Below, piece by piece: positions 1 through 64,000 of a stretch of DNA of 64,000 nucleotides (within the stretch, counting starts at the first letter, position 1; each line of letters begins with the position of its first letter). Source of the stretch: Streptomyces sp. NBC_01498 (GTDB lineage: Bacteria; Actinomycetota; Actinomycetes; Streptomycetales; Streptomycetaceae). The notes beneath the pieces were generated by a model, which saw only the letters and a program-made list of their open reading frames with translations, had not been told where the DNA came from and searched no databases. The position numbers and the translations under genes were made by a program. The stretch lies in contig NZ_CP109598.1 in the NCBI RefSeq assembly GCF_036327775.1, forward strand, positions 1,736,001 to 1,800,000. The letters are read 5' to 3'.

Positions 1-283
1 CGCCGATCAGCAGGGGCAGTTCCTTCCAGAACGAGCGCGGTTTCCTCTCGTCCGGCCCCCCGTCGTCCGTCCCGTCATCCGCCCCGTCGTAGTCCCGGGG
101 CCCACCGGTCCCGGGTGCACCGTCCGGCCGCTCCACCGTGTGGCCTTTCATCTCCCCGGACGCGCCCGCGGATGGGGTCCCCGCGGCGAACCCGGCGGAA
201 CCGACGGAAGGTTCCACGAGTTGCTCGGGCCTGTCCTCGGGCTCACCGTGTCCGGATCGTGCGCCGACGGCCAAATCCCCCAC
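1..283 (-). CDS. sipY: Type I signal peptidase, N-terminal part cut by window edge
   Basis: Only about 94 codons lie inside the window; the 3' end is outside. The frame opens at GTG 283 (a second GTG sits two codons earlier at 289) with GAGGAG a few bases upstream, and an in-frame TGA just before it bars any earlier start. The visible protein is a hydrophilic Gly/Asp/Glu/Arg-rich cytoplasmic tail ending in RSFWKELPLLIG, the usual lead-in to the membrane anchor of actinobacterial signal peptidases. The catalytic Ser and Lys would lie beyond the edge, so the call rests on the tail and on being third in the tandem sip array after rplS. It overlaps the end of sipX by 41 bp. Confidence 0.78.
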   Translation of the reverse strand, partial: MGDLAVGARSGHGEPEDRPEQLVEPSVGSAGFAAGTPSAGASGEMKGHTVERPDGAPGTGGPRDYDGADDGTDDGGPDERKPRSFWKELPLLIG

Positions 284-1247
284 ATCCACTCCTCACTCCG
301 TGCAACTGCCCGCTCCGGAGACGGAGCAGGCCCACCACTCCCATAACGAGCGGGAGTTCCGCAGGGGTCGGGAGCAGGATCATTCCGTTCGGATCCTGGG
401 AGGACACACTATTCGACGGGCCGAGCGCCGTGGTCGGTACGGCGCGCGCGTCCGGTACGGAGGCGTACGTCTCCGGCTCCTCCAGCCGCCGCCAGTGGCT
501 GAACGGCCAGGCGATGACGACGGCCCGTCCGACCACCTCGCCCTCCGAGACGGTGCCGCGGAACTCCTCGTCGAGATGGAAGCGCGAGTCGGCCGAGTTG
601 GACCGGTGGTCGCCCATCACGAAGATCCGCCCCGTCGGCACCTTCACCTGGAAGTCGAGCTTCGACGGGGGGTTGCCGGGGTTCAGGTACGGCTCCGTGA
701 GCGGTACGCCGTTGACGACGACCCGCCCGTCCTGGTCGCAGCACTCGACGGTGTCGCCGCCCACCGCGACGACGCGTTTGATCAGGTCCTGCTCGTCCGC
801 GGACGGCAGCAGTCCGATGAAGGTGAGGGCCTGCTTCACCTGCTTGACGACGATCGGGTCGTCCGGCGGCACCTCCGCCTCGTCCTGGAGCCAGCCGCCG
901 GGGTCCTTGAACACGACGACGTCGCCGCGCTCGGGGCGGGAGCCGAACCAGGGCGTGAGCTTGTCCACCAGCACCCGGTCGTCGATCCGGATCGTCTGCT
1001 CCATGGAACCGGAGGGGATCACGAACGCCTGGACGAGGAAGGTCTTGAGCACCAGCGCGATCAACAGCGCCACGGTGATCAGCAGCGGAATCTCCGTCAT
1101 CGCGGAGCGGCGGCGGCGCCGTTTCACCCTGCGTGCGAGTTTGCGCCGCTCCGCGCGACCGGGCAGGGCGCGTCCTGACGTGGGTCTGGTGCCCGTCGGC
1201 AGCCGGGTGTCGCCCCGGTGGCCCCCGGGCCGGCCTCGGTTACCCAT
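243..1247 (-). CDS. sipX: Type I signal peptidase
   Basis: Membrane-anchored serine peptidase that removes signal peptides from exported pre-proteins. The 334-residue protein has a basic cytoplasmic tail (1-49), a TM anchor at about 52-76, the catalytic box IPSGSM with Ser81, and Lys157 in DLIKRVVAVGGD, the family Ser/Lys dyad. A hydrophobic segment near the C-terminus (LPLVMGVVGLL) suggests a second membrane anchor. I chose ATG 1247 because it overlaps the sipW stop codon by 8 bp and gives a tail of normal length; the open frame extends to 1394 but that part lies inside sipW. It sits in the tandem sip array and overlaps the following sip gene, so translation is probably coupled. Confidence 0.93.
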   Translation of the reverse strand: MGNRGRPGGHRGDTRLPTGTRPTSGRALPGRAERRKLARRVKRRRRRSAMTEIPLLITVALLIALVLKTFLVQAFVIPSGSMEQTIRIDDRVLVDKLTPWFGSRPERGDVVVFKDPGGWLQDEAEVPPDDPIVVKQVKQALTFIGLLPSADEQDLIKRVVAVGGDTVECCDQDGRVVVNGVPLTEPYLNPGNPPSKLDFQVKVPTGRIFVMGDHRSNSADSRFHLDEEFRGTVSEGEVVGRAVVIAWPFSHWRRLEEPETYASVPDARAVPTTALGPSNSVSSQDPNGMILLPTPAELPLVMGVVGLLRLRSGQLHGVRSGCGGFGRRRTIRTR

Positions 1248-2016
1248 GGGCGCCGTCCGGGCCTCGTACGTCCCGGAAGGCGTCGGTGGGCTCCCGGGAG
1301 GTCCAGTGGGCCGGCGGCCAGCCGATCCAGTCCACCCGTCCGACGACCTTGTCGAGGGGTACGGTGCCGCCGCCCGGCTCGCCCAAGTGGTCACGTGAGT
1401 CGCGGGAGTTGCTGCGGTGGTCGCCCATCATCCACAGCGTGCCGGAGGGGACGACGATGTCGAAGGGCACGCGGGAGGGCGAGTCGCCGACGTACAGGTA
1501 CCGCTCGTCGATCGCCCGGCCGTTCACCTCGACCCTGCCCTCCTCGTCGCAGCAGACCACCCGGTCGCCTCCCACGCCGATCACACGCTTCACGAAATCG
1601 GTCTCGGCGGGTTCGGCGAGACCGAGGGCCGCCGCCGCCCCGTGGGCGGCGGCGGCGAGGGGATTCTCCGGCGCCGGCTCCTGGACGAAGGATCCGGTGC
1701 CGTCGAAGACGACCACATCACCACGCTGCGGCTCGGTACCGAAACGGTACGCCAACTTGTTGACCAGAACCCGGTCCCCGACCTGGAGACCGGGCTTCAT
1801 GGAGCCGCTGGGGATCAGGAAGGGCTGCACGACGAAGGCGCTGAACAGCAGCAGAGCCGCCGTACCGAGGACGCCCAACATGAGGGCGCCGCGCCACGAA
1901 AGAGCACGAGGAAGTACCCCGGGTCCCGGTACGCGCACGGAGCGCGACCCCTCATCCGTCCCTGTGGCGGGCGGTGATGAGGGGTCGCGCTCCGAGTGCT
2001 GTGGTTCGGTGTCCAT
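1240..2016 (-). CDS. sipW: Type I signal peptidase
   Basis: First of the tandem signal peptidases, 57 bp after rplS. The 258-residue protein has a hydrophilic N-tail (1-42), a TM segment at about 44-66, the IPSGSM box with nucleophile Ser72, and FVKRVIGVGGD with general-base Lys143, so the catalytic dyad is complete. The GDHRSNSRDSRDHLG box (box E) is also present. Streptomyces are known to carry several differing sip genes at this locus with overlapping substrate preferences; this copy has the shortest tail of those visible and no obvious C-terminal anchor. It probably shares the rpsP-rplS transcript. Confidence 0.94.
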   Translation of the reverse strand: MDTEPQHSERDPSSPPATGTDEGSRSVRVPGPGVLPRALSWRGALMLGVLGTAALLLFSAFVVQPFLIPSGSMKPGLQVGDRVLVNKLAYRFGTEPQRGDVVVFDGTGSFVQEPAPENPLAAAAHGAAAALGLAEPAETDFVKRVIGVGGDRVVCCDEEGRVEVNGRAIDERYLYVGDSPSRVPFDIVVPSGTLWMMGDHRSNSRDSRDHLGEPGGGTVPLDKVVGRVDWIGWPPAHWTSREPTDAFRDVRGPDGAHG

Positions 2017-2073
2017 CGGGCCCAGAGCTTATCCGGCGGTCCGTAGGAACCGTGTGCGAGTCGAGCCCGGGGC

Positions 2074-2424
2074 TCAGTTGTCGCGCTTCTCCTTGATCTT
2101 CGCGGCCTTGCCGCGCAGCTCACGGAGGTAGTAGAGCTTGGCGCGACGTACGTCACCACGGCTCACGAGCTCGATCTTCTCGAAGATCGGGCTGTGGACG
2201 GGGAAGGTGCGCTCGACGCCGACGGAGAAGGAGACCTTGCGGACCGTGAAGGTCTCGCGGACGCCCGAGCCCTGCCGGCGGATGACGACACCCTTGAACT
2301 GCTGGATACGGGAGCGGTTGCCCTCGATGACACGCACGTGGACGTTCACGGTGTCGCCGGGACGGAAGGGGGGGAGGTCGCTGCGGAGCGACGACGCGTC
2401 GACGGTGTCGAGCAGGTGGGCCAT
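2074..2424 (-). CDS. rplS: 50S ribosomal protein L19
   Basis: L19 lies at the 30S-50S interface of the ribosome. The 116-residue product ([10 protein letters not shown]...) matches the family from end to end, including [19 protein letters not shown] and the basic C-terminal [12 protein letters not shown]. The start is ATG 2424, preceded by GAGGAAGC about eight bases upstream; a longer frame to 2451 adds nine residues not normal for L19. It follows trmD by 134 bp and precedes the sip array, the standard actinobacterial order. Confidence 0.97.
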
Positions 2425-2558
2425 GATGGTCTGCTTCCTCGCTGATGCCACAGGTCATCAACGGAATCTCGTGAGGAATGTTCGGAGTGCCGTTCGCGTC
2501 GGGTGGGCGTCGTTCCCCCTGTGGCAGGGGCGCGCACCGGACGTACGGCAGTGGCTCA

Positions 2559-3395
2559 TCATTCCACGGTGTCGGGCCTGCGCCAAAATCGGCCACCGGG
2601 CTCGGGGGCCCAGCCCATGATGGAGAGCGTCTCGCGGTCCTTCTTGTCGAAGGCGGCGGGGTCACAACGCTCGATCATGTCGGGCCTGTTGAGCGCCGTA
2701 CGGCGAAACGCCTCGTCCCGCCGCCAGCGGGCGATCCGGCCGTGGTGACCGCTGAGCAGAATGTCCGGGATCGATCGCCCACGCCACTCCGGGGGCTTCG
2801 TGTAGACGGGGCCCTCCAGCAGATCGGCCATCGCCCCGGGGGCGAACGAATCGTCGCGATGGGACTCGGCGTTGCCCAGGACGCCGGGCAGCAGCCGGGC
2901 GACTGCCTCCATGACGACCAGGACCGCCGCCTCGCCGCCGGCCAGGACGTAGTCGCCGATGGAGACCTCGTACACCGGTATCCGCGTCGCGTACTCGTCC
3001 ACGACGCGGCGGTCGATTCCCTCGTACCGGGCCGGCGCGAAGATCAGCCAGGGCAGTTCGGACAGCTCGACGGCGAGTTCCTGGGTGAAGGGACGGCCGC
3101 TGGGCGTGGGAACCACCAGGACGGGGCGGTGCGCGCCCGCCTCGTAACCGTCCGCGATCGTCTGGTCGAGCGCGTCGCCCCAGGGGCCGGTCTTCATGAC
3201 CATGCCGGGGCCGCCGCCGTACGGGGTGTCGTCGACCGTGTTGTGCCGGTCGTACGTCCAGGCGCGGAGGTCGTGCACGCCCACGTCGAGGGTGCCACGG
3301 GCGCGGGCCTTGCCGACGAGGGAGACGTTCAGCGGGTCGAGGTACTCCGGGAAGATCGTGATCACGTCGGCGCGGAACATGGCGGCGCGCGTCAT
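2559..3395 (-). CDS. trmD: tRNA (guanine37-N1)-methyltransferase
   Basis: SPOUT-family enzyme that methylates G37 of tRNAs using SAM, preventing +1 frameshifting. The 278 residues match TrmD: N-terminal [16 protein letters not shown], the substrate loop [15 protein letters not shown], and the knot segment [27 protein letters not shown] that holds SAM. The first ATG at 3395 overlaps the rimM stop as ATGA, so the two are translationally coupled; a second ATG five codons in (MFRADVI) is an alternative start. Part of the rpsP-rimM-trmD-rplS operon. Confidence 0.97.
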
Positions 3396-4060
3396 GACGC
3401 CGCGCCCCTGCCCGCACCGTCGGGGCCCCCGGCACCGTCGCCACCCCCGTCAACGCCCCGGTCGTCGGCGGCGTCGCCCTCGGCCGGAGCGGCGCCGTCA
3501 CCGGTCTGTGGTGCGCCGTCGTCGTCGGGGACGGCGACAGCGAAGTCGTTGTCGATGAGACCGGGGGGCGGATCGATCACGGCCTTCTGCTCCACCAGAT
3601 CGATCTCGGTCACGATCTCCTCGACGAAGGGGATCATGACCTCGGTGCCGTCCGGCCGCTCCACGATGAACAGGTCCTGCGACGGGAGATGGGTGATCTC
3701 GGTGATCCGGCCGACCTCCGTGCCGTCCGGCAGGACGACGTCCAGGTCCATGAGCTGGTGGTCGTAGTACTCGTCCGGATCCTCCGGCAGTTCCTCCGGA
3801 TCCACCTCGGCGATGAGCAGGGTGTTGCGCAGTGCCTCGGCACCCGTACGGTCGCCGACCCCGGCGAAACGCAGCAGCAGCCTGCCGCTGTGGACCCGCC
3901 CGGTCTCGATCGTCAGGGGGCCGGCGGAGGCCGGTTCGGTGGCGAGTACGGCCCCGGGGCCGAGCCGCAGCTCGGGCTCGTCCGTACGTACCTCGACGGT
4001 GACCTCGCCCTTGATGCCGTGGGCACGGCCGATCCGCGCGACTACCAACTGCACTTGCAC
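3392..4060 (-). CDS. rimM: Ribosome maturation factor RimM
   Basis: Assists 16S rRNA processing and assembly of the 30S head, binding S19. It has the N-terminal RimM domain ([25 protein letters not shown]) and a C-terminal PRC-barrel (about 95-165, with [13 protein letters not shown] and the LIPFV-like MIPFVEEIV). At 222 residues it is longer than the usual 170-180: residues from about 170 form an Asp/Gly/Ala-rich tail of low complexity, common in Streptomyces RimM. Stop codon and trmD start overlap by 4 bp. A 294-bp spacer with a long perfect hairpin separates it from the upstream KH gene. Confidence 0.95.
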
Positions 4061-4297
4061 ACGCCCCTGTTCTCGAACCTGCTGTAACTACTGCGGTGGC
4101 TTCCGCGACTGCTGGGTGGGACTCCTGCCGCTCCGGGGCCGCTCGGCCCCGGAGCCGTTCCGGTGCCCTCCCCGGCGTCGTACGCGTTCCCGGCGCGAAC
4201 GGCGGGCGCCGGGCGGCGGGGCGGCGCGTGCCACGGGGCGGGGCGGGTCGGCAGGACAGCTCCGGTGCCGCGACGTACCGGAGCCACGCCCCGCAGA

Positions 4298-4341
4298 CGG
4301 CAGAGGCCGGGAAGGGCCGAGGCCCTTCCCGGCCTCTGCCG
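4298..4341 (-). terminator. Long perfect hairpin after the KH gene
   Basis: A 20-bp perfect inverted repeat (arms 4299-4318 and 4321-4340, plus a C-G pair outside) begins 14 bp after the KH-protein stop codon on the minus strand. The arm read on the plus strand starts GGCAGAGGCCGGGAAG. There is no clear T-tract. It could act as an attenuator or processing site between rpsP-KH and rimM-trmD-rplS rather than a full stop, since rimM lacks an obvious strong promoter of its own. Confidence 0.7.
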
Positions 4342-4354
4342 GTTCACCAGTCTG

Positions 4355-4594
4355 TCAGCGGACCTGATCCACGTCGACGAGGTCGACCCGGATGCCACGG
4401 CCGCCGATCGCGCCCACGACGGTGCGCAGGGCGCGCGCGGTACGGCCGTTGCGGCCGATCACCTTACCGAGGTCGTCGGGGTGCACCCGTACCTCGAGCA
4501 CCCGGCCACGGCGCAGGGTGCGCGAGGCGACCTGCACCTCGTCCGGGTTGTCGACGATGCCCTTCACGAGGTGCTCGAGAGCCTCCTCGAGCAT
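4355..4594 (-). CDS. KH-domain RNA-binding protein (KhpA type)
   Basis: A 79-residue single KH domain protein encoded 2 bp after rpsP. The GxxG signature is in DLGKVIGRNGRTARALRTVV (about 42-61), followed by the strand VDLVDVD at the C-terminus. KhpA-type proteins bind RNA, often with a partner (KhpB/Jag), and their genes usually lie beside rpsP as here. The start MLEEALEHLVKGIVDNPDEV matches the family. Function beyond RNA binding is inferred from the family. Confidence 0.93.
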   Translation of the reverse strand: MLEEALEHLVKGIVDNPDEVQVASRTLRRGRVLEVRVHPDDLGKVIGRNGRTARALRTVVGAIGGRGIRVDLVDVDQVR

Positions 4595-4596
4595 GC

Positions 4597-5037
4597 TCAG
4601 GCCTCGGTCGGCTCAGCGGCGGGCGCCGAAGCGTCGGCCTCGTCCGCCTTCTTGTCGGCCTTCTTCGCCTTCGGGGTGATGGCGTCGCCCTTGGGCTCGT
4701 CACCGTCCTTGGCGAGGGACTCGAAGAGGGCACGCTTGTCGGCCTTCGGCTCCGGCTGGAGCAGCGGCGCCGGCGCGGGCAGGCCCTTGTGCGCCTGCCA
4801 GTCGCCCGTGAGCTTGAGGATCGCGAGGACGGGCTCGGTCGGCTGGGCGCCGACGGAGAGCCAGTAACGCGCGCGGTCCGAGTCGACCTCGATACGCGAC
4901 GGGTTCTGCACCGGGTGGTACAGGCCGATCTCCTCGATGGCCCGGCCGTCACGGCGGGTGCGGGAGTCGGCGACGATGATGCGGTAGTGAGGCGAACGGA
5001 TCTTGCCCAGACGCTTCAGCTTGATCTTGACTGCCAC
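4597..5037 (-). CDS. rpsP: 30S ribosomal protein S16
   Basis: S16 is an early 30S assembly protein. The core (1-80: [35 protein letters not shown]) is standard. The 146-residue product has a long Lys/Ala/Glu tail (about 95-146) typical of actinobacteria. I place the start at GTG 5037, with AGGAGAG nine bases upstream; longer in-frame extensions up to 5184 run into promoter DNA. First gene of the operon rpsP-KH-rimM-trmD-rplS-sip. Confidence 0.95.
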
Positions 5038-5338
5038 GGAAGTGGTCTCTCCTGGATCTTGGCGTGGTTGGGCACAGCGACATGCCGCGTGGGGTTGCGG
5101 TACTCGCGTGCCCGATGGACGCGTCAGCCGGAGGAGAGAGGGGTCCTGTGCGGCTGTCGAGTACAGCTGGCCATTGTGCCACACGCGTCGGGCGCGCCGT
5201 GCCCCGCCCGACGGGGCCGCCGATCTCCGTGAACCGGGACGGGGCAGCGCCGGGCGGGGCGGACGCGACGGCCTTCGGCGCGACCAGACTGCCCGGCACT
5301 GCCCCGACCACTCGACCCGCCCCGCCTGCCCGGCTCAC
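5038..5338. other. Gene-free spacer upstream of rpsP
   Basis: 301 bp between rpsP and the preceding minus-strand gene. It must hold the promoter of the ribosomal operon and the end of the SprT-like gene's transcript. On the minus strand a CACAAT (complement of 5173-5178) could be a -10 element, but I see no convincing -35. No open frame with plausible protein content. Confidence 0.4.
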
Positions 5339-5932
5339 TCAGCTCGCAGCGGCGACCACTTCCGGGATACGGAAGGGCTTGCCGCAGCCGCCGCAGACGA
5401 TGGGCGCCTGCGCGAGGACCGACGGCACGACGCGTACGTTACGACCGCAGTCGCAGACCGCCTTGACGCGCACCCCGCCACCCGACGAGCCGTGCCGCGC
5501 GGCGGGGCCGCGGAAGCTGCGCTCGGTGTCGGACGTCGTCGCGACCGTGTGCGCCGCGAGGGCGCGCTGGAGCCGCTCGATGGTGGGGCGGTAGCGCCGT
5601 CTCGCCTCGGGGTTGAGCGAAACAAGCGAGAAGCCACTGCTGGGATGCGGCTCCTCGGAATGATCCAGGCCCAACTCCTCGGCGATCGCGAGGAATCGGC
5701 GGTTGTGGTAGCGCCCGGCCCGGGAGGTGTCGCGGACACCCCGGGCGGCGGCGATGCCATGGACTGCCTCGTGAAGCAGTCGCTCGAAGGAGAGCTCGGC
5801 GCCGCAGGCGGACGACGACTCTCCGATCAGGGACTCTGGCGCGGCAAGATCGGGCAGCTCGGTGTGGTGCCGCTGAATCTCGGCCCACGCCTGCGCCAGT
5901 TCTGCGGCGAGGACAGGTGGTGTCGTGCTCAC
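5339..5932 (-). CDS. SprT-like zinc metallopeptidase with C-terminal zinc ribbon
   Basis: A 197-residue protein of unassigned function. Residues 54-58 read HEAVH, a HEXXH zincin motif, in the helix RLLHEAVHGIAAARGVRD; a GRYHNRRF segment follows at about 73-80 and may place a further metal ligand. The C-terminus holds CxC...CxxC (Cys160, 162, 180, 183), a zinc ribbon like that of SprT and Spartan-type peptidases, which act on DNA-protein crosslinks. Substrate is unknown; the SprT label is inference from motif order and size. The start is GTG 5932 with no strong ribosome site. It lies alone between the rpsP operon and a long divergent spacer. Confidence 0.72.
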   Translation of the reverse strand: MSTTPPVLAAELAQAWAEIQRHHTELPDLAAPESLIGESSSACGAELSFERLLHEAVHGIAAARGVRDTSRAGRYHNRRFLAIAEELGLDHSEEPHPSSGFSLVSLNPEARRRYRPTIERLQRALAAHTVATTSDTERSFRGPAARHGSSGGGVRVKAVCDCGRNVRVVPSVLAQAPIVCGGCGKPFRIPEVVAAAS

Positions 5933-6773
5933 GTCGTGAACAACGAGCCGGGACCCTCCCGGGTTCCATTCCGGGGCATCTCAAATATTTTGCACGTACC
6001 CGTCAGTTGCCATTGATGCGTCCTGACGAGGGCGGGTGCGTCGATGTGCGGAGAAGTTTCTCTTCTCGTCACAAGGCGGTACGTAGTACGGGGTACGCCT
6101 GGACGCGTAGGCCGGATACGTACACCGGATCGGGGCCACGTCCCGGCCGCCGCCGGCGCGGGTGGTGACAGGGTGGCGTCGCTCGGGCCGCCGTACAGGA
6201 CTCGCGGGCGCCGCACGGGGCGGGACACCGGCACGGGGCGGTGACGAGGCGGCCATGGGGGCAGAACCGCACGAACGACACTAACGGGCGCGCCGCCGAT
6301 CCCCGGCATCGGGGTCCGCTCGGGGCAGACGGCACGGATTCGGCGGATAGCGGGGCGGTCGGGGCCGGGAGCGGGGCGGTCGAAGGCAAGGGCGGGGCAG
6401 TCACGCCCCGGCGGCGTCACCCCTTCGGCCCCCTCACCACCAACGCCCCCGAGCGCACGGTCGTCGGCCCCGTGGACCGCCCCATCCTGCCTGTGCCGGC
6501 TCCGCGCCCGCGCACGATGACGGCTCACGGGGCCCGGCACGGGGCGCGGCCAGGGGCGTTTCGACGGAGGCTCGGAGCGTGGGCCGACCATGTCCGGCGA
6601 GAGACGATTTCCGTGCGCCGGGGCGCACAACCGGAGCAGGCAAGGATTGCCCGCGAACCACTGGACGCGGGCACGGATGGGGAGTTCCCTGGCATACGGG
6701 GAACGAAGGTGCGCACGTACACGGGGGCTGTCAATCAGGGCACGGGGACTCTCGCCGGATTGGGGCGCTATCC
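5933..6773. other. Long divergent intergenic region
   Basis: 841 bp separating the SprT-like gene (minus) from the methyltransferase (plus). An AT-rich patch around 5980-6015 (ATATTTTG) could carry the minus-strand promoter. From 6060 to 6130 GTAC words recur (GGTACGTAGTACGGGGTACG). From 6340 to 6410 there are imperfect repeats of a GGGGCGGTC word. Open frames here have Arg/Gly/Pro/Thr-rich translations with no domain and no ribosome site, so I call no gene. Confidence 0.55.
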
Positions 6774-7679
6774 ATGACTCGTACGCTCGTCCAGCAGCAC
6801 CAGGTGAACGCGACCGCGACCGAGCCTCCTACGGAGGCGGGCGGGCGCGCCCGTGACTGGGCCGAGATCCAGGAACGGATGCTGGTACCGCTCTACGAAG
6901 CGGTGTACGAGCGTCTTGAGGTGGGCCCCGGCACCCGGCTGCTGGGCCTCGGCTGCGGCTCCGGGCTCGCCCTGCTGATCGCCACCGCCCGGGGCGCCGA
7001 GGTCACCGGCGTGGACGCCGACCGGGAACGCGTCGCCCTGGCCCGTGAGCGGCTCGTCCACGACGGACGCGTCGCGGACCACACGGCACCGCACGCCGTG
7101 CCGCCGTCGGGGGTGCGCGGCGACGGGGCAGGAGCACGGGCGCGGGTACTGACCGGCGGCGCGACAGCCGTCCTGGAGGCGGAGCGCCCCGCCTACGACG
7201 TGATCACGGCGTTCCAGCCCATCGGTGTGGCCGCCGGCGACGCGGACGGTCTCGGACCCACGCTGGCCGAGGCGGCGTCCGTGGCGGACCGGGGAACCCC
7301 CGTCGTGCTGGCGGGCTGGGGGCCGCCGGAACGGTGCGCGACGTCCAACGTGCTGCGGGTCGCCGGGCGGCTGACGGAACGGCTGCGCAAGGGGGGTGGC
7401 TACCGTCCGCCGCTCAGGGACGATCTGGAGGACGTGGCGGCGCGGGCAGGGCTGAAGCCGGACGGTTCGGGGCGGGTGTCGTGCCCGTTCGGGTACGCGG
7501 GGATGGAGAGCGCGGTGCGCGGGCTGCTGTCGACCGGGGCGTTCGACGCCGCGGTACGGGCGACGGACCAGTCGCAGGTGGAGAAGGAGATAACGGAGGC
7601 GCTCCACCCGCATGTCCGGGGAGACGGCACCGTATGGATGCCCAACGTCTTCCGTTACCTGATCGCGCGCACGCCCTGA
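6774..7679 (+). CDS. Class I SAM-dependent methyltransferase
   Basis: A 301-residue protein with the Rossmann SAM motif I LLGLGCGSGLALLIA (about 53-67) followed by an acidic strand end, VTGVDADRE, that would bind the SAM ribose. The C-terminal half (VLAGWGPPERC...LRVAGRLTERL) resembles small-molecule or ubiquinone-type methyltransferases of Streptomyces. Substrate cannot be read. ATG 6774 starts MTRTLVQQHQ; upstream in-frame codons look non-coding. It stands alone on the plus strand, 274 bp before the yhf-like operon. Confidence 0.85.
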   Translation: MTRTLVQQHQVNATATEPPTEAGGRARDWAEIQERMLVPLYEAVYERLEVGPGTRLLGLGCGSGLALLIATARGAEVTGVDADRERVALARERLVHDGRVADHTAPHAVPPSGVRGDGAGARARVLTGGATAVLEAERPAYDVITAFQPIGVAAGDADGLGPTLAEAASVADRGTPVVLAGWGPPERCATSNVLRVAGRLTERLRKGGGYRPPLRDDLEDVAARAGLKPDGSGRVSCPFGYAGMESAVRGLLSTGAFDAAVRATDQSQVEKEITEALHPHVRGDGTVWMPNVFRYLIARTP

Positions 7680-7690
7680 CGGACGGGCCC

Positions 7691-7775
7691 GCCTCATAAG
7701 CCGTGGCGCCTCGTACGCCGCGGCGCCTCATAAGCCGTGGCGCCTCGTACGCCGTGACGCCTCGCACGCCGGGGG
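7691..7775. repeat. Five tandem 17-bp repeats
   Basis: Units begin at 7691, 7708, 7725, 7742 and 7759. Units 1 and 3 are identical (GCCTCATAAGCCGTGGC), units 2 and 4 are nearly so (GCCTCGTACGCCG...), and unit 5 is decayed, giving a higher-order 34-bp period. They lie between the methyltransferase stop and yhfZ and are non-coding. Confidence 0.9.
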
Positions 7776-7923
7776 ACGGAGGCCGCAGCGTCGCGGGGCG
7801 GGGGGCGCGGGGTGGGTGGGGTCGGCCACCTGGCCCGGTCGGCGGCCAGGCGCGGGGCGGGAGAAGGCCGCCCTTCGGCCGGTCCTCTCAGTCGGTCGTC
7901 CCTGGCCGGTCGACCTTGGCAGC

Positions 7924-7944
7924 ATCCAGAATCCTGATTACTGT
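7924..7944 (+). promoter_or_regulatory. Putative operator/promoter box, copy 1 (before yhfZ)
   Basis: AT-rich 21-bp element ending 8 bp before the yhfZ GTG. It starts ATCCAGAATCCTG and ends TTACTGT. It matches the element at 9092-9112 at 18 of 21 positions and contains an imperfect dyad CAG-AAT...ATT-CTG. Its position over the ribosome-site region suggests autorepression by the product of yhfZ; it could also include a -10 element. Inferred from repetition and placement only. Confidence 0.6.
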
Positions 7945-7952
7945 CCCTGTCC

Positions 7953-8891
7953 GTGACCGGCATCGACGAACGCCTACTGAGCCGCAACGGCCTCGCCGCC
8001 CGACAACTCGCCGTTCTCCTGCTCAATCACGAGCCGGCCACCCGCCTGCCCCGTGTCCGTGACTTCGCCGAGGAGCTGGGAGTCGGCAACGGCACCGTCC
8101 AGGCCGCCCTCCAACTCCTCGAAACGGCGGGCGCGATCGGTACGACCGCACGCGGCCATCTCGGCACCTTCCTCGTCCGCTCCGACCGTTCGGTCCTCTG
8201 GCGGTTCTCCGGGCTCGGCACTCTCCTGGCGGCGATGCCGCTGCCCTACTCGCACCGGTACGAGGGACTGGCGACCGGTCTGCGCGCGGCGTTCGAGCGG
8301 GCCGGAGCGCCTTTCGCGATCACGTTCATGCGCGGCGCCGGAGCCCGGACCACCGCGCTGATCGAGGGCAAGGTCGACCTGGTGGTCCTCTCGCGGTTCG
8401 CCGCCGACCGGCTGATCGCGGAGCATCCCGTGGAACTCATCGCGGACCTCGGTCCCGCGACGTACGTGGGGGCCCACGGGCTACTGCTGCGCCGCGGGGC
8501 GACGCGGGAAACGGTCGGCCTGCGCGTCGCGGTCGACCATGCCTCGGAGGACCAGCGCGCCCTCGTGGAGCGTGTCTTCGCGGGGCGTTCCGACATCAGG
8601 TGGGTCGAGGCGTCGTACATGCAACTGCGCGACCTGTTCGCGCACGACCGGGTCGACGCCACCCTGTGGAACCTCGACGAGGTCCAGGACCGCCTCGGCC
8701 CCGGCGTGGATGTGCTGCCCCTGGGCGAGGAAATGACCCGCGACCTGTCACTGCGCAACTCCAGCGCCGCGATCATCGGCAGGACCGAGGGGGCGAAGGC
8801 GCTCGGCGCCGTACGAGACTGCCTCGACCTGTCGGTCATCACCACCTGTCAGAACGAGGTGTTGCGCGGTGAGCGCGCCCCGTCGTACTGA
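7953..8891 (+). CDS. yhfZ: YhfZ-like transcriptional regulator with solute-binding-like domain
   Basis: 312 residues. The N-terminal 70 form a winged helix: RLPRVRDFAEELGVGNGTVQAALQLLETAGAIGTTARGHLGTFLV has the GntR-like order of helix, recognition helix and wing. The remainder (about 80-300) resembles a periplasmic-binding-protein fold (GLATGLRAAFERAGAPFAITFMRGA, VDLVVLSRFAAD, VEASYMQLRDLFAHDRVDATLWNLDE), the architecture of E. coli YhfZ. Likely senses a small ligand and controls the downstream operon. The start is GTG 7953, just after the 21-bp motif. First gene of an eight-gene plus-strand cluster; a 250-bp spacer with repeats follows. Confidence 0.82.
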   Translation: MTGIDERLLSRNGLAARQLAVLLLNHEPATRLPRVRDFAEELGVGNGTVQAALQLLETAGAIGTTARGHLGTFLVRSDRSVLWRFSGLGTLLAAMPLPYSHRYEGLATGLRAAFERAGAPFAITFMRGAGARTTALIEGKVDLVVLSRFAADRLIAEHPVELIADLGPATYVGAHGLLLRRGATRETVGLRVAVDHASEDQRALVERVFAGRSDIRWVEASYMQLRDLFAHDRVDATLWNLDEVQDRLGPGVDVLPLGEEMTRDLSLRNSSAAIIGRTEGAKALGAVRDCLDLSVITTCQNEVLRGERAPSY

Positions 8892-8929
8892 CCCCGGCGC
8901 TCCTCCTCGTCGGCGCCGCAGGGGGCGGG

Positions 8930-9018
8930 CTCACGGTGTACGGGGTGGACTCACGCGGTACGAGGCGGCCTCGCGAAGTACGGGCGGGCTCACGCGGTAC
9001 GGGGCCGGCTCACACCGG
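8930..9018. repeat. Tandem 20-bp repeats (about 4.5 copies)
   Basis: Units start at 8930, 8950, 8970, 8989 and 9009 (the last partial). Typical unit: CTCACGCGGTACGAGGCGGC. Non-coding, between yhfZ and yhfY. Unrelated in sequence to the 17-bp array before yhfZ, but both contain a GTAC core. Confidence 0.85.
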
Positions 9019-9091
9019 CGTGCCCGCGGCTTCGTCCCGGGCCGGAGCGTCGCGCCGCCCGGGGAAAGAAGAAGTCGAGCCTCTGCTCAAA

Positions 9092-9112
9092 ATCCAAAAT
9101 ACTGGTTACTGT
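9092..9112 (+). promoter_or_regulatory. Putative operator/promoter box, copy 2 (before yhfY)
   Basis: Second copy of the AT-rich element seen at 7924-7944, here ATCCAAAATACTGGTTACTG plus one T, 29 bp before the yhfY ATG. The two copies differ at only three positions although surrounding DNA is unrelated. Most simply a YhfZ operator governing the structural genes from yhfY onward. Confidence 0.6.
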
Positions 9113-9141
9113 TGTGTTGCTCCGACGAAGGGACCACCAGC

Positions 9142-9543
9142 ATGGACGACCGGCTCGCCCTCCGTATCCGCCTGTTCCGCGAGGGCGGTCAGGTCCGGCC
9201 CGAGGTCGTCACGTTCGTGACGAACGAACTCGACGCCCTGGCCGCCGAGGGCCGCACCGTCACCGAGGAGACCGCCGGCACGCTCACCAGTCACCTCATG
9301 ATGGCCCTCACCAGACTGCTCGACGGAGAACCGATCACGGAGTTCACCACCGACGCCGAGATCGCCGCCGAACTCGCGGGGCATCCGGAGGCGGTGACAC
9401 GGGCGAGCGCCGTCTCCCGACGCGCGGCATCGGAGCTCGGCACGCCCCTCCCCGACTCGGAGATCAACTTCCTGGGACTGCACCTCGCCCTGCTCGACCG
9501 GAACTCGCCGTCCCGAACTCCCCCATCACGTCGCGCGACTTGA
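9142..9543 (+). CDS. yhfY: YhfY-like PRD-domain protein
   Basis: 133 residues, all helical in character, resembling the PTS regulation domain (PRD): FREGGQVRPEVVTFVTNELDAL, then LTSHLMMALTRLLDGE with His in the first conserved position, and ending DSEINFLGLHLALLDRN, the typical PRD 'E-x-x-x-x-x-x-H' helix. There is no DNA-binding domain, as in E. coli YhfY. The ATG at 9142 follows GAAGGGACCACCAGC. The last ~13 residues (SPSRTPPSRRAT) are a low-complexity tail. Role in the pathway unknown; a regulatory partner for YhfZ is a guess. Confidence 0.75.
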   Translation: MDDRLALRIRLFREGGQVRPEVVTFVTNELDALAAEGRTVTEETAGTLTSHLMMALTRLLDGEPITEFTTDAEIAAELAGHPEAVTRASAVSRRAASELGTPLPDSEINFLGLHLALLDRNSPSRTPPSRRAT

Positions 9544-9556
9544 GAAGGAAACAGCC

Positions 9557-9913
9557 ATGACGAAGATCCTCACCGGCGGCGTCGGCAAGACCGAGGTCAC
9601 GGCGACCGTCAAAGCCCTCGGCCTGGACGGCATCGAGATCACGACCTCCAACGACATGGACGCCGCGATGAAACTTCGCGGCGGTCAGGCCGACTACTAC
9701 CTCGGCACCTGCCACACAGGTGCCGGAGCCTCGCTCGGGGTGCTCCTCGCGCTGCTCGGCAAGCCCGCCTGTCACACCTTCGGCCGCTCCGTCCCCACCG
9801 AGGACGAGGTGAACGCCCTGCTGGCGGAGGGCAAGCGGGTCTTCGGCTTCGCCGTCGACCAGATCGACGTGATCGCCCCGCTCATGGCCCGCGCCGTCGC
9901 CGCACGCGGCTGA
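9557..9913 (+). CDS. yhfU: YhfU-like DUF2620 protein
   Basis: 118 residues matching the DUF2620 family: KILTGGVGKTEVTATVKALG at the N-terminus, then GGQADYYLGTCHTGAGASLGVLLALLGKPACHTFGR, a Gly-rich segment with conserved Cys and His that could bind a ligand or metal. Start ATG 9557 with AAGGAAACAGCC upstream, 13 bp after yhfY. Always found with yhfT in this gene set as far as I recall; the pair may form a transport or sensing unit. Biochemical function unknown. Confidence 0.82.
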   Translation: MTKILTGGVGKTEVTATVKALGLDGIEITTSNDMDAAMKLRGGQADYYLGTCHTGAGASLGVLLALLGKPACHTFGRSVPTEDEVNALLAEGKRVFGFAVDQIDVIAPLMARAVAARG

Positions 9914-10001
9914 CGGCCCCGTAGCGAGCCCGTAGCGGCTCGGCAGTACTCGTACGACCCCGCGCGGTGCCAGGCCCCGCCGGGCATGGAGGAGTGATTC
10001 C

Positions 10002-11507
10002 GTGAGCAGCGTCCTCGCAGCGAGTTCGACACACCTCGACCTCTCGCCGGCCCAGCAACTGACCGTGGTGGCGCTGTGTGCGCTGACCGCGTTCATCTCT
10101 CATATGGCGCTGGCCGTCTTCAACGACGGTGTACGCCCCTTCATGCTGGACCTCGTCCAGGGGCGGTCCACGCGCAACGCCACCACCGCCGTGTCCTTCG
10201 GGCTCTCCGCGGGCTTCATCTTCGGGCTCGGCGCCCCGATGGCGCTGTCGACCGGCGTCCTCAACCCGTGGCTGGTCTTCCTGCCCACCGACGTCCTGGG
10301 CATCCTGTCGCCCAGGAAATGGATCGCTCCGCTGCTGGGCGGCGCGTGGGGCGCGATCGTGGTGTTCGGCCTCAACGGGGCCAACGGCCTCGCCCACGAC
10401 CTGCCCGTCGACTTCCTGACGGCGCTCCAGCAGATGTCGACGCCGATCCTCTTCCTGTTCACGCTCTTTCCGGTGCTCGCGATCACCAAGCAGTTCGGGC
10501 GGCGACGGGGCGCGATAGCGGCGGTGGTCGAACTGGTCATCGTCGTGACGACGATGAAGGTCTGGCCCGACATCTTTCCCGGCTCCCTCGCGATGGCCGT
10601 CGGAGTGCTGACACTCATCGGCTTCGCGGTCAACAAGGACATGACGCAGCGGAAGGCGGACCGGGCCGAGGCGGCAAAGTCGTCGGCCTCAGCCTCGGCC
10701 GGGACGACCACGACCGCGCCCACGACCACGACCAGGACCACGACCACGACCACGGCTGAGACGGTCGGCGAGCCGGCGAAGGCCACAGCAACTGCGACAG
10801 GCGGCTCCGCCGAGCCGGGCAAGGACCACGGGGCGGCCGACGACAGGGCGGCCGACGACGTGGCGGACCCGATGGCCTCGCTGTTCGGCGCGAGCGCACT
10901 GCGGCTGCGCCGCCATCTGCCGCTGTTCATGCTGCTCGGGGCCGGCGTCTGTGTGCTGGCTCAGTCACATGTGTTCGCCGGCGGCGAGGCGACGAGCTTC
11001 CTGATCGCCAAGGGGGACTACGCGGAAGCCGCCCAGGTGGACTTCTACCGGGCGTTCGGCTTCGTACCGCTGATCGCGACGACGGCGCTCGCCTCCGGCG
11101 CGTACGGCATCGCCGGGTTCACCTTCGTGTACCCCCTCGGCTATCTCATGCCGAACCCGTTCCTCGCCGCCGTCGTGGGCGCCGTGGTCTTCGCCGTCGA
11201 GGTGCTCGCTCTCTCCGCCATCGGCAGGCTCCTCGGGAAACTGCCCAGCGTGCGCGACTCCTCCGAATATCTGCGCAGTGCGATCGGCGACGCCCTGGGG
11301 CTCGCGATCCTCTTCGGTTCGCTGATGGCCGCCAACGTCATGGGCGGGGGCCTCGGCATCCTCGTCGTGGGCGGGCTCTACCTGCTGAACGAGTCGATGG
11401 GCCGCCCCGTGGTGCGCATGGCGGCGGCGCCCGCAGCGGTCATCGTCGGAGGAGTACTCCTGAACATCCTCCACTGGCTGGACCTGTTCACCCCGATCAA
11501 GGGATAG
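10002..11507 (+). CDS. yhfT: YhfT-like multipass membrane protein
   Basis: 501 residues with roughly ten hydrophobic segments (for example 20-40, 64-86, 108-126, 147-162, 172-186, 196-212, 308-324, then four more to the C-terminus). Matches YhfT by NDGVRPFMLDLVQGRSTR and FGLGAPMALSTGVLNPWLVFLPTD. Likely the permease of the operon. Odd feature: residues 218-292 between the two membrane halves are low complexity, with a Thr run built from ACGACC hexanucleotides (about 10698-10757) and then Asp/Ala-rich sequence, longer than I expect in enterobacterial YhfT. GTG start at 10002 after GGAGTGATTCC. Confidence 0.82.
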   Translation: MSSVLAASSTHLDLSPAQQLTVVALCALTAFISHMALAVFNDGVRPFMLDLVQGRSTRNATTAVSFGLSAGFIFGLGAPMALSTGVLNPWLVFLPTDVLGILSPRKWIAPLLGGAWGAIVVFGLNGANGLAHDLPVDFLTALQQMSTPILFLFTLFPVLAITKQFGRRRGAIAAVVELVIVVTTMKVWPDIFPGSLAMAVGVLTLIGFAVNKDMTQRKADRAEAAKSSASASAGTTTTAPTTTTRTTTTTTAETVGEPAKATATATGGSAEPGKDHGAADDRAADDVADPMASLFGASALRLRRHLPLFMLLGAGVCVLAQSHVFAGGEATSFLIAKGDYAEAAQVDFYRAFGFVPLIATTALASGAYGIAGFTFVYPLGYLMPNPFLAAVVGAVVFAVEVLALSAIGRLLGKLPSVRDSSEYLRSAIGDALGLAILFGSLMAANVMGGGLGILVVGGLYLLNESMGRPVVRMAAAPAAVIVGGVLLNILHWLDLFTPIKG

Positions 11508-11559
11508 GGCGGCTCCGAGCCCCCTTGGCCGCCCACCCCCAACGGAAGGACCACGCACC

Positions 11560-12627
11560 ATGGAGCAGCGTCCCGACCCGGGCCTCGGCTCCGCCCCGTA
11601 CCTCCGCCACGGCACAGATCTCGGCATCGGACGGGGTCCTGGCCGTGGCCGTGGTCCTGGTGACGGTGCGCGCCCGCCGGGTGAACCGCGCCATCTGCGC
11701 ACCGTCACCGGCCCGTTGGCCGTCTCGGCCGTCCGGGGCCCCGTGCTCGCCCACGAGCATCTGGTCCTCGATCTCGACCGCGCCGGGGACGGGGCGGCGG
11801 TTCTCGACGCGGAGCGGCACGGCCCCGCTGTCGTCGCGGAACTGGCGGCCCTGCGCGAGGAGTACGGCCTCGGCCTGGTCGTCGAGCTGACCTGCCGCGG
11901 CATGGGACGCCGTCCGCACGCCCTGGCCCGGATCTCCGCCGCGTCGGGGGTACCGGTGGTGGCCGCCACCGGCTGGTACTACGAGCCGTTCCACCCGCCG
12001 GAGCTCGACGGGGCGGGCGTCGAGGAACTGACCGCGACCCTCGTAGCGGAGGTTGAGGACGGGTTCGGCGGCACGGGTGTCCGGCCCGGCGTTCTGGGCG
12101 AGATCGGCAGCCACGGCGACGCACCGACCGCGCCCGAGACCCGTGTCCTGTTGGCGTCGGCACACGCCGCCGTGGCCACGGGCCTGTCGGTCGCCACCCA
12201 CGCGCAGCTCGGCCGGGGCGGTCTCGCCCAGTTGGCACTGCTCACCGGCGCCGGACTGCCCCCGCACCGGATCTCGCTGGGACACCAGGACCTGCTCGAC
12301 GCCCCGTCCGTGCACCATGAGCTGGCGGCGAGCGGCGCGTACGTCGCCTTCGACACCGTCGGCAAGGAGAGCTACCAGAGCGACACCACGCGGCTGCGCC
12401 TCCTGCTGGCACTGCTGGAGGCGGGCCACGCCGACCGGGTCCTGCTCAGCTGCGACATCTCCCGGCACGCTTATCTCCGGTCGGCGGGCGGCCACGGCTA
12501 CGGGCATCTCTTCCGGTCCTTTCTGCCCCGGGTGCGCGCGGCCGGGGTGGACGAAGACCTGATCGACCTGATGACACGGCGCAATCCGCTGCGGTTCCTG
12601 ACCGGTGCGGACCCGAAGGAGAACTGA
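11560..12627 (+). CDS. php: Phosphotriesterase-homology (Php) metal-dependent hydrolase
   Basis: Amidohydrolase-superfamily TIM barrel of 355 residues. Metal ligands visible: His65 and His67 in VLAHEHL, Glu181 in GVLGEIG (the Php-type bridging Glu in place of carboxylated Lys), His214 in VATHAQ, His242 in SLGHQD, Asp299 in LLSCDIS. So the binuclear metal centre looks intact. The first ~48 residues are a Gly/Pro/Arg-rich extension absent from the ~290-residue E. coli protein; the true start could be internal, though ATG 11560 has GGAAGGA upstream. One base separates its stop from yhfS. Substrate unknown; lactone or phosphoester hydrolysis is plausible for the family. Confidence 0.85.
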   Translation: MEQRPDPGLGSAPYLRHGTDLGIGRGPGRGRGPGDGARPPGEPRHLRTVTGPLAVSAVRGPVLAHEHLVLDLDRAGDGAAVLDAERHGPAVVAELAALREEYGLGLVVELTCRGMGRRPHALARISAASGVPVVAATGWYYEPFHPPELDGAGVEELTATLVAEVEDGFGGTGVRPGVLGEIGSHGDAPTAPETRVLLASAHAAVATGLSVATHAQLGRGGLAQLALLTGAGLPPHRISLGHQDLLDAPSVHHELAASGAYVAFDTVGKESYQSDTTRLRLLLALLEAGHADRVLLSCDISRHAYLRSAGGHGYGHLFRSFLPRVRAAGVDEDLIDLMTRRNPLRFLTGADPKEN

Positions 12628-12628
12628 G

Positions 12629-13732
12629 ATGGCCGTACGACTGCCACGGACCTTCCCCCTGGCGACGATCGCGCTGGACGACGCGGTCCGGAAGCAGTTC
12701 CGGCTGCTGGAGTGCGTTGCCGCGCGGTTCGAGGGTCAGCAGCTGTTCGAGGCGGACGCGGGCGTGGTGCCGGAGCTGGGCCGGCCCCGTACCACTGCCC
12801 GGGTCGAGGCGGTGCTGGCGGACTTCTTCGGTGCCGAGGACGCCGCGCTGGTGCAGGGCGCGGGCACCGGGGCCATCCGCGCCGCGCTCCAGGGCGCCGT
12901 GGGCCCCGGCGACCCGCTGCTGATCCACCGGGCGCCGGTCTACCGCACGACCGCGGTGACGCTGCGCGGGCTCGGGGTCCGCACCGTCGAGGCGGACTTC
13001 AACGACGGCGGGGCGCTCCGTCGGGCCCTGGAGTCGGGTGGGTTCCGGTGGGCGTACGTCCAGCACAGCAGGCAGCGGCTCGCGGACTCGTACGACGCGG
13101 GGGAGGTCGTCGCGGTCTGCCGGGCGGCCGGGGTGCGCACGATCGTCGACGACAACTACGCGGTCATGCGCGCCCCGTCGTGCGGAGTTGAGCTGGGCGC
13201 CGACGCCTCGTGCTTCTCCCTCTTCAAACTGCACGGCCCCGAGGGCGTCGGCGCCGTCGTCGGGACGGCCGACATCGTCGAGAGGGTACGGGCCGACAAC
13301 TACTCGGGCGGTGGCCAGGTGCAGGGCAACCAGGCCCTCGACGCCCTGCGCGCGCTCACCCACGTCCCCGTCATGTGGGCCGTCCAGTCGCAGGTCGGCG
13401 CCGAGATCGCCGAGCGGCTCGCCGCCGGGGAGGTGCCCGGCGTGGCGGAGGTCCGGATCGCCAACGCGCAGGACCGCTGCCTGCTCGTACTGCTGGAGCG
13501 CCCCGTCGCGGGCGAACTGCCCGCCGTCGCCGCCCGGTACGGCGCCGCGCCGTACCCCGTGGGCTCCAACTCCCGCTACGAGATCGCCCCGCTCTTCTAC
13601 CGCATGTCCGGCTCGTCCATCGACGACGCTCCTGAACTCGCCGACCGGACCGTGCGGATCAACCCGATGCGGGCCGGCTCCGACCTGGTGATCGAGATCC
13701 TGCGGCGTTCGCTGCACGACCTGAAGGACTGA
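12629..13732 (+). CDS. yhfS: YhfS-like fold-type I PLP-dependent enzyme
   Basis: 367 residues with the aminotransferase/lyase fold: LVQGAGTGAIRAALQGAV (cofactor phosphate site, about 75-91), VDDNYA with Asp174/175 contacting the pyridine nitrogen, and FSLFKLHGPEG with Schiff-base Lys200. This is the cystathionine-lyase/aminotransferase-like arrangement of YhfS. ATG 12629 follows the php stop by one base with AAGGAGAACTG upstream, so translation is coupled; the yhfX start follows by 3 bp. Reaction unknown; pairing with a fold-III PLP enzyme next door suggests successive steps on one amino compound. Confidence 0.85.
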   Translation: MAVRLPRTFPLATIALDDAVRKQFRLLECVAARFEGQQLFEADAGVVPELGRPRTTARVEAVLADFFGAEDAALVQGAGTGAIRAALQGAVGPGDPLLIHRAPVYRTTAVTLRGLGVRTVEADFNDGGALRRALESGGFRWAYVQHSRQRLADSYDAGEVVAVCRAAGVRTIVDDNYAVMRAPSCGVELGADASCFSLFKLHGPEGVGAVVGTADIVERVRADNYSGGGQVQGNQALDALRALTHVPVMWAVQSQVGAEIAERLAAGEVPGVAEVRIANAQDRCLLVLLERPVAGELPAVAARYGAAPYPVGSNSRYEIAPLFYRMSGSSIDDAPELADRTVRINPMRAGSDLVIEILRRSLHDLKD

Positions 13733-13735
13733 CCC

Positions 13736-14896
13736 GTGTTCCTGGACGCCGTCCTGGCCCGCAATCCCGAACTTGTCGACGTGGCGGTGTCGCTGCACCG
13801 CTCCGGCGCCGTTCCTCCCGACACGTATGTGATCGACGCCGACTCCGTGGAGGCCAACGCCGCGCTGCTGGCCGGGGAGGCCGAACGGCTCGGCCTCAGC
13901 CTCTGGTTCGTGGTCAAGCAGATCGGCCGCAACCCGGCCCTGGTCCGGGCGATCGCGCGGCACATCCCCCGGTTCGCGGCGATCGATCCGTACGAGGCGC
14001 TGCTGCTGCACGATGCGGGGGCCCGCGCAGGCAACGTCGGCCACCTCGTACAGATCCCGCCCCGTCAACTGCCCGCCGTGCTCGGCCTGCGGCCCGAGAC
14101 GGTGACCGTGTTCGACCTGGCCAACGCGCGCGCCGTCTCCGACGCCGCCCGGCGCCTCGGATTCGTCCAGGACGTACTCGTGAGGCTGGAAGGCACCGAC
14201 AAGGTCTATCCGGGGCAGGAGGGGGGTGTGCCGCTCGCCGGGCTCACCGACTTCGCGACGGCGGCGGAGGCACTGCCCGGCATCAGGATCGCGGGCGTCA
14301 CCGCGTTCCCCTGTGTCCTGTGCGATCCGCTGACCGGCGCCCCGGCCCCCACCCAGAACTTCCAACTCGCGATCACGTCGCGCGAGTTGCTGGCCGCGCG
14401 GGGCCACGAGGGTCTGAAGCTCAGCGCGCCGAGCGCCACCTGCGTGGCCACCCTCCCCCTGCTGGCCGAGCTCGGGGCCACGCACGGTGAACCGGGTCAC
14501 GCCCTGACCGGGACGACCCCCCTGCACGCGATCGACCGCCGGCAGCCCGAGCGGCCCGCGTACGTGTACGTCAGCGAGGTCGCCCACACCCTGGCGGACG
14601 GGCGGCCGGCGCTCCACGGCGGCGGTTTCTACCCGCGTGCCCGCATCCGTGACGCCCTGCTGCCGCGTGCCGGACTGCGACTGCCCGTACTGGACGCGCC
14701 GGCGGAGAACATCGACTACTACCGGCTGCTCCAACGCCCCCGCCACGCCGCGGATGTTGAGGTCGGAGACACCGCCGTCCTCGCCTTCCGCACCCAGATC
14801 TTCGTCACCCGCTCGACCGTCGCGGTCGTCGCCGGGCTCTCCACCGGGAAGCCGAGGCTGACCGGTCTCTACGACGCCCAGGGCCGGGTCCGGTGA
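13736..14896 (+). CDS. yhfX: YhfX-like alanine-racemase-fold (fold III) PLP enzyme
   Basis: 386 residues. The N-terminal TIM barrel has the PLP lysine at Lys61 in LWFVVKQIGRNPALVRAI; the C-terminal beta domain carries HGGGFYPRARIRD and a conserved PAENIDYYRLLQRP. Related to D-amino-acid racemases/decarboxylases but belongs with YhfX. GTG 13736, 3 bp after yhfS. The stop overlaps a possible GTGA start for yhfW. Specific substrate unknown. Confidence 0.85.
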   Translation: MFLDAVLARNPELVDVAVSLHRSGAVPPDTYVIDADSVEANAALLAGEAERLGLSLWFVVKQIGRNPALVRAIARHIPRFAAIDPYEALLLHDAGARAGNVGHLVQIPPRQLPAVLGLRPETVTVFDLANARAVSDAARRLGFVQDVLVRLEGTDKVYPGQEGGVPLAGLTDFATAAEALPGIRIAGVTAFPCVLCDPLTGAPAPTQNFQLAITSRELLAARGHEGLKLSAPSATCVATLPLLAELGATHGEPGHALTGTTPLHAIDRRQPERPAYVYVSEVAHTLADGRPALHGGGFYPRARIRDALLPRAGLRLPVLDAPAENIDYYRLLQRPRHAADVEVGDTAVLAFRTQIFVTRSTVAVVAGLSTGKPRLTGLYDAQGRVR

Positions 14897-14937
14897 GGCC
14901 CCGCACCGCACCCGCACCCGCACCCCGGAGCAGGAGC

Positions 14938-16230
14938 GTGAACCGCAGCATGAGCACCCTGGTGATCGTGGTCATCGACGGGTTCGGTGTCGGCGCGATG
15001 CCGGACGCCGGGGCGCTGCGCCCCGGCGATCTCAGCGCCGACACCTGCGGCCACGTTCTCGACCACTGTCGTGCGGCACTGGGCCGGCCGCTCCGGCTGC
15101 CCGCTCTCGGCGCGCTGGGCCTCGGCCTGGTCCGTCCGCATCCGGACCTCGCGCGCCGGACCGACCGCCCCGTCGCCGTGGGCCGGGCGGCGCTGGGTTA
15201 TCCGGGGGCGGACACGTTCGCCGGGCATCAGACCATGATGGGGGCGGACTTCAGCCGGGTCACGGTGGCACCGCTCGCCGGGCACCTCGACGAGGTGAGC
15301 GGCGCGCTCAAGGCCGCGGGGCACCTGGTCGAACCCTTGGGGGAACGGCCGCTTCTGCTCGTGGACGGGGCCGTACTCGTCCACGACAACCTGGAGGCCG
15401 ATCCCGGCATCAACTGGAACGCCTCGGGGCGGCTGAGCGACGTGTCCTTCGACCGCATCCTGTCCGTCGCCCGCACGGTGCGGGCCGTGGCGCCGGTCGC
15501 CCGCGTGATCGCCGTCGGCGGCCACGCGGACCGGACGCTCACCGCGTACGTACGGGACGGTGACGGCGGCACCGTCGGGCTGGACACCCCGGCCAGCGGC
15601 TTCTACCGCAACGGGGGCCTCCAGGTGCGGCACTTGGGCGCCTCCCTCGACCACACCCGGCAACTCCCCGACGTCGCCGCCCGCGCGGGTCTACCGGTCA
15701 CCCTCGTCGGCAAGGCGGCGGACATCCTGGCGTGTGACGCCGCCGTACGGCGCCCCGCCGTCGCGACGGCGGAGGTACTGGAGCACACCCTGTCGGCGGT
15801 GCGGAGCGCCGTACAAGCGGGACGGGGCGCGGTACGGGGCGGGCGGGGCGGCCTCGTGGTCGCCAATGTCCAGGAGAGCGATCTCGCGGGCCACCAGCAG
15901 GACACGGAGCGCTTCGGGAGCGTCCTGGAGCAGGTCGACGTCGGGCTCGCCGAGCTGACGGGGCTGCTCACGGGGCCGGGCGACCGCCTGATCGTCACGG
16001 CCGACCACGGCAACGACCCGACGGTCGGTCACGCCCATCACACACGTGAGTACGTCCCGGTCCTGATGCACCGCCCGGACGCCTCGGGAATCGAACGTCT
16101 CCCGGACGCCGCCACGTTGGCGGACGTCGGGGCGACAGCCGCGGCGGCCCTCGGCCTGGATCCGGCCGAGCTCACGACGGGTGAGACGCTGCTCAGCGGG
16201 TCCTCCGGCCGTTCGGCTGGGCCGCTGTAG
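14938..16230 (+). CDS. yhfW: YhfW-like phosphopentomutase-family enzyme
   Basis: Alkaline-phosphatase superfamily, phosphopentomutase-like, about 430 residues. Metal and phosphate residues visible: Asp14 in VVIDGFGVG, candidate nucleophile Thr93 in YPGADTFAGHQ, and the C-terminal TADHGNDPTVGHAHHTREYVP with the second metal site. Three starts are possible: GTG 14893 (overlapping the yhfX stop), GTG 14938 (GGAG seven bases upstream, chosen) and ATG 14950. A Gly/Arg stretch (AVQAGRGAVRGGRGG, near 15820-15860) coincides with a GTACGGGGC word inside the coding frame. Last gene of the yhf-like operon, convergent with ffh. Confidence 0.83.
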   Translation: MNRSMSTLVIVVIDGFGVGAMPDAGALRPGDLSADTCGHVLDHCRAALGRPLRLPALGALGLGLVRPHPDLARRTDRPVAVGRAALGYPGADTFAGHQTMMGADFSRVTVAPLAGHLDEVSGALKAAGHLVEPLGERPLLLVDGAVLVHDNLEADPGINWNASGRLSDVSFDRILSVARTVRAVAPVARVIAVGGHADRTLTAYVRDGDGGTVGLDTPASGFYRNGGLQVRHLGASLDHTRQLPDVAARAGLPVTLVGKAADILACDAAVRRPAVATAEVLEHTLSAVRSAVQAGRGAVRGGRGGLVVANVQESDLAGHQQDTERFGSVLEQVDVGLAELTGLLTGPGDRLIVTADHGNDPTVGHAHHTREYVPVLMHRPDASGIERLPDAATLADVGATAAAALGLDPAELTTGETLLSGSSGRSAGPL

Positions 16231-16315
16231 CCGGCCGGCCCCTGAGACGCGGGACGACGGCCGGACAGCCGGGACTGAGAACCACGGCGGACGTGGCCCG
16301 CGCCGTCGCGGCTCC

Positions 16316-16338
16316 GGCCGAGGCCGAGGGCCTCGGCC
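16316..16338. terminator. Convergent terminator hairpin between yhfW and ffh
   Basis: Perfect 10-bp stem (GGCCGAGGCC at 16316-16325 and its complement at 16329-16338) with a three-base loop, in the 144-bp gap between converging genes. Can serve both strands. Confidence 0.75.
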
Positions 16339-16374
16339 CGCTCAGCAGACCCAGCCACCCGGCCACCCAGCCGC

Positions 16375-17925
16375 TCAGCCCATGAACTTCTTGAACTCGT
16401 CGGGCAGTTCGAAGTTCTTGTCCGCCCCGGCCTGCGGCAGGCCGAACGCGCCGCCCGACTGCGCCGCCTCCTCGCGCCGTGTGGCGGCGGCCTGCTCGTC
16501 GGCCTTGCGCTTCATCGGGTTGCCGGAACGCCGCTTGCCCTTGGCCTGCTTCTGCTGCTTCTTCTGCCGGCCGGGGCCGCCTCCCGAGCCCGGAAGGCCC
16601 GGCATGCCGGGCATCCCGCCGCCCTGAGCCATCTTCGACATCATCTTGCGCGCCTCGAAGAACCGCTCCACCAGGCTCTTCACGGCGCTGACCTCGACAC
16701 CCGAACCCTTGGCGATCCGCGCCCGGCGCGAGCCGTTGATGAGCGTCGGCTCGTTGCGTTCGGCAGGCGTCATCGACTTGATGATCGCGGCCGTACGGTC
16801 GACGTCCCGCTCGTCGATGTTGTTGAGCTGCTCCTTCATCTGCCCCATACCGGGCAGCATGCCGAGCAGCTTCGAGATGGAGCCCATCTTGCGGACCTGT
16901 TCCATCTGCGCGAGGAAGTCGTCGAGCGTGAACTCCTTCGGCCCCTTCGCCAGCTTCTGGGCCATCTTCTCGGCCTCGGCCTGGCTGAAGGTCTGCTCGG
17001 CCCGCTCGATGAGGCTGAGCATGTCGCCCATGTCGAGGATGCGGGACGCCATGCGGTCCGGGTGGAACGCGTCGAACTCGTCCAGCTTCTCACCGTTGGA
17101 GGCGAACATGATCTGCTTGCCGGTGACGTGCGCGATGGAGAGCGCGGCGCCGCCGCGCGCGTCGCCGTCCAGCTTGGACAGCACGACGCCGTCGAAGCCG
17201 ACTCCGTCGCGGAACGCCTCCGCGGTGTTGACCGCGTCCTGGCCGATCATCGCGTCGACGACGAACAGGACCTCGTCGGGGCTGACGGCGTCGCGGATGT
17301 CCGCGGCCTGCCGCATCAGTTCCTCGTCGATGCCGAGGCGGCCGGCGGTGTCGACGATGACGACGTCGTGGACCCGGTCCTTGGCGTACTTGATGGAGTC
17401 CGTGGCGACCTTGACCGGGTCGCCGACGCCGTTGCCGGGCTCCGGGGCGTAGACGGAGACGCCCGCGCGCTCGGCGACCACGGAGAGCTGGTTGACGGCG
17501 TTGGGGCGCTGGAGGTCGCAGGCGACGAGCAGGGGGGAGTGGCCCTGGCCCTTGAGCCAGAGGCCCAGCTTGCCCGCGAGGGTCGTCTTGCCCGCGCCCT
17601 GGAGGCCCGCGAGCATGATCACGGTCGGCGGCTGCTTGGCGAAGCGCAGCCGCCGCGTCTCGCCGCCGAGGATGCCTACGAGCTCCTCGTTGACGATCTT
17701 GATGATCTGCTGGCTGGGGTTGAGCGCCCGCGAGACCTCCTCGCCGCGCGACCGCTCCTTGACCTTCGCGGTGAAGGCGCGGACCACGGGGAGCGCGACG
17801 TCCGCCTCGAGGAGCGCGATGCGGATCTCGCGTGCGGTGGCGTCGATGTCCGCCTCGGACAGCCGCCCCTTGCCGCGGAGGGTTTTGAAAGTCGCTGAGA
17901 GGCGATCGGAGAGGGTATCGAACAC
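16375..17925 (-). CDS. ffh: Signal recognition particle protein Ffh (SRP54)
   Basis: GTPase subunit of the signal recognition particle, binding 4.5S RNA and signal sequences and docking to FtsY. 516 residues: N domain (1-90), G domain with G1 GLQGAGKTT (about 108-116), DTAGRLGIDEEL and KLDGDARGGAALS, then the Met-rich M domain (about 300-440, GMLPGMGQMKEQL, SRRARIAKGSG). The C-terminus beyond 440 is a Gln/Lys and Gly/Met-rich tail typical of actinobacteria. ATG 17925. FtsY is encoded 8 kb away on the same strand. Confidence 0.97.
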   Translation of the reverse strand: MFDTLSDRLSATFKTLRGKGRLSEADIDATAREIRIALLEADVALPVVRAFTAKVKERSRGEEVSRALNPSQQIIKIVNEELVGILGGETRRLRFAKQPPTVIMLAGLQGAGKTTLAGKLGLWLKGQGHSPLLVACDLQRPNAVNQLSVVAERAGVSVYAPEPGNGVGDPVKVATDSIKYAKDRVHDVVIVDTAGRLGIDEELMRQAADIRDAVSPDEVLFVVDAMIGQDAVNTAEAFRDGVGFDGVVLSKLDGDARGGAALSIAHVTGKQIMFASNGEKLDEFDAFHPDRMASRILDMGDMLSLIERAEQTFSQAEAEKMAQKLAKGPKEFTLDDFLAQMEQVRKMGSISKLLGMLPGMGQMKEQLNNIDERDVDRTAAIIKSMTPAERNEPTLINGSRRARIAKGSGVEVSAVKSLVERFFEARKMMSKMAQGGGMPGMPGLPGSGGGPGRQKKQQKQAKGKRRSGNPMKRKADEQAAATRREEAAQSGGAFGLPQAGADKNFELPDEFKKFMG

Positions 17926-18131
17926 GGCGCTCGTAGGTCCTCAGGGGTCGGGGGCAGAGTGGGTTGCCCTCCAGAGTATCCGGCCGGGGCGAACACGGGG
18001 GCGCTGCCCGGTGCGAAGGCCCGTACGGGGCCTGACCCGGAGCCGGTACGGGGCGGCTCCGCCCCCGGGCCCCTGCCCCGTACGGCGCCGGAGCCACCCC
18101 TGCTACGGCGACGGCACGGCCACGCGCCCGG

Positions 18132-20585
18132 TCACGCGCGCAGGGCCTCCTCCACCGTCTTGGCGACGGTCGTCGCCTCCCCCTCCGTAAGGAGGGCACC
18201 GTCGGCGCGGGTGACGTAGACCGTGTCCACCACGTTCGCGCCCAGTGTGGACACGTGCGCGCTGCGGAGCCGTACCGCCGCCTCCTCCAGGGCCCGTCCG
18301 ATCCGGTGCAGCAGACCGGGGGCGTCCTGCGCCCGTACCTCGATGACGGTGGCCAGCTCCGAACCGACCGGCACGACCGTCACACGGGGCGGCGGCGCCT
18401 GGGTGCCGCGCCGCCGGGGATAGGCCGCCTCGCGCTCCGCGAGCCGGGACGGGATGTCCAGCGAACCGTCCAGGGCGCGTACGAGGTCGGCACGCAGCCG
18501 CGTCGCCTGCGGCAGGGAGCCGTACGCCGCCGCGACCCGCCAGCTCAGCAGCAGGACGTCGGAGGCCTCGCCGAGCGTCGTGGGGAGTTCGACGATGCGC
18601 AGATCGGCGGCCCGCACCGTCAGACGGTGCAGCGCGAGGACCCCGGCGGCGGCCGGCAGGACGCCGGGGCGGTCGGGCAGGGCGATGAGCAGTTCGACTC
18701 CGAGGGGCTCCGGTTCGTCGTCCTCCTGGGGAGGTTCCGGCTGGGTGTGGAGGGACAGGACGGGGCCGCCGGTGCGCAGCGCCTCGACGGCGAGCCGCTC
18801 CTGTTCCGCGCTGGTGACGACGGGGCGGGGCGGTACGGGCGCCCGACCCGCCAGGACAGCGGCGACGCGGCCCACGAGGTCGGTGACGAGCGATCCGCGC
18901 CACGTGGACCAGGCGGCGGGCCCCGTGGCGAGCGCGTCGGCCTCGGTGAGCGCGTGGAGCAGTTCGAGGGTGGAGATCGAGTCGACCTTCTCGGCGACGT
19001 GACTGACGGTGGCCGGGTCGTCCAGGTCGCGGCGGGTGGCCGTCTCGACCAGCAGCAGATGGTGGCGTACGAGGGTGGCGACGACCTCCGCGTCGGCCCG
19101 GTCGAAGCCGATCCGCAGGGCGACGGAGCGCGCGACGGGCTCACCGGCCACGGAGTGGTCGCCCGGCAGGCCCTTGCCGATGTCGTGCAGCAGTGCGGCG
19201 ACCAGGAGGAGGTCGGGGCGGCTCACGCGCCGGGTCAGCGCGGACGCCTCGACCGCCGTCTCCACGAGGTGGCGGTCCACGGTCCAGGTGTGCACGGCGT
19301 TGCGCTGCGGGCGGCAGCGGACGCGCTCCCACTCGGGGATGAGGCGCGTGATGAGCCCTTCGGCCTCGAACGCCTCCCAGACGGCGACGGTGGGTTCTCC
19401 CGCGCCGAGGAGCGTGACGAACTCCTCGCGTGCCGCGGCCGGCCACGGCACGGGCAGCGGTGGCGCTGCGGCGAGGCGGCGGACGACGTACGGCGAGATA
19501 GGCAGCGCGGACTGGGCGGCGGCGGCAGCGGCGCGCAGGGGCAGCACGGTGTCGCGGTCCACCCGCGCCGTCCTGGCGAGCACGGCCTCGCCGTCCTGCT
19601 CCACGACGCCCTCGGCGAGCGGGGTGCGTTCCGGGGCGGCGGACCTGCCGCCGCCGAGGAGGGCACGGAGACGGGGGCGGGCGGCGCGGGAGCGCAGGAC
19701 GCGGTTGACCTCGCGCCAGGTGACGTCGGAGGCGTACGACACGGTGCGGGCGGCTTCGTAGACGCGGCGCAGGAGTTCGTCGGCGTCGTCGATGCCGAGG
19801 TCCTCGGCGACGGCGTCCTGTTCCTGGAGGGCGAGCCGGTCGGTGGCCCGGCCGGTCGTCAGGTGCAGGGAGTCGCGTACGTCGAGGAGGGCCCGGCGGG
19901 CGTCGGCGAGGCCCTCACGGGGGGCGTCGGCGAGCCAGGACGCGGCGACGGCGCGCAGCGCGGTGGCGTCCCTGAGCCCGCCCCGTGCCTCCTTGATGTC
20001 GGGTTCGAGGAGGAACTGGAGCTCGCCCTGGCGCTCGGCGCGTTCGCGGCAGAGCGCGTCGAGTTCCGGGAGGCGCTTGGGTGCCTGGTTGCGCCAGTCG
20101 GCGAGGACGGCGGTGCGCAGGGCGGCGGTGGGCGCCGGGTCGCCGACGATGTGGCGGGCGTCGAGGAGCCCGAGTTGGACCTTGAGGTCCTGGCCGGCGG
20201 TCTTGCGGGCCTCCGCCGTCGTCCGTACGGAGTGGTCGAGGGCGAGGCCGAGGTCCCACACCGGGTACCAGACGCGGTCGGCGAGGGCGGCGATCGCCGC
20301 GGGGTCGGAGTTGCCGTCGTGCAGGAGGAGCAGGTCGAGGTCGCTGCGGGGGGACAGTTCGCCGCGGCCGTAGCCGCCGACGGCGACGAGGGCCGCGCCC
20401 TGGACGCCCGCGGCGCGGGCCGCGGCGGTGAACAGGGCGTGCAGCCAGTCGTCGGTGAGGCGTGCCAGGGCGGCGCGGCGCGGCGGCCCCGGCTGCTCCT
20501 TCTCGTGAAGGAGGCGCAGCCGGGCCGCCGCGTAGCCGCTGGGTCCCGGGTCCGGCTGTCCGGTTGTCTGTTCTGGGGTGGTCAC
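18132..20585 (-). CDS. glnD: PII uridylyl/adenylyltransferase GlnD
   Basis: Bifunctional nitrogen sensor acting on GlnK; in Streptomyces the modification is known to be adenylylation. 817 residues: nucleotidyltransferase domain with GGYGRGELSPRSDLDLLLLHD (70-90), then an HD domain with LLHDIGKGLPGDHSVAGE, and two C-terminal ACT domains (RPGVLPAAAGVLALHRLTV; DAPGLLHRIGRALEEAAVRL). GTG 20585. It follows glnK by 316 bp on the same strand, but strong hairpins lie between. Confidence 0.96.
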   Translation of the reverse strand: MTTPEQTTGQPDPGPSGYAAARLRLLHEKEQPGPPRRAALARLTDDWLHALFTAAARAAGVQGAALVAVGGYGRGELSPRSDLDLLLLHDGNSDPAAIAALADRVWYPVWDLGLALDHSVRTTAEARKTAGQDLKVQLGLLDARHIVGDPAPTAALRTAVLADWRNQAPKRLPELDALCRERAERQGELQFLLEPDIKEARGGLRDATALRAVAASWLADAPREGLADARRALLDVRDSLHLTTGRATDRLALQEQDAVAEDLGIDDADELLRRVYEAARTVSYASDVTWREVNRVLRSRAARPRLRALLGGGRSAAPERTPLAEGVVEQDGEAVLARTARVDRDTVLPLRAAAAAAQSALPISPYVVRRLAAAPPLPVPWPAAAREEFVTLLGAGEPTVAVWEAFEAEGLITRLIPEWERVRCRPQRNAVHTWTVDRHLVETAVEASALTRRVSRPDLLLVAALLHDIGKGLPGDHSVAGEPVARSVALRIGFDRADAEVVATLVRHHLLLVETATRRDLDDPATVSHVAEKVDSISTLELLHALTEADALATGPAAWSTWRGSLVTDLVGRVAAVLAGRAPVPPRPVVTSAEQERLAVEALRTGGPVLSLHTQPEPPQEDDEPEPLGVELLIALPDRPGVLPAAAGVLALHRLTVRAADLRIVELPTTLGEASDVLLLSWRVAAAYGSLPQATRLRADLVRALDGSLDIPSRLAEREAAYPRRRGTQAPPPRVTVVPVGSELATVIEVRAQDAPGLLHRIGRALEEAAVRLRSAHVSTLGANVVDTVYVTRADGALLTEGEATTVAKTVEEALRA

Positions 20586-20670
20586 CGGCAGGTCCCGTCT
20601 TTCGGCGGGCGCCCCGTGTACGGGCGCCCGGTGTCGCTGCGCGCCCGTTCTCCGGGCGCGCTCGGTGTAG

Positions 20671-20697
20671 CAACTCGCGCGACGTTGTCGCGAGTTG
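20671..20697 (-). terminator. Hairpin upstream of glnD
   Basis: Inverted repeat with 9-bp arms CAACTCGCG (20671-20679) and complement (20689-20697). The third of three hairpins between glnK and glnD in the direction of transcription. Confidence 0.5.
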
Positions 20698-20740
20698 GGC
20701 GGCCGGCTCCGGCTCGCGACCGGTTTCCCGGAACGCGAGC

Positions 20741-20778
20741 GGCGCCGGGCGCACCCCGGCGGGGGTGCGCCCGGCGCC
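20741..20778 (-). terminator. 17-bp perfect hairpin between glnK and glnD
   Basis: Arms 20741-20757 (GGCGCCGGGCGCACCCC) and 20762-20778 are perfectly complementary with a four-base loop. No T-tract, usual for Streptomyces terminators. It would end or attenuate the amtB-glnK transcript before glnD. Confidence 0.7.
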
Positions 20779-20823
20779 CGGGGCGTGCCCGCTCACCGAG
20801 CACGCGCCGCCATCGGACCCCTG

Positions 20824-20862
20824 GGGCCGGGACCCCGGTCCGCCGCCCCGGGGTCCTGGCCC
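20824..20862 (-). terminator. Hairpin just downstream of glnK
   Basis: GC-rich imperfect inverted repeat (arm GCCGGGACCCCGG near 20826-20838 against CCGGGGTCCTGGC at 20848-20860, one G-T mismatch) about 40 bp after the glnK stop. Confidence 0.6.
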
Positions 20863-20901
20863 CGGGTCCGGCGGCGGAGTCCCGACCCGTGTCCGGCGGG
20901 G

Positions 20902-22523
<1,622 letters not shown>

Positions 22524-22637
22524 GGCCGGCGTCTCCTCGTGGGTGGAAAATACGGCCCGTGCGGATGCTCGTGGTTCTGTGGGCCGACTGGTGGTGAGGA
22601 GATTGACGTGGGGTGATTTCGGACAATGCCACCCAAT

Positions 22638-22653
22638 GTTTCGCGTCAGTGAC
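22638..22653 (-). promoter_or_regulatory. GlnR-type box upstream of amtB
   Basis: GTTTC-n6-GTGAC on the plus strand, which on the minus (amtB) strand is GTCAC-n6-GAAAC, the known GlnR half-site pair. It lies 115 bp upstream of the amtB TTG. A further GTAAC on the minus strand (22669-22673), with a weak GACCA partner, may be a second site. Predicts GlnR activation of amtB-glnK. Confidence 0.72.
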
Positions 22654-22768
22654 GAAGTGGTCCGGAGTGTTACGCCTGGATGAACTGCCGTGTCGCGGAG
22701 CGTGGCACTGGGAGAATCCGGCAGCGCACGGGGCGCCGGCGCGGCGGCACGAAGCGGCGTACGGGCCG

Positions 22769-22801
22769 CCAGGGGCCCTTCCGCACCCCCGGAGCCCCTG
22801 G
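22769..22801 (-). terminator. Terminator hairpin after nsdA
   Basis: Arms CCAGGGGC (22769-22776) and complement (22794-22801) located 40-70 bp after the nsdA stop on the minus strand. Confidence 0.5.
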
Positions 22802-22839
22802 GAGACCAGGGCGGGGCCGCGACGCGCTCCACGGGCCGT

Positions 22840-24306
22840 TCAGACGGCTTCCGCGGCCTCCGGGAGCCCCTCCGCCAGCTGCTCGGTGAGCCCGCCGATC
22901 TCGGAGACGTCGCCGAAGTCCCTCGTGGCGATGGCCACCGTCTTGCGCAGCCGCGTGTTGACGCGCTCGGAACGCACCTTCCTGGCCACGTCCAGCGCCT
23001 CCTCGATCAGAGGTGTGGACTGCTCGGGTTCCCTCTTGAGAAGGTGGACGGTTGCCATCCCGACGAGGTTCAGCGCGTACGACCGCTGGTGCTCGTCGTC
23101 CTTCTCGAAGAGCTCCACGGCGCGCCGCATGGCGGGCTCGGCGAGCGAGACGTACGTCGGGCTGCGCCCGGCCGCGTAGGCGAGATCCCGGTAGGAATGG
23201 GCGTTCTCGCCGTTGAGTTCGGCCTCGGAGAAGAACCGGATCCAGTCGGGCTCCGGATGGCCGTCGTCCCCCGCGTCGGCGAAGGTGTTCTCCGCCATGC
23301 GCGCCGCGCGTTTGCATTTGCCGGGCTGGCCCATGTTGGCGTAGGCCCGCGCCTCCATGGCGTACAGCATCGACTGCGTACGGGCGGTGGCGCAGTCCCT
23401 GCTGCCGTACTGGGCGAGGTGGATCAGTTCCAACGCGTCGTCGGGGCGGCCGACATGGATCATCTGACGGCTCATCGAGGAGAGGATGTACGACCCGAGG
23501 GCCTTGTCGCCCGCTTCCTTGGCGGCGTGCAGGGCCAGGACGAAGTACTTCTGGGCGTTGGGCTGGAGGCCCACGTCGTAGCTCATCCAGCCGGCCAGTT
23601 CGGACAGTTCGGCCGCGCAGCGGAAGAGTCTCCGTGAGACGGCCTCGGGCTGCGGCTCCTGGAGCAGGTCCGTCACCTCGTGGAGCTGGCCGACGACGGC
23701 CTTGCGCCGCAGTCCGCCGCCGCACTGCGCGTCCCACTGACGGAACATCGCGGTGGTGGCCTCCAACAGATCCAGTTCCGCGGCGGAGAGCCGGGACGCG
23801 CGGCGCGGCGCGGGCGGCTCGTCCTGGTCGGCCGGTGAGGTGGGCACCAGCCAGCGCTGCATCGGTTCCACGAGGGCGGGCCCGGCGGCGAGCGAGAGCG
23901 ACGTCCCCAGGAAGCCGCGCCGGGCGAGCATCAGGTCGCTGCGGGAGAACTCGCTGATGAGGGAGACGGTCTGGGGGCCGGCCCAGGGCAGGTCGACGCC
24001 GGACACCGAGGGCGACTGGTGCGCGGCGCGCAGCCCGAGTTCCTCGACCGCGACGACGACGCCGAAGCGCTCGGAGAACAGTTCGGAGAGGATGCGCGGA
24101 ATGGGCTCCCGGGGCTGTTCGCCGTCGAGCCAGCGGCGTACGCGTGAGGTGTCGGTGCTGATGTGGTGGGCGCCCAGCTGGCGGGCCCTGCGGTTCACTT
24201 GGCGCGCGAGTTCGCCCTTGGACCAGCCGCTGCGGCCGAACCAGGAGGTCAGCTGCTCGTTCGGGCGCTTGCCGGCAGCCGTACCGCCTGCGCCGCTGCC
24301 GCCCAC
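22840..24306 (-). CDS. nsdA: NsdA, negative regulator of sporulation and antibiotic production
   Basis: 488 residues. The N-terminus (about 15-75) resembles a helix-turn-helix (WSKGELARQVNRRARQLGAHHISTDTSRVRRWLDGEQPRE); a LMARRGFLGTSLSLAAGPALV segment follows at about 130-150; the C-terminal half is TPR-like helices (CATARTQSMLYAMEARAYANMGQPGKC..., RRAVELFEKDDEHQRSYALNLVGMATVHLLKREPEQ). Matches NsdA of S. coelicolor in order and locus, where loss increases antibiotic production. The start is GTG 24306 without a strong ribosome site. Confidence 0.9.
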   Translation of the reverse strand: MGGSGAGGTAAGKRPNEQLTSWFGRSGWSKGELARQVNRRARQLGAHHISTDTSRVRRWLDGEQPREPIPRILSELFSERFGVVVAVEELGLRAAHQSPSVSGVDLPWAGPQTVSLISEFSRSDLMLARRGFLGTSLSLAAGPALVEPMQRWLVPTSPADQDEPPAPRRASRLSAAELDLLEATTAMFRQWDAQCGGGLRRKAVVGQLHEVTDLLQEPQPEAVSRRLFRCAAELSELAGWMSYDVGLQPNAQKYFVLALHAAKEAGDKALGSYILSSMSRQMIHVGRPDDALELIHLAQYGSRDCATARTQSMLYAMEARAYANMGQPGKCKRAARMAENTFADAGDDGHPEPDWIRFFSEAELNGENAHSYRDLAYAAGRSPTYVSLAEPAMRRAVELFEKDDEHQRSYALNLVGMATVHLLKREPEQSTPLIEEALDVARKVRSERVNTRLRKTVAIATRDFGDVSEIGGLTEQLAEGLPEAAEAV

Positions 24307-24857
24307 TGGAACGCCCCCATCCGCTGAAGCCCTGTCGCGCGAACTTCTACCAGAATGCCGTCAGTCACGTTCGCCTGTCCGGGGATCGCGCGTCTTCGAA
24401 CGGGAAACCGAGTTGCCCGCGGCACAACGACGAACGTACGAAGCCCCCCACCGTTCGCGTACTCAAAGTAATCCTACGATCACCCCTCCCGTGAAGGGGA
24501 ATCCGTAAACGCCACCATTCGCCACCCCTTCGAATGAACTCGCCTGTGGCCAGGCGCGATTCACTTGACACGCGTCGATCAGGAAGCGGCGGAGGGGCCC
24601 GCACCGGGCGCACGGGGGCGTGCGCGCCACGGGGCGCACCGTCCGCGAACCCGCTCGCGCCGTCGGCGCGCGGCAGCCGGGGCGGGATCGGCACGAGGCC
24701 GGAGCGGGATCGCGACGAGGCCGCTCCGACCGCGTGACAGGCCCGCACGACAGCTGCGGGATAGCTGCGCGAGAGCCGCGGAAAGGCAGGGCGGACGGAG
24801 GATCAGGGCGGGATTCCGCGTCGTAACTACCCACGAGCTCGACCCGTTGGAGGGGAC
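24307..24857. other. Divergent spacer between nsdA and the prim-pol gene
   Basis: 551 bp. Relatively AT-rich at 24455-24560. On the minus strand TAGGAT (complement of 24471-24476) is a good Streptomyces -10 word about 165 bp upstream of nsdA. An inverted CCCTCCCGTGAAGGGG-like stretch lies at 24483-24500. No open frame with domain content or ribosome site; those present are Arg/Pro/Ala-rich. Confidence 0.5.
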
Positions 24858-25517
24858 ATGGTCTTCACGATCGGCGGAATCCGGGAGATGCGGGCCGGTT
24901 CGCGGCGCCGTGGCCGAGGTGCCGAGTGCACGACGGTGGCCGAGTACACGGGGCTCTGGGGCTGGGACGTCGTCCCCGGCGCACGCGCGACGGCGGGCCG
25001 TTGCTCCTGCGGCGCCGCCGACTGCCGCGCACCGGGCGCGCATCCGCTGGACCCGGCCCTGGAGGTCCGCGCCGGTGCCACCCTGGACGATGCCGCCAGG
25101 ACCTGGTCCGAGACGCCCGGAGCGGCCGTACTGCTCCCCGTGGGGCGCTCCTTCGACATCCTCGACGTCACCGAGACGGCGGGCCGCCGCGCCCTGGTCA
25201 GGCTGGAGCGGATGGGGCTGCCGCTGGGCCCCGTCGCCGTCACCCCGACGGGGCGCGCGCTCTTCTTCGTCGCGCCGGGCGCCGCGGCCGAACTGCCCCG
25301 GCTCCTCTACCGGATGGGCTGGGACGACGCCGGACTCGATCTGCGCTGCCTGGGCGCCGGCGACCATGTCACCGCCCCGCCGTCGGACCTCGGCGGCCTC
25401 GGGCCCGTCCGCTGGCTCCGCCCGCCGGTGCCGGACACCGCCGCGGATCCGCCGCGGGCGCGGCTGCTGCTGGGCACCCTGGCGTACGTGTGCCACCGCT
25501 CGCCCGTACGCGACTGA
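24858..25517 (+). CDS. Prim-pol-domain protein (bifunctional primase/polymerase N-terminal family)
   Basis: 219 residues matching the small actinobacterial prim-pol-domain proteins found beside nsdA. Features: the Cys-rich CSCGAADCRAPGAHPLDPALE segment (about 51-70), FDILDVTETAGRRALVRLERMGLPLGPVAVTPTGRALFFV and LDLRCLGAGDHVTAPPSD. Canonical prim-pols need a DxD pair; here the site reads LDVTE, so catalysis is doubtful and a nucleic-acid-binding or regulatory role is possible. ATG 24858 follows TTGGAGGGGAC, a good ribosome site. Confidence 0.8.
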   Translation: MVFTIGGIREMRAGSRRRGRGAECTTVAEYTGLWGWDVVPGARATAGRCSCGAADCRAPGAHPLDPALEVRAGATLDDAARTWSETPGAAVLLPVGRSFDILDVTETAGRRALVRLERMGLPLGPVAVTPTGRALFFVAPGAAAELPRLLYRMGWDDAGLDLRCLGAGDHVTAPPSDLGGLGPVRWLRPPVPDTAADPPRARLLLGTLAYVCHRSPVRD

Positions 25518-25576
25518 GTCCCGCCCGCGCAGCCGAGAGACCGCCGGCCGCGCGGCCCCGGCGACGTACCCGACGC

Positions 25577-25700
25577 GCCACCTCCGTACGGAGGTGTCCG
25601 CGCCACCTCCGCGCCCGCATGTCCGCGCGCCGCCTCCGTACGAAGGGTCCGCGCCACCTCCGTACCCGCGTGCCCGCGCGCCACCTCCGTACGAAGGGCC
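25577..25700. repeat. Imperfect repeats of CGCCACCTCCGTAC
   Basis: Five copies of the word (starts 25577, 25601, 25629, 25652, 25679; copies 2 and 3 diverged), spaced alternately about 24 and 27 bp, so a roughly 51-bp double unit. Some copies pair with following GTACGAAGG/GTACGGAGG to make small hairpins. Lies between converging prim-pol and ftsY genes and may serve in termination. Confidence 0.75.
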
Positions 25701-25812
25701 CCACCGCACGCTCGCCGCGCGGAAGGGCCCTTTCTGTCGTACGGCGCCTCGCTGCGCCCCGTACGGTGCTGCGGCGCCGGGATGGTCTCCCACGCGCCCC
25801 GTACGGCGTCGC

Positions 25813-27033
25813 TCAGCCGCCGATCAGCGCGTCGACGAACGCCTCCGGCTCGAACGGTGCCAGGTCGTCCGGCCCCTCGCCCAGCCCGATCAGCTTCACC
25901 GGCACCCCCAGCTCGCGCTGCACCGCGATCACGATGCCGCCCTTGGCCGTACCGTCCAGCTTCGTCAGCACGATGCCGGTGACGTCCACGACCTCGGCGA
26001 ACACCCGCGCCTGCACGAGGCCGTTCTGCCCCGTCGTGGCGTCCAGGACCAGCAGCACCTCGTCCAGCGGACCGTGCTTCTCCACGACGCGCTTGACCTT
26101 GCCGAGTTCGTCCATCAGACCGGTCTTGGTGTGCAGCCGCCCCGCCGTGTCGATGAGCACGACGTCGGCGCCCTCGGCGATGCCCTCCTTGACCGCGTCG
26201 AAGGCGACCGACGCCGGGTCGCCGCCCTCGGGGCCGCGCACCGTACGGGCGCCCACGCGCTCGCCCCACGTCTGGAGCTGGTCGGCGGCGGCGGCGCGGA
26301 AGGTGTCGGCGGCGCCGAGCACCACCGACCGGCCGTCGGCCACCAGGACGCGCGCCAGCTTGCCGGTCGTGGTGGTCTTGCCGGTGCCGTTGACGCCGAC
26401 GACCATCACCACGCCCGGTGTGTCCAGACCGCTCTCGGTCTTCACGGCGCGGTCGAAGTCCGTACGGAGGAGGGCGAGCAGTTCCTCGCGCAGCAGCGCC
26501 CGCAGTTCGTCGGGCGTCCGCGTACCGAGTACGCGGACCCGCTCACGCAGCCGTTCCACCAGCTCCTGGGTGGGTGCGACCCCCACGTCGGCGGTGAGCA
26601 GGGTGTCCTCGATCTCCTCCCACGTCTCCTCGTCCAGGTGCTCGCGCGACAGCAGCGTGAGCAGCCCCTTGCCGAGGGTGTTCTGGGAGCGGGCGAGCCG
26701 GGCGCGGAGTCTGACCAGCCGGCCCGCGGACGGTTCCGGGACCTCGATCGCCACGGGCGGGGCGCCCACGACGGGGTCCTCGACGGCGGGCGGCGTCGCG
26801 GTCGCGTCGGCCGTGCCGGGCAGACCCACCTCCTCGACGGTGCGGCGGGTTTCCTCCCGGGGCGGCCCCGCCTCGTCGCCGACGTGCGGCTCCGCGGGCG
26901 GGGTCGTGACGGTCGGCGTGCTCGACGGTGCCGAGGGCGGCGACTGCTTCTTCCTGCGGCCGCTGACCACGAGCCCGCTGATCACGGCGACGGCGACCAG
27001 GGCGATGACTACGGCGAGAATGACGATGTCCAC
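25813..27033 (-). CDS. ftsY: Signal recognition particle receptor FtsY
   Basis: SRP receptor GTPase. 406 residues: an N-terminal membrane segment (VILAVVIALVAVAVISGLVV), an acidic/Pro linker (about 35-90), N domain, and G domain with VVGVNGTGKTTTTGKLA, LIDTAGRLHTKTGLMDEL and LTKLDGTAKGGIV. The N-terminal TM anchor is usual in actinobacteria. ATG 27033. Works with Ffh encoded at 16.4 kb. Confidence 0.97.
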   Translation of the reverse strand: MDIVILAVVIALVAVAVISGLVVSGRRKKQSPPSAPSSTPTVTTPPAEPHVGDEAGPPREETRRTVEEVGLPGTADATATPPAVEDPVVGAPPVAIEVPEPSAGRLVRLRARLARSQNTLGKGLLTLLSREHLDEETWEEIEDTLLTADVGVAPTQELVERLRERVRVLGTRTPDELRALLREELLALLRTDFDRAVKTESGLDTPGVVMVVGVNGTGKTTTTGKLARVLVADGRSVVLGAADTFRAAAADQLQTWGERVGARTVRGPEGGDPASVAFDAVKEGIAEGADVVLIDTAGRLHTKTGLMDELGKVKRVVEKHGPLDEVLLVLDATTGQNGLVQARVFAEVVDVTGIVLTKLDGTAKGGIVIAVQRELGVPVKLIGLGEGPDDLAPFEPEAFVDALIGG

Positions 27034-27130
27034 CCGGCCATCTTCGCAGGAGCCGGCCGGCTTGGGCCGACGGGGAGATGCCGGGCCCGTACGGGGCGGC
27101 GAATCCCCCGTACGGGGCGGGTCGGGCGGG

Positions 27131-28555
27131 TCAGCCCATGGCCTCCAGCGTCTTGCCCTTGGTCTCGGGCACCCACTTGAGGATGAAGAAGATCGACACC
27201 AGGGCGAAGGCGGAGTAGATCACGTACGCCCCCGAGAGATCCCAGTCCGACAGGGTCGGGAACGAGACGGTGACCGCCCAGTTCGCGATCCACTGCGCCG
27301 ACGCGGCGACACCCAGCGCGGCGGCCCGGATCCTGCCCGGGAACATCTCGCCGAGCAGCACCCAGACGACCACGCCCCACGACAGCGCGAAGAACAGTAC
27401 GAAGAAGTGGGCGGCGAGGAGCGCCACGGTGCCCTGGGTGCCCGGGATGGAGATGTCGGTGCCGCTGCCGCTCTTGTACGAGAACGCCCACGCGGCCAGG
27501 GCCAGCGACACCGTCATGCCCACCGAGCCGATCAGCAGCAGTGGACGGCGCCCGATCCGGTCGACGAAGGCCATGGCGACGACGGTGCCGATGACGTTCA
27601 CGATCGAGGTGGTGAACGAGTAGAAGAACGAGCTGGTGGGGTCGATCCCGACGGACTGCCACAGCGACGCGCTGTAGTAGAAGATCACGTTGATGCCGAC
27701 GAGCTGCTGGAGCGCGGAGAGACCGATCCCGATCCAGACGACCGGCAGGAAGCCCACCCTGCCGAGCAGGTCCTTGAATGTCGGCTTGTGCTCCTTGTGG
27801 AGGTTGCGTTCGATCTCCCGCACCCGCGCGTCCAGGTCGACGCCCGTGTCCTCGACCTCGGCGAGCACGTCCCTGGCCGCGCGGTTCCTGCCGACGGAGA
27901 TCAGGTAGCGGGGCGACTCGGGGATCGCGAAGGAGAGCGCGCCGTAGAGGATCGCGGGGACGACCATGACGCCGAGCATCCACTGCCAGGCCTCCAGGCC
28001 GCCGATGGTGCCGCGCTGGTCGCCGTCGGCGATGTTGAGGATGCCGTAGTTCACCAGCTGCGAGACGGCGATGCCGAGGACGATCGCGGCCTGCTGGAAC
28101 GAGGTGAGCCGGCCCCGGTACGCGGGCGGCGACACCTCCGCGATGTACGCGGGGCCGATGACGGAGGCCATGCCGATGGCGAATCCGCCGATGACCCGCC
28201 ACATGGCCAGGTCCCAGAGCGCGAACGGCAGTGCCGAGCCGACGGCGCTGACGGTGAACAGCGCGGACGAGATGCGCATGCAGCGGATACGGCCGATCCG
28301 GTCGGCGATCCGGCCGGCCGTCGCGGCGCCGATGGCCGAGCCGATCAGCGCGGCGGCGATCACCTGGGCCAGCGCGCCGGAGCCGATGTCGAAGCGCTGT
28401 CTGATGGCCTGGACGGCGCCGTTGATGACGGAACTGTCGTAGCCGAAGAGGAAGCCGCCCATGGCGGCAGCGGCGGTGATGAAGACGACATGGCCGAGGT
28501 GCTCCGGGCGGGCCGGTGGCCGCCCGGACCGCGGCGACTGCGCTGTGCTCGTCAC
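27131..28555 (-). CDS. MFS sugar porter (sugar/proton symporter)
   Basis: 474 residues, twelve TM segments of the sugar-porter family: GGFLFGYDSSVINGAV at TM1, GRIADRIGRIR, the PESPRYLISVGR motif after TM6, QQLVGINVIFYYSASLW in TM7, VDRIGRRPLLL, and C-terminal PETKGKTLEAMG. The start GTG 28555 has AGGAG five bases upstream; the longer frame to 28621 is not supported. Likely glucose or xylose type but the sugar cannot be fixed from sequence. Between ftsY and smc. Confidence 0.93.
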   Translation of the reverse strand: MTSTAQSPRSGRPPARPEHLGHVVFITAAAAMGGFLFGYDSSVINGAVQAIRQRFDIGSGALAQVIAAALIGSAIGAATAGRIADRIGRIRCMRISSALFTVSAVGSALPFALWDLAMWRVIGGFAIGMASVIGPAYIAEVSPPAYRGRLTSFQQAAIVLGIAVSQLVNYGILNIADGDQRGTIGGLEAWQWMLGVMVVPAILYGALSFAIPESPRYLISVGRNRAARDVLAEVEDTGVDLDARVREIERNLHKEHKPTFKDLLGRVGFLPVVWIGIGLSALQQLVGINVIFYYSASLWQSVGIDPTSSFFYSFTTSIVNVIGTVVAMAFVDRIGRRPLLLIGSVGMTVSLALAAWAFSYKSGSGTDISIPGTQGTVALLAAHFFVLFFALSWGVVVWVLLGEMFPGRIRAAALGVAASAQWIANWAVTVSFPTLSDWDLSGAYVIYSAFALVSIFFILKWVPETKGKTLEAMG

Positions 28556-28715
28556 ATGGGCTCCTGTGGGCCGCCCGGAACGGGGCACCGGGCAGGGGGA
28601 AAAGCCCTTCCAGTGGGGCACAGCTCCCCGGCGCGCACCACCCGACCGTGGCCGGTCGGCGGAGCGGGTGACCGGGGCGCCGTCCCGGTGCGTAGCCGGC
28701 GGTCCGGCGGGGCGG

Positions 28716-31700
28716 TCAGCGCAGGCGCTGGCTGATCACCTTGGAGACGCCGTCGCCCTGCATCGAGACGCCGTACAGCGCGTCGGCGACCTCCATCGTG
28801 CGTTTCTGATGCGTGATCACGATCAGCTGGGAGCTCTCCTGGAGCTCCTGCATGATGCGGATCAGCCGCTGGAGGTTGGTGTCGTCCAGCGCGGCCTCGA
28901 CCTCGTCCATCACGTAGAAGGGGCTCGGCCGCGCCTTGAAGATCGACACCAGCAGCGCGACGGCGGTCAAGGACCGCTCGCCGCCCGACAGCAGGGACAG
29001 CCGCTTGACCTTCTTGCCGGGCGGCCGGGCCTCGACGTCCACCCCGCTGGTGAGCATGTTGTCGGGGTCGGTGAGGACGAGGCGGCCCTCACCGCCGGGG
29101 AAGAGCCGTGAGAAGACGCCCTCGAACTGAAGTGCCGTGTCGCGGTACGCCTCCGTGAAAACCTGCTCGACCCGTTCGTCGACCTCCTTGATGACCTGGA
29201 GCAGGTCGGTGCGGGTCTTCTTCAGGTCCTCCAGCTGTTCCGAGAGGAAGTTGTGCCGCTCCTCCAGCGCGGCGAACTCCTCCAGGGCGAGCGGATTCAC
29301 CTTTCCGAGTTGCTGGTACGCCCGTTCGGCCGACCGCAGGCGCTTCTCCTGCTCGCCCCGTACGTAGGGCCGGGGCTGGTTGCGCGGGTGCTCGGGGTCC
29401 TCCGGGAGTTCCTCGCCCTCGGCGGGCAGGGAGGGCGGTACGAGCTCGTCGGGGCCGTACTCGGCGATCAGGCCGGCCGGCTCGACGCCGAGCTCCTCCA
29501 GGGCCTTGGCCTCCAGCTGCTCGATCCGCATGCGTTTCTCGGCGCCCAGGACCTCGCCCCGGTGCACCGAGTCGGTGAGCTTGTCGAGTTCGCCCTTGAG
29601 GTCCCTGCCCCGGTTCCGCTCCGCGACGAGTTCCCGTTCGCGTCCGGCCTTCGCCGACTCGGCGGCGGCGCGCTCCCGGTCGGTGCGGACGACCGACACC
29701 TCGACGTGTGCGAGGAGTTGCCGGGCACCGGAGGCGACGGCCCCGGCGACGGCCGCCTCGTGGCGCAGCCGGGCGCGGCGCTGCTCCGCGCGGGCCCGTG
29801 CCTCGCGCTCGGCGCGGGCGCCCCGGTCGAGCGAGTCCGCGCGGCCCGCGAGGCCCTTGACGCGCTCCTCGTGGGTACGGACCTGGAGGCGCGCCTCCAT
29901 CTCGGTCTGACGGGCGTTGGCCCCGTCGGCGGCGAGCCGGTCCCGTACGGAGGTGTCCGGCTCCTCCTCGGCGGGGGCCTCCTCGGCGACGAGCAGGCGC
30001 TCCGCCAGCTCCTCGGCCTCCTCGGTCGCCCGGTCCAGCGCGTCCTGGGCCTTATCGGCGGCGGCAGCGGTGCGTTCGGCCTCGCCCGCGGCGCCCCGGG
30101 CCTGGCCGGCGAGCCGCCCCAGGCGGCCGGAGACGGCGGACTTCTCCCGGTCCGCGGCCCGCCGCCGTTCCCCCAACTCCTCCACCAGTGTCGCGTGTTC
30201 GGCGCGGCGAGCGGTGGCCAGGCGCTGGGCCTCGGCCAGGTGGTCGCACCGTACGGCGAGTTCGGCCAGTTCGGTGGCGGCCTCGTCGACCGACGCCTGT
30301 ACCTCCAGCAGGCTGGGCGCCCCGGCGGAGCCCCCGTGCGCGAAATGCGCGCCGAGGAGATCGCCCTCCGCCGTCACGGCGGTCAGCCCGGGGTGCGCGA
30401 CGACCAGTTCCTCGGCCTCCTCCAGGGTGCCGACGACGACCATGTCGCGGACGAGGCTCCGTACGGCGCCCACGAGCGCGTCGGGGCCCCGCACCAGGTC
30501 CATGACGAGGGGGACGGCCAGGTCGGTGGCGGTGGTCGCGTGCACGGGGCGGGCGGGGTCGCCGGCCGCGACGGCGGGGACGTCGCGCGCCCCGTCGGCC
30601 TGGCCGGGGACGGCGCCGTACGGAGCGCGTCCCCCGCTCCCGTCGCCGTCCGTCCCCGGGGACGGGGCGGCCTGGTCGGCCCCGCCCTGTCCGGGCACGC
30701 CCGGCGCCGTGACGGAGCGCCCCGTCGGGGCCACGGCGGCCGGGGCCCCGTCTCCGGGGACGTACGACGGCGGTGCCTGTCCCGGTACGCCGGCCGGCCG
30801 CGCCGACCGGTCGCCGCCCAGCAGCAGGGAGGCCCGCCCCGCGTCGTCCTTGCGCAGCAGCCGGATCGCCTCCGCCGCCGTCCCCACGTCGGTCACCGCG
30901 ATCGCGTCGGCCGCCGCGCCGAGCGCCGCCGCCACCGTGATCTCGAAGCCCGGCGTGACGGTGAGCAGTTCGGCGGCGGGACCCAGCAGACCGGAGAGAC
31001 GGTCCCGTGCGCCCAGCAGCGCGCCGGTGCCGTCCTTGCGGCGCAGCCCGAGGGCGAGCGCGTCGTGGCGGGCGGAGACGGCGGCGCGTTCCCGCTCGGC
31101 GGCCGTGGCCGCCTCGCGTGCGGCGGACAGCGCGCCCTCCGCGTCCGCCAGGGTCCGCTTGGCCTCGTCGTGCCGCTCCCCCAGTTCCCGGTCGTCGGCG
31201 TCCAGACCGTCGACCTCGGCCTTGAGCTGTTCGTACTCCTCCTGGGCGGCGACGGCCCGCTGCCGCGCCCCGTCGCGGGCCTCAGCGAGCCGGCCGATCT
31301 CCGCCCGCGCCGAGGCGGCGCGGCTCCGGGCGGCGTTCACCTGCCCGTGCAGCCGGGCCAGTCCCTCGCGCCGGTCGGCGATGGCGCGTGCCACGTCCTT
31401 GAGACGCCGCTCCTCCGCCGCCAGGTCACGCTCCAGGTCCGAGCGGTGCGCGACGGTGTCCTCCAGGGCGTGCTCCGCCGCTTCGAGCGCGGCCTCCAGC
31501 TCCGCCTCCTGCTCCCGGATCCGGGCAGCCTCTCGCTCCATGTCCTCGGGATCCCGCCCGCGCCGTTCGTCCTCCTGCGGGGCGGTGGCGCTCTTGACCC
31601 GGGCGTCGGCCAGCGAGATCGTGCCCCGTACCCGCTCGGCCAGCTGGGAGAGCTCGTACCAGGTCTGCTGCGCGCGCCCCAGCCTCGGCGCGAGGCGCCG

Positions 31701-32528
31701 TACCTCGTCCTCCAGCTCCGCCTCACGTGCCAGTGCGTCCTTGAGGCGCAGTTCCGCCTCCTCCTTGCGCTGTTTGAGCGCCGCCTCGTCGGCGATCTCC
31801 GTACGGAGGGCGTCGCGCAGCTTCACGAGATCGTCGGCGAGCAGGCGCAGCCGGGCGTCACGCAGGTCCGCCTGGATGACCGCGGCGCGCCGTGCCACCG
31901 CGGCCTGTCGCCCCAACGGCTTGAGCTGTCGCCGCAGTTCGTCGGTGAGGTCCTGTACGCGTGCGAGGTTGGCCCGCATCGCGTCCAGTTTCCGCAGCGC
32001 CTTCTCCTTGCGCTTGCGGTGCTTCAGAACACCCGCGGCCTCCTCGATGAAAGCCCTGCGACCCATGGGGTCGGCGTGCAGGACGGAATCGAGTTGTCCC
32101 TGGCCGACGATGACGTGCATCTCGCGGCCGATACCGGAGTCGGAAAGGAGTTCCTGGATGTCGAGCAGCCGACAGGTGTCCCCGTTGAGCTGGTATTCGC
32201 TTCCGCCGTTGCGGAACATGATCCGCGTAATGGTGACTTCGGCGTAGTCGATGGGCAGAGCGCCGTCGGAATTGTCGATCGTCAGGGAGACTTCGGCGCG
32301 TCCGAGCGGTGGCCGCCCGGTCGTCCCGGCGAAGATCACGTCCTCCATCTTGCCGCCGCGCAGTGACTTGGCCCCCTGCTCCCCCATGACCCAGGAAAGC
32401 GCGTCCACGACATTGGACTTGCCCGATCCGTTGGGACCCACGACGCACGTGATGCCGGGTTCGAACCGCAGCGTGGTGGCGGAGGCGAAGGATTTGAACC
32501 CGCGCAGGGTCATGGCCTTGAGGTGCAC
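28716..32528 (-). CDS. smc: Chromosome segregation protein SMC
   Basis: 1270 residues: Walker A GPNGSGKSN (about 30-38), coiled coil to about 500, hinge (about 505-720), second coiled coil, then the ABC signature LLSGGERSLTAVALL and Walker B FYVMDEVEAALDD. It compacts and segregates chromosomes with ScpAB. Odd: about 88 residues (574-661, DNA 30545-30809) inside the hinge are Pro/Gly/Ala-rich with repeated VPGQ and no predicted structure. I chose GTG 32528 (VHLKAMTLRGFKSFAS); GTG 32552 would add eight residues. A terminator separates it from the small gene upstream. Confidence 0.96.
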   Translation of the reverse strand: MHLKAMTLRGFKSFASATTLRFEPGITCVVGPNGSGKSNVVDALSWVMGEQGAKSLRGGKMEDVIFAGTTGRPPLGRAEVSLTIDNSDGALPIDYAEVTITRIMFRNGGSEYQLNGDTCRLLDIQELLSDSGIGREMHVIVGQGQLDSVLHADPMGRRAFIEEAAGVLKHRKRKEKALRKLDAMRANLARVQDLTDELRRQLKPLGRQAAVARRAAVIQADLRDARLRLLADDLVKLRDALRTEIADEAALKQRKEEAELRLKDALAREAELEDEVRRLAPRLGRAQQTWYELSQLAERVRGTISLADARVKSATAPQEDERRGRDPEDMEREAARIREQEAELEAALEAAEHALEDTVAHRSDLERDLAAEERRLKDVARAIADRREGLARLHGQVNAARSRAASARAEIGRLAEARDGARQRAVAAQEEYEQLKAEVDGLDADDRELGERHDEAKRTLADAEGALSAAREAATAAERERAAVSARHDALALGLRRKDGTGALLGARDRLSGLLGPAAELLTVTPGFEITVAAALGAAADAIAVTDVGTAAEAIRLLRKDDAGRASLLLGGDRSARPAGVPGQAPPSYVPGDGAPAAVAPTGRSVTAPGVPGQGGADQAAPSPGTDGDGSGGRAPYGAVPGQADGARDVPAVAAGDPARPVHATTATDLAVPLVMDLVRGPDALVGAVRSLVRDMVVVGTLEEAEELVVAHPGLTAVTAEGDLLGAHFAHGGSAGAPSLLEVQASVDEAATELAELAVRCDHLAEAQRLATARRAEHATLVEELGERRRAADREKSAVSGRLGRLAGQARGAAGEAERTAAAADKAQDALDRATEEAEELAERLLVAEEAPAEEEPDTSVRDRLAADGANARQTEMEARLQVRTHEERVKGLAGRADSLDRGARAEREARARAEQRRARLRHEAAVAGAVASGARQLLAHVEVSVVRTDRERAAAESAKAGRERELVAERNRGRDLKGELDKLTDSVHRGEVLGAEKRMRIEQLEAKALEELGVEPAGLIAEYGPDELVPPSLPAEGEELPEDPEHPRNQPRPYVRGEQEKRLRSAERAYQQLGKVNPLALEEFAALEERHNFLSEQLEDLKKTRTDLLQVIKEVDERVEQVFTEAYRDTALQFEGVFSRLFPGGEGRLVLTDPDNMLTSGVDVEARPPGKKVKRLSLLSGGERSLTAVALLVSIFKARPSPFYVMDEVEAALDDTNLQRLIRIMQELQESSQLIVITHQKRTMEVADALYGVSMQGDGVSKVISQRLR

Positions 32529-32634
32529 GCCGCCGGACTCTACCGTCCTCACATCTCCCTACGGCGTTTCACCGCTGAATGAGCAGGGCACATCAGACGA
32601 GAGAAGAACGGGTGACAGGGCGGGGGAAAGAAAG

Positions 32635-32656
32635 AAGGGACGCCGAAGCGTCCCTT
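32635..32656 (-). terminator. Intrinsic terminator upstream of smc
   Basis: Perfect 9-bp stem AAGGGACGC with a CGAA loop, followed on the minus strand by a pyrimidine run (CTTTCTTTCC). Ends the transcript of the 72-residue gene before smc. Confidence 0.85.
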
Positions 32657-32705
32657 GCATGTTCTTGCGGGAGTGTTTCTCACCTGACCCCGACGGGGGC
32701 TGCTG

Positions 32706-32924
32706 TCAGGTGAGCGCGGGCTCCGCACGGGGTACGTCGAGGTCGATGCCGTCGAACGGCGAATCGCCCTGGTGCTGTGCGGCGGCAGCGCTCAGCGTGT
32801 CGTTCTCGGACTGGATCCGTACGAGCTCGGATTCGAGGTCCTGGACACGCTGCTGAAGCCGTCGCATCTCGGCGAGGAGTCGCGGGTCAGAACCGCCGAC
32901 GTAACCGAGAAGCGCCTTTGCCAT
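32706..32924 (-). CDS. Small conserved coiled-coil protein
   Basis: 72 residues starting MAKALLGYVGGSDPRLLAEM; residues 15-50 (RLLAEMRRLQQRVQDLESELVRIQSENDTL) form a heptad coiled coil and the C-terminus is acidic. I do not recognise a function. The short conserved head followed by a coil suggests a membrane- or partner-associated scaffold. The ATG at 32924 is preferred to the longer frame to 33035. Upstream of smc with its own terminator, so probably monocistronic. Confidence 0.8.
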   Translation of the reverse strand: MAKALLGYVGGSDPRLLAEMRRLQQRVQDLESELVRIQSENDTLSAAAAQHQGDSPFDGIDLDVPRAEPALT

Positions 32925-33390
32925 GATGGATGGGCCTCCACACTGAGTGACCGACCGAAGCGGTGTGGGTCTGAGGGATTTCCGCACCCGCACTGCCTGG
33001 CAGAGGTTGTTCCGCACTGTGATTCTTACTGCCAAACAGCCAAGGTGCGCGGGGCTTCCAGAGTCTCACCAAAAAGTTTGACGGTCAACACGATCACAGC
33101 CCGTCATCACCGGATGGCCCAGGGGCGCCTGTCCGCGTGCGGTGGGACGGCGTCTCTCCTGCGGCCCCGGAAGGGCGTGGAGATCGTTGTTAACGCGGCA
33201 GCTTGGCATGGGCGGCCGTTCTTGGCAACCATCGGCGAATTCCTGCCCGGTGCACATTCATGAGGCATACGGGCAGGCCGGACGGCCTTTCGCGGAGATA
33301 TCGAATCGGCGCGTCCGGCCCGTTCAAGATCGACGCCGAATGATCGCGAGCGTTCGGGTCATGTCCGGGCGGATCTCCGGCCCGGAGCGG
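32925..33390. other. Gene-free spacer between the small coil gene and acyP
   Basis: 466 bp. Contains a perfect palindrome TTGACGGTCAA at 33078-33088, in an AT-richer patch (33068-33100). On the minus strand TTGACC there could be a -35 for the small gene, but it lies 150 bp away. I find no coding frame with Streptomyces codon bias. Confidence 0.5.
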
Positions 33391-33672
33391 TCAGCGGATG
33401 GCGAAGGTGTCGTATCCGCCGCGTGGTGTGCCCCAGATCTCAGTGACTCCGTCGACCCGTCCGGGCGTGTCGTCGGAGCGCAGCCACTCCAGCAAACGGT
33501 GGCAATTATCACGTGGCCCCTCGGCGACGATCTGCACCCGGCCGTCGTCCAGATTCAGGGCGAAGCCCGCCAGGCTCCCGATCTCCAGAGCGTTTGCCCT
33601 GGTGAACCAGCGGAAGCCGACTCCCTGAACACGACCGCGTACCCACACGGTGATCCGTGCATCTTCACTCAT
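33391..33672 (-). CDS. acyP: Acylphosphatase
   Basis: 93-residue enzyme hydrolysing acyl phosphates. Catalytic Arg in [13 protein letters not shown] (about 15-27) and Asn in [17 protein letters not shown] are present. Full family length. ATG 33672. Usually located near smc in Streptomyces, as here. Confidence 0.96.
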
Positions 33673-33838
33673 GCGTGAAAGCTAATGGGCCAATCCCGAC
33701 GTGAGCACGTCGCCCCCACCCCGGTTGGCGTACAGTCCCGTCGAAATGGGCCTCGCCCGAACGGGTGAAGACCACCGTCGTCACGACCGGTGCGGGAGCG
33801 ATCTCCGGCACCTGGGCTCATCGAGGAAGGCACAGCAG

Positions 33839-34774
33839 ATGGGACGCCATAGTCGCTCGGCCGGCGCACCCGCCGCTGAGGACCACGCGGCCGGTGCGGC
33901 AGGTCGGCACCGGGGCAGTGGCCGAAGCCGCAAGAGGGGCATCGTCGCCCCCGTACGCACCGGACTGCTCGGTGCCTCCGCCGCGATGGCGATCGGTGCC
34001 GTGGCCGTGACCTCCGGGCTGCTGCCGGGCGGGGAGCAGTTCACCGTCAGTGGCGGCAACCTGCCGGGCGAACAGGTACGTACGGCGGGCGCACCCGAGC
34101 TGGAGCAGCAGGGCGGGGCGACCGCCGAGCCGACCGACGGTGCCTCCACGGCGCCGACCCGTGAGACCGCGGAACGGCCGGCCCAGCCGCCGAGGACCGC
34201 GCCGGTGACGCCGGACGAGCCGTCCGCGTCCGTGAGCCCGGAGCGGCGGACGACGGCGCCGGAGGGCGAGCCCACGCGCGGCCGGAGCCAGGAGACGACC
34301 ACCAGGCCCTCCACCACCACGCCGACGCCCGAGGAGACCAGGGACCGCGCCACGACGCCGCAGACGCCGCAGGCGCCGCGCCCGTCGCTGTCCGCCCCGT
34401 CCACCGCCGAGGCGGAGGTCCTCGCGCTGGTCAACGAGGAGCGGGCGAAGGTGGGCTGCCGGCCGCTGCGCGCCGACGAGGCGCTGAACGGCCTCGCGGA
34501 GGCGTTCAGCAAGGACATGGCGGAGCGCGGCTTCTTCGACCACACCGACCCGGACGGCGACACCCCCTGGGACCGCGCCGAGCAGGCAGGCGTCACGAAC
34601 CTGGGCGGCGAGAACATCGCCCGGGGCCAGGCCGACGCCCAGGCGGTCATGGCGTCCTGGATGGCCAGCGAGGGCCACCGCGCCAACATCCTGAACTGCG
34701 ACTACACGACCATCGGCATAGGCGCCCACGTCGCCGAGGGCGGCCCCTGGTGGACGCAGGACTTCGGCTTCTAG
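33839..34774 (+). CDS. Exported CAP-domain (SCP/PR1) protein
   Basis: 311 residues: basic N-terminus (1-37) and a hydrophobic segment (about 40-62, LLGASAAMAIGAVAVTSGLLPG) acting as signal peptide or anchor, a Thr/Pro/Glu-rich linker (about 75-185), and a CAP domain (about 190-311) with VLALVNEERAKVGCRPL, FSKDMAERGFFDHTDPDGDTPWDR, GENIARGQ and GHRANILNCDYTTIGIG. The CAP cavity His/Glu residues are intact. Start ATG 33839 with GAGGAAGG upstream. Likely cell-wall associated; activity unknown. Confidence 0.9.
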   Translation: MGRHSRSAGAPAAEDHAAGAAGRHRGSGRSRKRGIVAPVRTGLLGASAAMAIGAVAVTSGLLPGGEQFTVSGGNLPGEQVRTAGAPELEQQGGATAEPTDGASTAPTRETAERPAQPPRTAPVTPDEPSASVSPERRTTAPEGEPTRGRSQETTTRPSTTTPTPEETRDRATTPQTPQAPRPSLSAPSTAEAEVLALVNEERAKVGCRPLRADEALNGLAEAFSKDMAERGFFDHTDPDGDTPWDRAEQAGVTNLGGENIARGQADAQAVMASWMASEGHRANILNCDYTTIGIGAHVAEGGPWWTQDFGF

Positions 34775-34851
34775 CCGCCCCGTAGCGCCCCACGTACCGC
34801 CGGTGTCGGGAGACATCGACCGACGACCCGGCGACCGACGACCCAACGAGG

Positions 34852-34875
34852 CCCGCGACAGCACCGTGTCGCGGG
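34852..34875 (+). terminator. Terminator after the CAP-domain gene
   Basis: Perfect 9-bp stem CCCGCGACA (34852-34860) with complement 34867-34875 and a six-base loop, 78 bp after the stop codon. Confidence 0.7.
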
Positions 34876-34931
34876 TCTCGCGCGTTTCGTGGCCAAGGCC
34901 GCCGGAGGCGACGACACGCGGGGCCGACGCG

Positions 34932-35090
34932 ACGACGCGGAGCCGGCGTTGCGGCGGCGCGGGCGTCGGGTGCTACGGGGCGGGGGCCTGCATCGCGGCG
35001 GCGCAGGTGTCGGGTGCTACGCGACGACGCCGAGCCGACGTTGCGGCGGCGCAGGCATCGGGGTGCGGCGTGGGGGCGGGTTGCGGGCGC
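34932..35090. repeat. Decayed direct repeats between CAP gene and mutM
   Basis: Three related units containing GCGGCGGCGCRGG followed by TGTCGGG/CATCGGG and GTGCTACG (starts near 34932, 34988 and 35021). The first and third also share GACGACGCCGAGCCG-like heads. Non-coding; continues to the 3' end of mutM. Confidence 0.65.
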
Positions 35091-35950
35091 TACGCAGCGG
35101 GGCGGGGCGGGCGCTGGCAGTGCGGGCAGAAGTAGCTGGACCGGTTCATCCAGGGGCGGCGCCGGATGGGGGTGCCGCAGCGGCGGCAGGGCTCGCCCTC
35201 ACGGCCGTAGGCGTCCAGGGAGCGGTCGAAGTAGCCCGATTCGCCGTTCACGTTGACGTAGAGGCTGTCGAAGCTGGTGCCGCCGACGGCGAGCGCGGCG
35301 TCGAGCACGTCCCTTACGTGGCCGAGGAGTTCCACCGAGCGGGGCCGGGGCAGCGTGGCCGTCGGGCGCTCGTAGTGGAGCTTGGCGCGCCACAGCGCCT
35401 CGTCGGCGTAGATGTTGCCGACGCCGCTGATCAGGGACTGGTCGAGCAGCGCGCGCTTGATCGTCGTACGCCGCAGCCGCAGCGCCGTGTGGAACGCGGC
35501 GTCGTCGAACTCCGGGTCGACCGGGTCACGCGCGATGTGGGCGATGACGTCGGGCAACCCGTCGGGGGTGTTCTCGTGGAGCGAGAGACCGCCGAAGGTG
35601 CGCTGGTCGACGAAGCGGAGTTCGGTGCCGAGGTCGTCGGCGAAGCGGATACGGATCCGCAGGTGCTTCTCGTCCGGGGCGGACTCCGGCTGGACGAGCA
35701 GCTGACCGCTCATGCCGAGGTGCCCGAGGATCGAGGCGTCAGTGTCGGCGAGCGGCAGCCAGAGGTACTTGCCCCGGCGGCGGGGGACACCGAGACGGTG
35801 CCCGCTGAGGCGGGCGGCGAAGTCCTCGCCGCCCGCGAGGTGGCGTCGTACGGCGCGCGGGTGCAGCACCTGGGTCTCGGCCACCGTCCGCCCGGCGACC
35901 CAGCGTTCGAGTCCGCGCCGGACGACTTCGACCTCGGGCAGCTCGGGCAC
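35090..35950 (-). CDS. mutM: Formamidopyrimidine-DNA glycosylase
   Basis: Base-excision repair enzyme removing 8-oxoguanine. 286 residues beginning (M)[14 protein letters not shown] with catalytic Pro2 and Glu3, the H2TH region ([20 protein letters not shown]) and a C-terminal zinc finger CRRCGTPI...YFCPHCQ. GTG 35950. Upstream of the repeat-rich spacer; in the usual mutM-rnc-rpmF order on the minus strand. Confidence 0.97.
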
Positions 35951-35984
35951 GGTGCTCCTTCAGACAGTCAGCGGCGGGGCGAAT

Positions 35985-36004
35985 CGGATCGGATCGGATC
36001 GGAT
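35985..36004. repeat. CGGAT x4 microsatellite
   Basis: Four perfect CGGAT units in the 291-bp spacer between rnc and mutM, followed by GGAACG. Non-coding; a candidate for length variation between strains. Confidence 0.85.
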
Positions 36005-36241
36005 GGAACGCTCGGCTGGGGATGAGACGGGGCGGGACGGTCGGCCTCGGGCTCAATTGGCCGAACACGGGGCGGGAGTTGGGGACGTGAAACGGACGAG
36101 GGCCGGCGGACGCGCACAGCCACGGGCACGGGCACGGTCCCGGACCCGGCGCGGAGCCGCCGGACGGCGCGGTCACGAGTCGCGCCCCTCGTGCCGTATC
36201 GACACAAGGGGCGCACCGTGAAGGGAACCGAACAGCTCGGC

Positions 36242-37105
36242 TCAGGACGTGGTCGCGTCCGCGGATTCCGACGCCGACAGCGCCGGGGCCTCGGCCGCGT
36301 CTTCTCTGCCGGCGGCATCGCCACCGTCGGCCGCGGCTCCCGCCTCGACGGCGGTCTTCGCCGCCGCCGCGCGCTCGTCCGCGTCCGCGCGGATGGACCG
36401 CCACGCGGTCTCCGCCGCCTGCTGTTCCGCTTCCTTCTTGCTGCGGCCGGTGCCGGTGCCGTACGAGACACCACCGACGCGGGCGGCAGCGGTGAAGGTC
36501 TTCTCGTGGTCCGGGCCGGTCTCCGTGACGAGATACTCGGGGACGCCGAGACTCTCCGCCGCGGTCAGTTCCTGAAGACTGGTCTTCCAGTCCAGGCCGG
36601 CACCGAGGTTGGAGGACTTCTCGATGAGCGGGTCGAAGAGCCGGTGAACCAGCTCGGACGCCGCGTCGAGGCCCTGATCGAGATAGACCGCGCCGATCAC
36701 CGCTTCCAGGGTGTCGGCGAGGATGGACGCCTTGTCCCGCCCTCCCGTGCCCTCTTCACCACGGCCGAGCCGGATGAAGGAGCCGAGTTCGAGGCCGCGC
36801 CCCACTTGCGCCAGTGCACGCGAATTGACCACCGCGGCCCGCAACTTGGCCAGTTGGCCCTCGGGCAGGTCCGGGTGGATGCGGTACAGCGTGTCGGTGA
36901 CCACCAGCCCGAGCACCGAATCCCCGAGGAATTCGAGCCGTTCGTTGGTGGGCAGCCCGCCGTTCTCGTACGCGAACGAGCGATGGGTCAGCGCACGCAC
37001 CAGAAGGGCGGACTCCAGCTGATAGCCGAGCCGCCCTTCCAGAAGCGTGTGGGACGAGGCCGTGCTGACATTGTCTGCCTTCTTGGCGCTGGACAGTTCA
37101 GACAT
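36242..37105 (-). CDS. rnc: Ribonuclease III
   Basis: dsRNA endonuclease; in Streptomyces the homologue AbsB regulates antibiotic genes. 287 residues: signature [31 protein letters not shown] with catalytic Asp/Glu, then dsRNA-binding domain (DWKTSLQEL ... [20 protein letters not shown]) and an Ala/Asp-rich tail of about 45 residues. ATG 37105 ([12 protein letters not shown]) with GAGAGG upstream. Follows rpmF by 19 bp. Confidence 0.97.
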
Positions 37106-37124
37106 CGAGCCTCTCACCAGCCGC

Positions 37125-37298
37125 TCAGACCTCGAGGACCTGGCGCTTGTTGTAGGTGCCGCAGCTCGGGCACGCGATGTGCTGGAGCTTCGGCTCCTGG
37201 CAACGCTCACACGAAACCAGGGTGGGGACCGCAGCCTTCCACTGCGACCGGCGGTGGCGCGTGTTGCTGCGCGACATCTTCCGCTTCGGAACAGCCAC
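37125..37298 (-). CDS. rpmF: 50S ribosomal protein L32
   Basis: 57 residues ([19 protein letters not shown]...) with the zinc-binding pairs CERC and CPSC. GTG 37298 with GGAGAAG upstream. Starts 2 bp after the DUF177 stop; the DUF177-rpmF pair is widely conserved. Confidence 0.97.
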
Positions 37299-37300
37299 GG

Positions 37301-37909
37301 CTACTTCTCCTGCTTCTCGTCGGCGCCTGCGTCGGCGCCGCCCATGTTGTCCTTCTCGCCGTCCGTGATGGTTTCGGCGAGTCCTTGCAGCGACGCCCAA
37401 CGGATGTCGACGACGTCGTGGTGATGGTCCGGGTTCTCGTCCAGCCTGATTCCGCAGTCGGAACACAGCCCGGCACAGGTCTCCCGGCACACCGGCTGCA
37501 TCGGCAGTGCGAGCACCACCGCATCGCGCAGCACGGGTTCGAGGTCGAACAGTCCGTCCTCGATGTAGAGCGGGTCCTCGTCGTCCTCGGCGTCGTCGGC
37601 CGGTTCCGCCTGCTTGCTGCGGCCCCGGTCGTCGGCGTCAGGGTACGAGAACATCTCCTGGAAGTCCGCTGCCACATCCAGGCGCACCGGCTCCAGACAC
37701 CTTACGCACTCCCCCTCGGCGGTCGCTCGGGCGGTGCCCGTCACGAGCACGCCCTCCATGACCGATTCGAGGCGGAGCCTGAGCTCCATCGGAGCGCCGT
37801 CCGGCACCCCGACGACACCGTCGATACCGAAGTCCTTGGGCGCCGCCGCGGAGCGGGTCAGCCGCTTGAGCGCGCCGGGACGCCGACCCAGCTCGTGCGT
37901 GTCGAACAC
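37301..37909 (-). CDS. DUF177/YceD-family protein
   Basis: 202 residues as called from GTG 37909. Central Cys pair ECVRC and later CAGLCSDCG suggest metal binding; YceD/DUF177 proteins are linked to 23S rRNA and L32 biogenesis. The in-frame codons upstream encode LNARLDHRDPL, which looks like the genuine conserved N-terminus, but no ATG, GTG or TTG is available there; AGGA six bases before a CTG (about 37942) suggests a CTG start. Acidic segment at about 100-115. Confidence 0.85.
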
Positions 37910-38166
37910 GAGGGGGTCGCGGTGGTCGAGGCGGGCGTTCAGGGCTGTTCCTGCTTTCGGTTCGTGGAGGGGCCGCCATGTCGCGGAGCGAGGCGGGCGG
38001 CCTGATCGCGGGCATCACGCGACCAAGGGGCAAGGATACTTGACCGGTCGCCGATGGCCCAATCCGGTCCGACGGGGCCCCTCGGCGGCCGTCTCGCGCG
38101 CCGGGTACGCGTCCCGCGACGGCCCCGCGACCGCAGTACGGCGCCCCGCGACCGCCGGGCGGCCGG

Positions 38167-39333
38167 TCAGCGGCCCTGTTCGTAGCGGCGCAGCTGCTCC
38201 ATGTCGATCATGCTGGTGTCGAAGAGGCTGGTCTCGTCCAGCCCGCCCTGGGCCTGCTGCTGGTCGGCGTGGCCCGTCTGCGTGCCGTCGGGCTGCTGCT
38301 GCCAGCCCTGCGCGGCCTGGTCGTAGTTCTGCCCGTAGCCCTGGCTGTAGTTCGGGTCGTACGCGGCGGGGTCGTAGACCGGCTGCTGGGGCTGCTGGTA
38401 CGCGTACGGGTCCTGCTGCTGGTAGGCGTACGCGTCCTGCTGCTGGTAGCCGCCGTAGCCGGGGTCCGCGTACTGCTGGGCGGCGGGGTCCGCGTACTGC
38501 CCCGCGGCCGCCGTCTGCGCCGGGATCGCGAGCGGGGCGGGCTGCTCCGGGGGGGCGGCCGGGGCCTGGCGCGCCGGGCCCCCGGTGCCGCGGAGCGACT
38601 GGTGCCCCGACACGTCGGCGAGGCCGGAGAGGTAGTCCGCGTCGCTGGTGTGGCCCTGGGGTCCCGCCGCGTCCTGCTCCGCCATGTGCAGACCCAGGTC
38701 GTCGCTGGCGACCCTGCCGTGCAGCTTCTGCCGGCCCCGGCCGACCGCTTCGAGCGTCTTGGACAGGACGGCCTCGAAGGCGCCGAGCTTGGCGTCGACG
38801 TAGTCGTCGGCGCGGCGGATCAGGGTGTCGGGGTCGGCGCTGTACTCGGGGGCGTCCTCGTCCGCGTACCCCTCCTGGTCGAGGCCCGGTCCACGGCCGA
38901 GGAGCTTCTCACGGCCCCGGTCGACGGAGCCGATCGTCTTGTTGAGGACGACCTCGAAGTTGGCGAGCTTGGAGTCCACGTAGTCGTCGGCCTCGGCGCG
39001 GACCTCCTCGGCGTCCCTGCGGGCGTCGGCGAGGATGCGGTCGGCCTCCTCCCGCGCCGTACGGGCGATCGCGGTCTCGGAGATCAGCGTGGACCGCTCC
39101 GCGTGGGCCGCCGCGACGATGCGCTCCGCCTCCTGGCGGGCCTGTTCGGACAACTGCTCGTGGCCGCCGAGCAGTTCGCGCGCCTGGGCGAGCGAGCCGG
39201 GCAGGGTCTCGCGCACCTCTTCGAGCAGCGACAGCAGCTCGCCGCGGTTGACCACGCAGGAGGCCGACATGGGCATGGAACGGGCGTTCCCCACCGCGTC
39301 GACGATCTCGTCGAGCTTCTTCTGCACGTCCAC
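38167..39333 (-). CDS. DivIVA-like coiled-coil protein with Gln/Tyr-rich tail
   Basis: 388 residues. Residues 45-160 are coiled coil (SEQARQEAERIVAAAHAERSTLI, ILADARRDAEEVRAEADDYV) of the kind seen in DivIVA/ATP-synthase b-like proteins. A segment DDYVDSKLANFEVVLNKT...GREKLLGR recurs later as DDYVDAKLGAFEAVLSKT...GRQKLHGR. The last ~130 residues are Gln/Tyr/Pro/Ala-rich with repeated AYQQQDPYAYQQ-like units, ending DMEQLRRYEQGR. GTG 39333. Probably polar-growth or division associated, by analogy only. Confidence 0.8.
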   Translation of the reverse strand: MDVQKKLDEIVDAVGNARSMPMSASCVVNRGELLSLLEEVRETLPGSLAQARELLGGHEQLSEQARQEAERIVAAAHAERSTLISETAIARTAREEADRILADARRDAEEVRAEADDYVDSKLANFEVVLNKTIGSVDRGREKLLGRGPGLDQEGYADEDAPEYSADPDTLIRRADDYVDAKLGAFEAVLSKTLEAVGRGRQKLHGRVASDDLGLHMAEQDAAGPQGHTSDADYLSGLADVSGHQSLRGTGGPARQAPAAPPEQPAPLAIPAQTAAAGQYADPAAQQYADPGYGGYQQQDAYAYQQQDPYAYQQPQQPVYDPAAYDPNYSQGYGQNYDQAAQGWQQQPDGTQTGHADQQQAQGGLDETSLFDTSMIDMEQLRRYEQGR

Positions 39334-39468
39334 CGTGTGCTCGCCACTCTCTACAGCCGGGTTGGAGACGGACGCAACGACTGTACGGCCAGTCGGTGCG
39401 CGTCCGGCACCGGATGACGGTTCATCGGCCCCCGGCCGCGCCGGGCGCCCCGTTCCGTGCCCCGTCGG

Positions 39469-39978
39469 TCACCGCTCGGCGAGGCGCTGGGACAGTGCCT
39501 CGTGCACCAGCGGGGGCAGCAGGTGGGACACGTCGCCACCCCAGGTCGCCACCTCTTTGACCAGCGAGGAGGAGAGAAAACTGTAGATCGGGTTGGTCGG
39601 GACGAAAAGGGTTTCGACGCCGGAGAGGCCGATGTTCATCTGGGCCATCTGCAACTCGTAGTCGAAGTCGCTCACCGCCCGCAGGCCCTTGACGATGGCC
39701 GGGATGTCGCGCTCCTTGCAGAAGTCGACGAGGAGGCCGTGGAAGGACTCCACCTCGACGTTGCCGAACTCGGCGGTGACCCGGCGGATCAGGTCGATCC
39801 GCTCGTCGACGCTGAACAGCCCCTTCTTGGACTGGTTGATCATCACGGCGACGTGCACGACGTCGTACAGCTTGGAGGCTCGGCCAATGATGTCGAGGTG
39901 ACCATTGGTGATGGGGTCGAAGGACCCCGGACAGACGGCGCGGCGCAACTGAATTCCCTCGCTCTCCGGTCCGGTCAT
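39469..39978 (-). CDS. coaD: Phosphopantetheine adenylyltransferase
   Basis: Fourth step of CoA synthesis. 169 residues with the nucleotidyltransferase (T/H)xGH motif in CPGSFDPITNGHLDIIGRA and C-terminal PTNPIYSFLSSSLVKEVATWGGDV. The start overlaps the rsmD stop as ATGA. The N-terminus has eight residues before the first strand. Confidence 0.97.
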   Translation of the reverse strand: MTGPESEGIQLRRAVCPGSFDPITNGHLDIIGRASKLYDVVHVAVMINQSKKGLFSVDERIDLIRRVTAEFGNVEVESFHGLLVDFCKERDIPAIVKGLRAVSDFDYELQMAQMNIGLSGVETLFVPTNPIYSFLSSSLVKEVATWGGDVSHLLPPLVHEALSQRLAER

Positions 39979-40556
39979 CGGGCGTCTTCCGGTGCGGCGG
40001 CGCGACCGTGCCAGAGAGTGCCCTCGCCGTAGCGGCGCGCCCGCAACGGTTCGAAGCCCCTCGGCCAGGTGAACTCCCCACCTCTGGTGCTGCGCTCCAC
40101 GGTGGCGAGGGCCGCGTCGTTGAGCCAGCCCTTCGAGCGGAGTGTGAGGAGGATCTCCCGAAGATCGTCATCGGTGACGGCGTACGGCGGATCGAGAAAG
40201 ACCAGGTCGTACGGGGTCTCCGGGGCCGGTCCTGTCACGATCTGCTCGGCTTTGCCGGTTCGGACGTCGGCGCCGGGCAGTCCGAGGGCGCGGACGTTCT
40301 CGCGTACGGTGCGGGCCGCCCGGCCGTCCGCCTCCACCAGGAGGGTGTGCGCGGCTCCCCGGGAGAGTGCTTCCAGGCCGACGGCACCGGAGCCGGCGTA
40401 CAGGTCGGCGACCCGGAGACCGTCGAGGGGGCCGAGCAGCGCCTCCCAGGTGGAGAAGAGGCCCTCGCGCGCTCGGTCGGAGGTGGGGCGGGTGCCGTTG
40501 CCCGGGGGGACGGCGAGACGGCGTCCGCCGGCGGCGCCGGCGATCACGCGGGTCAT
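39975..40556 (-). CDS. rsmD: 16S rRNA (guanine966-N2)-methyltransferase RsmD
   Basis: 193 residues. SAM site VADLYAGSGAVGLEALSRGA and catalytic DPPY in YDLVFLDPPYAVTDD. ATG 40556 (MTRVIAGAAGGRRLAVP); the longer frame to 40703 is unsupported. Coupled to coaD by a 4-bp overlap, a standard pairing. Confidence 0.96.
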   Translation of the reverse strand: MTRVIAGAAGGRRLAVPPGNGTRPTSDRAREGLFSTWEALLGPLDGLRVADLYAGSGAVGLEALSRGAAHTLLVEADGRAARTVRENVRALGLPGADVRTGKAEQIVTGPAPETPYDLVFLDPPYAVTDDDLREILLTLRSKGWLNDAALATVERSTRGGEFTWPRGFEPLRARRYGEGTLWHGRAAAPEDAR

Positions 40557-40756
40557 GAGGGGGTCGGCTCCTCGGTTCGGGGACGTACGCGGGTACGGGG
40601 AGGTCACGCGGCGGGTTCGCGTGGGGCGTGGGGGCGGCGGGCGAGGGTGCGTGCGCTCCCCCCACGATATGGCGTGGCTCCGGGCCCGGCCCGCCGGGAG
40701 CACCCGCCGGGACCGGGCGGGGCCGTGGGACGCCGGACGGGGCCCTGCGGCCCCGT

Positions 40757-42988
<2,232 letters not shown>

Positions 42989-43135
42989 TGCACACCACGT
43001 CACCGACATCCGTCGCACACCTGTGGACAACTCCCTGTTGCCCGGCGGGTCGGGGTGCCTCGGCGGCGGGTCGGCCACAGTCCCACGGCGGTCGACGGCC
43101 GGTCGACAGCGGTTCAGGGGCGGTCGAGGGCGGGG

Positions 43136-43471
43136 TCAGCCCTGTGACGGCCGGACGCGGGTGACGGCGGTGAGCAGGACGGCGGAGTCCTCCAGGGCCT
43201 TCAGACCGTGCCGCTCGTGCGGGATCGGGCCCACCTGGCCGGCGATCATGTCCTGGTCGCCGGACTCCTTCGTCAGCCGCACCCGGCCGTGGAGGACCTG
43301 GAGACTGGCCGCCGGGGGCGCGTTGTGCTCGTCGAGGGACGCGCCGGAGGTGAGGGCGATGACCGTCTGCCGCAGCGGTCCGTCGTGGAGGAAGAGATGC
43401 GCGCTGCGGCCGTGGGCGCTGGCGCGCGCGTCGTCGATCTGATGGCGGGCGAGTGCGGTCAGGTCGTCCAT
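43136..43471 (-). CDS. Small cupin-domain protein
   Basis: 111 residues, single cupin barrel: TSGASLDEHNAPPAASLQVLHGRVRL and GPIPHERHGLKALEDSAVLLTAV, with His residues at the usual metal positions. ATG 43471 with AGGCCC upstream. Ligand unknown. Lies between recG and the DAK-type gene, on its own. Confidence 0.82.
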   Translation of the reverse strand: MDDLTALARHQIDDARASAHGRSAHLFLHDGPLRQTVIALTSGASLDEHNAPPAASLQVLHGRVRLTKESGDQDMIAGQVGPIPHERHGLKALEDSAVLLTAVTRVRPSQG

Positions 43472-43662
43472 CGGTGGGCCTCTCACCTCGGGCGGTACGC
43501 GCGTCTGTCCTGGTGCGCCTACCCCCCATCGTCACAGGTACGGCCCCCCGTGCAAGCCGTACGCCGGGCGCCCCGTACGCGCGGTGGCGGCCCTCCCTCC
43601 TTACGGAGGCGGGTGCGTCACGCCGCCTTCGGTACATGGGCGAGGTGCGCAACCCGGTGCCC

Positions 43663-45432
43663 CTACTCCACGCCGATCAGCAGCGGCGCCGACTGACGGC
43701 CGCCCTGGTAGACCACCGTGTCCACGGCGAGGTGCCCGCCCCGTACGTGTCGCTCCAGCCGCTCCGCGAGGGTGCCGGGCACGTCCTGGCCGAGGACGAG
43801 GGTGACCAGTTCGCCGCCCGCCGACAGCATCCGGTCCAGGACGGTCTCGGCGATGGCGGTGAGGTCGGTGCCGATCACCGCGACGTCGCCGTCGATCAGG
43901 CCCAGCAGGTCGCCGGCCTGGCAGATACCGGCCATGGTCCAGGACTGCCGCTCCGCGACGGCGACCTCGGCGTAGCGGGTGGCGCCGGCCGCGGAGGTCA
44001 TGGCCACCACGTCCTCGTCGAAGCGGCGGTCCGGTACGTGCACCGCGAGCGCGGCGAGGCCCTGCACGGCTGCCCTGGTCGGGATGAGGGCGACACGGAT
44101 GCCTTCCGCGCGGGCCTGTTCGGCGGCAGCGGCGGCGGTGTGGCGCAGTTCCGTGTCGTTCGGCAGGAGCACCACCTCGTGCGCGTGGGCGCGGCGGATG
44201 GCGTCGACCAGTTCGCCGCTGGCGGGCGGCTCTCCGGGGCGGGCGAGCACCGTCGTGGCCCCGGCCTCGGCGCAGAGCCCGGCGAGGCCCTCGCCGGGGA
44301 CGACGGCGACGACGGCGCGCTGTGCGCGCTCCCGCCGGTGTCCGGCGGCGGCGCCGAAGTGGGTGATACGGATCCGGTACGGGCGGCCCGCCTCGACACC
44401 CGCCTCGACGGCGGCGCCCGCGTCGTCGACGTGCACGTGCACGTTCCACAGCCCGTCGCCGCCGACGACCACGAGGGAGTCGCCGAGGGAGTCGAGCCTG
44501 CGGCGGACGCGGGCGATGCCCGCCTCGTCCGTCTCCAGGAGGTAGATCACCTCGAAGGCGGGGCCGGCGGGGGCGTCGTCGGCGTCGCAGGACTCCACGA
44601 CGGCGGGGAGGTCGTGCGGGCGCGGGCCCGGTGCGACGGGGGACGGCGCGTCGCCCGTGACCGCTTCCACGAGCGCGGCCAGGACGACGAGCAGGCCCCG
44701 TCCGCCGGCGTCCACGACGCCGGCGCGGCCGAGGACGGCCAGCTGGCCGGGGGTCGCGTCGAGGGCGGTACGGGCGGCGGCGTACGCGGCGTGGAGCACC
44801 GGCCCGGCGCCGTACACCGCGCCGCCGTCCGCGTCCGCGCGCCCGCTCCCGTCCGCGGCGTCCTCAGCGTCCTCGGTCGCGCGCGCCGCGGCATCCGCCG
44901 CCGACGACGCCACGGTGAGGATCGTTCCCTCGACGGGATGGGCGACGGCCTCGCGGGCCAGCCCGGCCGCCCGGCGCAGCGCTCTGGCGAGGTGGTCCCC
45001 GCCGCCCCGCGGCGCCCCGTCGCGGCCCGTCGCGCCCGCCCCGTCACCCCGCGCCCGCCTTCCGGCACCGCCCTCGCCCTCGCCCTCGCCCTCGCCCTCG
45101 CCCTCGCCCTCGCCCAGGATTTCGGCCATGCCTCGCAGCAACTGGGCAAGGATGGTGCCCGAGTTCCCCCGTGCGCCGATCAGCGCGCCGTGCGCCATGG
45201 CCCGTACGGCGTCGGGCAGGTCCGGCACGGACACCCCCGTCGCGTGCGCGTCGAAGACGGCCTCGACGGCCTGGGCGGCGGACTCCACGGTCAGATAGAG
45301 GTTGGTGCCGGTGTCCCCGTCGGCGACCGGATAGACGTTGATCGCGTCGATCTCCTCACGGTCCCGGCCCAGGGCGTCCAGCGCCAGCGAGCACCAGGTA
45401 CGCACCGCTGCGGCGTCGAGGGTCTGCGGCAC
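43663..45432 (-). CDS. DAK-type protein (DhaL domain; fatty-acid kinase FakA-like)
   Basis: 589 residues. N-terminal DhaL nucleotide domain with DAINVYPVADGDTGTNLYLTV and ALIGARGNSGTILAQLLRG; then a DAK1-like/EDD-associated region. Similar in layout to FakA, but there is no FakB nearby. Residues about 107-121 are a pure Gly-Glu run from seven GCCCTC hexamers (45070-45111), followed by a Gly/Arg-rich insert. I place the start at GTG 45432 (PQTLDAAAVRTWC) with AAGGAGG eight bases upstream; the frame stays open to 45555. Confidence 0.85.
   Translation of the reverse strand: MPQTLDAAAVRTWCSLALDALGRDREEIDAINVYPVADGDTGTNLYLTVESAAQAVEAVFDAHATGVSVPDLPDAVRAMAHGALIGARGNSGTILAQLLRGMAEILGEGEGEGEGEGEGEGGAGRRARGDGAGATGRDGAPRGGGDHLARALRRAAGLAREAVAHPVEGTILTVASSAADAAARATEDAEDAADGSGRADADGGAVYGAGPVLHAAYAAARTALDATPGQLAVLGRAGVVDAGGRGLLVVLAALVEAVTGDAPSPVAPGPRPHDLPAVVESCDADDAPAGPAFEVIYLLETDEAGIARVRRRLDSLGDSLVVVGGDGLWNVHVHVDDAGAAVEAGVEAGRPYRIRITHFGAAAGHRRERAQRAVVAVVPGEGLAGLCAEAGATTVLARPGEPPASGELVDAIRRAHAHEVVLLPNDTELRHTAAAAAEQARAEGIRVALIPTRAAVQGLAALAVHVPDRRFDEDVVAMTSAAGATRYAEVAVAERQSWTMAGICQAGDLLGLIDGDVAVIGTDLTAIAETVLDRMLSAGGELVTLVLGQDVPGTLAERLERHVRGGHLAVDTVVYQGGRQSAPLLIGVE
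45070..45111. repeat. GCCCTC x7 in-frame hexanucleotide repeat
   Basis: Seven perfect 6-bp units inside the DAK-type gene, encoding alternating Gly-Glu on the minus strand. Unit changes keep the frame, so length polymorphism would be tolerated. Confidence 0.92.
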
Positions 45433-45570
45433 CTGGGGGTCCTCCTTGGCGGCCTGGACTGTGAGCTGCACCGCAGAGTAGTCCGCCCGGACCGTCGTGG
45501 CAGGTGGGAAGGGGGGCGGGACGAGGGCGGGTCCGGTCGTGGTAGTTTCGTTCAACCGGCTGGCGCGTTG

Positions 45571-45576
45571 TATGCT
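45571..45576 (+). promoter_or_regulatory. Possible rpmB promoter -10
   Basis: TATGCT, a good -10 word, 115 bp upstream of rpmB; the -35 (around GTTTCG/CGTTCA, 45547-45553) is poor. Position fits a ribosomal-protein gene with an untranslated leader. Confidence 0.35.
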
Positions 45577-45690
45577 CCTCCGGTTGCCCGGCGAGAGTCG
45601 GGCCTTCTCCCCCGGCGCAGCCGATCTCAGACACTGAGTCTGCCACGCCGGAATTCACCGTAAGTGCATCTGAAGTCTTTGGAGTGACCC

Positions 45691-45876
45691 GTGGCTGCCA
45701 ACTGCGACGTCTGCGGCAAGGGGCCGGGCTTCGGCAACAACATTTCGCACTCGCACCGCCGTACGTCCCGTCGCTGGAACCCGAACATCCAGCGCGTGCG
45801 TGCCGTGGTCGGTCGGACGCCGAAGCGGCTCAACGTCTGCACCTCGTGCATCAAGGCCGGCAAGGTCTCGCGCTGA
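45691..45876 (+). CDS. rpmB: 50S ribosomal protein L28, zinc-binding form
   Basis: 61 residues with [25 protein letters not shown] and a C-terminal CTSC pair, so the zinc (C+) paralogue. Streptomyces also carry a Cys-less copy expressed under zinc limitation. GTG 45691 after GGAGTGACCC. Followed by a strong terminator. Confidence 0.97.
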
Positions 45877-45912
45877 CGTTCTCGTCGTAGCGCAGCCCCT
45901 GCGGTTGCCTTG

Positions 45913-45945
45913 AAAGCCGGTCCACCTCGGTGGACCGGCTTTTTG
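45913..45945 (+). terminator. Intrinsic terminator after rpmB
   Basis: Perfect stem with arms AAAGCCGGTCCACC (45913-45926) and complement to 45942, short loop, then a T-run and GTCG. The most classical terminator in the window. Confidence 0.95.
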
Positions 45946-46032
45946 TCGTGCCCGCGCGGGCACCCGCCCCCGGTGCCGCAACCGCGCGACTCCCTGGCCC
46001 GTGCCTCCGTGACTCCGCGCTCAACTCCGGGT

Positions 46033-46064
46033 CTCAACTGCGGCACCGTGTTCCGGTAGTTGAG
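46033..46064. terminator. Weak convergent hairpin before thiD 3' end
   Basis: Arms CTCAACT (46033-46039) and AGTTGAG (46058-46064). Lies in the gap between rpmB and the convergent thiD gene. Confidence 0.4.
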
Positions 46065-46124
46065 CCCCTACCCCGGGCTCCGCGCACCCCGCGCTCCTTA
46101 CCTCCGTGCGCCCGACGCCGCCCC

Positions 46125-47021
46125 TCAGCGGAAGCGCCAGGCGTGGTCCACGGGGCCGATGCCGCCGCCCAGCGGAAACCCGGCCGCGATGGCGCCCGTC
46201 ACATACTCCTTCGCGGCGACGACGGCCTCCAGGACCCCCTGCCCGCTCCCCAGGCCCGCCGCGATCGCCGAGGCGAGCGTGCAGCCGGTCCCGTGCGTGT
46301 GCCGGTTGTCGTGGCGCGGCGCCCGCAGCCAGTGCTCCTCACCGCCGTCCGTGAGCAGGTCCACGGCGTCCCCCGGCAGATGCCCGCCCTTGATCAGCAC
46401 CCAGCGCGGTCCGAAGCCGAGTACGGCGCCCGCGGCGCGCCGCATGCCGTCCTCGTCCCGTACCTCCACCCCCGTCAGCTGGGCCACCTCGTCCAGGTTG
46501 GGGGTGGCGACGGTCGCCGCCGGCAGCAGCCGTTTCCGTACGGAGTCCAGTGCCGACGCCGCGAGCAGCGGGTCCCCGTGCTTCGAGACGCCGACCGGAT
46601 CGACCACCACGGGGGCGTCGGTCCCCGCGAGAAGTCCGGCCACGGTCTCCACCAGCGCCGCCGACGCGAGCATGCCGGTCTTGACGGCCTGGACGCCGAT
46701 GTCGTCCACGACGCTGCGGTACTGGGCGCGTACCGCCTCCACGGGTAGTTCCCAAGTGCCCTGCACGCCGCGCGAGTTCTGCGCCGTGACGGCCGTGAGG
46801 ACGCTCATGCCGTGCACACCGAACGCCAGCATGGTCTTGAGGTCGGCCTGGATGCCCGCGCCGCCGCCCGAGTCGGACCCGGCGACGGTGAGGACACGGG
46901 CCGGGACACGCGCCCGAACACGGGGGGCCGCCCGACCCGACGGAGCGCGCGCGGACCCGGCCGAGGACGCGGAATACGCGGCGGGCCCGGCGGACTCGGA
47001 GGGCTCGGAGGATGTCGGCAT
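46125..47021 (-). CDS. thiD: Hydroxymethylpyrimidine/phosphomethylpyrimidine kinase
   Basis: Thiamine synthesis enzyme phosphorylating HMP and HMP-P. 298 residues: [38 protein letters not shown], and [20 protein letters not shown] with the catalytic and anion-hole residues. The first ~40 residues are a low-complexity Ser/Ala/Arg lead; the true start may be internal (near [10 protein letters not shown]). Follows thiL on the same strand by 89 bp. Confidence 0.94.
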
Positions 47022-47110
47022 GCCCCGAATCTACTGGCCGACGGGGCGCCCCTCCCCCGTACCGCCGAATCCGCCCCGTGCCGCCCCGTGGCCCGCCCCG
47101 TGCCCTTCCG

Positions 47111-48073
47111 CTACTCCGAGTCGCCGAAGTGGTCCCAGCCGCCCTTGCTCGTCCACGGCGCCCCGTCGACCGTCACCTGAGGCAGCGCCGACTGGTTGAG
47201 GACCTCGCCGATCACCTTCCACCGCGCGGGCAGTTTGGCGTCCGGCGGGAACGTCGCGACGATCGCGTGGTCCTCGCCCCCCGTCAGCACCCACTGGAGC
47301 GGATCCACCCCCACCGCCTGCCCGATGTCGTTCATCTGCGACGGGATGTCGATCAGCCCCGACCGCAGGTCGATGCGGACCTTGCTCGCGTCGGCGATGT
47401 GCCCGAGGTCCGCGACGAGGCCGTCGCTGACGTCCGTCATCGCCGTCGCGCCGAGCCCCGCCGCCGCCGGCCCCGCGTGGTACGGCGGTTCGGGACGCCG
47501 GTGCGCCTCGACAAAGGCACGGGGTGACCGGAAGCCGCGCGACAGCACCGCGTGCCCCGCCGCGGACCAGCCCAACCACCCGGTGTACGCGACCACATCG
47601 CCCGGCCGCGCCCCCGCCCTGGTCACCGGCTCGTGGTTGCGCAGGTCGCCGAGCGCGGTGATCGCGAGGGTGATCGTCTCGCCCCGTACGACATCGCCGC
47701 CGACCACCGCGGCGCCCGCGACCTGGCACTCGTCGCGGATGCCGTCCATCAGCTCGGTGGGCCAGGTGACGGGAAGTTCGGCGGGCACGACCAGGCCGAG
47801 CAGCAGCGCCGTCGGGACCGCCCCCATCGCCGCGATGTCGGCGAGATTCTGCGCGGCGGCCTTCCTGCCCACGTCGTACGCGGTCGACCAGTCGCGCCGG
47901 AAGTGCCGCCCCTCCAGCAGGATGTCGGTGCTCGCCACGACCCTGCGGTCGGGTGCGGCCACCACCGCGGCGTCGTCGCCCGGCCCGAGCCGGACCGCCG
48001 GAGTGGTGGTGAGCCGGGAAGTGAGCTCCCTGATGAGTCCGAACTCCCCCAACTCGCCCACGGTGCCCTTCAC
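47111..48073 (-). CDS. thiL: Thiamine-monophosphate kinase
   Basis: Makes thiamine diphosphate, the last step. 320 residues from GTG 48073: KGTVGELGEFGLIREL, RLGPGDDAAVV, STDILLEGRHF, TDVSDGLVADLGHIA. All ATP and metal-binding Asp motifs present. The longer frame to 48307 is rejected because it covers spacer DNA. Thiamine genes thiL-thiD form a pair. Confidence 0.95.
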   Translation of the reverse strand: MKGTVGELGEFGLIRELTSRLTTTPAVRLGPGDDAAVVAAPDRRVVASTDILLEGRHFRRDWSTAYDVGRKAAAQNLADIAAMGAVPTALLLGLVVPAELPVTWPTELMDGIRDECQVAGAAVVGGDVVRGETITLAITALGDLRNHEPVTRAGARPGDVVAYTGWLGWSAAGHAVLSRGFRSPRAFVEAHRRPEPPYHAGPAAAGLGATAMTDVSDGLVADLGHIADASKVRIDLRSGLIDIPSQMNDIGQAVGVDPLQWVLTGGEDHAIVATFPPDAKLPARWKVIGEVLNQSALPQVTVDGAPWTSKGGWDHFGDSE

Positions 48074-48336
48074 CGAGTCCCACCTCTCGTCGTGCGGCCG
48101 GCCGATCCGGCCGTGCCGCTTCTCCGGCCGGGATTCCGGCCCCCTGCGTCGGCCGCGTGCCCGCGGTCGCGGACCGCCGTCGCCGCCGGTGGCGCCGACG
48201 CGCACGCCGGTGTCACCGCTCCGTGCCTCACACCGCGGGTGCCGCCGGGTGCCCGGGTCTCCCCGCGGCACTGGGTGACGCGATACCGTGGCGTCCCTTC
48301 CCCCCACAAGATCCTCGTGGCCGCCCTGGAGGTTCC

Positions 48337-48570
48337 GTGGTACAGGCGTACATCCTCATTCAGACCGAGGTGGGCAAGGCGACGACCGTCGCCGAGACCA
48401 TCGCGAAGATCCCCGGCGTGATACAGGCCGAGGACGTCACCGGCCCCTACGACGTGATCGTGCGGGCGCAGTCCGACACCGTGGACGACCTCGGCCGCCT
48501 GGTGGTCGCCAAGGTCCAGCAAGTGGACGGCATCACCCGCACCCTGACCTGCCCGGTCGTGCACCTGTAG
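48337..48570 (+). CDS. Stand-alone Lrp/AsnC ligand-binding (RAM) domain protein
   Basis: 77 residues: AYILIQTEVGKATTVAETIAKIPGVIQAEDVTGPYDVIVRAQ... is a complete RAM domain without the helix-turn-helix. Such orphan domains may modulate full-length Lrp proteins by mixed oligomers. GTG 48337 with GGAGG upstream. Divergent from thiL. Confidence 0.9.
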   Translation: MVQAYILIQTEVGKATTVAETIAKIPGVIQAEDVTGPYDVIVRAQSDTVDDLGRLVVAKVQQVDGITRTLTCPVVHL

Positions 48571-48590
48571 CCCCCGTCTACGCTTGGCCG

Positions 48591-49076
48591 GTGACCCCTT
48601 CGACGCGCAGGCTATCCGGCCCCCGACTCGCCCGTCTGCCCGCCGTCCTCCTGCTCGCCGTGACCGGGGGCTGCTTCTCCCCGGACGCCTCGCCCGCGGT
48701 GCCGGTTCCCGGCCCTCCGGCCGAGGAGGCGGCGCTGTGCCGCGCACTGGACAAGGAGTTGCCGACGACCGTGGCGGGACACGACCGGAGCGATCCGGAG
48801 CCGGGTTCCGCGCTGACGGCCGGGTGGGGGGACGCCGCGATCGTACTGCGGTGCGGCGTCCCCCGCCCGGAACGGATGAGTGACCCCCAGGCGGACGCCG
48901 TGGACGTCGACGGGGTCAACTGGCTGGTCGAGGAGCGGGATTCGGGGCCGCGGTTCACCACCACCTACCGCGAGGCGTACGTGGAGGTCACCCTGGACGA
49001 ACGCTTCCGGCACGACATCGGCCCGCTCGCGGACTTCGCGGCACCGGTCGCCGACACGGTGCCCCCCAGCCTCTGA
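48591..49076 (+). CDS. DUF3515 lipoprotein-like protein
   Basis: 161 residues starting GTG 48591. N-terminal hydrophobic stretch LPAVLLLAVTGGC ends in a Cys that could be lipidated (the lipobox VTGGC is imperfect). The rest is the DUF3515 pattern (CRALDKELPTTVAG, WGDAAIVLRCGVPRP, GVNWLVEERDSGPRFTTTYREAYVEVTL). Function unknown; exported. 20 bp after the Lrp-like gene, likely co-transcribed. Confidence 0.82.
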   Translation: MTPSTRRLSGPRLARLPAVLLLAVTGGCFSPDASPAVPVPGPPAEEAALCRALDKELPTTVAGHDRSDPEPGSALTAGWGDAAIVLRCGVPRPERMSDPQADAVDVDGVNWLVEERDSGPRFTTTYREAYVEVTLDERFRHDIGPLADFAAPVADTVPPSL

Positions 49077-49180
49077 GAAACCAGCCTCGGAGACCCCGCC
49101 CCGCGCGGGCCCCGTCCCGTGAGCCCCGTACCGAACCGCGCCGCGCCGGGCGGACGGGCCCCGGGCCCCGGGGCCGATCC

Positions 49181-50338
<1,158 letters not shown>

Positions 50339-50372
50339 ATCGCGATGAGGTTACCCGCTGACCGGCGCGGAG

Positions 50373-51374
50373 TCAGCGGCGTTCGGGCTTGGCACTGCGC
50401 GCCATCAGCTCCTTCACGGCGACGAGCGGGGGCTTCCCCTCGTGGACGATGCTCACGACGGTTTCCGTGATCGGCATGTCGACGTCGTGCCGCCGGGCCA
50501 GATCCAGCACCGACTGGCAGGACTTGACGCCCTCGGCGGTCTGCTTGCTGGCCGCGATCGTCTGCTCCAGCGTCATGCCGCGGCCCAGGTTGGTGCCGAA
50601 GGTGTGGTTGCGCGAGAGGGGCGAGGAACACGTCGCGATCAGATCGCCCATTCCGGCGAGTCCGGAGAAGGTGTGCGGGTCGGCGCCCATCGCCAGCCCC
50701 AGCCGGGTGGTTTCGGCGAGACCGCGCGTCATCAGTGACGCCTTGGTGTTGTCGCCGAGTCCCATGCCGTCGGCGATGCCGACCGCGAGGCCGATCACGT
50801 TCTTGACGGCGCCGCCGAGTTCGCAGCCGACCACGTCGGTGTTGGTGTACGGGCGGAAGTACGGGGTGTGGCAGGCCGCCTGGAGCCGGTTGGCGACGGC
50901 CGCGTCGGTGCAGGCCACGACGGCCGCGGCGGGCTGCCTGGCGGCGATCTCGCCGGCCAGGTTGGGTCCGGTGAGGACGGCGACCCGGTCGGCCGGCGCC
51001 TTGGCCACCTCGCCGATCACCTCGCTCATGCGCTTCGCGGTGCCCAGTTCGACGCCCTTCATCAGCGAGACGAGGACGGTGTCCGGGGGCAGCCGCGGGA
51101 CCCAGTCGGCGAGATTGGCGCGCAGTGTCTGCGAGGGGATGGTGAGGACGGTGAACTCGGCGCCCCTGGCCGCCTCCGCCGGGTCGGTGGTGGCCCGCAC
51201 CGAGGAGGGCAGTTCGGCGCCCGGCAGATACTCCGGGTTGGAGCGGGTGTTGTTGACGGCGTCGACGACCTCGGCGCGGCGGGCCCAGAGCGTCACCTCG
51301 CACCCCGCGTCCGCGAGAATCATGGCGAACGCCGTGCCCCACGATCCCGTCCCGAAGACCGCGACGCGCGTCAC
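50373..51374 (-). CDS. gpsA: Glycerol-3-phosphate dehydrogenase [NAD(P)+]
   Basis: Makes sn-glycerol-3-phosphate for phospholipids. 333 residues: RVAVFGTGSWGTAFAMILA (dinucleotide site), VLTGPNLAGEIA, GGAVKNVIGLAVGIADGMGLGDNTKA with catalytic Lys. GTG 51374 overlaps the plsC stop by 4 bp, coupling two lipid-synthesis genes. Confidence 0.97.
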   Translation of the reverse strand: MTRVAVFGTGSWGTAFAMILADAGCEVTLWARRAEVVDAVNNTRSNPEYLPGAELPSSVRATTDPAEAARGAEFTVLTIPSQTLRANLADWVPRLPPDTVLVSLMKGVELGTAKRMSEVIGEVAKAPADRVAVLTGPNLAGEIAARQPAAAVVACTDAAVANRLQAACHTPYFRPYTNTDVVGCELGGAVKNVIGLAVGIADGMGLGDNTKASLMTRGLAETTRLGLAMGADPHTFSGLAGMGDLIATCSSPLSRNHTFGTNLGRGMTLEQTIAASKQTAEGVKSCQSVLDLARRHDVDMPITETVVSIVHEGKPPLVAVKELMARSAKPERR

Positions 51375-52123
51375 TTCAACCCCTCTTCCGCGGCCTTGCG
51401 CCGCTTCTCTTCCAGAATCCTGCGGTGGTCGTACGGTGCGGCGGGCACCGGTTCGCCGCGTACCTCGGCGAGCAGTTCGGTGATGGCGGCCATGATGACC
51501 TCGGTGACCTCACGGAGCAGTTCGGGCGTCGGGTCCTTGCCGTAGAAACGGGAGAGGTCGACCGGCGGGCCCGCCTGTACGCGCAGTGTCTGGCGCGGAA
51601 GGAGGCGGACCCGGTTCACCTTGGCGTACGGCGGTATCGCGAGATTGGCGCCCCACTGGGCGACGGGAATGACGGGCGCCTTGGTGAGGAGGGCGACGCG
51701 CGCGGCCCCGGTCTTGCCGGTCATCGGCCACATGCGGGGGTCGCGGGTGAGGGTGCCCTCGGGATAGAACGCGACGCATTCCCCGCGTTCGACGGCGTCC
51801 ACGGCGGCCCGGAAGGCGTCCAGTGCGTTGGAGCTCTCGCGATAGACCGGGATCTGTCCGGTGCCCCGGAGCATCATCCCGACGAAGGGGACGTCGAAGA
51901 GTCCGGCCTTGGCGAGCAGTCGCGGCACCCGCCCGGTGTTGTACTGGAAGTGTCCGTAGGAGAGGGGGTCCAGAGCCGAGTTGTGGTTCACCGCGGTGAT
52001 GAATCCGCCGTGCGCCGGAATGTGTTCCATTCCCCGCCAGTCCCGCTTGAACAGAACGACCAACGGCGGTTTCGCGATGACCGCTGCCAGGCGGTACCAG
52101 AAGCCGATTCTGGGGCGGGGCAC
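51371..52123 (-). CDS. plsC: 1-acyl-sn-glycerol-3-phosphate acyltransferase
   Basis: 250 residues with block I AVNHNSALDPL (an NHxSxxD variant of HxxxxD: NHNSALD), FYPEGTLTRDPRMW (block III) and VIPVAQWGAN. N-terminal hydrophobic segment (LAAVIAKPPLVVLF). Start GTG 52123 with AAAGG upstream; the longer frame to 53026 is a shadow. Uses the product chain of gpsA. Confidence 0.94.
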   Translation of the reverse strand: MPRPRIGFWYRLAAVIAKPPLVVLFKRDWRGMEHIPAHGGFITAVNHNSALDPLSYGHFQYNTGRVPRLLAKAGLFDVPFVGMMLRGTGQIPVYRESSNALDAFRAAVDAVERGECVAFYPEGTLTRDPRMWPMTGKTGAARVALLTKAPVIPVAQWGANLAIPPYAKVNRVRLLPRQTLRVQAGPPVDLSRFYGKDPTPELLREVTEVIMAAITELLAEVRGEPVPAAPYDHRRILEEKRRKAAEEGLK

Positions 52124-52385
52124 TCGGACACCTTTCTCTGTGGCCTGGCTCGGGCCGGCCTTGCTGGGGGTCAAGTGTCGCCCCATGCCTCTGCTCTGTC
52201 GAGGACACCGTACGCCCCGGCGCGCGGAGCGGAACTGCGGGATCGGTCGGCCTTTCCCGGCGCGTGGCGGGCTCCCCTCCGCGCCGTACGCCGCGGTCGG
52301 GCCACAATAGGGCGCATACGAGGGCTGAACGCGTAAGGACGGAGCGCACGCCACGAACACCGACCCGACCGCCCCCTGGTCCCTG

Positions 52386-53054
52386 GTGGTCCCGCTCAAG
52401 CCGCTGGCGGTGGCCAAGAGCAGGCTCGCCGGGTCGACGGGCGAGCCGCTGCGGCCCCGGCTGGCGCTGGCGTTCGCCCAGGACACCGTGGCCGCGGCGC
52501 TGGCCTGCCCCGTCGTACGCGACGTGGTGGTCGTCACGGACGACCCGCTGGCGGCGGCCGAACTGACCGCGCTGGGCGCCCGCGCCGTCCCCGACAGCCC
52601 GGCCGCCGGGCTCAACGCCGCGCTGGCGCACGGCGCGCGGGTGGTGCGGGAGCGCCGGCCCCGAGCCGCCGTCGCGGCCCTGAACGCCGATCTGCCGGCG
52701 CTGCGTCCGGCGGAACTGGCGCGGGTGCTGGCCACCGCCGGGGATTTCCCGCGCGCATTTCTCGCGGACGCCGCCGAAATCGGTACCACTTTGCTGGCCG
52801 CGCGGGCCGGATCGGAATTGAATCCGGCATTCGGTGGCGCTTCACGGCTCCGGCATTTGTCCGCGGGGGCGGTGGAAATTGTGCTGGCCGGTGTGGATTC
52901 CGTACGGCGTGACGTCGATACGGGAGAGGACCTGCTGGCCGCCTCGGCCCTCGGGCTGGGCCCGTACACGGCCCGGCAGCGGGCGGTTCCCGGCCCCGTT
53001 CCGGGCGCCGGCGGGGCGGGTGTCACCGCTCCCGGGACCCGGCCCGCCCCCTGA
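52386..53054 (+). CDS. cofC: 2-phospho-L-lactate/phosphoenolpyruvate guanylyltransferase (CofC/FbiD)
   Basis: Coenzyme F420 precursor step. 222 residues from GTG 52386: VPLKPLAVAKSRLAG, LALAFAQDTVAAALA, VVVTDDPLAA, AALNADLPALRPAEL, GTTLLAARAGSELNPAFGGASRLRH. The GTG has no ribosome site; codons from ACG 52353 are in frame, with GGACGGAG upstream, and may mark a rare ACG start giving 11 more residues. C-terminus is a Gly/Pro/Ala tail. Divergent from plsC. Confidence 0.9.
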   Translation: MVPLKPLAVAKSRLAGSTGEPLRPRLALAFAQDTVAAALACPVVRDVVVVTDDPLAAAELTALGARAVPDSPAAGLNAALAHGARVVRERRPRAAVAALNADLPALRPAELARVLATAGDFPRAFLADAAEIGTTLLAARAGSELNPAFGGASRLRHLSAGAVEIVLAGVDSVRRDVDTGEDLLAASALGLGPYTARQRAVPGPVPGAGGAGVTAPGTRPAP

Positions 53055-53124
53055 TCCGTTCCGCCCGACCGTCCTCGCCGATCGGTGCCGCGCGGCGGGT
53101 AGGGCGACCGATACGCTGGCGGGC

Positions 53125-53325
53125 ATGCAGGCGACCGCGTACACCTTCGTATCCGAGACCCGCAGCGGCAGTGTGCTGCTCGACGACGGGACTCCGGTGG
53201 ACTTCGACGCCGCGGCGTTCGACGCGGGCGGCCTGCGGCTGCTGCGGCCGGGCCAGCGGGTCCGTATCGAACGCGAGGGCGGGAACAGCGGGGCCGTCAC
53301 GCTGGTGACGCTCCAGACCTTCTGA
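53125..53325 (+). CDS. Small CSD-like protein
   Basis: 66 residues: SGSVLLDDGTPVDFDAAAFDAGGLRLLRPGQRVRIE resembles a shortened cold-shock/S1-type beta barrel without the aromatic RNP motifs. Nucleic-acid binding is inferred. ATG 53125; Streptomyces codon bias. 70 bp after cofC on the same strand. Confidence 0.78.
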   Translation: MQATAYTFVSETRSGSVLLDDGTPVDFDAAAFDAGGLRLLRPGQRVRIEREGGNSGAVTLVTLQTF

Positions 53326-53363
53326 AGCTTCTGAGGACGGCGGGGCGCGCCGCCCAACGCCGC

Positions 53364-53393
53364 GGGCCGGGCTCCCCGAGGGGAGCCCGGCCC
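53364..53393. terminator. Convergent terminator between CSD-like gene and hupS
   Basis: Perfect inverted repeat with arms GGGCCGGGCTCCCC (53364-53377) and complement (53380-53393). Symmetric, so usable by both strands. Confidence 0.85.
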
Positions 53394-53426
53394 GGCGCGT
53401 GAACAGGCCCTGCGACCGCGTACCGC

Positions 53427-54086
53427 TCAGTTGTTCCTCGCGGTGGCCTTCTTGGCGGTGGTGGTGCGTGCGGCGACCTTTCGGGCCGGCGCCTTCTTGG
53501 CGGTCGCCTTCTTGGCCGGCGCGGTCTTCTTCGCCGTGGCCTTCTTGGCCGTGCCCGTCTTCTTGGCGGTGGTCTTCTTGGCGGCCGTGGTCTTCTTCGT
53601 GGTCGTCTTGCGGGCGGTGGCCGAGGTCTTCTTGGCGGCCCTCTTGGCGGTGCCCGCGACCACGGTCTTCCGGGCGGCGGTCTTCTTCGCCGTCGCCTTC
53701 TTGGCGGTGGCCTTCTTGGCCGCGGCCTTGGCGGTCGTCCGGGTCGGGGAACCGCCCGAGAGGCTGCCCTTGGGCGCCTTCTTGACCGCCACGTCGTTCT
53801 TCGGAAGCTTCTTCGTGCCGCTCACCAGGTCCTTGAAGCCCTGCCCCGCGCGGAAACGCGGCACCGACGTCTTCTTGACCCGCACCCGCTCGCCCGTCTG
53901 CGGGTTACGCGCGTAACGGGCCGGACGGTCGACCTTCTCGAACGAACCGAAGCCGGTGACGGAGACCCGCTCACCCGCGACGACGGCGCGGACAACCGCG
54001 TCCAGTACCGCGTCGACCGCGTCGGCCGCCTGCTGGCGTCCGCCGACCTTGTCCGCAATTGCTTCTACGAGCTGCGCCTTGTTCAC
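53427..54086 (-). CDS. hupS: HU-family nucleoid protein with Lys/Ala-rich tail
   Basis: 219 residues. N-terminal HU domain 1-95 (MNKAQLVEAIADKVGG, GFGSFEKVDRPARYARNPQTGERVRVKKTSVPRFRAG) and a C-terminal domain of KKATAKKT/KKTAAKK repeats, like histone H1. This is the two-domain HupS that binds spore nucleoids in Streptomyces. The repeat DNA is itself a low-complexity array of CTTGGC/CTTCTT. ATG 54086. AT-rich TATATA lies about 60 bp upstream. Confidence 0.95.
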   Translation of the reverse strand: MNKAQLVEAIADKVGGRQQAADAVDAVLDAVVRAVVAGERVSVTGFGSFEKVDRPARYARNPQTGERVRVKKTSVPRFRAGQGFKDLVSGTKKLPKNDVAVKKAPKGSLSGGSPTRTTAKAAAKKATAKKATAKKTAARKTVVAGTAKRAAKKTSATARKTTTKKTTAAKKTTAKKTGTAKKATAKKTAPAKKATAKKAPARKVAARTTTAKKATARNN

Positions 54087-54228
54087 GTCTTCCCCTTCGG
54101 AGACATTGCCAGAACGAAAGTGTTCAAGCTTTTCCGCACGTTAGGCAGATATATACCGCAAATCAAACACGAAACGGGCTAATCACCCTAGTGCCGCAAC
54201 GAAGTCGACCCCGCGGAGTTCCGCGGCT

Positions 54229-54456
54229 TCAGTCGCCTTCCGGGAATCGACCCTCGTCGAGGTCCTTCATCAAGCGGTCCAGACGACGGGCCGCGTCTAA
54301 GAGATCGTGTTTGGTCGCAGCCGTGATGACCAGCAGCTTCCGGTTCAGCGCCATCCGTACGCCCTCCGGGACTTGCAGTGCGCGCACGGTTGTGTGCGCT
54401 TCCTTGAGCCGGTGCGCGACCACTCCGTAAAGGTCGAGTTGGCTGTCGCGTTCCAT
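54229..54456 (-). CDS. Conserved small hypothetical protein
   Basis: 75 residues: MERDSQLDLYGVVAHRLKEAHTTVRALQVPEGVRMALNRKLLVITAATKHDLLDAARRLDRLMKDLDEGRFPEGD, split here by eye into two amphipathic helices around a PEGVRMAL turn. I do not recognise it. Position between leuD and hupS and good codon bias mark it as real; ATG 54456 chosen. Confidence 0.75.
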   Translation of the reverse strand: MERDSQLDLYGVVAHRLKEAHTTVRALQVPEGVRMALNRKLLVITAATKHDLLDAARRLDRLMKDLDEGRFPEGD

Positions 54457-54510
54457 GCACCGATTGTGCCATCTGGGGCGAGTTGTCGCCCGACAGGGTC
54501 CCAACAACGC

Positions 54511-54544
54511 ACTGCGCCCCCTACCCGGAGGCAGGGGGCGCAGT
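54511..54544 (-). terminator. Terminator after leuCD
   Basis: Perfect 12-bp stem, arms ACTGCGCCCCCT (54511-54522) and complement (54533-54544), 17 bp after the leuD stop. Confidence 0.85.
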
Positions 54545-54560
54545 CGAGGAAAAGCGCTGA

Positions 54561-55169
54561 TCAGACGGCAATTGTGCGAGGTTTGAAGGAGGGCCGGGAG
54601 CGTTCGTACGCGGCGATGTCCCCTTCGTTCTTCAGGGTGAGACCGATGTCGTCGAGTCCGTTGAGCAGACGCCAGCGGGCGTTCTCGTCAAGGTCGAAAT
54701 CAGCCGTCAGTGTCGTCCCGTCGGGGCCCTCGGCGCGCACCTGGCGCGCTTCGAGGTCCACCGTCACCGCGGTGCCCGGATGGGCCTCGGTCAGCTCCCA
54801 CAGGTGGTCGACGACGCGCTGTTCCAGGACGACGGTCAGCAGGCCGTTCTTGAGGGAGTTGCCGCGGAAGATGTCGGCGAACCGGGAGGAGACGACCGCG
54901 CGGAAGCCGTAGTTCTGAAGCGCCCACACGGCGTGTTCCCGGGACGAGCCGGTGCCGAAGTCCGGTCCGGCGACCAGCACCGAGGCGCCCTGTCGCTCCG
55001 GCTGGTTGAGCACGAAGTCCGGGTCCTTGCGCCACGCCTCGAACAGCCCGTCCTCGAAGCCGTCGCGCGTGACCTTCTTGAGCCAGTGGGCCGGGATGAT
55101 CTGGTCCGTGTCGACGTTGCCGCGGCGCAGCGGGACGGCACGGCCGGTGTGTGTGGTGAAAGCGTCCAT
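54561..55169 (-). CDS. leuD: 3-isopropylmalate dehydratase, small subunit
   Basis: 202 residues. Swivel-domain marks [32 protein letters not shown] and [17 protein letters not shown]. Works with LeuC in leucine synthesis. 6 bp after leuC. Confidence 0.97.
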
Positions 55170-55175
55170 GACCGC

Positions 55176-56600
55176 TCATGCCTCCACGGGGGTGCGGGTG
55201 TCGGACAGGTCGGCGGGCGAGGCCAGGTGGCCCAGTACGGCGGTGGCGGCGGCCACCTGCGGCGACACGAGGTGGGTCCGGCCGCCCTTGCCCTGCCGGC
55301 CCTCGAAGTTGCGGTTGGAGGTCGACGCGGAGCGCTCGCCGGGCGCCAGTTGGTCGGGGTTCATGCCCAGGCACATCGAACAGCCGGCGTGCCGCCATTC
55401 GGCGCCCGCGCCGGTGAAGACCTTGTCCAGGCCCTCCGCGACGGCCTGGAGCGCGACCCGTACGGAGCCGGGGACCACCAGCATCCGTACGCCGTCGGCG
55501 ACTTTGCGGCCGTCCAGGATCGAGGCGGCCGAGCGCAGGTCCTCGATGCGGCCGTTGGTGCAGGAACCGACGAAGACCGTGTCCACGGTGATGTCCCGCA
55601 GCGCCTGCCCGGCGGTCAACCCCATGTACTCCAGGGCCTTCTCGGCGGCGAGCCGCTCCGAGGCGTCCTCGTACGAGGCGGGGTCGGGGACGTGCGTCGA
55701 CAGCGGCGCGCCCTGGCCGGGGTTGGTGCCCCAGGTGACGAACGGGGCCAGTTCGGTGGCGTCGATGAAGACCTCGGCGTCGAAGACGGCGTCGTCGTCG
55801 GTGCGGAGCGTGCGCCAGTACGCGACGGCGTCGTCCCAGTCGGTGCCCTCGGGGGCGTGGTCGCGGCCCCGGAGGTAGTCGAAGGTGATCTCGTCCGGGG
55901 CGATCATGCCCGCCCGCGCGCCGGCCTCGATCGACATGTTGCAGATGGTCATGCGGGCCTCCATCGAGAGCTTCTCGATGGCGGAGCCGCGGTATTCGAG
56001 GATGTAGCCCTGGCCGCCGCCGGTGCCGATACGGGCGATGACGGCGAGGATCAGGTCCTTGGCCGTGACGTCGGCGGGCAGTTCGCCCTCGACGGTGATG
56101 GCCATGGTGCGGGGCCGGGCCAGCGGGAGCGTCTGGGTGGCCAGTACGTGCTCGACCTGGCTGGTGCCGATGCCGAAGGCCAGCGCGCCGAACGCGCCGT
56201 GGGTGGAGGTGTGGCTGTCGCCGCACACGACGGTGGTGCCGGGCTGGGTCAGCCCCAGCTGGGGGCCCACGACATGGACGACGCCCTGCTCGACGTCGCC
56301 CAGCGGGTGCAGCCGTACGCCGAAGTCCGCGCAGTTCTTGCGCAGCGTCTCCAGCTGGATACGCGAGACGGGGTCGGCGATCGGCTTGTCGATGTCGAGC
56401 GTCGGGGTGTTGTGGTCCTCGGTCGCGATGGTGAGGTCGAGCCTCCGCACCCGTCGGCCGTTCTGCCGCAGACCGTCGAAGGCCTGCGGGCTCGTCACCT
56501 CGTGGAGCAGGTGCAGATCGATGAAGAGGAGGTCGGGCTCGCCCTCGGCGCGCCGGACGACGTGGTCGTCCCAGACCTTCTCCGCGAGTGTCCTACCCAT
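55176..56600 (-). CDS. leuC: 3-isopropylmalate dehydratase, large subunit
   Basis: 474 residues, aconitase fold with the 4Fe-4S ligands in [12 protein letters not shown] and [13 protein letters not shown], and [34 protein letters not shown] 56600 ([15 protein letters not shown]) with GAAGGGAAAG upstream; longer in-frame codons are promoter. Divergent from ndgR, its known activator in S. coelicolor. Confidence 0.97.
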
Positions 56601-56721
56601 CGCTTTCCCTTCGGCCGGCAGCGCCGCCGGCGGTCCTGGAGACATGTGGGGCCGGCGCCGGTGTCCCGCGCGCCCGTGTCGGCTGCGAACCCGGTTTCGG
56701 GTGCGGGCCCGTCCCTACAGG

Positions 56722-56727
56722 TTGACA
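56722..56727 (+). promoter_or_regulatory. Possible -35 (TTGACA) for ndgR
   Basis: Consensus TTGACA in the AT-rich leuC-ndgR gap; the matching -10 17-18 bp on is weak (ACTTGC-like). Confidence 0.35.
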
Positions 56728-56750
56728 AGTTCCCCGGAAAATTGAACTTG

Positions 56751-56769
56751 CGTTTCACAGAGTGAGACG
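56751..56769. promoter_or_regulatory. Putative NdgR operator between leuC and ndgR
   Basis: Inverted repeat CGTTTCAC-AGA-GTGAGACG, 7 of 8 arm positions paired, 13 bp before the ndgR ATG. An IclR-type site of this size between the two divergent genes fits NdgR autoregulation and leuCD activation. Confidence 0.6.
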
Positions 56770-56782
56770 CGAGTATCGTTTC

Positions 56783-57499
56783 ATGGACAACTCTAGTGGA
56801 GTCGGCGTTCTCGACAAGGCGGCTCTGGTGCTGAGCGCCCTGGAGTCCGGTCCGGCCACCCTCGCGGGGCTGGTCGCCGCGACCGGGCTCGCGCGGCCCA
56901 CGGCCCACCGGCTGGCCGTGGCCCTGGAACACCACCGGATGGTGGCGAGGGACATGCAGGGCCGGTTCATTCTCGGGCCGCGACTCGCGGAACTGGCGGC
57001 GGCGGCCGGCGAGGACCGCCTGCTCGCGACGGCCGGACCGGTGCTGACACATCTGCGGGACATGACCGGGGAGAGCGCGCAGCTCTACCGGCGCCAGGGT
57101 GACATGCGGATCTGCGTGGCCGCCGCGGAGCGCCTGTCCGGTCTGCGGGACACGGTGCCGGTCGGCTCGACGCTCACCATGAAGGCGGGCTCGTCGGCGC
57201 AGATCCTGATGGCCTGGGAGGAGCCGGAGCGGCTGCACCGGGGCCTCCAGGGGGCACGGTTCACGGCCACGGCGCTCTCCGGCGTACGGCGGCGGGGGTG
57301 GGCCCAGTCGATCGGCGAGCGTGAGCCGGGCGTCGCGTCGGTGTCGGCGCCGGTGCGCGGGCCCTCGAACCGGGTGGTCGCGGCGGTCTCGGTCTCCGGG
57401 CCGATCGAGCGGCTGAGCCGGCACCCGGGGCGGATGCACGCGCAGGCGATCATCGACGCGGCGGCCCGCCTGTCGGAGGCGCTGCGCCGGTCCGGCTGA
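56783..57499 (+). CDS. ndgR: IclR-family regulator NdgR
   Basis: 238 residues from ATG 56783. N-terminal winged helix (LDKAALVLSALESGPATLAGLVAATGLARPTAHRLAVALEHHRMV) and an IclR ligand domain (FILGPRLAEL, VGSTLTMKAGSSAQILMAW, GVASVSAPVRGPSNRVVAAVSVSGP). In S. coelicolor NdgR controls leucine genes and links amino acids to growth and antibiotics. Divergent from leuCD. Confidence 0.95.
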   Translation: MDNSSGVGVLDKAALVLSALESGPATLAGLVAATGLARPTAHRLAVALEHHRMVARDMQGRFILGPRLAELAAAAGEDRLLATAGPVLTHLRDMTGESAQLYRRQGDMRICVAAAERLSGLRDTVPVGSTLTMKAGSSAQILMAWEEPERLHRGLQGARFTATALSGVRRRGWAQSIGEREPGVASVSAPVRGPSNRVVAAVSVSGPIERLSRHPGRMHAQAIIDAAARLSEALRRSG

Positions 57500-57664
57500 G
57501 CGGCCACGCGGTACGGGGCGGGTGTCTCGGGTACGGGGCGGGCGCCACGGGGCGGCGGGAGGCAGTGACGGGTCCGGAGTACGGAGGCGGGGCCCGTCAC
57601 CGTACGCCCGCCGGGGGACGGTCAACTCGGGCGACATGTTTCCGAGTTGGAGTGCCGGACATGC

Positions 57665-57698
57665 GAGAAGGCCCCCCGCCTCAGCAAGGAGCCTTCTC
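57665..57698 (-). terminator. Terminator after the tRNA array
   Basis: Arms GAGAAGGC (57665-57672) and complement (57691-57698), 7 bp past the 3' end of the last tRNA-Glu in minus-strand order. Confidence 0.65.
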
Positions 57699-57704
57699 GT
57701 CACG

Positions 57705-57777
57705 TACCCCCGACCGGATTCGAACCGGCGCTACCGCCTTGAGAGGGCGGCGTGCTAGGCCGCTACACAACGGGGGC
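57705..57777 (-). tRNA. tRNA-Glu (CTC)
   Basis: 73 nt. Acceptor GCCCCCG pairs with CGGGGGT (one G-T), TTCGAAT T-loop, anticodon loop CTCTCAA giving CTC. No encoded CCA. Identical to the two other tRNA-Glu copies here. Confidence 0.95.
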
Positions 57778-57796
57778 CAGCGGGTGGAGCATTGAG

Positions 57797-57868
57797 CTGG
57801 GCTACCAGGACTCGAACCTAGAACAACGGAACCAGAAACCGTCGTGTTGCCAATTACACCATAGCCCA
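57797..57868 (-). tRNA. tRNA-Gln (CTG), copy 1
   Basis: 72 nt. Acceptor TGGGCTA/TAGCCCA, anticodon loop TTCTGGT giving CTG, TTCGAGT T-loop. Differs from the other tRNA-Gln at three positions. Confidence 0.95.
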
Positions 57869-57894
57869 AGGGTGTTCGGACCTGCGTTTCTGCG

Positions 57895-57967
57895 TACCCC
57901 CGACCGGATTCGAACCGGCGCTACCGCCTTGAGAGGGCGGCGTGCTAGGCCGCTACACAACGGGGGC
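57895..57967 (-). tRNA. tRNA-Glu (CTC)
   Basis: 73 nt, identical to the copy at 57705-57777. Middle of the five-gene array. Confidence 0.95.
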
Positions 57968-58028
57968 CCTAGCGATCCTGCATCGAGATGTCCGGGTGCG
58001 ACCCGGAGAAATCGGAGAGAAGGATCTG

Positions 58029-58101
58029 TACCCCCGACCGGATTCGAACCGGCGCTACCGCCTTGAGAGGGCGGCGTGCTAGGCCGCTACACAACGGGGG
58101 C
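58029..58101 (-). tRNA. tRNA-Glu (CTC)
   Basis: 73 nt, third identical tRNA-Glu copy. Confidence 0.95.
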
Positions 58102-58120
58102 GTTGCAGAAGAACTCTGCG

Positions 58121-58192
58121 CTGGGCTACCAGGACTCGAACCTAGACTAACGGAACCAGAAACCGTCGTGCTGCCAATTACACCATAGCCCA
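58121..58192 (-). tRNA. tRNA-Gln (CTG), copy 2
   Basis: 72 nt. Same fold and anticodon as copy 1. First gene of the array in transcription order (Gln-Glu-Glu-Gln-Glu). Confidence 0.95.
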
Positions 58193-58281
58193 CCAAAACT
58201 CAACCCCCGACATGGGGGGCTTTGTTTGGGTTTGCGCCTTCCGGTCGGACCTTGCGGTTTCCGGGCGGCGCAGGAAGAACA

Positions 58282-59004
58282 TTACCCGATGGGCGACGGC
58301 GCTCCAAAACGGGTATCGCCGCGCAGCAGGGCGGGAAGGCGGTCCAGACCGGTGATCGTCACCAGTTCGGGCCGCCCGCCGAGCCGGCCCCGGTCGAGCC
58401 AGACTCCGGCCAGTCCGGCGGCGGAGGCGCCGCCCGCGTCGATGTCGGGCTCGTTCCCGACGTACGCGACCTCGGCGGGGTCGAGTTCCAGGGAGTCGCA
58501 CGCCGCGTGGAAGGCCGCGGCCTCGGGCTTGGAGACCCCCAGCTCGGCCGCGCACAGGACGGTCTCGAAGTAGTCGCGTACGCCGAGGGCGCGCAGCTTG
58601 CGGTCCTGGTTGTGGATGCTGGAGTTGGAGAGCACGGCCTGGCGGTAGTCGGGGGCCAGTGCGTCGAGGGCGGTGAGGGCGTCCGGGAAGAGCTTCCAGG
58701 CGGACTCGTAGCGCGCGACGTAGCGGTCGAACCAGGCGTCCGCGTCGGCGTCGCCGAGCGTCGGCGCGCCGATGAATTCCCGCACCCGGTCGCGGCGCTG
58801 TCCCTGGAAGGTGGTCGCGCCGTCGGCGAACCGGAGCCACTGGGCGTCGGTGATCTCGCGCCAGCGCTCCAGCGCCCGCTCGACGCCGCCGAACCGGTCG
58901 GCGATCCCCTCGGCCACGAGATGCAGCCGCATACCGGTGCGGTCCGCGGTCGTGTAGTCGAAGAGGGTGTCGTCGATGTCCCAGACGACGGCGCGGATAG
59001 GCAT
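58282..59004 (-). CDS. HAD-family phosphatase
   Basis: 240 residues from ATG 59004. Motif I VVWDIDDTLFDYT (nucleophile Asp and general acid), motif II VLSNSS, motif III Lys in ELGVSKPE, motif IV VGNEPDIDAGGA. Cap domain between motifs I and II. Substrate unknown; typical of phosphoglycolate-like or pyrimidine nucleotidase families. Confidence 0.92.
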   Translation of the reverse strand: MPIRAVVWDIDDTLFDYTTADRTGMRLHLVAEGIADRFGGVERALERWREITDAQWLRFADGATTFQGQRRDRVREFIGAPTLGDADADAWFDRYVARYESAWKLFPDALTALDALAPDYRQAVLSNSSIHNQDRKLRALGVRDYFETVLCAAELGVSKPEAAAFHAACDSLELDPAEVAYVGNEPDIDAGGASAAGLAGVWLDRGRLGGRPELVTITGLDRLPALLRGDTRFGAPSPIG

Positions 59005-59137
59005 GCCCCGACCGTACGACAGAGCCGCGCGCACCCGCCCTCGGAGGGGTGGGGTCATGTGGTGGGCGGCTCGTCCCGGCGCGGGGCGACCTAGCGTGGC
59101 GCTCCCGCCTCACCCCTCCTGCACGAGGAAGTTGACC

Positions 59138-59464
59138 ATGGTCCCCGATGTGGATCCGAATGTCTGCGAGAAGACCCCGGGAGCCGTCCGCGCGGCTCTG
59201 CGGAGACGGCCGGACTGGTTGCGGGCGTTCGAGCAGGAATGGCCGAGCACGGCGACCGACTTCGACCTGCCGGCGCTGACGGATGTCGTCGACAAGTGGT
59301 TCCCGCTCGCCCGTGCCTGCGCCACCCCCGGGTACCTGGACGACGTGGAGCACACCGTCAGGCGGATGACCGAGGGCAACACCGAGGGAATGGTCTTCTG
59401 GGACGCGGAAGGCAGGGCCTACGACGCCGAGAACAACCCGGTGGACGCCCAGAGGTGCGAATGA
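59138..59464 (+). CDS. DUF6247-like protein, possible antitoxin
   Basis: 108 residues from ATG 59138 (GAGGAAG upstream). Sequence GAVRAALRRRPDWLRAFEQEWPSTATDFDLPALTDVVDKWFPLARACATPGYLDDVEHTVRRMTEGNTEG... fits a small Streptomyces family, which I recall as DUF6247, that is often followed by a RelE-like gene. Overlaps the next gene by 4 bp (ATGA), the classic toxin-antitoxin arrangement. Antitoxin role is inferred. Confidence 0.7.
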   Translation: MVPDVDPNVCEKTPGAVRAALRRRPDWLRAFEQEWPSTATDFDLPALTDVVDKWFPLARACATPGYLDDVEHTVRRMTEGNTEGMVFWDAEGRAYDAENNPVDAQRCE

Positions 59465-59700
59465 GCGCCTGCACGATCCGTTACGCGAACCGGGCGGCCC
59501 GCCGTCGGGCAGCGCTCACCGGGCCCCAACTCGTCGCGCTGTCCGCCCTGGAGAAGCGACTGGCCGTCAACCCGTACGGGGCGCCCGCGACGAGCGATCG
59601 GGACAACAGTTGGTCGGCGACGTTCGGCGGAGGTTTCGTGACGTACGTCGTGTCCAACCGCCACGTCATGATCAATGTGATCGACCTGGTGACTCTCCGA
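59461..59700 (+). CDS. RelE/ParE-like small protein with apparent stop-codon loss
   Basis: Starts ATG 59461 inside the stop of the previous gene. The first 79 residues (MSACTIRYANRAARRRAALT, NSWSATFGGGFVTYVVSNRHVMINVIDLVTL) look like a complete RelE-type toxin ending in a hydrophobic strand. The next codon is CGA (59698-59700) where TGA would be expected, and the frame then stays open to 61263, antisense to gltX. Also possible: a frameshift, since a TGA lies in the +1 frame at 59690. So a stop mutation, frameshift or sequencing error; I give only the credible part. Confidence 0.5.
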
Positions 59701-59737
59701 CCAGGCCGACGGGGTACGGCGCGAGCGACGCCCGTGC

Positions 59738-59770
59738 GGTACGGCGCGGGCGGCGGGCCCGCGCCGTACC
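59738..59770. terminator. Convergent terminator between toxin-like gene and gltX
   Basis: Perfect 14-bp stem (arm GGTACGGCGCGGGC at 59738-59751, complement 59757-59770), five-base loop, ending 12 bp from the gltX stop. Confidence 0.85.
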
Positions 59771-59781
59771 TCCTGGCCTGC

Positions 59782-61257
59782 TTACGCCGCGAGCTTCGCC
59801 AGCGTCGCGTCGATGCGGGACAGTGTCCGCTCCCTGCCCAGGATCTCCAGGGACTCGAAGAGCGGCAGCCCCACCGTGCGGCCGGTGACCGCGACGCGGA
59901 CCGGGGCCTGGGCCTTGCCGAGTTTGAGGCCGTGCTCCTCGCCGGCCACCAGGACGGCGTTCTTCAGCGACTCCGCGCTCGACCAGTCCGCTTCCGCGAG
60001 CTTCGCGCGGGCCGTGGTCAGCAGGCCCGCCGGGTCGCCCTTCATCGCCTTCGTCCAGGACGCCTCGTCCTCGACCGGTTCCGGCAGGAAGAGGAAGTCG
60101 ACGTTGGCCGTGATGTCCGAGAGCACCGTCACACGGGTCTGCGCGTGCGGGGCGATCGCCTCGAAGGCCGCCCGGTCGAAGTCCTCCGGTGCCCAGTTGG
60201 CGTACGGGGCGCGCAGCCAGGGCTCGCACGCCTCCATGAAGGTCTTCACGTCCAGCTGACGGATGTGGTCGGCGTTGATCGCCTCGGCCTTCTTCAGGTC
60301 GAAGCGGGCCGGGTTGGCGTTGACGTCGGTGATCTCGAAGGCGCCGACCATCTCGGCGACGGAGAACACGTCCTGGTCGGCGGCGAACGACCAGCCCAGC
60401 AGGGACAGGTAGTTGAGGAGCCCCTGGGGCAGGAAGCCGCGCTCGCGGTAGAGGTTGAGCGAGGACTGCGGGTCGCGCTTGGAGAGCTTCTTGTTGCCCT
60501 CGCCCATCACATACGGCAAGTGCCCGAACTGCGGCACGAAATGGGCCACGCCGAGCCCCATCAGCGCCTGGTAGAGGGCGATCTGACGGGGCGTGGAGGA
60601 GAGCAGGTCCTCGCCGCGCAGGACATGGGTGATCTCCATGAGCGCGTCGTCGACGGGGTTGACGAGAGTGTAGAGCGGCGCGCCGTTGGCGCGGACGATG
60701 CCGTAGTCGGGCACGTTCTCCGGGGTGAAGGTCAGCTCGCCGCGGACCAGGTCGGTGAAGGTGATCGGCCCGTCGGGCATCCGGAAGCGGACGATGGAGG
60801 TGCGGCCCTCGGCCTCGTAGGCGGCCCTCCGCTCGGCGCTCAGGTCGCGGCAGTGGCCGTCGTACCCGGAGGGGCGGCCCGCGGCGCGCGCGGCGTCCCG
60901 GCGGGCGTCCAGCTCCTCGGTGGTGCAGTAGCAGGGGTACGCGTGGCCGGCGGCGAGCAGCTTGTCGGCGATGTCGCGGTAGATGTCCATGCGCGCCGAC
61001 TGGCGGTACGGGGCGTGCGGGCCGCCCACCTCGGGTCCCTCGTCCCAGTCGAGGCCGAGCCAGCGCAGCGAGTCGAGCAGCGCCTCGTACGACTCCTCGG
61101 AGTCGCGCGCGGCGTCGGTGTCCTCGATGCGCAGGACCAGGGTGCCGCCGTGGTGGCGGGCGAACGCCCAGTTGAAGAGGGCGGTGCGGACCAGGCCCAC
61201 GTGGGGGTTGCCGGTCGGCGAGGGACAGAAACGTACGCGGACGGTCGCGTTAGCCAC
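59782..61257 (-). CDS. gltX: Glutamate--tRNA ligase
   Basis: 491 residues. HIGH-equivalent [26 protein letters not shown], and KMSKS-equivalent KKLSKRD (about 258-264). Charges tRNA-Glu, three copies of which are encoded 1.8-2.1 kb downstream. GTG 61257 overlaps the FAH-family stop by 8 bp. Confidence 0.96.
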
Positions 61258-62050
61258 GCTTGATCACCTTGTTGGTGAGAGTGCCGATGCCTTCGATGGT
61301 GACGGCGACCTCGTCGCCGACGTTGAGGGGGCCGACCCCCGCGGGGGTGCCCGTGAGGATGACGTCGCCCGGAAGCAGGGTCATGGCCTCGGAGATGTGC
61401 ACGACGAGGTCCTCGACGGAGCGGATCATGTCGCGGGTGCTGCCGAGCTGGCGCTGCTCGCCGTTGACGGTGCACTGGACGGCGAGGCCGTCGCGGACGG
61501 CGTCCAGGCCGACGGAGGTCTCCACCCAGGGGCCGAGCGGGCAGGCGGTGTCGAATCCCTTGGCGCGGGCCCACTGCTTCTCGCGCCGCTGGGTGTCGCG
61601 CGCGGTGATGTCGTTCGCGCAGGTGAATCCGAGGATGACGTCCTTGACGCGCTCGCGCGGGACCTCGCGGCACATGCGGCCGACGACGACGGCGAGTTCG
61701 GCCTCGTGGTGGACGTCGGAGGAGAACGAGGGGTACTCGATCGCGTCCCCGGAGCCGATCACCGAGGTGGTGGGCTTGAAGAAGGTGATCGGTGCCTCGG
61801 GTACCTCGTTGCCCATCTCCGCGGCGTGCGCCGCGTAGTTGCGGCCGACGGCCACGACCTTGTTGGGGAGCACGGGCGGGAGCAGCCGGACCTTGCTCAG
61901 CGGGACCTTGGTGCCGGAGAGTTCGAAGTCGGCGTACGGAATGCCCTTGATGATGTCGAGGACGAGGCCGGCGGCCCTGCCGCCGGTGCCGTCCTCCTCG
62001 ACCGCGCCGAAGGCGACATTGCCGTCGATGGAGAATCTGGCGATGCGCAC
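61250..62050 (-). CDS. Fumarylacetoacetate hydrolase-family protein
   Basis: 266 residues: [45 protein letters not shown] (metal Glu/His), [37 protein letters not shown]. Probably a 2-hydroxyhepta-dienedioate isomerase or fumarylpyruvate/oxaloacetate-type hydrolase; exact substrate open. GTG 62050. Directly upstream of and overlapping gltX. Confidence 0.93.
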
Positions 62051-62270
62051 GGGTAGCTGTCGCCCCTCACTTTGCTGCTGGCTGATCCGACCGGAGACTG
62101 ACGTCCCAGGCTAGCGCGGTGAGGGGTGGGGTCCGACGCGGTGCCGCGCGGCGGCCGGCCGGTAGGGCGCCGAGGCCGGCGCGGTGCGGCGCCGCCGGGG
62201 GCGGTGTCCTGGTCTCCGTACCGGGCCCGGATCTACGATGTTGTCCCCGGCGCCGCGGGGGCGTCCGTCC

Positions 62271-62447
62271 TTACGGGGCGACGGGGGCGTCGATCAGCGT
62301 CGTACGGCGCGGGTTGGCCGTGCGGACCGGCAGGTCGACGGAGTGTTCCGGCGGCGCGGGCGGCAGAAGTTCGCCGGCGTCGGTCAGGTTCGCCAGGGTG
62401 GTGCGGCGGGGGTTGGCGGTGTTGCGGAACATCTTCGTCATCTTCAT
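62271..62447 (-). CDS. Small 58-residue protein with duplicated TANPRRTTL motif
   Basis: Not previously described to my knowledge. ATG 62447 to TAA 62271. TANPRRTTL occurs at residues 10-18 and 43-51, 33 residues apart, joined by a Pro/Glu/Leu-rich linker (ELLPPAPPEHSVDLPV). About 93% of third codon positions are G or C. Within the nine repeated residues the two DNA copies differ by five synonymous and no amino-acid-changing bases, evidence for selection on the peptide. No signal peptide or TM. The ribosome site is weak (GAAG). Neighbours are FAH/gltX and the divergent cvnA1. Function unknown; a repeated-core peptide or a two-site binding peptide are possibilities. Confidence 0.7.
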   Translation of the reverse strand: MKMTKMFRNTANPRRTTLANLTDAGELLPPAPPEHSVDLPVRTANPRRTTLIDAPVAP

Positions 62448-63029
62448 CGGTTGCTTCAGACCTTGTCGGGGTACGGGTGCTCAGGAAGCACCAGTTGTCG
62501 GATGTGCCGTCCCTGTAAAGCGTCAGGCTAAACACGAGATTCCCCGCGGAAGACTGGACCACCCAACGATCTCCATGTGAGTTTGCTCACGACCTGCCGG
62601 GCAATTCGCCCATCACGGGCAGTGGTCGAGACCGATGGAAACGGACATTGCCTTATCGAACGCTTCATTCCGCTCCTGATCATCAGGACTGGGGCACCCT
62701 TCACCCCCCGGGGACTCGTTCCGGTACGTCCACTTCCTCCCTGAACCCGCTCTACCGATCGTCACACTTTCCTCACAACGCGTCACACAGGTCACAGCCC
62801 GGTACGCGGCCCTTGTTGGAGATCCTGCTCTGTGCTGAAATTCCGAGCACCGCCGCGGGTTTAAGAGGCCGGCGCGTAAGAGGCGCGACGCGGCGCCGAG
62901 TGGCATGCGGGGAAGGGGAGCATCGCCGGTCACTCATACGACCACCTTGGAGCGCGTTCTGCGCTCCACGACGCCGACACCGTTCCGCCGTTCTGCGGAG
63001 GGACGCCTGGTCCAGAGGTTGCGACGCTA
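62448..63029. other. Divergent regulatory region before cvnA1
   Basis: 582 bp between the small gene (minus) and the sensor kinase (plus). From 62761 to 62797 TCACA words repeat (GTCACAC, CTCACAAC, GTCACAC, GTCACAG) at about 11-bp steps. No further gene recognised. Confidence 0.5.
62813..62841 (+). promoter_or_regulatory. Candidate promoter for cvnA1
   Basis: TTGTTG (62813-62818), a 17-bp spacer and TGAAAT (62836-62841), about 190 bp before the GTG. It follows the TCACA repeats at 62761-62797, which could be an activator site. Confidence 0.35.
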
Positions 63030-64000
63030 GTGCAGGGACGTTTCAAGAGGGATAGCAGCGCTGCGGCGGAGCAGGAGCCCCGCGGCGGAACCGACCGCGG
63101 CTCCTCGCCCCAGCACGCCCAGAACCCGGGCCCGGGACCGGCCGGCAAGGGTGGTGACCGGGGTGCCCAGCCCGTTACGGCGCAGGGCGGCGACGCCCCG
63201 AACTCCGCGCCCAAGTCGGCGTCGACCGACGCCGGTTCGCGAATAGCGCTGCGCAACTGGCGCATCAGCACCCGTCTGGTGGCACTGCTGACCCTTCCGG
63301 TGGTCGCGGCGACCACCCTGGGCGGGCTGCGTATCAACGAATCCCTCAACGACATGCAGCAGTTGGAGCACATGCAGCTGCTGACCAAGATGACCAAGGA
63401 GGCGACCGCCCTCGCCACCGCGCTCCAGGCGGAGCGCGACGAGTCGGCGGGGCCGCTCACCAACGGCACGGACGCCACGGACTTCGCCATCCAGAACGGC
63501 CGTACCACCACGGACCGGGCCAAGAAGGCGTTCCTGGCCGCCACCGTGGACATCGGGAACACCGACGGCGACCAGGCGCTGGAGTCGATCCGCGCCAACG
63601 TCAGCCAGATCGCGACCCAGGTCAACAAGATCCAGGAGATCCGCAAGGACGCGTACGCCACGGAGACGTCGCACTCCCTGACGGTCGACGCGTACAGCGG
63701 TCTGATCGACGCGCTGCTGAGCCTCTCGCAGGACATGGCGCAGGCGACCAACAACCCGGAGATGATCAAGCGCACCCGCGCCCTGGCGGCCTTCTCCTCC
63801 GCCAAGGAGTACGCCTCGATCCAGCGCGCGATCATCGCCTCGGCGCTGCCCGCCGACCCCGACCAGAAGGGCGATCTCAACGACAACGACCGCCTGTACG
63901 GTCTCGCGGCGGCCACCAAGGGCACCAACGCCCTCGCGTCGTTCGACGCCCTGTACGAGTCGATGGGCGGCGACGCCGAGGAGCTGACGCAACCGCTCAG
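63030..64000 (+). CDS. cvnA1: Conservon sensor histidine kinase CvnA1, N-terminal part
   Basis: Start GTG 63030; runs off the window after about 323 codons. Hydrophilic Gln/Pro/Gly-rich N-tail (1-75), TM segment at about 83-105 (ISTRLVALLTLPVVAATTLGGL), then a helical extracellular sensor of the nitrate/nitrite-sensing type (LEHMQLLTKMTKEATALATALQAERDES, VNKIQEIRKDAYATETSH, SGLIDALLSLSQDMAQATNNPEMIKRTRALAAFSSAKEYASIQRAIIASAL). Kinase domain not in the window. In S. coelicolor cvn1 lies at this locus. Followed, outside, presumably by cvnB-C-D. Confidence 0.88.
   Translation, partial: MQGRFKRDSSAAAEQEPRGGTDRGSSPQHAQNPGPGPAGKGGDRGAQPVTAQGGDAPNSAPKSASTDAGSRIALRNWRISTRLVALLTLPVVAATTLGGLRINESLNDMQQLEHMQLLTKMTKEATALATALQAERDESAGPLTNGTDATDFAIQNGRTTTDRAKKAFLAATVDIGNTDGDQALESIRANVSQIATQVNKIQEIRKDAYATETSHSLTVDAYSGLIDALLSLSQDMAQATNNPEMIKRTRALAAFSSAKEYASIQRAIIASALPADPDQKGDLNDNDRLYGLAAATKGTNALASFDALYESMGGDAEELTQPL

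Follow-up and report, generated by a model that had tools for sequence, protein, structure and literature searches.

A complete yhf gene set near ffh in Streptomyces sp. NBC_01498 and its putative local operators

We describe a complete yhf gene set at a core locus of the Streptomyces sp. NBC_01498 chromosome. On balance, we lean towards the explanation that the set is functional, was inherited together with this stretch of the chromosome but lost in most of the genus, and would serve the inducible uptake and breakdown or salvage of a putative amino-acid/sugar-phosphate-like compound. The gene content, the operator-like elements, the distribution of the set among Streptomyces genomes, and the proposed role are presented below.

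The yhf genes of the window

The window was a stretch of 64,000 nucleotides (GCF_036327775.1, NZ_CP109598.1, positions 1,736,001-1,800,000 of the forward strand), and all positions given here are window-based. Eight plus-strand genes were located at 7953-16230 in the order Z-Y-U-T-php-S-X-W (php is written P in the gene orders below). The Pfam and NCBIfam models assigned their products to YhfZ, a PRD-type protein, DUF2620 (YhfU), YhfT, a PTE-family hydrolase, YhfS, YhfX, and the PRK12383 mutase YhfW, respectively. This agreed with the original prediction that the eight genes correspond to the yhf families, although two of the eight assignments, YhfY and Php, had soft scores. A yhf set was taken to consist of all eight families adjacent on one strand, and this arrangement was found in the window, with YhfY just below the PRD cut-off; E. 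coli gene order was not treated as defining, and order differs between sets. The window set is a true member of the known yhf kind, complete and intact.

The yhfZ gene (7953..8891, plus strand, as for all eight) encodes a GntR-type HTH and a YhfZ_C domain (NF041241, 336 bits; cut-off 260), and its product matched PDB 2ozz (E 1.5e-33). The small PRD-type protein encoded by yhfY (9142..9543) scored 22.0 bits, with the PRD cut-off at 23, and its His51 was invariant in 7/7 aligned proteins from four phyla. The product of yhfT (10002..11507) matched the YhfT family and is a membrane protein and predicted permease; a Thr-rich insert in the window protein was absent from the other 14 aligned, and the structure model was too poor for a fold search. 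The PTE-family metallohydrolase gene php (11560..12627), whose true start may be 11695, was followed by yhfS (12629..13732) and yhfX (13736..14896), which encode PLP enzymes of fold type I (Lys200) and fold type III (Lys61), respectively. The last gene, yhfW (14938..16230, with the start at 14938 or 14950), encodes a phosphopentomutase-like enzyme with Asp14 and Thr93 in the numbering of the original prediction. For Z, Php, S, and X, the family was also borne out by PDB sequence matches; YhfU and YhfY had none.

The catalytic residues named beforehand for Php, S, X, and W were all confirmed: 97% or more of the aligned proteins have them (Php 80, S 78, X 78, and W 69), as do the E. coli proteins. 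The alignments comprised proteins from the loci kept by the collection search (80 of 95), the window, and E. coli. Php resembled the phosphotriesterase-like lactonases in its PTE family and its six metal-site residues, but fell under the cut-offs of the PHP, OPH, and phospho-furanose lactonase models; it reached the Pfam PTE cut-off and scored 206 bits against NF007373, the NCBIfam equivalog for E. coli PHP (cut-off 486). YhfW scored 436 bits against the PRK12383 equivalog of NCBIfam (cut-off 254), and stayed below both NCBIfam models for the phosphopentomutase DeoB (130 vs 256 bits and 109 vs 341 bits). The DTxxGH, DxxGH, and DHG stretches were kept in YhfW, and with them the Asp, Thr, and metal-site residues of DeoB. 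When the window was compared with two near relatives, all eight genes gave dN/dS values of 0.11-0.25 (ffh, 0.09), in keeping with the earlier view that the pathway looks alive.

YhfU (9557..9913; 118 aa; invariant C52, T54, G55, and G57) is predicted to have the ribose-5-phosphate isomerase B (RpiB) fold. The RpiB/LacAB fold was found in the predicted model only, and the claim rests on this model because the sequence comparison with RpiB was weak (probability 9%, E 0.0037) and the PDB sequence search gave no match. Window YhfU did not match the Pfam RpiB model (LacAB_rpiB), and E. coli YhfU scored 13.6 bits, below 24.7. As window YhfU has no His after position 73, it lacks a counterpart of the catalytic RpiB residue His99. 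In the weak alignment, RpiB Asp9/His10 lay within a gap and the C-terminal Arg pair lay past the end of the aligned stretch; both have roles in RpiB. The predicted fold need not mean that YhfU is an isomerase, because the His99 counterpart is missing and E. coli YhfU falls below the Pfam cut-off. SFCGS (PF14272), an analogue, gave a single sub-threshold match among 198 genomes.

Operator-like elements and YhfZ

A 22-bp element with the consensus TATCCAGAATCCTGGTTACTGT, containing an imperfect palindrome around CCAGnATnCTGG, was found a few bases 5' of yhfZ and again before yhfY. The first copy, CATCCAGAATCCTGATTACTGT (7923..7944, plus strand, 38.5 bits), ends 8 nt 5' of the yhfZ start, and the second, AATCCAAAATACTGGTTACTGT (9091..9112, plus strand, 41.5 bits), lies 30-51 nt 5' of yhfY. 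Because Z and Y have separate operator-like elements and are 250 bp apart, the yhf set probably comprises two units, and the single operon originally proposed probably does not hold. The element was also present before Z in three Actinomadura and a Nocardioidaceae MAG, and Thermosporothrix had a weaker form of it. As the sites used to train the scoring matrix included those of Actinomadura, Nocardioidaceae, and Thermosporothrix, the independent tests were the pattern searches.

The window genome (7.27 Mb) contained exactly two matches to the element at three or fewer mismatches. Chance matches were ruled out by shuffles (0.07 expected vs 2 seen) and by reversed-pattern controls, which gave no match in the window genome and one site in 392 genomes. 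The 392 Streptomyces genomes together yielded 74 matches, 67 of them within 6 kb of yhfT. All 67 sites of yhfT-positive genomes adjoined yhf, and no wider YhfZ regulon was found. The remaining seven matches occurred in six yhfT-negative genomes, with two of the seven in a relic that keeps Z (G028). In four of the other five genomes, no yhf gene was found in a stretch of 19 kb (G193 and G370) or 3 kb (G033 and G337); the fifth is G267.

An element match was present in 40 of the 45 yhfT-positive genomes. Four of the other five have no Z genome-wide, and the fifth (G189) carries a diverged element. The element was thus missing from 4/5 sets without Z, the one Z-less set with a match (G293) being that which retains a Z fragment. 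Since the element occurs twice in the window genome, tracks yhfT, and is missing from most Z-less sets, YhfZ is probably a dedicated local regulator that would control yhf alone via this putative operator.

In E. coli, the 25 kb around yhf contained no match to the Streptomyces element within three mismatches; a different inverted repeat precedes yhfX, and yhfZ is preceded by a looser one. According to a table in PMC4448311, php and yhfS, T, U, W, and X make up a separate E. coli operon, and this listing would suit a start at yhfX, the gene preceded by the first of these repeats.

Distribution, gene order, and history of the set

Of 392 Streptomyces genomes, 45 had a YhfT above the family cut-off, which bears out the patchy presence expected from the original prediction; so did two of 396 genomes sampled from the phylum, and both were Streptomyces. 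The locus of one sub-threshold YhfT match was also fetched and contained no yhf gene. Among the 45 sets (the window and the 44 other YhfT matches), 39 are complete and collinear, and one is complete with W turned. Another four are without Z and W, one of them retaining a 44-residue Z fragment, and the last consists of Y-U-T-P only. Z and W were missing genome-wide from the five genomes with incomplete sets, where sub-threshold matches only were obtained; seven genomes that lack W at the locus were checked separately and agreed, with W absent genome-wide.

The predicted core-locus position between a methyltransferase and ffh was confirmed, and 22 of the 45 sets, including the window, lay within about 9 kb of ffh. 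In two further sets the methyltransferase was present and the stretch ended at a contig edge. The other 21 had neither gene nearby, and four of these were cut by a contig end. We then compared 30 ffh sites, the best matches to the window ffh from 101 genomes, ranked by similarity and not drawn at random. yhfW was next to ffh in three of them (window included) and a relic in one; in the other 26, the nearest gene recognised by the queries was the methyltransferase or an FtsH-like gene, and three of these genomes (G005, G051, and G065) carry a yhf set elsewhere. The relic, in G028, lies between the methyltransferase and ffh and consists of an intact Z and a W that lacks the first 53 residues (window numbering from 14893). 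At this site the queries detected none of the six genes that separate Z from W in complete sets, and S and T were absent genome-wide. Housekeeping neighbours recurred at the ffh sites (ProS-like and FtsH-like, named by eye from sequence), and some of the non-ffh sets shared other neighbours among themselves. Most other Streptomyces examined have no yhf set at this chromosomal spot. Neither of the outcomes that the original prediction had named as counting against it, best matches in unrelated families or the set at this place in nearly all Streptomyces, occurred.

The E. coli K-12 set is like that of the window in having the eight families in one copy each on one strand, with 26-49% identity per protein; it differs in gene order and adjoins frl and trpS, not ffh. 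The K-12 order is Z-Y-X-W-php-U-T-S, in agreement with the original prediction. The window order does differ from it, but is not peculiar to the window: Z-Y-U-T-P-S-X-W was found in Streptomyces, Actinomadura, the Nocardioidaceae MAG, and Thermosporothrix (Chloroflexota), wherever the genes are present. Two departures occurred among those loci, one a set cut by a contig end with W on the opposite strand (L053/L132), the other with an additional YhfT-like gene placed between Z and Y (L045). A plasmid set of Cetobacterium somerae has the window order as well, but with an amidase-like gene (21.3 bits; cut-off 27) between T and php. A Vibrio halioticoli plasmid carries Z-Y-P-U-T-X-W, with no S anywhere on the plasmid; its Y was assigned by position and length and matched neither Pfam PRD nor the tblastn query. 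A PTS IIB-IIC-IIA set lies upstream of these yhf genes, with DUF7916 and a porin gene in between. Among the sets examined, the window order is the commoner one; S, Z, and W are each missing from some yhf sets.

On a FastTree phylogeny built from T, P, S, X, and Z and displayed without support values, the sets of Streptomyces formed one clade; the ffh-linked sets were spread across most of it and other sets were nested in several places. W was lost at least twice on this tree. Among the 22 ffh-linked sets, yhf and ffh distances were correlated (r 0.63; best of 2000 permutations 0.34), and the nearest neighbour was the same for yhf and ffh in 19. Because yhf follows the ffh distances, the ffh-site set looks inherited and repeatedly lost; the set looks to have been at ffh early, and to have been inherited, sometimes moved, and often lost. 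A recent horizontal arrival at ffh, as a genomic island, would suit the patchy distribution (45/392) and the 21 of 45 sets without methyltransferase or ffh nearby, but it is weakened by the agreement between yhf and ffh distances at this site and by the relic, which shows loss at the same place. With a G+C content of the set like that of its neighbours, and ffh-linked members through most of the single Streptomyces clade, we regard such an arrival as highly improbable. In two pairs without W, dN/dS was 0.20-0.48, which only suggests weaker constraint on the shorter sets, since ffh dN/dS was also raised in the same pairs (0.18 and 0.25).

A putative catabolic role

Many literature matches to yhf names presumably concern B. 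subtilis and other same-named genes. The E. coli K-12 yhf genes are annotated as putative or uncharacterized, and no yhf function was found in the literature searched, including excerpts of PMC7513527, PMC4448311, PMC2965389, PMC12147183, PMC7937436, PMC11728337, and PMC10652928. According to a table in the last of these, most of yhf is gone, along with frl, from a genome-reduced E. coli strain, so yhf is, as far as that table goes, not essential and dispensable in laboratory E. coli.

The proposed chain of uptake, PLP chemistry, hydrolysis, and phosphate transfer is read from the protein families. Through its C-terminal domain, YhfZ would sense a small molecule (substrate or intermediate), and by binding the two observed elements it would control its own gene and the yhfYUTPSXW unit. 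YhfT may import the substrate as a permease, and YhfY may report PTS/carbon status via the invariant His51. The substrate would join an amino-acid-like part to a sugar-phosphate or lactone part. The former would be handled by YhfX (racemase or decarboxylase type) and YhfS (lyase type), while Php would open a lactone or phosphoester, RpiB-like YhfU would handle the sugar-phosphate part, and YhfW would move phosphate between positions on it. This would yield an amino-acid fragment and a pentose- or hexose-phosphate, the latter entering central metabolism. W may be late-acting or replaceable, because some lineages keep U-T-P-S-X without it.

We favour catabolism or salvage over biosynthesis, given the sensing regulator, the PRD-type protein, and the occurrence of yhf in nearly all E. 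coli (5014 of 5426 complete genomes at ≥80% coverage). A biosynthetic set would make a small unusual amino acid or amino sugar, such as a D-amino acid or lactone metabolite, which YhfT would export or re-import. Streptomyces is a genus of producers, pathways making unusual amino acids and amino sugars contain enzymes of the racemase, lyase, and mutase types, and the set is patchy, like many specialised clusters. Such a role is nevertheless improbable given the E. coli distribution, the set with the same regulator family on the Cetobacterium plasmid, and the lack of any single neighbour gene recurring across both kinds of Streptomyces site, where neighbours were clustered and mostly unannotated; a PRD protein with a ligand-sensing regulator would also fit catabolism better. 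It is rather unlikely that YhfT, YhfU, and YhfY form a divergent PTS uptake system, with YhfU as a IIB-like phosphocarrier phosphorylated on its invariant Cys. Within the catabolic reading, we suggest tentatively, as a possible but doubtful extension, that yhf is an undescribed pathway for an amino-acid/sugar-phosphate conjugate, in which the orphan protein YhfU (DUF2620), as a trimmed RpiB-type subunit, would work together with YhfT, a permease of a new, PRD-linked kind.

At NCBI, many of these Streptomyces proteins already carry the names YhfT family or DUF2620. The present analysis contributes the operator-like element, the RpiB-like fold predicted for YhfU, the shared gene order, and the pattern of losses, which are useful leads on the open yhf question and no new kind of system. 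The Streptomyces set, with its well-defined predicted operator, makes this question testable by offering a ready reporter for inducer screens; the gene losses rank the pathway steps, and a sugar-phosphate is suggested by the predicted RpiB-like fold of YhfU. If the catabolic-conjugate reading is true, Streptomyces would be where yhf can be solved, given its clean two-operator YhfZ switch and its natural losses of Z, W, or the middle genes, and solving it would also assign a function to the membrane family YhfT.

The YhfT insert and other features of the window

The Pfam match of YhfT, a predicted permease encoded in the window, was broken into two by a Thr-rich insert at about residues 215-285. 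The corresponding stretch of yhfT (10644-10856) is repeat-coded and contains an array of 6-bp units at 10704-10754. This insert was absent from the 14 other YhfT proteins in the alignment. Short tandem repeats were also observed in the gaps 5' of yhfZ (7690-7771, 17/34-bp units) and 5' of yhfY (8922-9013, 20/39-bp units). Elsewhere in the window, five consecutive tRNA genes (Glu, Gln, Glu, Glu, and Gln by rising coordinate) occupy 57704-58192 on the minus strand.

Extra and relic genes in other Streptomyces

In the S. varsoviensis locus L045, an extra YhfT-like gene (6735-8060) is located between yhfZ and yhfY, and its product is 53% identical to the YhfT of the same strain. The relic yhf set of genome G028 (contig C617, locus L220, 2621-4795) retains an intact yhfZ and a yhfW cut N-terminally; none of the middle genes (Y, U, T, php, S, and X) was found in it. 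Two copies of the operator-like element were detected in this relic, one before yhfZ and another between yhfZ and yhfW.

yhf sets on plasmids

The yhf set of the Vibrio halioticoli plasmid (L105) lacks yhfS. Upstream of it, genes for PTS lactose/cellobiose IIB-IIC-IIA components, a DUF7916 protein, and a porin were observed (2118-6193). The Cetobacterium yhf set (L104) includes an amidase-like gene at 13294-14325, which may hint that the substrate is an amide.
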